Origin: Geobacteraceae bacterium
Lineage (GTDB): Bacteria > Desulfobacterota > Desulfuromonadia > Geobacterales > DSM-12255
Assembly (NCBI GenBank): GCA_013377075.1
Contig: JACABD010000009.1
Coordinates: forward strand, 1-39,171
Direction: 5' to 3'
Length of the DNA: 39,171 nucleotides
Shown here: in pieces, positions 1 through 39,171 of the stretch
How positions within the stretch are numbered: the stretch's first letter is position 1
How the letters are laid out: each line of letters begins with the position of its first letter
The notes under the pieces: model-generated
Told to the model about the DNA's origin: nothing
What the model saw: the letters and a program-made list of their open reading frames with translations, nothing else
The model's database searches: none
Position numbers and translations under genes: made by a program

Positions 1-7
1 GCAACCA
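1..7 (+). tRNA. 3' end of a tRNA (probably initiator tRNA-Met), truncated by the window edge
   Basis: The first seven bases, GCAACCA, fit the acceptor end of a tRNA: discriminator A followed by encoded CCA. Bacterial initiator tRNA-Met typically ends in CCCCGCAACCA. A terminator hairpin begins ten bases later and an integrase remnant follows, which is the usual arrangement at a tRNA attachment site. Only seven bases are visible, so identity is inference; sequence left of the window would settle it. Confidence 0.4.
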
Positions 8-16
8 AAAACATTC

Positions 17-50
17 AAGCCGCTTAGCTTAACTGCTAAGCGGCTTTTTT
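17..50 (+). terminator. Rho-independent terminator after the tRNA
   Basis: Perfect 12-bp stem (17-28 with 35-46, core AAGCCGCTTAG / CTAAGCGGCTT) with a 6-nt loop, followed by a T run to position 50. The stem lies just downstream of the putative tRNA 3' end and points rightward. Confidence 0.85.
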
Positions 51-106
51 GTTTCCCCACTCATTTTTCTCTTATCCCCACCCTGAAGACAATAGTTAAC
101 AGAGTT

Positions 107-424
107 GTGCCAATCAGTAATAAGTTGAAATTAAAACTTGATGGCTATGATTCTTTAATGATAGAAAGTAAGTGGTTCTTTTCTTCACCTACTGGTAATC
201 GCCGGGATCCGGACAATTTTTCCCGTTATCTGCGGAAAGCGAATGGAGAGGCAGGGCTTGACTGGAACTGTCTTGATTTCCGGCATACGTTCGGGAGTAA
301 GTTGGCTATGAAGGGGGAGAGTCTGTATAAGATTTCCGCCTTGATGGGGAATTCACCGGAGATTTGTCGCAGGCATTATGCGGCTTTGATACCGGAGGCT
401 ATGATTGAGAGTGTGGAATTTTAA
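107..424 (+). pseudogene. Tyrosine recombinase (phage-type integrase), C-terminal remnant
   Basis: The visible protein covers only the end of a tyrosine recombinase catalytic domain: a VPIS strand, a box-II-like FRHTFGSKLA stretch, and the ISALMGN...RRHYAAL segment that carries the tyrosine nucleophile. The N-terminal SAM-like/core-binding domain and the first catalytic Arg are absent. Of the remaining catalytic residues, the His of HxxR is Leu (LDFR) and the His/Trp of LGH is Asn (MGN), while Arg and Tyr are kept. The frame stays open upstream of the GTG at 107 and reads integrase-like (KTIVNRVVPIS), so homology begins near position 80 without a proper start. It sits about 70 bp from the tRNA-like 3' end. 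I read it as a decayed integrase left by an island inserted at the tRNA. Confidence 0.8.
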
Positions 425-479
425 GTTAATTACATCAACTATAATTGATTATACTGCCTATGAATAGGTCTAAGGAACA

Positions 480-1739
480 ATGATGAGTATGTTTTCTTTG
501 TCAAACAACAAGATTAAAACAATAATTGTTGTATTTTTTATGTGTATGGCTACATCAAAACTAGTTCATTCAGAAAAAGCAATGCCTAGTCGTAACGTAA
601 ATAATATATCCAGTGAATCATATTCTAAAGACGAAATAACTTATAAGATAGATTTAATAAATAAAGATATTAAATCACTTGAAGAGAAATTTGATATAAA
701 AAAAGATGTCATTGCTAATGCACAGCAGAACGTTAATTTTTGGCTTACAGCCATATCAATTTTCGTAGCTGTTTTCGGTGTTGGATTCCCATATTTAATA
801 GGGAAAAAGTACAGTATAGAATATCAAACAGCTGTCGATGCTGCTAAGGCGGCAGCTGAAAGTGCTAATGATTCAAGAAAACTTATTGAAAGTGAATTGT
901 TAGAAATTAAATCACTTAAAGAGGAATCAGAACTCAATGCAAACATTATTAAAGAGAAAGCTGCAATAATTCGTAATATAAATATTTCAGAACCGATCAC
1001 TGAGACTCAGATTAATACTGTCAATGAAGTCGCTTCCGACCCTCATGCACCAAGTCGTGAAAGGCTAATGGCGCTTGCGATCCAAGCACGAGAAAAGAGA
1101 GATTGGCACAACGCAATATGTCATTGGAGATCTTTATATGCATTATATCCAAATGATGTCGAGATTCTTTTTTCTTTAGCGTATGCAATCCAATCGCTAG
1201 CTAAGGAAACTCCTAGAGAAGAGCGTTCTAAATTAATATTAGAATCTATAGAACTATACTTAAAAGTTAACCAGCTGTCGCATGAAATATCAACTTATCT
1301 CAACCTTGGTACAGCTTACGATGACCTAGCAAAAGTGGTTGATGATGGAAAAATAGACTTATATAAAAAAGCTTTAGATTGTTTCAACACAATTTTAGAG
1401 ATTAAACCAAATCATTTAGCGGCATTGAAAAACCTTGCTGTTGTTACTATTCACTTAGCTAAACTTACTAGTGGAGATGCAACCCTAGAAAAATTTTCAG
1501 AATCCATTTGTTACTCTAATGCATCTGAATCCATAAAGTATGGATCGGGTGCATATAATCTTGCATGTGTTTATTCACTATGTCGTGATATGGATACCTG
1601 TAAGAAATGGTTAACTATAGCTTCTGAAACTGATCAGTTGCCACCAATAAAGCACATGAGCACAGATACTGACCTTGATAATGTGAGAGATGCAGAATGG
1701 TTCAAAGAGATAACAGCTAAAGCAAAGATGAATTCTTAG
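480..1739 (+). CDS. AT-rich TPR-repeat membrane-anchored protein, function unknown
   Basis: This 419-residue protein has a hydrophobic N-terminus (residues 11-30, signal peptide or anchor), a predicted coiled coil (about 50-80), a clear transmembrane helix (about 87-107, FWLTAISIFVAVFGVGF), an Ala/Glu/Lys-rich coiled coil (about 115-165), then TPR-like helical repeats from about residue 190. The last repeat ends with YNLACVYSLC and TDLDNVRDAEWFKEI, a pattern common at the end of TPR arrays. Start ATG 480 is preceded by an AAGGAAC box. The gene is much more AT-rich than the core genes, which fits horizontal acquisition. It probably scaffolds protein contacts at the membrane; no catalytic motif is visible and I do not assign a function. 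Confidence 0.75.
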   Translation: MMSMFSLSNNKIKTIIVVFFMCMATSKLVHSEKAMPSRNVNNISSESYSKDEITYKIDLINKDIKSLEEKFDIKKDVIANAQQNVNFWLTAISIFVAVFGVGFPYLIGKKYSIEYQTAVDAAKAAAESANDSRKLIESELLEIKSLKEESELNANIIKEKAAIIRNINISEPITETQINTVNEVASDPHAPSRERLMALAIQAREKRDWHNAICHWRSLYALYPNDVEILFSLAYAIQSLAKETPREERSKLILESIELYLKVNQLSHEISTYLNLGTAYDDLAKVVDDGKIDLYKKALDCFNTILEIKPNHLAALKNLAVVTIHLAKLTSGDATLEKFSESICYSNASESIKYGSGAYNLACVYSLCRDMDTCKKWLTIASETDQLPPIKHMSTDTDLDNVRDAEWFKEITAKAKMNS

Positions 1740-1765
1740 AATACAAAAACTTAATAATGCTTGAA

Positions 1766-1797
1766 ATAAAAACCCCGGGGACTTGCGGAGCCGGGTT
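1766..1797 (-). terminator. Terminator for the minus-strand HTH gene
   Basis: Read on the minus strand, a GC-rich stem (AACCCGG with CCGGGGTT, one bulged base; arms at 1791-1797 and 1771-1778) is followed by a T-rich tract (plus-strand As at 1766-1770). It lies about 40 bp beyond the stop of the excisionase-like gene. Confidence 0.6.
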
Positions 1798-1835
1798 AGT
1801 TGTAGAGCAGTTCTTCAATTGTCTTGGTTTTGTTG

Positions 1836-2042
1836 TTAGTTGGTTATTCTTGCTTCATAAGCTTCCACCTCCTTTCTGATGAATCTGACAATTCCGTTTT
1901 TACCTTCCCCGAGATAAAGCTTTTTCAGCCCAGCCCTTGTAGCGATTCGGTCAACTGATGATCTGCCGCAACGCCATCTTTCGGGCAGTTCATTAGGTGA
2001 AACATAGGGGGAAAGCTTTTCTTGCTCCTTATGCTTCGCCAT
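1836..2042 (-). CDS. Excisionase/AlpA-like small winged-HTH DNA-binding protein
   Basis: The 68-residue product has the layout of MerR-superfamily excisionase-like proteins: a short lead, then SPNELPERWRCGRSSVDRIA (helix-turn-helix), a basic wing with GIVRFIR, and a terminal helix EVEAYEA. I chose ATG 2042 because an AGAAGGTG box lies about 7 nt upstream; a GTG nine bases earlier is also possible. The start overlaps the end of the upstream reading frame by 14 nt, so the two are probably translationally coupled. Such proteins act as recombination directionality factors or phage-type regulators; the integrase remnant nearby supports a mobile-element origin. Confidence 0.7.
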   Translation of the reverse strand: MAKHKEQEKLSPYVSPNELPERWRCGRSSVDRIATRAGLKKLYLGEGKNGIVRFIRKEVEAYEARITN

Positions 2043-2382
2043 CGTAGTCACCTTCTGTTTCCGGATTCTTGCCGAGCTTTATTCTTCTCTTGTAAAATTC
2101 TTCCTGAAAGTTTGCCTCCGGGCAGTAGTCCGCTATTTTCACTTCAAGTTGGTTGAATACCTCCTTGCGGTCTGCTATCCCAAGACGTGCGGCAACCGAA
2201 GCCACACAGCCGGAAATGTGAGAGATGAACCATTCAATTATTGCAGGGGTGTCACCCTTGAAAGAGCGTTGCACTTCTATGGCTGTCCCGAATCTCTTTC
2301 CCGTTGCTTGAATTTCAGACCAGAGTGGGTGAATCGATCTTCTTTCACTCTTTTCATTGTCAGGTAAACGGAGAGAGAACAA
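2029..2382 (-). CDS. Conserved-looking hypothetical protein upstream of the excisionase-like gene, start unclear (possibly truncated)
   Basis: Not recognised. The product is soluble with mixed helices and a charged C-terminal tail. The only start in this frame is a TTG at 2382 with no convincing ribosome site. Upstream the frame remains open to a stop at about 2445, through a protein-like stretch (VNNVKRYVGIYLTEN) with no ATG or GTG. This suggests the native 5' end was lost when the adjoining higBA module arrived, or that the gene starts from a rare codon. It overlaps the next gene by 14 nt and is transcribed away from higB. It may be a replication or regulatory gene of the original element, but that is a guess. 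Confidence 0.5.
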   Translation of the reverse strand: MFSLRLPDNEKSERRSIHPLWSEIQATGKRFGTAIEVQRSFKGDTPAIIEWFISHISGCVASVAARLGIADRKEVFNQLEVKIADYCPEANFQEEFYKRRIKLGKNPETEGDYDGEA

Positions 2383-2406
2383 GTTTTCAGTAAGGTAGAT
2401 GCCGAC

Positions 2407-2442
2407 ATAACGCTTGACGTTATTAACGCGCAGAGGTATTTT
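2407..2442 (+). promoter_or_regulatory. higBA promoter with overlapping operator palindromes
   Basis: A sigma-70-like pair TTGACG (2414-2419) and TATTTT (2437-2442) is spaced by 17 bp. Inverted half-sites overlap it: ATAACG (2407-2412) with CGTTAT (2418-2423), and CGTTA-T-TAACG (2418-2428). Antitoxins of this family autorepress by binding such palindromes. The -10 box ends 6 bp before the higB ATG, so a transcript from it would be nearly leaderless. Confidence 0.55.
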
Positions 2443-2448
2443 CTAATC

Positions 2449-2730
2449 ATGATACTTAGCTTTGCTGATAAAGAAACAGCCGCCATCTTTTCAGGGCTTG
2501 CTGTCAGGCGTTTGCCTTTAGATATGCAGCAGACAGCACGGCGCAAGCTGCTACAGTTAGATGCGGTCAGAATGATTGATGAGTTGCGGATCCCGCCCGG
2601 CAATCGACTTGAGGCATTGAAAGGAAACCGAAAAGGTCAATGGAGCATAAGGATCAATGATCAATGGCGGATTTGTTTTCTTTGGAAAGATGGCAACGCC
2701 GAAGATGTTCAGATAGTGGATTATCACTAG
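2449..2730 (+). CDS. higB: HigB-type toxin, RelE/ParE superfamily mRNA interferase
   Basis: The 93-residue protein matches the HigB / plasmid-maintenance killer family: F.DK.T..IF.G near the start, RRKLLQLDAV, LRIPPGNRLEALKG, then QWSIRINDQWRICFLW and a C-terminal VQIVDYH. These are the conserved basic and aromatic positions of the RelE fold, and the length is typical. HigB toxins cleave mRNA on the ribosome and are neutralised by HigA. The antitoxin gene follows 9 bp downstream, in the toxin-first order typical of higBA. It belongs to the accessory island, where such modules stabilise mobile DNA. Confidence 0.92.
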   Translation: MILSFADKETAAIFSGLAVRRLPLDMQQTARRKLLQLDAVRMIDELRIPPGNRLEALKGNRKGQWSIRINDQWRICFLWKDGNAEDVQIVDYH

Positions 2731-2739
2731 GAGAAGAGA

Positions 2740-3117
2740 ATGACTATTAAAAGAGAAGAAATAGACAATATAGACTTTTCTGATGTGTCGGACGGAACCA
2801 GACTTGCTCCTGTTCATCCGGGGGAAATCCTGCTGCATGACTTCATGGAGCCGCTGGGAGTGACTCAACATAAGCTGGCCGTGACGATTGGCGTGCCACC
2901 ACGAAGGATAAACGAGATTGTGCATTTTAAGCGTGCAATTACTGCTGATACTGCTTTGAGGTTGTCGCGTTTCTTTGGTACTACTGCAAATTTCTGGACT
3001 GCTTTGCAGGCTGCATTTGATACGGAAAACGTTCGCTCGCAGATATGGGAATCTTTAAAAGCTATTCCTCGATATGATCCGCGCCTTTCAGGCCAAAAGC
3101 ATAAACTGGCAGCTTAA
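2740..3117 (+). CDS. higA: HigA-type antitoxin, XRE-family HTH protein
   Basis: The HigA/VapI signature is clear: VHPGEILLHDFMEPLGVTQ, then the helix-turn-helix (about residues 40-62, LAVTIGVPPRRINEIVHFKR), ITADTALRLSRFFGTTANFW and a terminal helix. At 125 residues it is longer than the usual 95-105 because of an acidic N-terminal extension of about 20 residues. A GGAGAAGAG box precedes ATG 2740. It should neutralise HigB and repress the operon through the palindromes before higB. The following SET-domain frame starts inside its 3' end. Confidence 0.92.
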   Translation: MTIKREEIDNIDFSDVSDGTRLAPVHPGEILLHDFMEPLGVTQHKLAVTIGVPPRRINEIVHFKRAITADTALRLSRFFGTTANFWTALQAAFDTENVRSQIWESLKAIPRYDPRLSGQKHKLAA

Positions 3118-3583
3118 ATTGAATACTCCTAACTTCAAACATTACTCCGATGGATCAACTCACAAAATTGATGCAAAAGAGGCAGATTATCTATTTATCA
3201 AGGAGTCGCAAATCCCTGAATCCGGCAATGGACTATTCACGGCAATACCGATTTTTAAGGATGAAGTGATTTCTATCTTCAAAGGTAAGATCTTATCCAA
3301 TATGGAAGCAGAACATAGAACCGCCAAGGGTAAGGATTCATATTTTATCAATCTGCCTGACGGCACTATCATGGATTCAATGACCGTGAAGTGCTTTGCC
3401 AAATATGCCAATGATGCTATGGGCTTTACGAAGACAATACATAAAAACAATTCAAAGATTTCATTGGATGTAAACGGTAAGGTCTGTGTTGTAGCTACCA
3501 AAAAGATACCCGTAGGAGCCGAGATATTCTGTGGGTATGGGAAAGGGTATTGGAAGAACAGTAAGTTGTCGTCGCTGATGTAA
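3074..3583 (+). CDS. SET-domain protein (candidate protein-lysine methyltransferase)
   Basis: Motifs of a SET domain are visible in order: IPESGNGLFTAIPI (N-terminal SET strand, G-x-G-L-F), DGTIMDS, CFAKYANDA (equivalent to the NHxxxPN region, here Y-A-N-D-A), and IPVGAEIFCGYGKGYW (equivalent to GEELxxDYG). SET proteins transfer methyl groups from SAM to lysine side chains; bacterial members are scattered and often horizontally acquired. The start is uncertain: ATG 3074 overlaps higA by 44 nt, while a TTG at 3119 directly after the higA stop would remove the overlap. Neither has a clear ribosome site. Translation from the higBA transcript is likely. The substrate is unknown, and a non-catalytic binding role cannot be excluded. 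Confidence 0.75.
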   Translation: MIRAFQAKSINWQLKLNTPNFKHYSDGSTHKIDAKEADYLFIKESQIPESGNGLFTAIPIFKDEVISIFKGKILSNMEAEHRTAKGKDSYFINLPDGTIMDSMTVKCFAKYANDAMGFTKTIHKNNSKISLDVNGKVCVVATKKIPVGAEIFCGYGKGYWKNSKLSSLM

Positions 3584-3629
3584 TCTGGATACGCACTATC
3601 CCGTTTTCAATATGCAATAAGCCTTAGGT

Positions 3630-3920
3630 TTATCTCCCGGCTTTTACGTAAAATGCATTAAGTATTCTTCTCCCATCAATCACTCCTCTGACAATGCAAT
3701 CATTCCCAGTTTGACAAGTAGATAAGATCTTTCTGCCTGCCGCAGAAGACGGATCAAAATAGTATCCATTTTCACCTGAAGTTATAAGCAAGCTCTTCCC
3801 TTTAGATGTGGTCCCAAGAATGCCATGAACAGTGGCTATTTTGTGTGCAGCAAAAACATTCCCGGAAGAGACACCAATCGCAAACAGAAACAATGAAGTA
3901 GCAAATAATCGGGTTTTCAT
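3630..3920 (-). CDS. Small exported (periplasmic) protein, function unknown
   Basis: The 96-residue product starts with a classical Sec signal peptide (MKTRLFATSLFLFAIG... with cleavage after VFA, about residue 24). The mature part of about 70 residues has two cysteines (CQTGNDC) that could form a disulfide, in a beta-rich stretch (DCIVRGVIDGRRILNAFYV) suggestive of a small barrel. A strong AAGGAGG box precedes the ATG. It is transcribed alone toward the SET gene. I do not recognise the family. Confidence 0.7.
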   Translation of the reverse strand: MKTRLFATSLFLFAIGVSSGNVFAAHKIATVHGILGTTSKGKSLLITSGENGYYFDPSSAAGRKILSTCQTGNDCIVRGVIDGRRILNAFYVKAGR

Positions 3921-3953
3921 ATTTACAAGCCTCCTTGTAGTCGTTTAAGTTAT

Positions 3954-3987
3954 TAATATTACTATAGCATATCTGTAGTAAATATTA
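3954..3987. promoter_or_regulatory. AT-rich inverted repeat upstream of the exported-protein gene
   Basis: The arms TAATATTACTA (3954-3964) and TAGTAAATATTA (3976-3987) pair with one bulged base around an 11-nt centre. It lies about 35 bp upstream of the minus-strand start at 3920, in the divergent gap before the gene at 4085, so it may be an operator or promoter element. Confidence 0.35.
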
Positions 3988-4084
3988 TTAGTCATAGGCT
4001 GGATTATAGGTGTTGAATTAATATATATTTACGATATGCTGCTGTTAGCAGGTTGGGAAAACCAGCGGCATCGATGGAGGCAAT

Positions 4085-4366
4085 ATGGATAAAATTCAGG
4101 TAAAGTTTGATTTTATTACTGAAGCATGTGGTGAGATTCAGCAAGCTCTTTTCAAACATTTAGTGGTGGCTATTATGAGTGATGTTGATTCTGATAAAGT
4201 AGGAGCAAGCACAGAGTTGCTTTTGAGGCTTGCAGCAAATGACTTCAAAAATAGACTTGCTCAGATACCAGAGAAAAAGATCAGGATTAAAGAGATCGTT
4301 CAATCACTGAATGATGTTCACAGGCATGTATTGTCAATAAACTCATTATCAGGAGGACTATCATGA
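4085..4366 (+). CDS. Small hypothetical protein, first gene of a two-gene unit
   Basis: The 93-residue, mostly helical protein is not recognised. A GGAGG box sits 5-6 nt before ATG 4085. It overlaps the next gene by 4 nt (ATGA), so the pair is co-translated. The partner carries an HTH domain, so this protein may be a cofactor or antagonist of that regulator, but nothing in its own sequence shows this. Confidence 0.65.
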   Translation: MDKIQVKFDFITEACGEIQQALFKHLVVAIMSDVDSDKVGASTELLLRLAANDFKNRLAQIPEKKIRIKEIVQSLNDVHRHVLSINSLSGGLS

Positions 4367-4554
4367 CTCTCGGAAAAAGTTGGTGCTCAATTGGTGAGGC
4401 TTCAGCAAAATACAGCTTGGACAAATCATTGATCCAGAAATGGGTTGATGAAGGTCTGATTCGTACAGAAGAAGACAGCAATAAAATGATCCAGCTTAAT
4501 CTGGATGATCTTGAGCTTGAGGTTAAGGAAAGGGTGGAGCTGTTTAAAAAGTAG
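4363..4554 (+). CDS. Small MerR-like HTH protein
   Basis: The 63-residue protein has the compact MerR/excisionase helix-turn-helix: SIGEASAKYSLDKSLIQKWVDEGLIRTEED, then a short wing (NKMIQLNLDDLE) and a terminal helix. The start ATG overlaps the upstream stop (ATGA) and has its own AGGAGG box. There is no effector domain, so it may be an Xis-like or small regulator of mobile-element type. A terminator follows about 60 bp downstream. Confidence 0.7.
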   Translation: MTLGKSWCSIGEASAKYSLDKSLIQKWVDEGLIRTEEDSNKMIQLNLDDLELEVKERVELFKK

Positions 4555-4614
4555 GCTTAATCTATCTATCCGAATAATCTGTTTTGAATAGGAATGCGCC
4601 ATAAATGGTAAATT

Positions 4615-4648
4615 AAGCCTGCCGGGTTATGGCGGGCTTTTGCTTTTT
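4615..4648 (+). terminator. Rho-independent terminator of the two-gene unit
   Basis: Stem AAGCCTGCC (4615-4623) with GGCGGGCTT (4631-4639), one T-G pair, 7-nt loop, followed by TTTGCTTTTTT. Confidence 0.85.
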
Positions 4649-5075
4649 TGACAGAGTTATTGCTGGTTGATCATGATAATCTGAAGTGGCAAGCCAACAA
4701 AAAACGGTTAGTTTAATAGGTCAATTATAATTTGAAAAATGAGTCCACAGCTGCCTGTTGATAACTCTGCCCAAGCTGTGGACAAGAGGTAAAAAAACTT
4801 ACTAATAGCGGATGCTTTTCCGCTATGCCTATTTTTTGGGCACTATGTGTAAGTAGCTGATTTGGCGTGTCAATGGTAGATTTGACGTCTGTGAAAAAAA
4901 GATTTTGTGCTAATTTTCACATTGACATCAGTATAAGCTGATGTGACTCAAACAAGTGGATAAATGCCTGAATAATGGTCTAATGATCTGGCTCAATTGT
5001 CAGCATGTTAAAAAGAGCGTTGGCTAATCAGCCATCTCTATTCATTTCATAAGAAGAGATGTTTCAGTCTCGCGA
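4649..5075. other. Gene-free stretch rich in inverted repeats and DnaA-box-like words
   Basis: No supported gene. Visible structure: a perfect 10-bp inverted repeat GTCCACAGCT / AGCTGTGGAC (4743-4752, 4774-4783); an 8-bp hairpin ATAGCGGA / TCCGCTAT (4805-4826) with a T run shortly after; TGTGAAAA / TTTTCACA (4890-4897, 4914-4921); ACATCAG / CTGATGT (4925-4944); and CATCTCT / AGAGATG (5033-5061). Words one mismatch from a DnaA box (TGTGGATAA) occur at about 4757 (TGTTGATAA), 4778 (TGTGGACAA) and 4956 (AGTGGATAA). It lies between the island genes and the helicase gene. It could hold a relict replication origin, a regulatory region or the island border. Confidence 0.4.
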
Positions 5076-7112
5076 TCATTCCCCAAACATTGCTTTCAAC
5101 TTGGCAAAGGTATCTTCAGCCATCATATTGTTCTCTTCTGCGGTCAGTATCTGTGCCGTTGCTCCCTGCTGGTGACTTATCATTTCGTCCGGGATTTCCA
5201 CCAGAAAGCGTGATGGAACCCTCTCCTCATTTTTGCCATATTTCCTGCGGGCAAGGCAGCGGGTGATTGTCAGCTGTTTCTTTGCTCTGGTGATGCCGAC
5301 GTACATGAGGCGGCGCTCTTCATCCACTGAAACATCTTCGTAGATTGAGCGGCGGTGGGGAAGAATATCCTCTTCCAGCCCTACGAGGAACACATGGGGG
5401 AACTCAAGCCCCTTGCTGGAGTGGAGCGACATGAGCGTCACCGCATCAAGTTCATGCTCCTTATTATCCTTTTTGTCGTAATCTTCATCCATCAGCGCAA
5501 GACGCTCCAGAAAGCCGGAAAGGGTAGTGGCCGGACTCTTTGCTGCATAGATTGCCAGTGAGTTGACAATCTGTTCTACATTCTCCACCTTGCGCATGGC
5601 CGCAGCACGGTCATCCATGCTTGCCATGAGCTCTGCCTCGATCCCCAGTCTGGTGAAGAGGTCCCGTGCCTTGTCTGCCAGTCTCCTGCCATTGGCAAAA
5701 ACCTCGCACTCGCCTTTGAGCAGATTGTGGAAGTCAAAGATCCGCTGCCGCGCCGTCAGAGTCAGCCCCGGAACATCCTCTATCCGGCCGAGTGCCTCGA
5801 ACAGCGGCACTGACTGCTCCAGGGACCAGCTGTTTATCTTTGATATTGTCGATTCGCCGATACCGCGCCTTGGGAAATTGATGATTCGCAGGAGTGACTG
5901 TTCGTCAGCAGTATTGGCAAGCACCTTCAGCCAGGCAAGTGCATCCTTGACCTCTTTGCGGTCATAGAAGCGCATCCCTCCAACCAGTATGTAAGGGATG
6001 TTCTCAACGCGAAGTTGTTCCTCGAAAGCCCTGCTCTGGGCATTGGTACGGTAAAGGATGGAGAACTCTTTATAGGGGGCTTTGCGGCGGAACCGTTCGG
6101 TAGCGATCCGCTCGACAACAGTTGTGGCTTCTTCTTCTTCATCGGCGGCAACCAGCAGATGAATCGGGTTGCCCGGTCCGCTCTCTGTCCAGAGGGTTTT
6201 GTCCTTGCGGGTCGGGTTATTGCGGATGACCTCATTGGCAGCTTTGAGGATATTGCCGCTACAGCGGTAGTTCTGTTCCAGTTTTATGACGCGGCAACCG
6301 CTATAATCAGCATCAAAGGAGAGAATCTTGCGGATGTCGGCTCCACGCCAGCCGTAGATGGACTGGTCGTCGTCTCCGACCACGCAGAGATTGCGGGAGC
6401 CGGCGGCCAGCAGGCTGATGAACAGATACTGGGCTGGATTGGTATCCTGATATTCATCCACCATCAGATAGCGAAAACGCTCCTGCCAGCTGGCAAGAAC
6501 CTTGGGATGCTCCTGAAGAAGGCCCACTGTCAGCATGATGATGTCGTCAAAATCGATGGCGTTACAGGCTTTTAGCTGCTTCTGGTAGCGTGGATAAACC
6601 CTTGCGACCAGCAGTTCTGCTTCGTCGCTGAAGTGGGGCTTGAAATCACCAGGCTGGATCAATCCGTTTTTAAGGGTGGAGATTTTCCAGTGAATGGTTT
6701 CCGGAGTGATTTTTTTGCCGTCAAAGCCGATTTCACGCATGGTCTGGCGGATAAGTCCGAGCTGATCCGAGCTGTCGAAGATGGAGAAATTGGGCTTGTA
6801 GCCGAGGTGTCGGCACTCCTGGCGGAGTATGCGCACGCCGAGGGAGTGAAAAGTGGAGACGATCACCCCTTCCCGTCTGGTCTTGCCCACCAGCTCTTCG
6901 AGACGCTCGCCCATTTCACGGGCAGCCTTGTTAGTAAAGGTTACGGCAAGTACGTTTTCCGGAGGAACTCCCTGTTCAAGGAGCAGATAGGCGATGCGGC
7001 AGGTAATAACGCTGGTTTTTCCTGAACCGGCGCCAGCCAGCACCAGTAGCGGACCTTCGGTATGTTTTACTGCCTGAAGCTGCTCACGGTTGAGTCTTTT
7101 CAGATATTTCAT
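5076..7112 (-). CDS. rep: ATP-dependent 3'-5' DNA helicase, Rep/UvrD (PcrA) family
   Basis: All superfamily-1A helicase motifs are present in the 678-residue product: AGAGSGKT (26-33), TFTNKAA (58-64), DEYQDT (219-224), GDDDQSIYGWRGA (246-258), LEQNYR (278-283), SSKGLEFPHVFLVG, and RRLMYVGITRA near the end. The length, the CNAIDFDD block, EEDILPH and the KLKAMF tail resemble E. coli Rep (673 aa) more than UvrD or PcrA, but the symbol is a judgement. I start at ATG 7112, where the RLNREQLQAV block begins; longer frames add an unrelated low-complexity lead. It unwinds DNA and clears proteins ahead of forks. Divergent from the cytochrome gene. Confidence 0.93.
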   Translation of the reverse strand: MKYLKRLNREQLQAVKHTEGPLLVLAGAGSGKTSVITCRIAYLLLEQGVPPENVLAVTFTNKAAREMGERLEELVGKTRREGVIVSTFHSLGVRILRQECRHLGYKPNFSIFDSSDQLGLIRQTMREIGFDGKKITPETIHWKISTLKNGLIQPGDFKPHFSDEAELLVARVYPRYQKQLKACNAIDFDDIIMLTVGLLQEHPKVLASWQERFRYLMVDEYQDTNPAQYLFISLLAAGSRNLCVVGDDDQSIYGWRGADIRKILSFDADYSGCRVIKLEQNYRCSGNILKAANEVIRNNPTRKDKTLWTESGPGNPIHLLVAADEEEEATTVVERIATERFRRKAPYKEFSILYRTNAQSRAFEEQLRVENIPYILVGGMRFYDRKEVKDALAWLKVLANTADEQSLLRIINFPRRGIGESTISKINSWSLEQSVPLFEALGRIEDVPGLTLTARQRIFDFHNLLKGECEVFANGRRLADKARDLFTRLGIEAELMASMDDRAAAMRKVENVEQIVNSLAIYAAKSPATTLSGFLERLALMDEDYDKKDNKEHELDAVTLMSLHSSKGLEFPHVFLVGLEEDILPHRRSIYEDVSVDEERRLMYVGITRAKKQLTITRCLARRKYGKNEERVPSRFLVEIPDEMISHQQGATAQILTAEENNMMAEDTFAKLKAMFGE

Positions 7113-7247
7113 AGGGTGCCTGTCATAGCAGATTGAAGGTGATGACGCAAGGGGTATGCGCAAGTAAAACTTGAAAAACAAACATTATCTGATACATTAT
7201 TGCAAAAAAAATACTTGGAGCTGAGTTAAGCTAAGGAGAAACATACG

Positions 7248-7511
7248 ATGAAAAAAATGCTGTTAATTGTACCCTTACTGGCCGTGATCGGCCTTGTTGC
7301 CTGTAAACCGAAGGTTAATCCTAACGAACCGGGATCAAAACTGGTTGAAGAGCGCTGCTACCGTTGCCACCAGACAGGGGTCAGTACAAGGGGCAGAACT
7401 GTGGCTGAGTGGGACTTAGCTGTGACAAAAATGATCGGCAAGGGGGCTGTGCTCAATCCACAGGAGAAGGCTGTTTTGGTTGATTATCTGGCAAGAACTT
7501 ATCCAAGATAG
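7248..7511 (+). CDS. Monoheme c-type cytochrome lipoprotein
   Basis: The 87-residue product has a lipoprotein signal peptide (MKKMLLIVPLLAVIGLVAC, lipobox LVAC, Cys19) and a single heme-attachment motif CYRCH (about residues 37-41). A downstream Met in VTKMIGKG is the candidate axial ligand. The fold resembles small class I cytochromes c. It should be lipid-anchored in the periplasm or outer membrane and shuttle electrons, as is common in metal-reducing Geobacteraceae. A TAAGGAG box precedes ATG 7248. A possible promoter, TTGAAA about 80 bp upstream with an AT-rich -10, is weak. It is a single-gene unit converging on ltaE across a palindromic repeat. Confidence 0.88.
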   Translation: MKKMLLIVPLLAVIGLVACKPKVNPNEPGSKLVEERCYRCHQTGVSTRGRTVAEWDLAVTKMIGKGAVLNPQEKAVLVDYLARTYPR

Positions 7512-7546
7512 TCATTCAGGGGCGATAAGTTAGAGAAACAACATCT

Positions 7547-7645
7547 AAAACCAAACCCCTCTAAATCTCCCCTTAACAGGGGAGACTTCAAGGCACTCCA
7601 TGTTTTCTCCTCCCCTGTCAAGGGGAGGCCGGGAGGGGTTGGTTT
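7547..7645. repeat. Palindromic intergenic repeat, likely also a bidirectional terminator
   Basis: The outer arms AACCAAACCCCTC and GAGGGGTTGGTTT (7549-7561, 7633-7645; one extra A in the left arm) enclose further complementary blocks (CTCCCCTTAACAGGGGAG and CTCCCCTGTCAAGGGGAG). The whole 99-bp unit folds into nested hairpins. It fills the gap between two convergent genes. Its composition is like REP/MITE-type repeats found in multiple copies in many genomes; copy number cannot be seen here. Confidence 0.75.
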
Positions 7646-7661
7646 ACGATGTTCCAAATGT

Positions 7662-8705
7662 TCAACTGCTTTTAACCAGTCTTGAAATATCCGCCACAAG
7701 GGCTTCAATCTCCTCTTCAGAAGTCTTCCATGAACAGAGAAATCTTGCCCCGCCTGCTCCGATAAAGGTGTAAAACTTCCAGCCCAAATCTCTTAGCCTT
7801 TCTGCCAGTTCCGGCGGCATCTGCAAAAATATGGCGTTTGCATCACGGGGGAACATGACAGATACTCCCGGGATTATAGACAGTTTTGCCTCCAGCAGCG
7901 CGGCGCAGCTGTTGGCATGGGCAGCGTTCTTCAGCCAGGCGCCATTTTCCAGCAGACCGATCCAGGGGGCAGAGAGAAATCTCATTTTCGAGGCGAGCTG
8001 CCCGGCCTGTTTGCAGCGGTAGTCGAACTCAGCGGCAAGTTTCCTGTCAAAGAAAATGATCGCTTCACTGATTGCCATGCCGTTTTTGGTGCCGCCAAAG
8101 CAGAGAACATCGACCCCGGCTTGCCAGGTTATCTCCTTAGGTGCGACATTAAGCGCGGCAACGGCATTGGCGAACCTGGCGCCGTCCATGTGCAGTTTCA
8201 GGTCGAGTCTTTTGGCCAGATCGCCAATGGCTCTGACCTCGTCGGGTCGGTAGACTGTGCCAAGCTCGGTGCTTTGGGTTATGGAGATTGCCTTTGGTTT
8301 CGGGTAGTGAATGTCAGTGCGTTTGTTAACGATATGTTCGATGGAATCGAGGCTGATCTTGCCGTTCTCACCATCGGCAAGGAGGATCTTGGTGCCGTTG
8401 GAGAAAAACTCGGTGGCGCCGCACTCATCGGTCTCCACATGGGCGCTTTCATGGCAGATGATGCTGTTGTAGGAGTGACAGAGCGAGGCCAGGGCAAGTG
8501 AGTTGGCCGCAGTGCCGTTGAAAACGAAAAATATTTCGCAGTCTGTTTCAAACAGTTCGCGTATTTTGCCGCAGGCTTTCTCAGTCCATGGATCATCACC
8601 GTATGAGGTGGCAAAGCCGTGATTTGCCTCCTCCATTGCCTGCCATACTTCAGGGCAGATTCCGGCATAATTATCGCTGGCAAAGCAGTTTTTGTGAATT
8701 GTCAT
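7662..8705 (-). CDS. ltaE: Low-specificity L-threonine aldolase (PLP-dependent, beta-eliminating lyase family)
   Basis: The 347-residue protein has the fold-type I PLP pattern of threonine aldolases: SDNYAGICPEV near the start, GTAAN (phosphate site, 64-68), CHESAHV with the His stacking on PLP (about 84-90), HMDGAR with the PLP-binding Asp (D174), and the Schiff-base Lys207 in FGGTKNG. It splits L-threonine or L-allo-threonine to glycine and acetaldehyde in the cytoplasm. The pfkA stop (TAA) directly abuts this ATG, so it is the last gene of the glgP-rarA-pfkA-ltaE unit. The substrate range within the beta-eliminating lyase family is inferred from motifs only. Confidence 0.88.
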   Translation of the reverse strand: MTIHKNCFASDNYAGICPEVWQAMEEANHGFATSYGDDPWTEKACGKIRELFETDCEIFFVFNGTAANSLALASLCHSYNSIICHESAHVETDECGATEFFSNGTKILLADGENGKISLDSIEHIVNKRTDIHYPKPKAISITQSTELGTVYRPDEVRAIGDLAKRLDLKLHMDGARFANAVAALNVAPKEITWQAGVDVLCFGGTKNGMAISEAIIFFDRKLAAEFDYRCKQAGQLASKMRFLSAPWIGLLENGAWLKNAAHANSCAALLEAKLSIIPGVSVMFPRDANAIFLQMPPELAERLRDLGWKFYTFIGAGGARFLCSWKTSEEEIEALVADISRLVKSS

Positions 8706-9665
8706 TTATATCCCCAGTACCTCTGCAAGTCTCAGCACCTCATCCTGCGGGCGCTTGGCTCCTTTTATCACATCTTCAAGGGGAGTTGCCACTATTGTAT
8801 TGCAGGACAGCCCTGCCATCATGCCATGATTGCCCGCAACCAGCAGCTCTACAGCTTTTTTGCCGAGACGGCTGGCAAGGAGGCGGTCAAATACGGTTGG
8901 CGCTCCACCCCGCTGGTAATGTCCGAGCACGGTTACTCTGGTTTCAAAACCGATTGCATCTTTTATGCTGTCGGCAATGTCCTGACCCTTGGCGACCCCT
9001 TCGGCCAGGATGATGATGGCATTGTCGCGCCCCTCTTCATAGCGCTGCCTGAGTTGCTGGCAGATCTCCGAGAGGTCGAACTCCCGCTCCGGTACGAGGG
9101 CGTACTCCGCCCCGGAAGCGATGGCCGATACACTGGCCAGATAGCCGGAATTACGCCCCATAACCTCGATGACAAAGGCCCTGGCATGGGAGCTGGCAGT
9201 ATCCTTGATGCAGTCAACCGCATAGATTATGTTGTTTAGGGCGGTATCCACACCGAGGGCCATGTCGGTGAACGGAATGTCGTTGTCAATGCTGGCAGGG
9301 ATGCCAATGACCGGAAATCCAAGCTTGTGAAGGGTAAGGGCGCCGGTAAGTGAGCCGTCCCCCCCTAGGATTATGAGCCCGTCTACCTGGAGCCTTTTAA
9401 GCCCATCCAGAGCATTTTTTTGACCTTCAGGGGTTCTGAACTCGGGCGATCTGGCCGACTGGAGGAAAGTGCCGCCACGGTGCATGATTCCCGAGACCGC
9501 TTTCGAGTCAAGAGGGATGTAGTCCCCTTTCATCAGGCCAAGGTAGCCTTTTTTGAAACCGACGACTTCAATCCCCATGCGCAGGGCAGTCCTGACAATG
9601 CTTCTTACGCAGGCGTTCATTCCGGAAGAGTCACCGCCACTGGTAAGTATTCCTATTTTCTTCAT
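8706..9665 (-). CDS. pfkA: ATP-dependent 6-phosphofructokinase
   Basis: The 319-residue product is a normal-length bacterial PfkA. It has SGGDSSGMNA at the N-terminus, GGDGS (101-105) with the Gly that favours ATP over pyrophosphate, the catalytic IDND block (126-129), VEVMGR-like IEVMGRNSGY, and GHYQRGGAPTVFDR (regulatory/substrate region). It phosphorylates fructose-6-phosphate to the 1,6-bisphosphate. A notable change is ASIDND in place of the usual GTIDND, so the residue equivalent to E. coli Thr125 is Ser. It overlaps rarA by 4 nt (ATGA) and abuts ltaE. With glgP upstream it supports glycogen breakdown into glycolysis. Confidence 0.95.
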   Translation of the reverse strand: MKKIGILTSGGDSSGMNACVRSIVRTALRMGIEVVGFKKGYLGLMKGDYIPLDSKAVSGIMHRGGTFLQSARSPEFRTPEGQKNALDGLKRLQVDGLIILGGDGSLTGALTLHKLGFPVIGIPASIDNDIPFTDMALGVDTALNNIIYAVDCIKDTASSHARAFVIEVMGRNSGYLASVSAIASGAEYALVPEREFDLSEICQQLRQRYEEGRDNAIIILAEGVAKGQDIADSIKDAIGFETRVTVLGHYQRGGAPTVFDRLLASRLGKKAVELLVAGNHGMMAGLSCNTIVATPLEDVIKGAKRPQDEVLRLAEVLGI

Positions 9666-10999
9666 GTATCTCCTCCACCTTCAGTACGTTTTTTGAGAAA
9701 ATTCATCCTCTCATTTATGGATTTCTCGTAGCCATGCTCTGTCGGATTGTAAAATTTCTTTCCGGAGAGTTTTTCCGGCAGATATTCCTGGGCAGCATAG
9801 CCATCTTCAAAGTCATGGCTGTATTTGTACCCCTTGCCGTAATCAAGCTCTTTCATCAGCTTTGTCGGTGCATTGCGGATATGCATCGGTACCGGCAGAG
9901 CGCCGCTGCGCCTGACTTCAGCGAGGGCGGCGTCAATGGCGGTATAGGAGGCGTTTGACTTGGGGGCGGTTGCCAGATAGGTCACAGCCTGACCAAGGAT
10001 GATCCGCCCCTCGGGCATGCCGACCAGTTGGAACGCCTGGAGGGCTGATACTGCAATCTGCAAGGCTCTCGGGTCGGCATTGCCAATATCTTCCGAAGCC
10101 ATGATCACCATCCGTCTGATGATGAAAATCGGATCTTCGCCAGCCTCAAGCATCCGTGCCAGCCAGTAGAGGGCGCCGTCAGGATCTGAGCCCCGCAGCG
10201 ACTTGATGAAGGCGGAGATGACATTGTAATGCTCTTCGCCACCTTTGTCGTAGAGGAGCGATTTCTGTTGGATCGATTCCTTTACCGCAGCGATGTCGAT
10301 TGTTTTGCCTGAAACGATTCTGGCAGCTGTTTCAAGGGTGTTGAGGGCAATCCTGGCATCGCCGCCGCAGTAGTCACTAATGGTTGCAAGTGCCTCTTCG
10401 TCGATGGTGAGCTCATACCTGCCGAGTCCCCGTTCTCTGTCGGTCAGGGCGTCGGTCAGAATTTTACGCAGGGGCTCATCCTCAAGAGGTTTCAGCACCA
10501 GCACCTTGCAGCGTGAGAGCAGGGGGGCGATCACTTCAAACGAAGGATTTTCTGTTGTCGCGCCGATGATGGTGAAGAGCCCTTTTTCCACATGGGGGAG
10601 AAAGGCATCCTGCTGGCTTTTGTTGAAGCGGTGGATTTCATCGACAAAGAGAACGGTTCTTTCCCCTTTGTAATTGAGCACCTCCTGCGCCTCTTTAACA
10701 ATTTCGCGAATCTCTTTCACGCCGGAGAGTATTGCCGAAAAAAAGACGAAGCGGGATTTTGTGGCGCTGGCAATTACTTTGGCAAGGGTTGTCTTGCCAG
10801 AGCCCGGTGGTCCCCAGAAGATGAGGGATGACAGGGTATCGTTTTCGATCAGCTTGCGCAGAAGTCTGCCGCTACCGAGCAGATGTTCCTGTCCGACATA
10901 TTCGGCGAGTGTCCGTGGGCGCATTCTTTCGGCAAGCGGGGCATTTGATGCGGCATCCAGAGCGGCGCTATGGGCGAAGAGGTCAGGAGATGCTGTCAT
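9662..10999 (-). CDS. rarA: Replication-associated recombination protein A (AAA+ ATPase)
   Basis: The 445-residue protein is a full-length RarA/MgsA (WRNIP1 family). It has PLAERMRPRTLAEYVGQEHLL at the start, Walker A GPPGSGKTT (63-71), Walker B FVDEIHRFNKSQQD (118-131), sensor-1 GATTENPSFE, and the C-terminal tetramerisation part with YLATAPKSNASYTAID and the FYNPTEHGYE motif. It acts at stalled forks and single-stranded gaps. It overlaps glgP by 1 nt and pfkA by 4 nt, which is an odd pairing of a repair ATPase with sugar metabolism, but the coupling is unambiguous. Confidence 0.95.
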   Translation of the reverse strand: MTASPDLFAHSAALDAASNAPLAERMRPRTLAEYVGQEHLLGSGRLLRKLIENDTLSSLIFWGPPGSGKTTLAKVIASATKSRFVFFSAILSGVKEIREIVKEAQEVLNYKGERTVLFVDEIHRFNKSQQDAFLPHVEKGLFTIIGATTENPSFEVIAPLLSRCKVLVLKPLEDEPLRKILTDALTDRERGLGRYELTIDEEALATISDYCGGDARIALNTLETAARIVSGKTIDIAAVKESIQQKSLLYDKGGEEHYNVISAFIKSLRGSDPDGALYWLARMLEAGEDPIFIIRRMVIMASEDIGNADPRALQIAVSALQAFQLVGMPEGRIILGQAVTYLATAPKSNASYTAIDAALAEVRRSGALPVPMHIRNAPTKLMKELDYGKGYKYSHDFEDGYAAQEYLPEKLSGKKFYNPTEHGYEKSINERMNFLKKRTEGGGDT

Positions 11000-13524
11000 C
11001 AGAGCGATGTCTCCGGGGTGATGCTGCCGTCTGCGGGAGTTCTCTCTTTCCTGCTGCCGACGATGTGTGGCGCAACCTTCCAGATATCTTTTGCATACTC
11101 GCTGATTGTCCTGTCACTGGAGAATTTCCCGACAGCAGATGTGTTGATGATCGATTTGCGCAGCCACTCTTCACGGTTCAGATAGAGTCTGCCGACCTCC
11201 TCATGGGAAGCCATGTACGAGGCGAAGTCAGCAAGAATCATGTAGGTGTCGCTTGACAGTAGCGACTCTACCAGCGGCTTGAATAGCTCCGGTTCTCCGG
11301 GGGAGAATGCCCCGTTTCCGATCATGTCGATGACGATTTTCAGCTCCGGAACTCCGTTGTACCATGTTTTTGGCGAGTAGTTCCTGCGCATTGCAGCAAC
11401 TTCGTCGGCATTCATGCCAAAGATGAAGATGTTTTCCGCACCGACCTCTTCCATGATTTCGATATTTGCACCATCAAGGGTTCCTATGGTAAGGGCGCCG
11501 TTGAGGGTGAACTTCATGTTGCCGGTGCCTGAAGCCTCTGTACCGGCAGTTGAGATCTGCTCTGACAGATCTGAGGCAGGGAATATCATCTCGGCAAGGG
11601 AGACATTGTAGTTTGCCAGGAAGATGACTTTAATCTTTCCGCCAATATCAGGATCGTTGTTGACGACATCGGCGATACCGTTAATCAGGCGGATAATCAG
11701 CTTTGCCATAGCATAGGAGGGGGCTGCCTTGCCGCTGAAAATGAACGTCCGCGGGGGGATCTCCTGGCAAAGCCCGCTTTTGAGCCTGTTGTAGAGGGCA
11801 ATGATGTGCAGAGCGTTCAAGAGCTGTCGTTTGTACTCGTGAATCCGTTTAACCTGACAGTCGAAGATGGAATTTATATCGACGGAAATGCAGTTGTGCT
11901 TGAGGATATACTTTGCCAGAGACCGTTTGGCTTCAAGTTTGATCTCACCCCATCTGCGACCGAATGCCGGGTCATCTGCCAACGGCTTCAGTTTTTTCAG
12001 TTGCTCCAGATCCTTGACCCAGCCGTCGCCGATGGCTTCGGTGATCAGAGCCGAGAGCCCCGGATTGGCCATCTTCAGCCAGCGGCGCTGGGTAATACCA
12101 TTGGTCTTGTTGTTGAATTTTTCCGGGTACATTTCATAAAAATCACGGAATAAATCCGTTTTGAGGATCTCAGTGTGAAGTGCAGCAACGCCGTTAACCG
12201 AATAACTGCCGATGATGGCAAGATGGGCCATCCTGATTTTCCGCTCCCAGTGCTCCTCAATGATCGACATCCTTCCAATCCGCTCATTGTCAAAGGGGAA
12301 ACGCCTGCGTGCCTCTACAAGGAATCTCTCGTTGATTTCGTAGATAATTATCAGGTGCCGCGGCAGTATCTGCTCGAAAAACCAGACCGGCCACTTTTCC
12401 AGGGCCTCCGGAAGAATGGTGTGGTTGGTGTAGGCAAAGGTGTTTCTGGTCACATCCCAGGCGTCATCCCAGCTGAAATTTTCCTGATCGATGAGAACCC
12501 GCATCATCTCAGGGATGCAGAGGGCAGGGTGGGTGTCGTTAAGCTGCACAGCAACCTTGTCCGGGAGGATTCTGAAGTCGGCATGAACCTTCCTGAAGCG
12601 GTAGAGAACATCATGGATTGTTGCCGAGGCGAGGAAATACTCCTGTTTGAGGCGCAATTCCTTACCCTCCTGAACATTATCTGCCGGATAAAGAACCTTG
12701 GAGATGTTCTCTGACGTCAGCTTCTTCTCCAGAGCCCTGATATAATTCCCCTCGTTGAAAAACTTGAGATCAAACTCCCGCGAAGCCTTGGCGCTCCAGA
12801 GACGCATGGTATTGACAGTATGGGTGCCGTATCCGGGGATCGGCGTGTCGTGGGCCATTGCCATGACATGCTCGGTATCCACCCAGTCGTAAATGGTTCT
12901 GCCGTCCTCTCTTTTGTACTCAATAACCTTGCCATAGAATCTGACAGTGTGAAGGTGCTGCTGACGATCCAGTTCCCATGGATTTGTATAGCGAAGCCAG
13001 TTGTCGGGAACCTCTACCTGGGCGCCTTCGACTATCTTCTGTCTGAAGATGCCGTATTCATAGCGGATACCATAGCCGTAGGCAGGAATAGACATGGTTG
13101 CCATGGAGTCGAGGAAACAGGCTGCAAGCCTGCCAAGTCCGCCATTGCCAAGACCGGCATCCTGTTCTTCATCGAGTATTTCGTGAAAGTCGTAGCCGAG
13201 AGATTCGATTGCACCCTTGAAATCGTCGAGCAGTTCAAGGTTCATCAGGGCGTTTTCCAGTGTTCTCCCCATGAGAAATTCCATGGATACATAGTAAACC
13301 CGCTTGGGATCTTCATGGTAGTAGGCCTGCTGGGTGTCCAGCCAGCGTGCGATAAGCCTGTCCCTTACGGAGTATGAGAGTGCAGTAAACACATCGCGGA
13401 GCAGGGAGGTATATTTGTCCTTGCCAAGTGTATACTCCATGTGCTCGAGGAAGGTTTTGATTATCTGCATGGCAGTATCAAGGTCCGGGGTCGGTTCCTC
13501 AAATGTCTCGAACTCGCTGCTCAT
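10999..13524 (-). CDS. glgP: Glycogen/starch (alpha-glucan) phosphorylase
   Basis: The 841-residue product has the GT35 phosphorylase hallmarks: MEFLMGRTLENAL and GLGNGGLGRLAACFLDS in the N-terminal half, VQLNDTHPAL, KRIHEYKRQLLN, and the PLP site EASGTGNMKFTLNGALTIGT with the Schiff-base Lys at about residue 671. It releases glucose-1-phosphate from storage glucan. I start at ATG 13524 (MSSEFET), with a GGAG box 9 nt upstream; the TTG one codon earlier is less likely. It is the first gene of the glgP-rarA-pfkA-ltaE operon and diverges from the receiver-PilZ gene. Confidence 0.96.
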   Translation of the reverse strand: MSSEFETFEEPTPDLDTAMQIIKTFLEHMEYTLGKDKYTSLLRDVFTALSYSVRDRLIARWLDTQQAYYHEDPKRVYYVSMEFLMGRTLENALMNLELLDDFKGAIESLGYDFHEILDEEQDAGLGNGGLGRLAACFLDSMATMSIPAYGYGIRYEYGIFRQKIVEGAQVEVPDNWLRYTNPWELDRQQHLHTVRFYGKVIEYKREDGRTIYDWVDTEHVMAMAHDTPIPGYGTHTVNTMRLWSAKASREFDLKFFNEGNYIRALEKKLTSENISKVLYPADNVQEGKELRLKQEYFLASATIHDVLYRFRKVHADFRILPDKVAVQLNDTHPALCIPEMMRVLIDQENFSWDDAWDVTRNTFAYTNHTILPEALEKWPVWFFEQILPRHLIIIYEINERFLVEARRRFPFDNERIGRMSIIEEHWERKIRMAHLAIIGSYSVNGVAALHTEILKTDLFRDFYEMYPEKFNNKTNGITQRRWLKMANPGLSALITEAIGDGWVKDLEQLKKLKPLADDPAFGRRWGEIKLEAKRSLAKYILKHNCISVDINSIFDCQVKRIHEYKRQLLNALHIIALYNRLKSGLCQEIPPRTFIFSGKAAPSYAMAKLIIRLINGIADVVNNDPDIGGKIKVIFLANYNVSLAEMIFPASDLSEQISTAGTEASGTGNMKFTLNGALTIGTLDGANIEIMEEVGAENIFIFGMNADEVAAMRRNYSPKTWYNGVPELKIVIDMIGNGAFSPGEPELFKPLVESLLSSDTYMILADFASYMASHEEVGRLYLNREEWLRKSIINTSAVGKFSSDRTISEYAKDIWKVAPHIVGSRKERTPADGSITPETSL

Positions 13525-13527
13525 CAA

Positions 13528-13713
13528 ATAACTCCAAAAGGGTGATGCAGATCAGTATAACCGGAATTCCAAGCATTGCCAGAGTTATCCTGGAAGAGCC
13601 TGAAACCTGAATGTACAGGCAAGATATTAATAGTGCAATTTTATATATTGTAAAATGTCTTAATGGTTTGTTAGACTTCGTCTGTCGGTTTTTCATGTAG
13701 TTTGGAGGCTGTT
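13528..13713. promoter_or_regulatory. Divergent promoter region glgP / receiver-PilZ gene
   Basis: A 186-bp AT-rich gap between divergent starts. On the plus strand TTGTAA (13648-13653) and TTAGAC (13671-13676) are 17 bp apart and could serve the PilZ gene. On the minus strand a TATATAAAAT stretch around 13638-13647 resembles a -10 for glgP. Both are weak matches. Confidence 0.35.
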
Positions 13714-14436
13714 ATGAAAAAAGTATTATTAGTCAGTTCGTCGGTCGCATTTCTTGGCAGAAACGCCGGGCTCCTCTCGGATAAAGGATTTGAGTTTTTT
13801 ACTGCCAAAAGTGGCGCAGAGGCCATCAGGCTGCACCAGAAGCAACCGTTTGACCTTGTGATTTCAGATCTTGAACTTGAAGGTATGGATGGCAGAGACC
13901 TTTGCCTTGAACTTCGCAAGCATGAGCAGTCCAAATCACTCCCTTTTGTGCTTATCTGTTACGATTCACCTGCCCATATCGAAAAAGTCCGGGAAAGTAA
14001 GGCTGCTGCCATATTAATCAGGCCGATTAATCCGACCCACCTTCTCGTGACGATAGGCAGCCTGATAAATATGCAGCTCGCAAGAAGCAAGCGTGTTGCC
14101 TTTAATTCAGAGGTGTTGACAAAAAAACAGGACCTTGAGTTTGTGTCTCAGTCCCATGACATTAGTGCCACCGGGATATTGCTTGAAACAGAACATCTGC
14201 TCTCCCAGGGGGATACTATCCTCTGTGATCTCAAGTTTGACGAAGCGTTAGGCACTGAGGCCCAGGGAGAGGTTATCCGCTGCCTGAATTCAAAAAGCGG
14301 TAAAAAACTTTACGGAGTGAAGTTCGTTGAACTTCCGCCACCGAAACGCAATATGATCGAGAGATATGTTGCATCCAATACCCACCTGGGGATTTCACAA
14401 AAGCCTATAATTCCACTCGGTAACAATCTGGAATAA
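13714..14436 (+). CDS. Degenerate receiver domain fused to a PilZ-like domain
   Basis: The 240-residue protein has an N-terminal receiver-like fold (about 1-120) and a C-terminal PilZ-like domain (about 127-225). The phospho-acceptor Asp is kept (D52 in [10 protein letters not shown]), but the N-terminal acidic pair is replaced by serines (LLVSSS) and the conserved Lys near the end is Arg (LIRPI), so phosphorylation is doubtful. In the PilZ part the DxSxxG motif is intact (DISATG), but the RxxxR motif is imperfect (ARSKR). PilZ domains bind cyclic di-GMP; binding here is uncertain. A GGAGG box supports ATG 13714. It is a single gene ending at a shared terminator with gltD. Confidence 0.85.
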
Positions 14437-14456
14437 TGGGTAGAGAAGTAGATAAA

Positions 14457-14496
14457 GGAAAAGGGGTCTGGCAAAAAAATGCCAAACCCCTTTTTT
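14457..14496. terminator. Bidirectional terminator between the receiver-PilZ gene and gltD
   Basis: Stem AAGGGGTCTGGCA (14461-14473) with TGCCAAACCCCTT (14480-14492), one mismatch. It is flanked by A's on the left and T's on the right, so it can stop transcripts from both convergent genes. Confidence 0.9.
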
Positions 14497-14515
14497 GTGC
14501 TGAAAAACTGAGACG

Positions 14516-15997
14516 TTACGGTAGCTCGCTAGTCCCCATGAGGAACCTGTCGCACTCCCTTGCAGCGCCTCTCCCTTCATTGAACGCCCAGACAACAAGG
14601 CTCTGTCCGCGTCTGCAGTCACCTGCCGCAAATATGCCGGGGATGCTGGTGGTGTAGTTGCCATATTCGGCGACAATGTTGCTGCGCTGATCACGGGCTG
14701 CGCCGAGGGATTCAAGGAGCTGCTGCTCGGGGCCGAGAAAGCCCATTGCCAAAAGGACTAGATCAGCAGGTATGCGCTTCTCTGTGCCTGGTAGCTGCTT
14801 CGGTACGAACTGCCCCTGCTCGTTTTTCCCCCAGGAGACTTCAATGGTGTTGACAGCGGCAATTCCACCCTTGCCATCATTTTCGAAAGATACGGCTGTT
14901 GTCAGATAGGTTCTTGGATCGGCGCCGTAAAGTGCTGCCGCCTCTTCCTGACCGTAGTCCATTTTGTTGATTTTCGGCCACTCTGGCCATGGGTTTGTCT
15001 CGCCGCGCTGTTCGGGTGAGCAGGGCATTATCTCAAGCTGGGTGACAGCATTGCAACCGTGGCGGATCGAGGTGCCGACGCAGTCGGTGCCTGTGTCGCC
15101 GCCGCCGATGATGACGACGTTCTTTCCCTTTGCAGAGATGAAATCGCTACCTGCATTGAGGATAGCCTTAGTGTTGGCGGTGAGGAAATCCATGGCAAAG
15201 TGGACACCGGATAGCTCACGTCCATGAATCGGCAGATCGCGGGGTACTGTGGCACCGGTTGCGAGGATGACGGCGTCAAACTCGATTTTCAGTCTGCCTG
15301 CCGGGAAATCTTCACTGCCGATATTGGCGTTGCAGACAAAAGTGATCCCTTCTTCCTCCATCAGCTTTATACGGCGAAGGACAATGGCTTTTTTATCCAG
15401 CTTCATGTTGGGGATGCCGTACATGAGCAAGCCCCCTGGCTGGTCAGCCCTTTCAAAAACGGTCACACTGTGTCCTGCCCTGTTGAGCTGGGCAGCAGCG
15501 GAGAGTCCGGCAGGGCCCGAGCCGACAACAGCGACTTTTTTGCCGGTTCTGGTCTGTGGCATGACCGGCTTGATCCAGCCGTTTTCAAACCCCTTGTCAA
15601 TGAGGCTGACTTCGATGTTCTTGATCGTCACTGCCGGATCGAATCCACCGAGGGTACATGACCCTTCGCACGGGGCAGGGCAGACGCGGCCGGTGAACTC
15701 CGGGAAGTTATTAGTCTTGAGAAGCCGCTCCAGTGCCTGTTTCCAGTGACCGCGATAGACAAGGTCGTTCCACTCCGGAATGAGGTTGTTGATCGGGCAG
15801 CCGCTTGCCATGCCGCTGATGAGAACGCCACTGTGGCAAAAGGGTACGCCGCAGTCCATGCAGCGCGCTCCTTGAGTCTGCAGATCCTTGTCTTCCATAT
15901 GGAGGTGAAACTCGTTCCAGTCCTTTATCCTCTCAAGGGGCTCCCTGTCTGCTGGCAGCTGCCGCTTGAACTCCATGAATCCCGTCGGTTTTCCCAT
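14516..15997 (-). CDS. gltD: Glutamate synthase, small (beta) subunit
   Basis: The 493-residue product matches GltD. It has an N-terminal cysteine-rich Fe-S part ([30 protein letters not shown]), an FAD-binding [12 protein letters not shown] with [14 protein letters not shown], an NADPH-binding [11 protein letters not shown], and a C-terminal [18 protein letters not shown] block. It passes electrons from NAD(P)H to the large subunit, which makes glutamate from glutamine and 2-oxoglutarate. ATG 15997 has a GGAG box upstream. It is the second gene of the gltBD operon, 137 bp after gltB. Confidence 0.96.
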
Positions 15998-16043
15998 ATT
16001 GTTAACTCCTGAGTAAGTCGTTAAATATTCAAAAAACTGTTTA

Positions 16044-16110
16044 ACACAGAGACAGTGAGACGGTGAGAAAACCTATAAATCTTAGCTTAAAAAGCTCAGT
16101 GTCTCTGTGT
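16044..16110. repeat. Inverted repeat in the gltB-gltD gap
   Basis: The perfect arms ACACAGAGAC (16044-16053) and GTCTCTGTGT (16101-16110) lie in the 137-bp spacer between gltB and gltD; the flanks (AGTGAGAC... and ...TCAGT) add partial pairing. There is no T run, so it looks like an intergenic repeat or mRNA-processing hairpin rather than a terminator. It could set the gltB:gltD ratio. Confidence 0.55.
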
Positions 16111-16134
16111 CTCAATGTTTAGCCGTGTTGAAAA

Positions 16135-19100
16135 TCAGTGTCCCGTTGCGTGGGAGTTTGCCTCGAACGCCGCTGCCAGGGCGTCGTCGCCGGTAAGACC
16201 GGCTGCCGTGGCTTTTTCCAGAGCCTGAAGGACGCGCTTGTAGTCGTAAGGCATAACTTTGACGAACTTATCTACAGCACCATTCCATCCATCGAGAATG
16301 GTCTTGGCCCGTGAGCTCCCTGTCATTGCGGCATGGCTGGTTATCATCTCTTTAAGTGTTTCAGCGTCAGCAGCATCAAGCTTTTCAAGCTGACACATTT
16401 CAGTGTTGCAACGGCTGTTAAAATCACCGGCTTCGTCATACACATAAGCCACGCCGCCGCTCATGCCTGCAGCGAAGTTGCGGCCGGTGATGCCGAGAAC
16501 GGCAACTGCTCCGCCGGTCATGTATTCGCAGCCATGGTCGCCGATCCCTTCGACAACAGCGCTGACACCTGAGTTCCTGACGCAAAAGCGTTCTCCGGCA
16601 ATGCCGTTAATGTAGGCCTGTCCGCTGGTTGCGCCATAAAGTGCGACGTTACCGGCGATGATGTTATCCTCGGCAACAAATGGTGAGCCTTTCGGCGGGT
16701 AGACAGCGATGATGCCGCCGCTAAGCCCCTTGCCGAGATAGTCGTTGGCATCGCCGGAAAGACGCAATGTCATACCTTTTGGAATGAATGCGCCGAAACT
16801 CTGGCCTGCCGAGCCGTTGAAGGTCAGCTCCACAGTCCCCTCGGGAAGGCCGTCAGCACCGTGGCTACGGGTGATTTCGTTGCCGACTATGGTGCCGGCA
16901 ACCCGGTCGATGTTAGTGATCTTGACCTCGGCAGAGACCTTTTCACCCTTTTCGATGGCCGGTTTGCAGATGTCGAGCAGCTGTGTCATATCGAGAGATT
17001 TCTCAAGGCCGTGATCCTGTTTTTCGGTGCAGTATCTGCCTACATTGATGCCGACTTCCGGACGGTAGAGAATGTTGGAGAGGTCGATACCCTGTGTCTT
17101 CCAGTGGTTAATGGCAGCTTTTGGCTCAAGGAGGTTGACCCTGCCGACCATCTCATTCAGGGTTCTGATGCCGAGCTGTGCCATGATTTCGCGCAGTTCC
17201 ATGGCGACAAAGCGCATGAAGTTAACCACATGCTCTGGCTTGCCGGCAAAGTTCTTGCGCAGCTCAGGATCCTGGGTGGCAACGCCGGTGGGGCAGGTGT
17301 TGCTGTGGCAGACCCGCATCATGACGCAGCCGAGGGTTACCAGCGGTGCGGTTGCAAAGCCGAACTCCTCGGCCCCGAGCAGGGCGGCGATGGCCACATC
17401 ACGACCGGTCTTCAGCTGACCGTCAGCCTCAATGATGATACGGCTTCTCAGGTTGTTGAGGAGCAGAGTCTGGTGTGTCTCGGCAAGACCGAGCTCCCAC
17501 GGCAGACCGGCATGTTTGATACTGGAGATAGGCGATGCTCCGGTGCCGCCGTCATAGCCGCTGATGAGGACGACATCGGCATGGGCCTTGGCAACTCCTG
17601 CGGCAATGGTGCCGACGCCGACTTCCGAGACAAGCTTGACGCTGATCCGGGCCCGTCTGTTTGCGTTCTTCAGATCGTAGATTAGCTCGGCAAGATCCTC
17701 GATGGAGTAAATGTCGTGGTGGGGCGGCGGCGATACCAGACCGACACCCGGTGTGGTGTGCCGTGTCTTGGCAATCCACGGGTAGACCTTGGTTCCTGGC
17801 AGCTCGCCCCCTTCACCCGGCTTGGCCCCCTGTGCCATCTTGATCTGCAGCTCAATGGCGTTGGTCAGGTACTCGCTGGTAACGCCGAAACGTCCCGAAG
17901 CCACCTGCTTGATGGCGCTGTTCTTCGAGTCGCCCAGCTCGTTTGTCCAGGTGAAACGCTCTGGATCTTCGCCTCCTTCTCCGGTGTTCGACTTGCCGCC
18001 GATCCGGTTCATGGCTATTGCCAACGCCTCGTGGGCCTCCTTGCTGATGGAGCCGTAGGACATGGCACCGGTCTTGAAGCGCTTCATGAGCTCTTCGACA
18101 GACTCGACCTCTTCGATCGGGATCGATGGCACATCTTTTCTGAAATCGAGCAGCCCCCGCAGGGTGTAGAGCTTGGTGTCCTGCTCGTTGATGAGCGAGG
18201 AGAAGGTCTTGAACTCATCATAACTGTCGGTTCTGACCGCTTTTTGCAGGGAGGTGATGGTGAGCGGGTTGTACTGGTGTTCCTCGCCGCCACTTCTCCA
18301 CTGGTAGACCCCCCCTGCCGGCAGGGAGGTTTCAGCCGGTACCCGCTTCGGGAATGCCTTTGCATGGCGGTCCATCAGCTCCGTGGCAATGCCGTCGATG
18401 TCGATGCCGCCGATGCGTGAAGGTGTCCATTTGAAGTAGCGGTCGATGACCGATTCCTGGAGACCCACAGCCTCGAAAATCTGGGCGCCGCGGTAGCTCT
18501 GCACGGTGGAGATGCCCATCTTTGCCATGGTCTTGACGATACCCTTGACCGATGCCTTGATGAAGTTCTTGACAGCCTTCTTGTGGTCAATGCCGGTGAG
18601 TAGGCCGCTGGAGATCATCTCATCCAGTGATTCGTAGGCCAGATACGGATTGATGGCATTGACGCCGTAACCGAGAAGAACGGCAAAATGATGAACCTCT
18701 CTCGGCTCGCCGGATTCGAGGATGATGGCTGCTTTTGTCCTTGAACCAGAGTTCACCAGGTGGTGATGCAGTCCTGAAACCGCAAGCAGAGCCGGAATGG
18801 CGGCATGTTCAGCATCAACGCCGCGGTCGGAGAGAATGAGGATGTTGGCACCGTTGTCAATGGCCACATCTGCTGCAGCAAAGAGCGCTTCGAGCGCCCG
18901 TTCCATACCGGATTTGCCGCGACCGACCGAGAAATGCAGTGGCAGGCTGGCAGCCTTGAATCCCGGTCTGTCAATTGAGCGGAGCTTTTGCAGACTGCCG
19001 TTGCAAAGGAGCGGATGTTCAAGTCTTATCATCCGGGCGCTTTCAGGCTCGGCCAGAAGGAGGTTACGCTCTGAGCCGATCAGTGTTGTTGTCGAAGTGA

Positions 19101-20724
19101 TAATTTCCTCGCGAATCGGATCGATTGGCGGATTAGTGACCTGAGCAAAGAGCTGCTTGAAGTAGTTGTAAAGAAGCTGGTTCTGACTCGACAGCGGGGC
19201 AATCGGAGTATCGGTTCCCATTGATCCCAGAGGCTGCATTCCGTCAGTGGCCATAGGCGCAAGGATGGTCTGCTGGTCTTCGAAAGTATAGCCAAAGGCG
19301 ATCTGGCGCGAGACTATGGATTCAAAGTCAGACTGAGGGCAGTTTTCAGGGTTTGCCAGAGAATCAAGGGTTACGTGGTTCTTTTCGACCCACTCGGCAT
19401 ACGGGTTGGCCGCTGCAATCTCAGCCTTGATCTCCTTGTCAGGAATGATCCGTCCCTTTTCGGTATCGATCAGCAGCATTTTGCCCGGCTTGAGGCGTCC
19501 TTTTTTCACTATATTCTCCGGTGCAACCGGGAGAACACCCGCTTCAGAGGCCATGATCACATGGTCGTCGGCAGTGATGTAGTAGCGTGAAGGGCGCAGA
19601 CCGTTACGGTCGAGAAGTGCGCCGATGGAGCGGCCATCTGTGAAAGCGATGGCTGCAGGTCCGTCCCACGGCTCCATCAGGCAGGAGTGGTACTCGTAGA
19701 AAGCCCGCTTTGCCGGATCCATGGAGAAATTGCTTTCCCACGGCTCTGGAACCATCATCATCACCGCATGGGGGAGGGAACGACCGCTCATTGCCAGCAG
19801 CTCAAGGCAGTTGTCAAACATGGCCGAGTCGGATCCGTCGGTATTGATGATCGGCAGCAGTTTTTTGATCTCATCGCCGAAAAGGGGGCTCTCAAAGAGT
19901 TCCTGACGGGCGTTCATCCAGTTTACATTGCCGCGCAGCGTATTGATCTCGCCGTTGTGGGCAAGGAAGCGGTAAGGGTGAGCACGTTCCCAGTTGGGGA
20001 AGGTGTTGGTGGAGAAGCGTGAGTGGACCAGGGCGATGGCTGTCTCCATCAGCGGGTTGCACAGCTCGGGGAAATACTTGTCTACCTGTACCGGCATCAG
20101 CATTCCCTTGTAAATGATGGTGCGGGTGGAGAGGCTCGCCATGTACCAGCAGTCATCAACACCGTTCCTGCGGATTTCATTGGTTGCCCGCTGGTTGATG
20201 ATGTAGAGCTTGCGGCTGAAAGCGTTTTCGTCAACGCATGCTGCCGGTTGCTTCAAGAAGATCTGCCGTACCATCGGCTCGCCAGACCAGGCGGTGTTGC
20301 CAAGGGAAGAGTTGTCTGTCGGCACAGTACGCCAGCCGAGCAGTTCAACCCCTTCCTCACGGAGGATCCGCTCCATGATATGTTTGGCGCTGTTGCGCTC
20401 CGTGGCCTTCTGGGAGGTGAAGACCATGCCGACGGCATACTGATAGGGGTTCGGAAGCTTTATCCCGGCATCGGGGCAGACGCTGCGCAGAAACTTGTCC
20501 GGAATCTGCATGAGGATACCGGCGCCGTCACCGGTGTTGGGCTCACAGCCGCATGCGCCGCGATGGTCTAGGTTGACCAGTACGGTGAGTGCCTGCTCGA
20601 TTATATTGTGGGACTTTTTTCCCTTGATGCTGGTAACAAAGCCTATGCCGCAGGCATCATGCTCGAACTGCGGATCGTAAAGTCCCTGTTTTTTCGGTGC
20701 TCTGCTTGTCATTGTCTCTTTCAT
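16135..20724 (-). CDS. gltB: Glutamate synthase, large (alpha) subunit
   Basis: The 1529-residue protein is a full bacterial GltB. It has an N-terminal class II glutamine amidotransferase domain whose catalytic Cys25 (HDACGIGFV) is normally exposed by removing the short propeptide, then a central domain, an FMN/TIM-barrel synthase domain with the 3Fe-4S cysteines ([11 protein letters not shown]), and the C-terminal beta-helix with repeated G-x-x-G-G blocks (TGGAVAVLG). It converts glutamine and 2-oxoglutarate to two glutamates. I chose ATG 20724, preceded by AAGG. The longer frame from 20796 would run across a -24/-12 promoter, so it is not used. Regulation by RpoN is likely from that promoter. 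Confidence 0.96.
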
Positions 20725-20779
20725 GTCAGAACCTTTTGAAGTTATTTGCTGGTGAAACAAATTGCTGCGAGAAATATAT

Positions 20780-20795
20780 AGCAGGTTATGTGCCA
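20780..20795 (-). promoter_or_regulatory. Sigma-54 (RpoN) -24/-12 promoter of gltBD
   Basis: The minus strand reads TGGCAC-ATAAC-CTGCT, against the RpoN consensus TGGCAC-N5-TTGCW; the GG and GC dinucleotides have the required 10-bp spacing. It lies 56-71 bp upstream of gltB ATG 20724, leaving a leader of about 45 nt. RpoN promoters need an NtrC-like activator, which fits nitrogen control of glutamate synthase. Confidence 0.8.
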
Positions 20796-20913
20796 TAATT
20801 ATAAAACTGGGGAAAAGATCCGATTGGTGCTGTTTTACAGCTGTTTAGCAGCTGGTTGTGGCGCTTGTATTTCGAGTGACTACTGCAACTTTGATAATGT
20901 TGAGTTGATTGAC

Positions 20914-20927
20914 TACTCAAGTGAGTA
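20914..20927. promoter_or_regulatory. Palindromic operator-like site
   Basis: TACTCA and TGAGTA are perfect inverted half-sites around AG, about 120 bp upstream of the gltB RpoN promoter. The size suits a dimeric regulator. The cognate protein is unknown. Confidence 0.35.
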
Positions 20928-21118
20928 ATTAGTTTGGTTGCGGTTCAGGGGGGAGGGGGGCTGTTGATGTCTGGAGGTAAAATCTGTATTGATTTCAGCT
21001 GATTATGACTGGCTGTGCTTTTGGCTCAAGGGGACGTTCCTTGCTATTTTGCTATCGTGACTATTGTCACCGGTTATAACGCAAAATCACCATTCAATTC
21101 GGATCAACCTAAAACATT

Positions 21119-21218
21119 GAACGCAGAAAAACCGGAAACTTTGGATAACTGCCGATTAATCATGCTTTGGTTTTTACCTGATCCGCTCTTATCCCCGGTT
21201 TCCGCCTGTACTGCGTTC
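21119..21218. repeat. Symmetric nested hairpin (structured RNA or mobile palindrome)
   Basis: Three paired blocks nest symmetrically: GAACGCAG (21119-21126) with CTGCGTTC (21211-21218); GGAAAC (21134-21139) with GTTTCC (21198-21203); GGATAA (21143-21148) with TTATCC (21189-21194). The internal loops are equal on both sides (7/7 and 3/3 nt) around a 40-nt apical part. It may be a non-autonomous palindromic element or a folded 5' leader element of nadK; no known riboswitch class is evident. Confidence 0.6.
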
Positions 21219-21461
21219 AGAAATAGATTGCGCCGAAAATATACGGAAGCTTTTGCGGGTTGTAAATTAAAACTTTCAAGTTAAGCTATTGTTGTTCACG
21301 TTTTACACTGTGCCTTTGCTTGATCAGGCAGAGACGCGCTTCAACAAGTTTCAACGGTTATTGCGGCGAACATCACTCATTTCCAAAATTGTATGGATTT
21401 GAATATCCCTATCATGTAAAAAGAGTCATCTGATTCGTCTCCTTTAAGGGGGTTTGTATTG

Positions 21462-22316
21462 ATGAAAAAAGTCGGGGTTTTTGCCAAGGTTCACGATCCG
21501 CGCTGCCAGGATGTTGCCATTGAGCTGTTCAACTGGCTGAAGAGTCGCGACTGCGAACCTCTTATCGAGGCTCACCTTGCCCGTCATCTCGCCTGCCCCG
21601 GGGTTCCTGCCGAAGAAATCCCCTCCTGTGCCGACCTGGTTATAGTGCTTGGCGGTGACGGTACCCTGATCTCTACGGCACGAACAATCGGCGAGCGTGA
21701 CATCCCCATCCTTGGTGTCAACCTCGGCAGCCTCGGCTTCCTCACCGAAATAGCCCTGGACGAGATGTATCCGGCCCTTGAGCAGTGTCTGGCCGGTGAT
21801 TTCAGGGTTTCGGAACGGGTCATGCTCCATGCGGTTGTCGAGCGTGACGGCGCTGAGATCGCTTCAAATCTGGTTCTGAACGATGTGGTCATCAACAAGG
21901 GGGCACTGGCCCGGATTGTTGATCTGAAGACCAGGGTTGATTCCTTCGACCTCACCACCTTCAAGGCCGACGGCCTGATAATCAGTACGCCAACCGGTTC
22001 TACCGGCTATTCACTCTCTGCCGGTGGTCCGATTATCAACCCGTCAATGAACTGCGTTGTCATCACCCCTATCTGCCCCCATACCCTTACCAACAGGCCA
22101 ATTGTCATAAGTGATAATTCTGTGGTCAGCGTCACGGTGAACTCCCTCGATGATGAAGATATCTACCTGACCCTGGATGGACAGGTCGGGCTTGAACTAC
22201 GCTCCGGCGATACCATCAGTGTCAGGCGGGCGGATCATACTGCCAAACTGGTCATGTCGAAAAACCGCGACTACTTTGCCGTCCTGAGAGCAAAGCTCAA
22301 ATGGGGGGAGCGGTAG
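21462..22316 (+). CDS. nadK: NAD kinase
   Basis: The 284-residue product has the NAD kinase signatures GGDGTLISTAR (64-74), GVNLGSLGFLTE, a central NDVVINKGALARIVD (NE/D-type nucleotide site) and TPTGSTGYSLSAGGP. It phosphorylates NAD to NADP in the cytoplasm. ATG 21462 has a strong AAGGGGG box; a TTG one codon earlier is in frame but unnecessary. The stop is one base before the recN ATG, so the two genes are co-translated. Confidence 0.96.
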   Translation: MKKVGVFAKVHDPRCQDVAIELFNWLKSRDCEPLIEAHLARHLACPGVPAEEIPSCADLVIVLGGDGTLISTARTIGERDIPILGVNLGSLGFLTEIALDEMYPALEQCLAGDFRVSERVMLHAVVERDGAEIASNLVLNDVVINKGALARIVDLKTRVDSFDLTTFKADGLIISTPTGSTGYSLSAGGPIINPSMNCVVITPICPHTLTNRPIVISDNSVVSVTVNSLDDEDIYLTLDGQVGLELRSGDTISVRRADHTAKLVMSKNRDYFAVLRAKLKWGER

Positions 22317-22317
22317 G

Positions 22318-23979
22318 ATGCTCACCGACATCTCCATCAAAAACTTCGCTATCATTGATTCGCTCCATGTAGCTTTTGGCAGCGGCCTCAACATCCTCAC
22401 CGGCGAGACCGGTGCAGGCAAGTCAATTATCATCGATGCCGTGAACCTTGTCATGGGTGGCCGCGGCTCTGCCGATCTCATCAGAAGCGGCGCTGAAGAG
22501 GCTTCGGTTGAGGCGATTTTTGACATCTCCGGCCTGGGCGGTTTTGCCGAAACCCTTGGTGACATGGGGATTGATGTTGAAGGGGAACTGCTCTTAAAGC
22601 GGGTCATTACCCGCTCGGGCCGCAATCGGGTCTTTATCAACGGTTCACTCTCCACCATTTCTGCACTTGGGGAGATCGCCTCCCGTCTGGTTAATATCTA
22701 CGGTCAGCATGAATCACAGACGCTTTTGAAGGTTGAAAATCATCTCCTCCTGCTGGATGGTTATGCATCCCTTTCTCCGGTGAGGGGGGAATTCACGGCG
22801 CTTCACAGGGAGTATCGATCGGTGCGGGAGCGTCTTGCCTCTTTCGACAAAACGGCCAGCGACGCCGCCAGGGAGCGTGATCTTCTCTCCTGGCAGCTTG
22901 ATGAAATCAGCTCCGCCAGCCTGACAATCGGTGAGGATCTGGCGATTGAGGGCGAGCTGAACATCCTCGTCAATGCCGAAAAGCTTCTCCTTAAGGCTGA
23001 AGGTGGCTATGAACTCCTCTACGGAGCCGACGAATCGGCCCTCGGCATTCTCGGCATTGTCAGAAATTCCCTTGTTGATGCAGCCGCCATTGATCCGGCT
23101 CTACAGCCACTCGTCGAGGTTGTTGCCAGCTCGGTTATCCAGCTGGAGGATGCAGCAATGCAGCTGCGGGGCTATCTGTCAAAGGTGGAAAATGACCCGG
23201 CACGGCTTGCAACTTTGCAGGAGCGGATGGAACTGATTAATAAACTGAAGAAGAAGTATGGCAGCTCTATCGATAAGGTTCTGGCAAAGGGTGCGGAGTT
23301 TGCCGAGGCGCTGGCTGTTATCGATAATGCCGATCACTGTCGCGAGGAGCTGGCCACGGAGCTGAAGCGGCTTGAGAATGAGTTGCACAGTAAAGGTGAA
23401 CAGCTTGGCAAGGCCCGTCAGGTGGCGTCTTTGACGCTGAAAGAGGGGCTGGAGAAGGAGCTGCACCAGCTGGCAATGAAGCATGCCGTTTTCCAGATTC
23501 GTATCGACAGGCTTGAAGAGCCCCGTGAATCGGGCTTTGACAGGGTGGAGATTCTCTTTTCCCCCAACCCGGGCGAAGAGGCAAAACCGCTGGCAAAGAT
23601 CGCTTCAGGTGGTGAACTCTCCCGTATAATGCTGGCAATGAAGCAGCTTCACCCGGAGAGTGATGTGCCGACGCTGGTCTTCGACGAGGTCGATACCGGC
23701 ATCGGTGGTGCGACATCAGCAATGGTCGGCAAGAAGCTCAAAGCCGTCGCAGCACGGCAGCAAGTGCTCTGCATCACCCATCTGCCCCAGGTTGCTGTCT
23801 ACGCCGACAGCCACTATCAGGTTGCAAAGAGGGTGGAGGAGGGGAGAACCCATACTTCACTGGCACTGCTCTCGCCGGAAGAAAGGGTGGACGAGGTGGC
23901 CAGAATGCTCGGCGGGCTGACCGTCACCGACAAGAGCCGCGAGCATGCGGCAGAGATGATCGGGGCGGCAGCGGTTTAG
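22318..23979 (+). CDS. recN: DNA repair protein RecN (SMC-like ATPase)
   Basis: The 553-residue protein has the RecN layout: Walker A GETGAGKS (29-36) in an N-terminal half ATPase with the INGSLSTISALGEIASRLVNIYGQHE block, a long coiled coil (about 150-390), then ASGGELSRIMLAMK (signature) and LVFDEVDTGIGG (Walker B) with ITHLPQVAVYADSHY. It acts in recombinational repair of double-strand breaks. The nadK-recN pairing is common in bacteria. It ends only 5 bp from the stop of the convergent zinc-ribbon gene, leaving no space for a terminator. Confidence 0.96.
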   Translation: MLTDISIKNFAIIDSLHVAFGSGLNILTGETGAGKSIIIDAVNLVMGGRGSADLIRSGAEEASVEAIFDISGLGGFAETLGDMGIDVEGELLLKRVITRSGRNRVFINGSLSTISALGEIASRLVNIYGQHESQTLLKVENHLLLLDGYASLSPVRGEFTALHREYRSVRERLASFDKTASDAARERDLLSWQLDEISSASLTIGEDLAIEGELNILVNAEKLLLKAEGGYELLYGADESALGILGIVRNSLVDAAAIDPALQPLVEVVASSVIQLEDAAMQLRGYLSKVENDPARLATLQERMELINKLKKKYGSSIDKVLAKGAEFAEALAVIDNADHCREELATELKRLENELHSKGEQLGKARQVASLTLKEGLEKELHQLAMKHAVFQIRIDRLEEPRESGFDRVEILFSPNPGEEAKPLAKIASGGELSRIMLAMKQLHPESDVPTLVFDEVDTGIGGATSAMVGKKLKAVAARQQVLCITHLPQVAVYADSHYQVAKRVEEGRTHTSLALLSPEERVDEVARMLGGLTVTDKSREHAAEMIGAAAV

Positions 23980-23984
23980 AGAGT

Positions 23985-24680
23985 TTACTTTGAAATAAAA
24001 AACTTCACCGCACTGAAAACGACATCAAGCAGATCCGGCTCCGATCTCATCCTGAGGTTAAAGGGGTCAAGGTCATCATACTCAGCTGTTGTGCCACCTC
24101 TGACACGGCTTTGCCGGTTTTGTTCCGCCGTAATCAGTGTATCTTTTCTCCGTTCCTCTTCCCGTTCACGGTCAAGCAGCTTTCCGCCGGACTTCATCCA
24201 TTCAGCAAGCTGTCTCAGCTCTCCGGCGTCAAGCCAGACGCCATGTTCCTTGCATCTGTCAATGACAACTCCGCTGTGGGTGCCAAAGTTTATCCTGTTC
24301 ATTATTTTGGCGCATACCGGACATTTCACATAGGTTGCGCTGCGCCTCTCTGCCTGCTCTGACAGGGTAAACGCAGCCAGTCTGCTGCGGTTGATCTCGA
24401 AAACATTTTTGACAGAGTAGTCGAGAAGCGCTTCCAGTTCGCCCGGATCGAAGAAGAGTCCAAGGCACTCTTCGCAGCGTTCGATGAAGAATTTGCCTTC
24501 GATGCCAAGGTCTATTGTCTTCATCGGTATATTGCAGACTGGACAGATTCTTTCTGTGTCATTTTCGTGGGCGGTGTAGTAGTGAACGCCTGTCAGGTCA
24601 ACATCATTGCGGCTTCCGCAGTAGTCGCACTTGACGGCATTTACGGGTAGGGGGGCGGAACAGTTGGCGCAGTTAGGCAC
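23985..24680 (-). CDS. Zinc-ribbon protein with two TFIIB-type zinc fingers
   Basis: The 231-residue product has three metal sites: an N-terminal ribbon (CANC...CDYCGS), and two zf-TFIIB-like repeats (CPVC...RCEECLGLFFDPGELEAL and CPVC...RCKEHGVWLDAGELRQL), then a charged linker and a hydrophobic tail (LLDVVFSAVKFF). I chose GTG 24680, 8 nt after a GGAG box; this removes the overlap with the upstream gene. It is the last gene of the six-gene minus-strand operon. A zinc-ribbon partner next to an SPFH/virion-core-like protein parallels YdjG/YdjI of Bacillus subtilis, which work with PspA at the membrane; a similar role here is inference. Confidence 0.8.
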   Translation of the reverse strand: MPNCANCSAPLPVNAVKCDYCGSRNDVDLTGVHYYTAHENDTERICPVCNIPMKTIDLGIEGKFFIERCEECLGLFFDPGELEALLDYSVKNVFEINRSRLAAFTLSEQAERRSATYVKCPVCAKIMNRINFGTHSGVVIDRCKEHGVWLDAGELRQLAEWMKSGGKLLDREREEERRKDTLITAEQNRQSRVRGGTTAEYDDLDPFNLRMRSEPDLLDVVFSAVKFFISK

Positions 24681-24700
24681 GTTGAAAACTCCGGAAACGT

Positions 24701-25789
24701 TTATGTGAGAGGTGGCGGAGTTGTGAAGAAGTGCGAGAATTCGCTGAACTCGCCTGCCATCTGCCACTTTTCCATCCCGGCGCACCAGAGGAGGGTATCT
24801 CTGGTTACTCTCCCTTCGGATATCTCTTTGCTGATGGCTTCAATGGGATAAGGGCCGCTCTGCTTGCCGTCTTTGCCGACAAAATATTGTTTCGGCGCAT
24901 CAAGCGGTGGCGGTGTCGCGGTCAGTGCAGTCTGAGGTGACATTGCTTTACCGAGCTGGTTTGCCATGGCAAAGCCGATACCCATGCCGATTCCTGCTGA
25001 TGCTTCCCCGCCGGGGTTTTTTGCCGCAGCTTCCATGGCAGTTCCACTTTGGAACTTCAAGTAGGTGTCCATGTCACCGATGATACCCATGCTGCTCTTC
25101 TTGTCAAGGGCCGCCTCAACTTCCGGGGGGAGGGCGATGTTTTCAATGAGGAGTTTGGTTACTTCAAGGCCGTACTCTGCGAACTCAGGCAGCACCCGGC
25201 TTGCCAGGGTTTTAGAGAGCTCATCGTATTTCGAGGCGAGATCGAGAAGGGGGATGCCACTTTCACCGACAAGGTCGGAAAATCTTGTGACAACGAGGTT
25301 TCTGAGTTGATCTTCAATCTCTTCTACAACAAAGCGTCCGCTTGTTCCGGCAATTTCGTTGATGAATTTTGCCGGGTCTGAAACCTTGATGACGTAGCTG
25401 CCGAAGGAGCGGATGCGAACTGCGCCAAACTCCGGATCGCGGAGGATGACAGGGTTTTTGGTCCCCCATTTGAGGTTGGTGAAATTCTTTGTGTTTACAA
25501 AGTAGACTTCAGCCTTGAAAGGGGAGTGAAAACCGTATTGCCACCCCATGAGTGTGGTGAGAACCGGCATGTTATCGGTCATCAGTTTGTGTTTTCCAGG
25601 GGGGAAAACATCAGCAATCTTACCCATGTTGACAAAAACTGCTACCTGGGACTGCCTGACAATCAGCTGTGCACCATACTTTATCTCGTTATCGAAGCGG
25701 GGAAAGCGCCAGACCATGGTGTCGCTTGAGTCATCGGTCCATTCGATAATGTCGAGAAGTTCGGCCTGTGCTTTTTCCCAAAGAGACAT
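24701..25789 (-). CDS. SPFH (band 7/virion-core-like) protein with C-terminal GYF_2 domain
   Basis: The 362-residue protein starts with the COG4260-type SPFH domain (about 1-235; QVAVFVNMGKIADVFPPGKHKL, NLKWGTKNPVILRDPEFGAVRIRS-like blocks, then ALPPEVEAALDKKSSMG). A Gly/Ala-rich hinge (about 255-290) leads to a GYF_2 domain (about 305-360: YFVGKDGKQSGPYPIEAI and LLWCAGMEKWQMA). SPFH proteins oligomerise on membranes and GYF_2 domains bind partners. AGGAGG precedes ATG 25789. It is 9 bp downstream of the MshEN gene and 20 bp upstream of the zinc-ribbon gene. Likely a membrane scaffold or stress protein. Confidence 0.88.
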   Translation of the reverse strand: MSLWEKAQAELLDIIEWTDDSSDTMVWRFPRFDNEIKYGAQLIVRQSQVAVFVNMGKIADVFPPGKHKLMTDNMPVLTTLMGWQYGFHSPFKAEVYFVNTKNFTNLKWGTKNPVILRDPEFGAVRIRSFGSYVIKVSDPAKFINEIAGTSGRFVVEEIEDQLRNLVVTRFSDLVGESGIPLLDLASKYDELSKTLASRVLPEFAEYGLEVTKLLIENIALPPEVEAALDKKSSMGIIGDMDTYLKFQSGTAMEAAAKNPGGEASAGIGMGIGFAMANQLGKAMSPQTALTATPPPLDAPKQYFVGKDGKQSGPYPIEAISKEISEGRVTRDTLLWCAGMEKWQMAGEFSEFSHFFTTPPPLT

Positions 25790-25798
25790 GAATTCCTC

Positions 25799-26671
25799 CT
25801 ACATCAGCGAGTTTGACTGTTCCTTGCGGTGTGGCGTGTATGCCCGTCCTGCGGCAATTGCCCGTCCTGTTCGGGCTGTCAGGGTAATATCTTTTACCGG
25901 CATCTGGATATAGTCGAAAAAACCTCTTTTAAAGGCCGTTGCTTCTTCCTCCATGCTGCCACTGTTGGAGAGAAGAATTACCGGTATCCTTCTGGTTTCG
26001 GCGACGCTTTGCAGTGTGGTGAAAAAAGCGAAGCCGTCTGAAAAAGGCATGTCCTTGGCAGTTATGATGACTTTTGGCTGGTAGAGCAGTGCCTGCTTGA
26101 AGCCTTCCTCAGGGTCGACCCCATACATGGTGTTGAATCCGTCGTTATTGAGTGTCTCAACCAGTTTGATCCGCTCCCTGTTGTCGGTATTGACCACAAG
26201 AACGGTATTATTCATCTCTTCAAGGGAGATTCCCAGATGCTTACGGGCAACAATCTTCATTATCTCTTTGGTTGTCGTAATAAAGGGGATAATCTTGAGG
26301 TTAAGCTTTGTGGATAGTTCAGAAATGATCTCGTAGTTTGTGGGATCCGCCATGGCAAGGGCAAGTCTGCCGTCCTTGACCTGGATCGGGAAAATCCTGT
26401 TGTTAACAGCCTCTTCCACCGGGATCATGTTGACGGTCCCGTAGGGAATATCCATTGTCGAGAGATTGGAGACAATCTTGTAGCCGAACTGCAGAGCAAG
26501 GGCGCTTGCCAGCTCTTCTCCTGTCAAAAGCCCCATGTCTTCAAGGGTCTGGCCAAAGCGACGGTGGGTGGCATGGGAAATTTCGATAATTCTGTCCACT
26601 AGGTGAGAAGTCAGTATCCCCTGATGGATCAGGATCTCTCCCAGCTTCATTCTTCCTGCCAATGGGTCCAT
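25799..26671 (-). CDS. MshEN domain fused to a degenerate receiver domain
   Basis: The 290-residue protein has an N-terminal MshEN/T2SSE_N-type domain (about 8-145) with two LG..L...G...L helical motifs (KLGEILIHQGILTSHLVD and RFGQTLEDMGLLTGEELA), the pattern that binds cyclic di-GMP in MshE. A receiver-like domain (about 155-275) follows. Its phospho-acceptor position is Ala (IITAKDMP) and its conserved Lys is Met (YIQMP), so it cannot be phosphorylated in the usual way. No ATPase domain is present. A GGAGAG box precedes ATG 26671. It probably senses a nucleotide and passes the signal to operon partners. Confidence 0.85.
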   Translation of the reverse strand: MDPLAGRMKLGEILIHQGILTSHLVDRIIEISHATHRRFGQTLEDMGLLTGEELASALALQFGYKIVSNLSTMDIPYGTVNMIPVEEAVNNRIFPIQVKDGRLALAMADPTNYEIISELSTKLNLKIIPFITTTKEIMKIVARKHLGISLEEMNNTVLVVNTDNRERIKLVETLNNDGFNTMYGVDPEEGFKQALLYQPKVIITAKDMPFSDGFAFFTTLQSVAETRRIPVILLSNSGSMEEEATAFKRGFFDYIQMPVKDITLTARTGRAIAAGRAYTPHRKEQSNSLM

Positions 26672-26692
26672 GGGCTCTCCTGAAAACCTGCA

Positions 26693-27547
26693 TTACAGGG
26701 TTAGTGTCATCCCTTCGGTTGCAACAAAACAGTCCAGGCTGCTGCCCGCCATCCTGATCCTTTCCTGACAGATGGCAAGCTGTTCATCAAGCTCTTCATC
26801 CGTTCTGTCGGGGTCATGGTGGAAAAGACCCAGCCTTTTTACCCCTGCCTTGATGGCAAGGTCTACTGTCGAGTTGAAGGTTGAATGCCCCCAACTACGG
26901 GTCTTCTTGTACTCTTCATCATTGTATTGAGAATCATGAATCAGAAGATCAACCCCCCTGAAGATATCGACAAAATAGTCAGGATCGGGACCCCCTTCAT
27001 GGTGATAGTCAAGTTCGTTGTCCGGAGCAAAAGCGAAAACCTTGCCCTCTTCGATAATCCTGTAACCGAATCCGCCGTTTGGGTGGTTGACCGGGAAGGC
27101 CTTTACCCCAAGCTCATCAAAATTGCAGACTCGGTCTTCATGACAGGGATTATCGCAGTGGAATATCATGTTTGCATTCAAATTGTCCAGTTCTAATGGG
27201 AAAAATGGAGCCTGCATCTGGTGGGAGAGAAAGTTTTTGACAGTGTCCTGGCTATGGGGGCCGGAGCAGAATCTTAAAGTGTAGTCGCTTCTGTAGGCAG
27301 GGGGGAAAAAGGGGAAACCCATGAGGTGATCCCAGTGTGAGTGGGTGAAGAAAAACCTGATATGCTTCTGGCTGACTTCACTGACAAGTTCGTTGCCGAG
27401 TTTATGCAGACCTGAGCCTGCATCAATGATGACGAGCTGCCCCTGATTTGATCTGATCTCAAGGCAGGTGGTGTTCCCTCCATATTTGAGGGTGGATCTG
27501 CCAGGCGTCGGCAGCGAACCACGACATCCGCAGATTTTTATCTGCAT
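26693..27547 (-). CDS. MBL-fold metallo-hydrolase (phosphodiesterase-like)
   Basis: The 284-residue protein has the metallo-beta-lactamase metal motif THSHWDH (HxHxDH), a preceding IIDAGSGLHKLG strand, a second His in FPVNHPNGGFGYRI, an Asp in FAPDNELD, and a late His in GLFHHDPDRTD. The opening KICGCRGSLPTPG and the KYGGNTTCLEI block are typical of the RNase Z/PhnP/cyclic-phosphodiesterase-like branch. There is no signal peptide, so it is cytoplasmic. The start overlaps the metalloprotease stop (TAATG). The substrate is unknown; a cyclic nucleotide or phosphodiester is plausible given the nucleotide-binding-type neighbour. Confidence 0.88.
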   Translation of the reverse strand: MQIKICGCRGSLPTPGRSTLKYGGNTTCLEIRSNQGQLVIIDAGSGLHKLGNELVSEVSQKHIRFFFTHSHWDHLMGFPFFPPAYRSDYTLRFCSGPHSQDTVKNFLSHQMQAPFFPLELDNLNANMIFHCDNPCHEDRVCNFDELGVKAFPVNHPNGGFGYRIIEEGKVFAFAPDNELDYHHEGGPDPDYFVDIFRGVDLLIHDSQYNDEEYKKTRSWGHSTFNSTVDLAIKAGVKRLGLFHHDPDRTDEELDEQLAICQERIRMAGSSLDCFVATEGMTLTL

Positions 27548-29514
27548 TAAATCGTCACTCCGGCAGCGGGAAGTCTTGCCGCAAATCTTTTGCGTAGCCC
27601 TACAAACGACAGCAACGCAAGGATTGAGGCCGCAGAGGCAGTGATCCAGAGGTGGCTGACCGCAAGGATCAGCGGTGCGAGAAGCAGTCTGACCATGAAC
27701 CTGGCTGCCTCGTGCTCTCTTATGAAGTCCGCAATCGGCGGGCTTATCCTGTAGTATAGGGCTACAAAGGCTTTGCCGGGTGCGTTGGTGAGAAGATGTC
27801 TGTCCCTGAACTGGCGCAGGGTCATGACCTGTGGGTGCAGATAGCTTCCGTAGGCCGCTGTGGCAATGAAACAGCCGCCACCTCCACCGCCGGATGATGA
27901 TGGCGTTGTTGAGGTGGTGCCTTTTAGCTGGGCGTAGCAGTTGCTATTAGTGCCGCCGGCTAAGCCCACACAAGTCCAGTTTAACGAGTAGTTGCCGAGT
28001 AATTGAGGGGGGGCTCCAGATGAACACATTTGGTTATCTTGTGGGATAACATCTAAAATCTGGCCATTTGCAGTGCCGCAAACGCCATTTGTAAGCGTTG
28101 GCGTAGATCCATCAGTGCTGATACTGACAGTTTCTGTATCGCTTGTTGAGGTATTGATAGCAATGAGAGTGATTTCATCTGTTGATGGGTCAAGAGTGTT
28201 GAAATTGTTTACTGTGTATGTGTATTTGGTCCCAGTGCCACCTGGGTTTTCTGCGATATCAGAGAAACCTGCAGCGGTCTTTTTGAGCAGAGAGGTTTGA
28301 GTGCCACTAGTGCTGTTGATCGATATGGTGAGGTTTGAGATGGTGGTAGATGGTAAGAATTTCAAGTATTTAATGCCATAGTGAGGCAGTGCTATTGAAG
28401 ATGCCTGCGTTGTTGCTGTATTCACCGGGTAGCTACTAAATAGTTCCTTGATTGCCAGTGGTCTGGAGTATAGCAGATTCAGTTCGTTGGTGTGAGAAGT
28501 CCATTCCTTTGTATATAAGCGTCTGGCAAAAGCCATGAACTCGCTTGGAAGTGAGCTGGACATGCTCGTCATGGTGTTGTCGATGACCGGTAGCATAGGA
28601 ATGTCAGCTCCGGTTGTTGACGTTATGCCGCCAAGTTTTTCCCAAACTGCTTTGATAGCGGCTACTCCGTGGTTTTCGGCAAGAAGACGGTTGAAAATCC
28701 AGTGACTGTAACCACCATCTGCCGGGGTGTCGAGGCTCTCTTCCGGTTTTATCAGGTAGTCCCTAGTGTAATCATATAACTGGTTAACCGAGTCATAGAC
28801 TTCATCTTCCATCCATGATGCAGTTGCTTCTGCATACCATAGTTCGAAGTAGTAGTTGTAACCGTACTGGATTGCATGATGGAATTCATGTGCCGCGGTT
28901 ATCTTCAGGAGAGCAAGCGGATTATATATAAAGAAAGACGTGAAATCGGGGTCTATTGAAATGTAACTTGTTGCGCTGTTTCCAGATAATGATTCGGAAG
29001 TGGTGAGTCCAAGATATCTACTTTGGCCTAATGGGTCTATCAAGACCTGAAGGTAAACATCATAGGGGATGTTCGGTGGTTGAGAGTACCCCAAGTAGCT
29101 AACTTCATATGTGTAAACCTCTTCAAAAATATCAGCAACTTTTTGTGCCCAGCTTGTAATTGTGTATGGTGGAGCTGGCACTGGTTTGTCGCTGCCAGTT
29201 GTAGCGTAGTGAATAATGAAGTGGCCGCCAGATGAAAGCAACGAGTTTTCGCTAGCCAGCGTCGGCGTCTTTAGATATTTTGCAAGTGTACTCTGGGTGT
29301 TGCTTTGAAGTTTTTTCCAGTCACGCTTGAGGTTGTGCCGAAGAGGCATACCGCATTTGTGTATCTTCGGTGTCAGGGTGCTTTTTTCCACAACCTTGGC
29401 AGTGGAGGGCGGCAACTCTCCGAACTGCTGCAGGTAGTAGGTATCCAGCTCTCCGGCAAAAACGTTGCCTGCGGCTATAAGTGTAATCAGTATCAGCAGT
29501 TTAAATGCTTTCAT
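27547..29514 (-). CDS. Secreted HExxH metalloprotease with CFI-box C-terminus
   Basis: The 655-residue protein has a signal peptide (cleavage about residue 20, VFA|GE), then a zinc-protease domain with HEFHH (209-213) and a downstream Glu in [12 protein letters not shown] (229), as in the MXAN_6640-type family. A beta-rich linker follows, then a cysteine-containing module (GVCGTANGQ...[12 protein letters not shown]), a Gly-rich run, and from residue 548 the [10 protein letters not shown] motif, with [19 protein letters not shown] and hydrophobic segments. This CFI-box C-terminus is a recurrent tail of exported proteins, thought to be a sorting or anchoring signal. It overlaps its neighbours on both sides by 1 nt. 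Confidence 0.85.
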
Positions 29515-30011
29515 CAGTCAGCCATCCTTTTTCCGCCTCTGATCGGTACAAATGTTGTCTCGCCTTCCCTGATGGTGAATTCCCTTTTAATCCCTCTACA
29601 GAAGAGCTCGTAATCCCCTTTGTGCAGGTGGTTAAGAAAATATCCGTTTTTATCGGTTATGGCAACAGAAACGCCATCTGTTTTGCCTTTGAAAGTGACC
29701 TGCTCGTTAGCATAGGGTATAAAGTGACTCTGTGCCGATGATTTCCCGCCAGTTGATTGAAGGTAGCATATCCCGGCAACAGCACCGGTCCCTTTGGGTA
29801 AGGGGGGTGTGGCGGTCGGATCGGGCTGTACGTCGGATGCTGCCGGAAGGTGTCCATTGCGAACCCAGATTGCTGCAGCTGTGTTGCTTGTTGCTATAGA
29901 AAACCGATTGCCGTCAAACACGTACGGACTCCATTTTGATGCGGTTATCCCTGCACAGGAGAAGATTGTCGGAAGCGCTGTCAATGCGAGAAAATATATT
30001 GCTCTCTTCAT
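29514..30011 (-). CDS. Lipoprotein, possible carboxypeptidase-regulatory-like fold
   Basis: The 165-residue product has a lipoprotein signal peptide ([19 protein letters not shown], lipobox IFSC). The second half ([44 protein letters not shown]) reads like a carboxypeptidase-regulatory/beta-sandwich domain (T.DKNGYF.....GDYEL), seen in surface proteins. I chose ATG 30011 with a GGAG box 6 nt upstream; the ATG 18 bases earlier has none. The stop overlaps the metalloprotease start by 1 nt, so it is the first gene of the operon. Confidence 0.75.
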
Positions 30012-30114
30012 CTTTGCTCCATTGCTCATTTTGCAATAATGTTTTTAGAGGTAAATTAATCTAGCAAACAGATGCTGAAAGGGCAATAAGAGGTTGTTAT
30101 ATCGGTTTTTTGTC

Positions 30115-30143
30115 TTGACAAAAAAGCATGGACTTCTTTATAG
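30115..30143 (+). promoter_or_regulatory. Strong sigma-70 promoter of the ffh operon
   Basis: TTGACA (30115-30120) and TTATAG (30138-30143) are spaced by exactly 17 bp, 75 bp upstream of the ffh ATG. Confidence 0.8.
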
Positions 30144-30217
30144 TGACCCCTTTACAGGGATATGTGTGCCTAAAGTGTCTCTATGCTGAATTTTTCAGGA
30201 ATCCTGGTGGTTGACAG

Positions 30218-31579
30218 ATGTTTGATAATCTTTCCGATAAACTTGAGTTGGTATTCAAGAAGCTCCGCGGCCAGGGGGTAATGACGGAAGATAATATCAA
30301 GGAGGCGCTGCGCGAGGTGCGGCTTGTTCTGCTTGAGGCTGATGTCAATTTCAAGGTAGTCAAGGATTTCGTAGAAAAGGTAAGAGAGCGGGCTGTAGGT
30401 ACTGAGGTCGTAAAGAGCCTTTCTCCAGGTCAGCAGGTCATCAAGATCGTAAATGATGAGCTGATCGCCATGATGGGTGGAGGAGAGGATAACTCCCTTA
30501 ATCTGGCGGCCAAACCACCTGTTTCGATTATGATGGTAGGTCTTCAGGGTGCAGGCAAGACAACTTCTTGCGGAAAGCTTGCAAAACTGCTCAGGTCGCA
30601 GAAGAGGCGTCCGCTCCTTGTCCCTGCCGACGTTTATCGCCCTGCTGCCATTGAGCAGCTGAAGACTCTCGGCAGACAGCTTGATATAGAAGTATTCGAC
30701 TCCAATGCCGGGCAGGATCCGGTTGATATCTGCCGTAGCTCCATAAAATACGCAGACTTGAACGGGTTTGACACCGTTATTCTTGATACTGCCGGTCGTC
30801 ACCAGATTGACGACTTTCTCATGAACGAACTGGTTCGGATCAGGGATGAAGTCCTGCCGAACGAGATTCTTTTTGTGGCTGATGCCATGACAGGGCAGGA
30901 GGCAGTTAATGTCGCCGCCGGTTTTAATGCCAGGCTTGAGATCACAGGTGTTGTTCTTACCAAACTTGACGGCGATGCAAAGGGTGGTGCAGCCCTTTCA
31001 ATCAGGGCTGTAACAGGAAAACCTGTCAAGTTCGTCGGTGTCGGCGAGAAACTCGACGCTCTTGAGGTTTTTCACGCCGATCGTCTTGTTTCACGAATTC
31101 TTGGTATGGGTGATGTCCTCTCTCTTGTGGAAAAGGCACACTCTGTTTTTGATGAAACCGAATCAAAGCGGCTTACCGAGAAGCTGAAAAAGAACAAATT
31201 TGATCTTGAGGACTTCCGCAGTCAGCTACAGCAGGTTAAAAAGCTGGGTTCGCTCGAATCGATTATGGGCATGATCCCCGGTATGGGGAAAATTGCGAAA
31301 CAGATGGAAGGTATGGCACCGCCTGAGAAAGAAATGAAGCGGATTGAGGCTATCATCAGCTCCATGACTCCAAGAGAGCGGGCTAACCATACGATTATCA
31401 ACGGAAGCAGGCGTCTGAGGATTGCAAAAGGGAGCGGTACTTCTGTTCAGGAAGTCAATCAGCTTCTTAAGCGGTTCACCGATGCCCAGAAGATGATGCA
31501 GCAGTTTCAGAAGATGGGCCCCATGGGGATGATGAAAAGTATGAAGGGTATGAAAGGGATGGGTAAATTTCCTTTTTAG
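30218..31579 (+). CDS. ffh: Signal recognition particle protein Ffh (SRP54)
   Basis: The 453-residue product has the N domain (1-90), the G domain with GLQGAGKTT (108-116), DVYRPAA, DTAGR, TKLDGDAKGG, and the methionine-rich M domain (from about 327, SIMGMIPGMGK, then a Met-rich MMKSMKGMKGMGKF tail). It binds 4.5S RNA and signal peptides and delivers nascent membrane proteins through FtsY. After DTAGR the usual Leu is His (DTAGRHQID), a small oddity. The ribosome site (GGTGG) is weak. It heads the rpsP-khpA-rimM-trmD-rplS operon, a conserved order. Confidence 0.97.
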   Translation: MFDNLSDKLELVFKKLRGQGVMTEDNIKEALREVRLVLLEADVNFKVVKDFVEKVRERAVGTEVVKSLSPGQQVIKIVNDELIAMMGGGEDNSLNLAAKPPVSIMMVGLQGAGKTTSCGKLAKLLRSQKRRPLLVPADVYRPAAIEQLKTLGRQLDIEVFDSNAGQDPVDICRSSIKYADLNGFDTVILDTAGRHQIDDFLMNELVRIRDEVLPNEILFVADAMTGQEAVNVAAGFNARLEITGVVLTKLDGDAKGGAALSIRAVTGKPVKFVGVGEKLDALEVFHADRLVSRILGMGDVLSLVEKAHSVFDETESKRLTEKLKKNKFDLEDFRSQLQQVKKLGSLESIMGMIPGMGKIAKQMEGMAPPEKEMKRIEAIISSMTPRERANHTIINGSRRLRIAKGSGTSVQEVNQLLKRFTDAQKMMQQFQKMGPMGMMKSMKGMKGMGKFPF

Positions 31580-31649
31580 AACCTTTGGATAAATGTAAAA
31601 AAATAACGTAATGCGGCCATGATGTCGCAGTAAAACCAGGAGGATTCAG

Positions 31650-31916
31650 ATGGCTGTAAAAATGAGACTTGCCCGCGCCGGCGCTAAGAAAAAACCTTTC
31701 TACCAGGTAGTTATTGCTGATGAGCGTGCAAGAAGAGATGGCAGATTCATCGCTAACGTAGGAACCTATGATCCAAACCAAAACCCTGCCGCATTCAAGA
31801 TTAACGAAGTTGAGGCTCTTTCATGGCTCGGCAAGGGTGTTCAGCCTACAGATACAGTAAGACAGCTCCTTAAAGGTGCTGGTGTCTGGGCAAAGTTCAA
31901 GACAAAAGCTGATTGA
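31650..31916 (+). CDS. rpsP: 30S ribosomal protein S16
   Basis: The 88-residue protein is typical S16: [39 protein letters not shown] and [20 protein letters not shown]. It binds 16S rRNA in the body of the small subunit. An AGGAGG box precedes ATG 31650. Downstream, khpA follows after 55 bp. Confidence 0.98.
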
Positions 31917-31971
31917 TTTATCCGACCCAAACCGGCACGCCGGATACTCCAGTAATGCAGAGGATACCGAC

Positions 31972-32202
31972 ATGAGACAGCTCGTAGAAACCATTGCCAA
32001 AGCGCTAGTTGACGACCCTGCCCAGGTACGGGCTACAGAGGAGATGGAAGAGGATACAACTGTCATCAAACTTACCGTGGCCAAAGAGGATATGGGGAGG
32101 ATAATCGGTAAGGAGGGGCGGACGGCTAAAGCTGTACGTACCCTGCTCAATGCTGTCTCTACAAAGGACAACAAGAAAGCAATCCTGAAGATCGTAGAGT
32201 AA
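31972..32202 (+). CDS. khpA: KH-domain RNA-binding protein KhpA
   Basis: The 76-residue product has the single KH fold with the GxxG loop (GRIIGKEGRTAKAVRTLL). I chose ATG 31972 (MRQLVETIAKALVDDP), the normal KhpA start, with a GAGG box upstream; a longer frame starts inside rpsP and is not credible. KhpA binds many RNAs, often with KhpB. The stop overlaps the rimM start (TAATG). Confidence 0.95.
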   Translation: MRQLVETIAKALVDDPAQVRATEEMEEDTTVIKLTVAKEDMGRIIGKEGRTAKAVRTLLNAVSTKDNKKAILKIVE

Positions 32203-32717
32203 TGGATTCTGAAAGTCTGGTTCTGATGGGGAAGGTTGCCGGCACCCATGGCATTAAGGGGCAACTGAGGGTAATTCCCTATTCGGGCATGATGGACAAT
32301 CTCCTTGCCTGCAAATCTCTTATTTTGAGAGATGCCAAGGGGAAGACGGAGCGTTTTGAGCTTTCGTCAGCAGTTGTTCACGTAAAAAAACTTCTCATTA
32401 CACTGAAGGGGTACAGTGATATTAATCAAGTACTCCACTTCTCAGGCTGTGAGGTGTTTCTTGACAAGGATCAGCTTGCAGAGCCTGAAGAGGGTGAGTT
32501 TTACTGGTATGACCTGATCGGAATGAAGGTAGTTACGACTGATGGGGCTGATCTCGGCACGCTTCAAAGCATCATCGAGACAGGTAGCAACGATGTCTAT
32601 GTTTCAGTGCTTGATCACAAAGAGTTTCTGATTCCGGCGTTTACGGATACGGTTTCTATTGATCTTGCAGCAAAATTAATAACAGTAACCCCTTTTGAGG
32701 GGCTTTTTGATCTATGA
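32202..32717 (+). CDS. rimM: Ribosome maturation factor RimM
   Basis: The 171-residue protein has the N-terminal RimM domain ([16 protein letters not shown]) and a C-terminal PRC barrel ([26 protein letters not shown]). It binds S19 during 30S head maturation. It overlaps khpA by 1 nt and trmD by 4 nt (ATGA). Confidence 0.96.
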
Positions 32718-33400
32718 AATTTCACATACTTACCTTGTTCCCCGAGATGTTTTCAGGGGTGCTCTCTCTAGGTGTAACCGGTAGAGCTGTTGAAAATGGC
32801 ATTCTTGGTGTCAGCCTCTACAACATCCGCGACTACACCACTGACAGGCATCGAACTGTTGATGACACTCCTTATGGCGGCGGAGCAGGAATGGTGATGA
32901 AGGTCGAGCCGATTGTCGCCTGCATCGAAGAGGTTCGAAAGTGTGCACCTTCTGCCAAAATCCTGCTTGCATCTCCCGGTGGCAGGCCCTTTGACCAGAA
33001 GATGGCTGAGGATCTTGCCGCTGAAGGTGAAGTTATCATCCTCTGTGGCCGCTATGAAGGTGTTGATGAGAGGATTAAGGAGCTTTTTGCTGCTATTGAA
33101 TTCTCCATCGGCGATTATGTCATGACCGGTGGCGAAATAGCTGCCATGGCTGTTGTTGATACAGTCGGACGGCTTATACCGGGTGTCCTCGGCTCCAGTG
33201 AGTCAGCCACTGAAGAGTCTTTCAGTGAAGGGTTGCTAGAGTACCCACAGTATACAAGACCTGCAGAATTCAGAGGTATGAAAGTGCCGGATGTGTTGCT
33301 TTCAGGCAATCACAGCGATATTGCAAAATGGCGCCGGGTCAAATCGCTTGAAAAAACAGGGGATGTACGACCAGATCTTTTGATCGGGATGAACAGATGA
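32714..33400 (+). CDS. trmD: tRNA (guanine-37-N1)-methyltransferase
   Basis: The 228-residue protein is a full TrmD of the SPOUT trefoil-knot class. It has [65 protein letters not shown] and the C-terminal [14 protein letters not shown] block. It methylates G37 of tRNAs that read CUN, CCN and CGG codons, preventing frameshifts. It is coupled to rimM and to the next methyltransferase by ATGA overlaps. Confidence 0.97.
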
Positions 33401-33963
33401 CGATGCCGTTTTTTAGCACTGCTCTCATTCACTACCCGGTCTATAACAAGCATAAAGAGGTTGTGACAACCGCTGTCACCAATCTTGATATTCATGATAT
33501 AGCACGTGCCTCCAGAACATTTGGCGCTGACAGGTACTATATCGTTACTCCGGTGGAAGAGCAGCAGAAGCTTGTTAACCGGATTGCAACCCATTGGCAG
33601 AGCGGTTGGGGAGCATCCTATAATCCGAAGCGTAAAGCAGCCCTTGATATTGTTTCGGTTGCAGCGACACTTGCTGATGCGCTTGCAGATTTGAAGACCA
33701 GGACTCAGCTTCTGCCGAAACTTGTTGTGACAGGTGCTTCATCCCGCAGTAATTCGGTAACCTCTGACGAACTTGCAGGACTTATGAAAGAGGCGAATAA
33801 CTCATTTCTGCTCCTTTTTGGAACAGGCTGGGGGATGACGGAAGAGATATTTGACTTGGCTGACTATGTACTTGAGCCGATAAACGGTAATAGTGAATAT
33901 AATCACCTCTCAGTGCGATCAGCAGTATCAATTTACATGGACAGGCTTTTTGGCCGAAGATAA
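33397..33963 (+). CDS. TrmD-linked SAM-dependent RNA methyltransferase (PF09936-type)
   Basis: The 188-residue product belongs by context and motifs to the small SPOUT-like family found next to trm[31 protein letters not shown] at the start, [24 protein letters not shown] and [19 protein letters not shown] at the end, the last resembling the knot region that binds SAM. The RNA target is not established to my knowledge. ATG 33397 overlaps the trmD stop (ATGA). rplS follows 44 bp later. Confidence 0.85.
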
Positions 33964-34007
33964 CTTAAGTGATAGCGTGGAAGCTATTAAATGGAGGATG
34001 AGAGCAG

Positions 34008-34364
34008 ATGAACACGATAGACATGATCGAAATGGCACAGATGAAAAAAAACGTGGTACCGTTCAAGGCCGGAGATACGGTTAAGGTTCACGTAAAGATT
34101 GTTGAGGGTGACAAGAGCCGTATCCAGGCTTTTCAGGGTGTTGTTATCGCCCGTCAGAACGGCGGTGTGCGTGAGTCTTTCACTGTCCGCAAAATATCAA
34201 ATGGTGTAGGTGTTGAGAGGGTTTTCCCTGTTCATTCACCATCAATTGATGCGATCGACGTAGTAACCCGCGGCCATGTCCGCAGGGCTAAACTCTACTA
34301 TCTGCGCAAACTTCGCGGCAAGGCTGCAAGGATTCGCGAAAGAAAGTATGTACCAGGAGCATGA
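34008..34364 (+). CDS. rplS: 50S ribosomal protein L19
   Basis: The 118-residue product is canonical L19: [57 protein letters not shown] and a basic C-terminus ([18 protein letters not shown]). It sits at the 30S-50S interface. A GGAGG box lies upstream of ATG 34008. A perfect terminator hairpin begins 6 bp after the stop. Confidence 0.98.
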
Positions 34365-34369
34365 TAATG

Positions 34370-34398
34370 AGCCCCGGAGAAATCCGGGGCTTTTTTTT
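34370..34398 (+). terminator. Terminator (or attenuator) after rplS
   Basis: Perfect 9-bp stem AGCCCCGGA / TCCGGGGCT (34370-34378, 34383-34391) with a GAAA tetraloop and eight Ts. It lies between rplS and rnhB, so downstream genes are expressed by read-through or from another promoter. Confidence 0.92.
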
Positions 34399-34414
34399 AG
34401 CTGACGGAGTTTTC

Positions 34415-35065
34415 ATGAATCTCGAACTTTTCCCGAACAGTGAACCACGTAACATGCTTGAGTTTGAATCAGTGGCGCGCAGGCAGGGTTTTCAGTTTAT
34501 TGCAGGAATAGATGAGGCAGGTCGTGGCCCTCTTGCAGGGCCTGTTGTTGCTGCGGCAGTGATTCTTCCTGACGGCCTCATGCTTGCCGGAGTCGATGAT
34601 TCCAAAAAACTTTCAGAATCCAGACGGAACGCTCTTTTCGAAATAATCATGAAAGAGGCTCTAACCGTTGGAGTCGGAATCTCTCCGCCGTGTTTGATAG
34701 ACCGGATAAACATCCTTCAGGCAACTCTTCGGGCTATGGAGTCGGCCGTTGCAAATCTGTCTGCTTCGCCAGACTGTCTGCTTATTGACGGCATATCAAA
34801 AACATCTTTGAATATCCACCAGAAAACGATTAAAAAGGGTGACTCCTTAAGCCTCTCCATCGCTTCGGCATCGATCATCGCCAAGGTGACAAGGGACAGG
34901 ATGATGGAGGATTATGACAGAGTGTATCCAGGTTATGGGTTTGCCGGGCACAAGGGTTACGGAGCTGCATCCCATATGGCGGCAATCGCAGCATTGGGCC
35001 CTTCACCCATACACAGGCTTACTTTTCGCGGTGTGAAGGAGCATGCTCCTGATACGGAGGATTAA
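34415..35065 (+). CDS. rnhB: Ribonuclease HII
   Basis: The 216-residue product has the RNase HII motifs FIAGIDEAGRGPLAGPVVAA (catalytic Asp-Glu), DSKKLSESRR, LLIDGI (catalytic Asp) and SIASASIIAKVTRDRMM, ending GYGFAGHKGYGAASH. It removes ribonucleotides from DNA. I start at ATG 34415, with a GGAG box 6 nt upstream; the longer frame would lie across the rplS terminator. It is followed 3 bp later by a small membrane-protein gene; the yraN gene often found after rnhB is absent. Confidence 0.96.
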   Translation: MNLELFPNSEPRNMLEFESVARRQGFQFIAGIDEAGRGPLAGPVVAAAVILPDGLMLAGVDDSKKLSESRRNALFEIIMKEALTVGVGISPPCLIDRINILQATLRAMESAVANLSASPDCLLIDGISKTSLNIHQKTIKKGDSLSLSIASASIIAKVTRDRMMEDYDRVYPGYGFAGHKGYGAASHMAAIAALGPSPIHRLTFRGVKEHAPDTED

Positions 35066-35068
35066 TAC

Positions 35069-35206
35069 GTGTTCAAGGTTATAGGCGTTATTTTCGGTCT
35101 GTTTGTTGTTCTTTTTGTGGCAATTATCATAGAAGAGGTCTTTGTCGGCGGCAAGAGGCTCAGAGCCGCTGAAAGAGCAGCAAAGGAGAGGCAAAAATGC
35201 GATTGA
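35069..35206 (+). CDS. 45-residue single-pass membrane protein
   Basis: A GTG start at 35069 is preceded 8 nt upstream by a GGAGG box (35056-35060). The product begins with a hydrophobic helix (FKVIGVIFGLFVVLFVAIII, residues 2-21), then a short acidic turn (EEVFVGG) and a basic, helical tail (KRLRAAERAAKERQK). It overlaps the start of the M24 peptidase gene by 10 nt and lies 3 bp after rnhB, so it is translationally embedded. The inside-positive C-terminus suggests N-out/C-in orientation. Family unknown to me. Confidence 0.75.
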   Translation: MFKVIGVIFGLFVVLFVAIIIEEVFVGGKRLRAAERAAKERQKCD

Positions 35207-36396
35207 CTCCGGCAGTTGAACTTGAGCACAGGTGCAGCAGGCTTCAGAGTTCTATGGCTGAAGCGGGGATGGATGCCGTAATTTTGGTGCAGAACGCAGA
35301 TCTTTTTTATTTTACCGGGACGATCCAGAGCGGCGCGCTTTATGTCCCATCGAGCGGGCAGCCGCTTTACATGGTCCGTCGCGATTTCATGCGGGCAAGG
35401 ATGGAGTCGGGGTTGAAAGAGGTTGTCCCTTTTACCTCTCCGTCCGCAATTCCCGGCATCCTATCTGATTACGGCTATTCCATGCCGGTTTCTATCGGTA
35501 TGGAATTTGATGTACTCCCTGTTGCCATTTTAGAGCGATACCAAAAGGTTTTCCCATCTTCCGCATTTTCTGATGCCTCGGTGCTTGTACGCAAAATTCG
35601 CATGATAAAAAGCCACTATGAAATCCATATCATGCAGGATGCCTCACATCAGGTTAACAAGGTGTACCAGGCTGCCGGAGCAATTCTCAAAGAGGGGATG
35701 AGTGATGTAGCATTTGCTGCCGAGATTGAGAGGGTTGCCAGGCTGGAGGGGCACTCAGGTATAACCAGAATGAGAATATTCAACGGAGAAGTTGCTTACG
35801 GGCAGATATTTTCCGGTGCCGACAGCGCTGTACCGGCCTTCTCTGACACTCCACTGGGCGGGGTAGGGACAACACCAGCTTTTGGGTCAGGAGCGAGTTT
35901 TAAGCCGATATTGCACAATGAACCGATAGTCCTCGACCTTTCAGGGTGCTGTGATGGTTATGTTGTTGACCAGACGAGGATTATGGCGATTGGTGGGCTA
36001 TCAGCAAAACTTATGAAAGGATACGAGGACATGCTCAGGGTTCAGGAGTTGATGAAGGGGATGATTCCTCAGTTGCCATCGTGGGGAGAGGTCTATGATG
36101 AGTGTCTTTCTTTTGCTGCTTCAATGGGGTACGCAGATAGCTTCATGGGCGGCAATGGATCCCAGGTATCTTTTATAGGCCATGGCATAGGGGTGGAGAT
36201 TGACGAATACCCTTTTATTGCCAGAGGATTCAATAATATGCAGATCGAACCTGGAATGGCTTTTGCCTTTGAGCCAAAGCTCGTATTTCCCGGTGAAGGT
36301 GCAGTCGGGATAGAAAACAGTTTCTATCTTGCCGATGACGGCACCCTGAAGCAGCTTACATTCTCCGATGAAAAAATAATGATTCTTGCGAGATAG
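35197..36396 (+). CDS. M24-family metallopeptidase (Xaa-Pro aminopeptidase/prolidase-like)
   Basis: The 399-residue protein has a creatinase/aminopeptidase P N-terminal domain (about 10-145) and an M24 pita-bread catalytic domain. The five metal ligands are identifiable: Asp in VLDLSG, Asp in YVVDQTRI, His in GHGIGVEIDE, Glu in FEPKLVF and Glu in VGIENSF. It should cleave at Xaa-Pro bonds with two metal ions. A GGAGAGG box lies upstream of ATG 35197 inside the small membrane-protein gene. The exact specificity (aminopeptidase or dipeptidase) is not visible. Confidence 0.9.
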   Translation: MRLTPAVELEHRCSRLQSSMAEAGMDAVILVQNADLFYFTGTIQSGALYVPSSGQPLYMVRRDFMRARMESGLKEVVPFTSPSAIPGILSDYGYSMPVSIGMEFDVLPVAILERYQKVFPSSAFSDASVLVRKIRMIKSHYEIHIMQDASHQVNKVYQAAGAILKEGMSDVAFAAEIERVARLEGHSGITRMRIFNGEVAYGQIFSGADSAVPAFSDTPLGGVGTTPAFGSGASFKPILHNEPIVLDLSGCCDGYVVDQTRIMAIGGLSAKLMKGYEDMLRVQELMKGMIPQLPSWGEVYDECLSFAASMGYADSFMGGNGSQVSFIGHGIGVEIDEYPFIARGFNNMQIEPGMAFAFEPKLVFPGEGAVGIENSFYLADDGTLKQLTFSDEKIMILAR

Positions 36397-36414
36397 CTGG
36401 CAATAAAAAATATA

Positions 36415-36443
36415 TTGAATTTAATTTAAGCCGGTGATATAAG
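36415..36443 (+). promoter_or_regulatory. gltA promoter (sigma-70 type)
   Basis: TTGAAT (36415-36420) and TATAAG (36438-36443) are 17 bp apart. The predicted start near 36450 leaves a leader of about 175 nt. TGTATACAGTATGCGA (36455-36470) lies just after it and could be a repressor site. In G. sulfurreducens gltA is repressed by HgtR, whose site I cannot verify here. Confidence 0.5.
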
Positions 36444-36464
36444 GAACGCAAATTTGTATACAGT

Positions 36465-36524
36465 ATGCGATTTGTTATCTGGTTCTTTTCAAAAAAACAC
36501 ACTTAAAACACCGATTTATCGCAT
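36465..36524 (+). promoter_or_regulatory. Inverted repeat in the gltA leader
   Basis: ATGCGAT (36465-36471) and ATCGCAT (36518-36524) are perfect 7-bp arms within the long gltA leader; GATATAA (36436-36442) and TTATATC (36536-36542) pair outside them. This could fold in mRNA or bind a regulator. Confidence 0.35.
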
Positions 36525-36626
36525 GTAACCCCCTGTTATATCAAACACTTGAGTTTTTCAGTGGAAAGATGGATTGAAAGCCATCTCCGCCAATTAACCC
36601 CAACAGTCGAAAGGAGATCAAGCAAC

Positions 36627-37952
36627 ATGGCACTTAAAGAGACGCTCAAACAGAAGATTGAAGAGTTCCGTCCCCGTACAACCCGCCTCACCAAAGAGTT
36701 CGGCAAGGTTGTAATCGACCAGGTTACGATTGATCAGGCAATCGGTGGCGCCCGTGACATCCGCAGCCTCGTAACAGACATCTCCTATCTTGACCCACAG
36801 GAAGGCATCCGCTTCCGCGGCAAGACAATCCCTGAGACATTTGAAGCACTTCCAAAAGCTCCGGGTTCAAACTATCCTACAGTTGAGTCATTCTGGTATA
36901 TGCTTCTTACCGGTGACGTCCCGACACAGGCACAGGTTGATGAAGTTGTTACTGAGTGGAAAGTTCGTCAGGCAGTACCTCAGTACTGTTTTGATGCAAT
37001 TCGCGCTCTGCCTCGTGACAGCCATCCGATGGTAATGCTCTCTGTCGGTATCCTCGTTCTTCAGAAAGACTCCAAGTTTGCTGGTTTCTACAACTCAGGC
37101 AAATTCAACAAGAACATCGCCTGGGAATATGTGTATGAAGACGCTTGTGATATCGTAGCCCGTATCCCGATTATCGCGGCTTTCATCTACAACCTCAAGT
37201 ATCGTGGCGACAAGCAGATTGCTATCGATCCTACCCTTGACATGGGTGCAAACTTTGCCCACATGATCGGCCAGAAAGAAGAGTACAAGGATGTTGCCCG
37301 TATGTACTTCATCCTTCACTCCGACCATGAGTCAGGAAACGTTTCCGCTCACACAACACACCTCGTTCACTCAGCTCTTTCAGATCCTTACTATGCATAC
37401 TCTGCAGGCCTCAACGGCCTTGCAGGCCCGCTCCACGGTCTTGCTAACCAGGAAGTTCTTGACTGGACACTCAAGTTCCAGGAGAAGTACTGCAAGGATG
37501 TAGAGCCGACTGCAGAGCTGATCAAAGCTGCTCTCTGGGATACACTCAATGCCGGTCAGGTTATTCCGGGTTACGGCCACGCCGTTCTCAGAAAAACTGA
37601 CCCGCGCTACACATCACAGCGTGAGTTCTGCCTCAACACCCCGGGCCTCAACGAGTACCCACTCTTCAAAGTTATCGCGATGATCTTTGAAGTTGCTCCT
37701 GGCGTTCTCACCGAGCACGGCAAGACAAAGAACCCATGGCCGAACGTTGATGCACAGTCCGGTGTTATCCAGATGTACTACGGCCTCACAGAGTTTGAAT
37801 ACTACACCGTTCTTTTCGGTGTAGGCCGCGCTCTTGGCTGCATGGCTAACATTACTTGGGATCGTGGTCTTGGCTACGCTCTTGAGCGTCCGAAGTCTGT
37901 AACAACTGCAATGCTCGAGAAGTGGGCTGCAGAAGGTGGTCGTCAGTTCTAG
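36627..37952 (+). CDS. gltA: Citrate synthase, eukaryote-like (Geobacteraceae type)
   Basis: The 441-residue protein resembles mitochondrial citrate synthases rather than the usual bacterial type. It has RGKTIPE, SFWYMLLTGDVPT, HSDHESGNVSAHTTHLV with the catalytic His of SDHE, GLAGPLHGLANQEVLDW with the second catalytic His, PGYGHAVLRKTDPRY, and EFEYYTVLFGVGRALG. Such enzymes are known from Geobacteraceae, where acetate oxidation through the TCA cycle needs high flux. I chose ATG 36627 behind AAGGAG; the longer frame adds an unsupported lead. Its codon choice is regular, suggesting strong expression. Confidence 0.96.
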   Translation: MALKETLKQKIEEFRPRTTRLTKEFGKVVIDQVTIDQAIGGARDIRSLVTDISYLDPQEGIRFRGKTIPETFEALPKAPGSNYPTVESFWYMLLTGDVPTQAQVDEVVTEWKVRQAVPQYCFDAIRALPRDSHPMVMLSVGILVLQKDSKFAGFYNSGKFNKNIAWEYVYEDACDIVARIPIIAAFIYNLKYRGDKQIAIDPTLDMGANFAHMIGQKEEYKDVARMYFILHSDHESGNVSAHTTHLVHSALSDPYYAYSAGLNGLAGPLHGLANQEVLDWTLKFQEKYCKDVEPTAELIKAALWDTLNAGQVIPGYGHAVLRKTDPRYTSQREFCLNTPGLNEYPLFKVIAMIFEVAPGVLTEHGKTKNPWPNVDAQSGVIQMYYGLTEFEYYTVLFGVGRALGCMANITWDRGLGYALERPKSVTTAMLEKWAAEGGRQF

Positions 37953-37972
37953 AGTAACCGGTAACACAGCAG

Positions 37973-38010
37973 ATAATAAATGGGGGTGCGAAAGCATCCC
38001 CATTTATTAT
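37973..38010 (+). terminator. Long hairpin after gltA
   Basis: A 17-bp stem (37973-37989 with 37994-38010) with a single G-T pair and a GAAA tetraloop lies 20 bp after the stop. There is no clear T run beyond, but the AT-rich outer stem suggests a bidirectional or mRNA-stabilising hairpin. Confidence 0.75.
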
Positions 38011-38061
38011 TAAGTAAATATTCTGCTTCTGGTTATTGTCCGAACAGATTTTGCTGCATAA

Positions 38062-38098
38062 AAAAACGGCCGCTTTTTTTTGAAAAAAACGGCCGTTT
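38062..38098 (-). terminator. Terminator for the epimerase gene
   Basis: AAACGGCCG (38064-38072) and CGGCCGTTT (38090-38098) pair, and the loop of eight Ts and seven As extends the stem. Read on the minus strand it ends in a T run. It lies about 25 bp after the stop of the minus-strand gene. Confidence 0.8.
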
Positions 38099-38123
38099 AG
38101 GTAAAACGTAACTCTATTCATTC

Positions 38124-39164
38124 CTACAGCAGATGTTCGATCTTTTCTCTCTCTTCAACAAGATAAAACTCAAGAGTCTTGCGCAGGGCGTCGTCAACTG
38201 ATGTCACTGGCTCCCAATCAAGACGAGCCTTTGCATTCTTAACAGATGGGACGCGGGTTAACATATCCTGATAACCTTTGCCGTAGAAATCACCTGAAGA
38301 GACCTCTATCAGCTTGCAGTTGTCAGCACGCTCCTTGTAGTCCGGATACTCCTTTACAAGCTCAAGAAGCTTCTCTGCAAGCTCTTTTACCGAGAGATCA
38401 TTGATCGGGTTGCCGATGTTGAAGATGCCATTCTCTGCCGCGCCGTTTTCGTTGGCAATGATCTTCATCAGGCAGTCGATGCCGTCTTCGATGTAGGTGA
38501 AAGAGCGTCGTTGGGCGCCACCGTCAACAAGTTGGATAGGCTCTCCGGCAATAATGTTGTAGAGAAACTGGGTGAGAACCCGTGAACTACCCTCTTTGGC
38601 GGTGGAGATGGAGTCGAGCTTCGGGCCGATCCAGTTGAACGGTCTGAAGAGGGTATAGCGTAGACCTTCGTGGGCTCCGTAGGCATAGATGACACGGTCG
38701 AGCATCTGCTTGGCGCAGGAGTAAATCCAGCGTTCCTTGTTGATTGGTCCCAGCATAAGCGGTGAGTTCTCTTCGTCAAACTCTCTATCAGGGCTCATGC
38801 CGTAGACTTCGGAGGTTGAAGGGAAGATAACCCTTTTCTTGTGCTTGGCGCAGAGGCGTATAATCTTCAGGTTCTCTTCGAAGTCCAGTTCAAAAACGCG
38901 GAGCGGATCCTTGACGTAGGTTACCGGTGTGGCGATCGCCACCAGCGGCAGAACGACGTCGCATTTCTTGATGTGGTACTCAATCCACTCCTTGTTGATG
39001 GTGATGTCACCTTCCAGGAAGTGGAAACGTGGATCGCCCATGGATCTTTCAAGCTTGTCAGTAGCCATGTCAAGGCCGTAGACTTCCCAGTCGGTTGTGG
39101 TCAGGATGCGGTGGGTGAGGGCGTTGCCGATGAAGCCGTTGACGCCAAGAATTAGTACTTTCAT
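38124..39164 (-). CDS. Stand-alone ArnA-type UDP-glucuronate dehydrogenase/decarboxylase (SDR)
   Basis: The 346-residue protein matches the C-terminal dehydrogenase domain of ArnA/PmrI. It has VLILGVNGFIGNALT (NAD site), FHFLEGDITI, WIEYHIKKCDVVLPLVAIATP, FPSTSEVYGM (catalytic Ser/Glu), RWIYSCAKQ (YxxxK), LFRPFNWIGP and RRSFTYIEDG (the Arg needed for decarboxylation). There is no formyltransferase domain. It should convert UDP-glucuronate to a UDP-4-keto-pentose, a precursor for aminoarabinose or UDP-xylose. ATG 39164 is 7 bp from the window end, so the upstream context is missing. Confidence 0.9.
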   Translation of the reverse strand: MKVLILGVNGFIGNALTHRILTTTDWEVYGLDMATDKLERSMGDPRFHFLEGDITINKEWIEYHIKKCDVVLPLVAIATPVTYVKDPLRVFELDFEENLKIIRLCAKHKKRVIFPSTSEVYGMSPDREFDEENSPLMLGPINKERWIYSCAKQMLDRVIYAYGAHEGLRYTLFRPFNWIGPKLDSISTAKEGSSRVLTQFLYNIIAGEPIQLVDGGAQRRSFTYIEDGIDCLMKIIANENGAAENGIFNIGNPINDLSVKELAEKLLELVKEYPDYKERADNCKLIEVSSGDFYGKGYQDMLTRVPSVKNAKARLDWEPVTSVDDALRKTLEFYLVEEREKIEHLL

Positions 39165-39171
39165 GTAGATG

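Follow-up and report, generated by a model that had tools for sequence, protein, structure and literature searches.

Do six tightly packed genes in a Geobacteraceae bacterium encode one pathway, or have parts with separate histories been joined at a single locus? The genes lie between recN and ffh in the 39,171-nucleotide stretch of DNA that we analysed (contig JACABD010000009.1; hereafter, the window). A sequence-only reading had proposed that all six act together in a signalling path. We find that the set is best read as a lineage-specific assembly of known parts, not one conserved new pathway. With high confidence, we interpret it as a composite operon in which a four-gene cassette stands behind a resident lipoprotein-protease pair.

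All six genes are on the minus strand, and profile searches of Pfam and NCBIfam upheld the domain identities assigned earlier. The first gene (30011-29514) encodes a putative lipoprotein of 165 aa with a signal peptide (..LPTIFSC) and no curated family. It is followed by a metalloprotease of the MXAN_6640 family (29514-27547; E = 6e-57) with a CFI-box C-terminus (E = 4e-32) and the motifs HEFHH and WYAEAT. The third gene (27547-26693) encodes a metallo-β-lactamase (MBL)-fold hydrolase resembling RNase Z, YhfI and PhnP (Lactamase_B_2, E = 8e-13), and the fourth (26671-25799) joins an MshEN domain (E = 2e-10) to a Response_reg domain (E = 2e-9) that has lost the phospho-Asp and the Lys of the xKP motif. 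The fifth (25789-24701) encodes an SPFH protein (Band_7_1, E = 4.7e-102) with a C-terminal GYF_2 domain (E = 9e-16), and the sixth (24680-23985) a TFIIB-type zinc ribbon protein, ZnR, with CxxC pairs (Zn_ribbon_TFIIB, E = 6e-20). The lipoprotein and protease carry N-terminal export-type segments, and the protease also has C-terminal hydrophobic stretches. No hydrophobic or transmembrane segment was found in the MBL, MshEN-receiver, SPFH or ZnR proteins; the maximal 19-residue mean in ZnR is 0.77.

The tight packing described earlier was confirmed. The lipoprotein-protease and protease-MBL junctions are 1-nt overlaps, the latter reading TAATG, and the next three gaps are 21, 9 and 20 bp. Shine-Dalgarno-like sequences precede the gene starts. 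For the lipoprotein, the ATG at 30011 has GGAG upstream and a better ribosome site than the open ATG at 30029. The mechanical ORF for ZnR begins at 24785, inside the SPFH gene, and its homologues begin at VPNC, which corresponds to the GTG at 24680. On the flanks, recN is convergent and 5 bp away, and ffh is divergent and 206 bp away. This layout is most naturally read as one transcription unit, and its operon-like form makes co-transcription of the six genes likely. A scan of the region for internal terminators and promoters gave nothing convincing, with counts close to those expected from shuffled sequence (13 vs 9.5 and 9 vs 6.8), and no structured RNA was found there. A single sigma-70-like match (11/12) lies within the SPFH gene, where an internal promoter is conceivable given this match.

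We compared neighbourhoods across 58 genomes of the order and extended the searches to 277 genomes of the class. All six genes occur together only in the window genome, and a conserved six-gene system was rejected because no other genome among the 58 or the 277 has it. Instead, two separate units emerge. The lipoprotein is present in 45/58 genomes of the order and the protease N-terminal domain in 47/58; they are adjacent in 42/58, with the lipoprotein as the constant upstream partner. SPFH is present in 35/58 and ZnR in 28/58, with adjacency in 20/58, and both are present but unlinked in 7 more genomes. SPFH accompanies ZnR in 27 of 28 ZnR genomes, a count that ignores relatedness. In closed genomes the two units are megabases apart; SPFH and protease are separated by 1.7-2.5 Mb in the three genomes that carry both on one contig. 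These data do not bear out a conserved neighbourhood of six. The scattering of homologues in relatives, named beforehand as the observation that would speak against a six-gene system, is largely what we see for the six as a set, but not for the subset of four.

The lipoprotein-protease pair has a recognizable home. In the window's family it is mostly divergent from ffh, and in most members a nucleoside phosphorylase-superfamily gene, absent in the window, lies between them. In another family the pair is near leuA/leuC/leuD-type genes (names read from translations). The protease exceeds the NCBIfam cutoffs for MXAN_6640 (193.5 vs 140 bits) and for the CFI-box (109.9 vs 40 bits), and is an ordinary member of these metalloproteases (NF045524, NF041770). 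Its HExxH motif (HEFHH) is intact and is kept in relatives. A literature search on CFI-box and MXAN_6640 proteins found nothing. Genes 1 and 2 are best read as the family's resident lipoprotein and exported metalloprotease, normally upstream of ffh without the other four.

The remaining genes recur together at a second locus. A congener (G010; L036/L057) has MBL-MshEN-SPFH-ZnR with the gene order unchanged, flanked by trmJ on one side and a PAP2 phosphatase-like gene on the other. Its protease pair is absent from that locus and lies on another contig beside ffh. A second congener (G034; L035) carries MshEN-SPFH-ZnR beside trmJ, and another genome (G037; L034) has MshEN alone beside trmJ and MBL alone elsewhere. 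The four-gene block is known in two genomes only, that of the window and G010. The SPFH and ZnR proteins of the three congeners each form one clade (support 99/97 and 94/96), which indicates common ancestry of the block. Because the block recurs at L036, functional linkage of MBL, MshEN, SPFH and ZnR is supported. Thus, the proposal that the operon genes act together has partial support for these four and none for the six as a set. The division between two export-targeted proteins and four apparently cytosolic ones matches the two sides of this module boundary.

These distributions suggest a stepwise history at the trmJ locus, in which MshEN would have been joined by SPFH-ZnR and then by MBL in front. 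A last rearrangement would have moved this separate cassette, which is beside trmJ in the congener, to its place right after the protease gene, which it overlaps by 1 nt. The window genome's own trmJ contig ends 62 bp beyond trmJ, so the old block site is out of view.

Could the junction between the modules be an artefact, or the cassette itself an accident? Misassembly of the metagenome-assembled genome might have created the protease-MBL junction, since the source genome is in 126 contigs and the junction appears in no second genome. We consider this very improbable. The junction is a clean TAATG stop-start overlap of two intact, full-length genes, which a random join would rarely give; there is no abrupt step in base composition, and the contamination estimate is low (0.44%, at 95.5% completeness). 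A chance operon deserves more weight, although we still regard it as the less probable account. It holds that rearrangement joined unrelated genes beyond two old pairs, with MBL and MshEN as passengers. The recN and ffh loci are indeed rearranged relative to relatives; recN is followed there by GNAT-TldD genes, which indicates rearrangement on the recN side of the window locus. MshEN and MBL orthologues also stand alone in several genomes. However, two species share the order MBL-MshEN-SPFH-ZnR at unrelated loci, and MshEN-SPFH-ZnR recurs in a third, which would be unexpected for passengers.

An integrated envelope-stress pathway of all six proteins is unlikely; in it, the exported protease and the lipoprotein would monitor the envelope, and the four cytosolic proteins would pass the signal on. 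The one-strand layout fits it, as do the two overlapping junctions, including the one that crosses the module border between protease and MBL. Nevertheless, the full set is found in the window genome only, the protease pair is widespread without the other four, and these in turn occur without the pair. Moreover, no protein bridges the membrane between the halves, except perhaps through the C-terminal hydrophobic segments of the protease. Taken as a whole, blending the architecture with the mechanism proposed below, we judge the composite operon slightly more probable than its alternatives combined.

The MBL protein is rare, occurring in 4/58 genomes of the order and 14/277 of the class. Its metal-ligand His and Asp residues and the WGH region are invariant among 14 relatives. 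A predicted model (pLDDT 88) matched RNase Z, YhfI and PhnP at Z scores of 24-27 and Apyc1 at about 20. The motif THSHWDH, within the MBL fold, conforms to [T/S]HxHxDH, the signature of atypical class-II phosphodiesterases (PMC9293780). The protein shares this fold and motif with YhfI, Rv1339 and CpdA (PMC9293780) and with Apyc1 (PMC9117128), and YhfI is among its top structural matches. However, identity to these enzymes is only about 14-20% by structure and the protein falls far under curated cutoffs, both for the cyclic-nucleotide phosphodiesterase equivalog NF041851 (46.7 vs 400 bits) and for the RNase Z equivalog TIGR02651 (78.9 vs 292.95 bits). Relatives of the MBL gene adjoin genes for a GAF-sigma54 activator, an MCP with a cNMP-binding protein nearby, a hybrid histidine kinase and HDOD proteins. 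This company favours a signalling role for the family. An apparent HDOD-MBL gene fusion in one genome (G206; L090) was set aside, as its long reading frame appears to run through the HDOD gene in the wrong frame.

We examined the MshEN-receiver protein by aligning it and four close orthologues with about 30 relatives, and the alignment bore out its description as a pseudoreceiver. Most paralogues carry T-D-x-x-M-P, V-D-D-D and K-P; at these sites the window clade has T-A-[KR]-[DE]-M-P, V-[ND]-T-D and M-P, respectively. In the window protein itself, ITAKDMP, VNTD and QMP replace ITDK.MP, VDDD and KP. With the phospho-Asp, the acidic pair and the KP Lys all changed, conventional phosphotransfer by this receiver is unlikely. 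The close clade is found in 7-8/277 class genomes. Orthologous MshEN-pseudoreceivers stand alone in four genomes (L034, L116, L117, L118), which weighs against the explanation preferred here; the more distant pseudoreceiver orthologues, at 65-53%, are among those that stand alone.

The c-di-GMP site of MshEN consists of two 24-residue motifs and a 5-residue linker (PMC5013675). In the window protein the linker is kept, as is motif II except for L39F, and motif I is altered (R9K, L25V, L29I, Q32S). A c-di-GMP-motif model scored 37.8 bits against a cutoff of 38. Changes at Arg9, Gln32 and like charged residues are reported to have at most about a fivefold effect, and a c-di-GMP screen still recovered MshEN proteins whose sites are less conserved (PMC5013675). 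MshEN could plausibly sense a nucleotide, although its binding motif is half degenerate; with motif I in this state, c-di-GMP may bind weakly or not at all. The combination of MshEN and receiver is shared with stand-alone proteins such as Bdellovibrio Bd2402, for which tight c-di-GMP binding was reported (PMC5013675). Unlike those proteins, the window protein has lost the phospho-Asp, has a degenerate motif I and is encoded with an SPFH scaffold.

The SPFH and ZnR pair had been likened to YdjI/YdjG with PspA, and B. subtilis pspA-ydjGHI (PMC8581546; PMC11237479) is indeed its nearest functional model. The likeness holds for an SPFH (band-7) protein encoded with a zinc ribbon partner. In both systems the SPFH protein is by itself probably soluble and would depend on a partner to reach the membrane. 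The likeness ends there. The window SPFH ends in GYF_2 where the B. subtilis counterpart ends in a zinc ribbon, and neither SPFH nor ZnR has membrane helices; ZnR has Zn_ribbon_TFIIB but, unlike YdjG, no membrane anchor. A PspA/IM30 model (PF04012) that was positive in 9/14 controls gave 0 matches in the window genome (95.5% complete), on which ground a full YdjI-PspA equivalent was rejected, and the operon contains no TPM-domain YdjH. By analogy, SPFH-ZnR may be recruited to a membrane complex as YdjI is, though not as a member of the YdjGHI-PspA system. A defence island was also considered and rejected, since PADLOC gave only a weak receiver-domain match (E = 9e-5).

The module boundaries and their distributions, the conserved active-site and ligand residues and the loss of the receiver phosphosite are seen in the sequences. 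For the cassette we infer a tentative mechanism, which we think has a limited chance of being correct as proposed. All four proteins would be cytosolic. SPFH-GYF would oligomerise into a membrane scaffold and bind its zinc ribbon partner. The MshEN-pseudoreceiver would read a nucleotide, most likely c-di-GMP, and pass it on through protein-protein contact instead of phosphotransfer. The MBL protein would act as an atypical class-II phosphodiesterase, like YhfI and Rv1339, and trim a nucleotide signal locally. The protease pair would share the promoter here and most likely keep its own envelope function. A bolder version is speculative and rather improbable: a membrane-scaffold system independent of PspA, with SPFH/zinc-ribbon assembly under the control of a second messenger that is read without phosphotransfer and switched off by a dedicated phosphodiesterase of the same operon. 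If the cassette worked as proposed, it would link nucleotide second messengers directly to SPFH scaffolds in bacteria without PspA. It would also offer a way into the study of Band_7_1-GYF_2/zinc-ribbon pairs; these are common in the order, and we found no function assigned to them. The four-gene cassette is the part of most value for study, and the six-gene arrangement itself carries little weight because it is found in one genome only.

The GYF_2 domain also has relatives among Myxococcus gliding proteins. A literature search combining GltJ, GYF and zinc found nothing. Over its whole length the window SPFH scores 27 bits against a GltJ cutoff of 450, and only the small GYF domain is common to it and to GltJ and AglX. 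Within that region, the window protein matches GltJ (E = 2e-6) and PDB 7z3c (E = 8e-4).

In three genomes (loci L036, L034 and L109), guaB/guaA lie close to the MBL gene and/or the MshEN gene of this group, and in one of the three guaB is immediately downstream of the MBL/MshEN-group gene. This proximity possibly reflects a tie of MBL/MshEN to guanine nucleotide supply, or else shared synteny. We also observe, in the same genome as the window, an operon-like run (L076:5038-10899) headed by a paralogous MshEN-receiver gene. Its other members are a HEAT-repeat protein, an HD-domain protein and a PilB-type ATPase that carries MshEN-like repeats of its own.

A more distant SPFH protein in genome G037 (L055:5069-6731) ends in a C-terminal SHOCT domain rather than GYF_2, and a zinc-ribbon gene adjoins this SHOCT-type gene too.

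Other family members carry a nucleoside phosphorylase-superfamily gene between ffh and the lipoprotein-protease pair (L058:4316-5059 and L061:7336-8160). At L061 its coding region and that of the lipoprotein overlap by several nucleotides. The window lacks this phosphorylase-superfamily gene. Positions 1-5000 of the window have a GC content of 0.37-0.43, compared with ~0.50 for the remainder, and may have been horizontally acquired.
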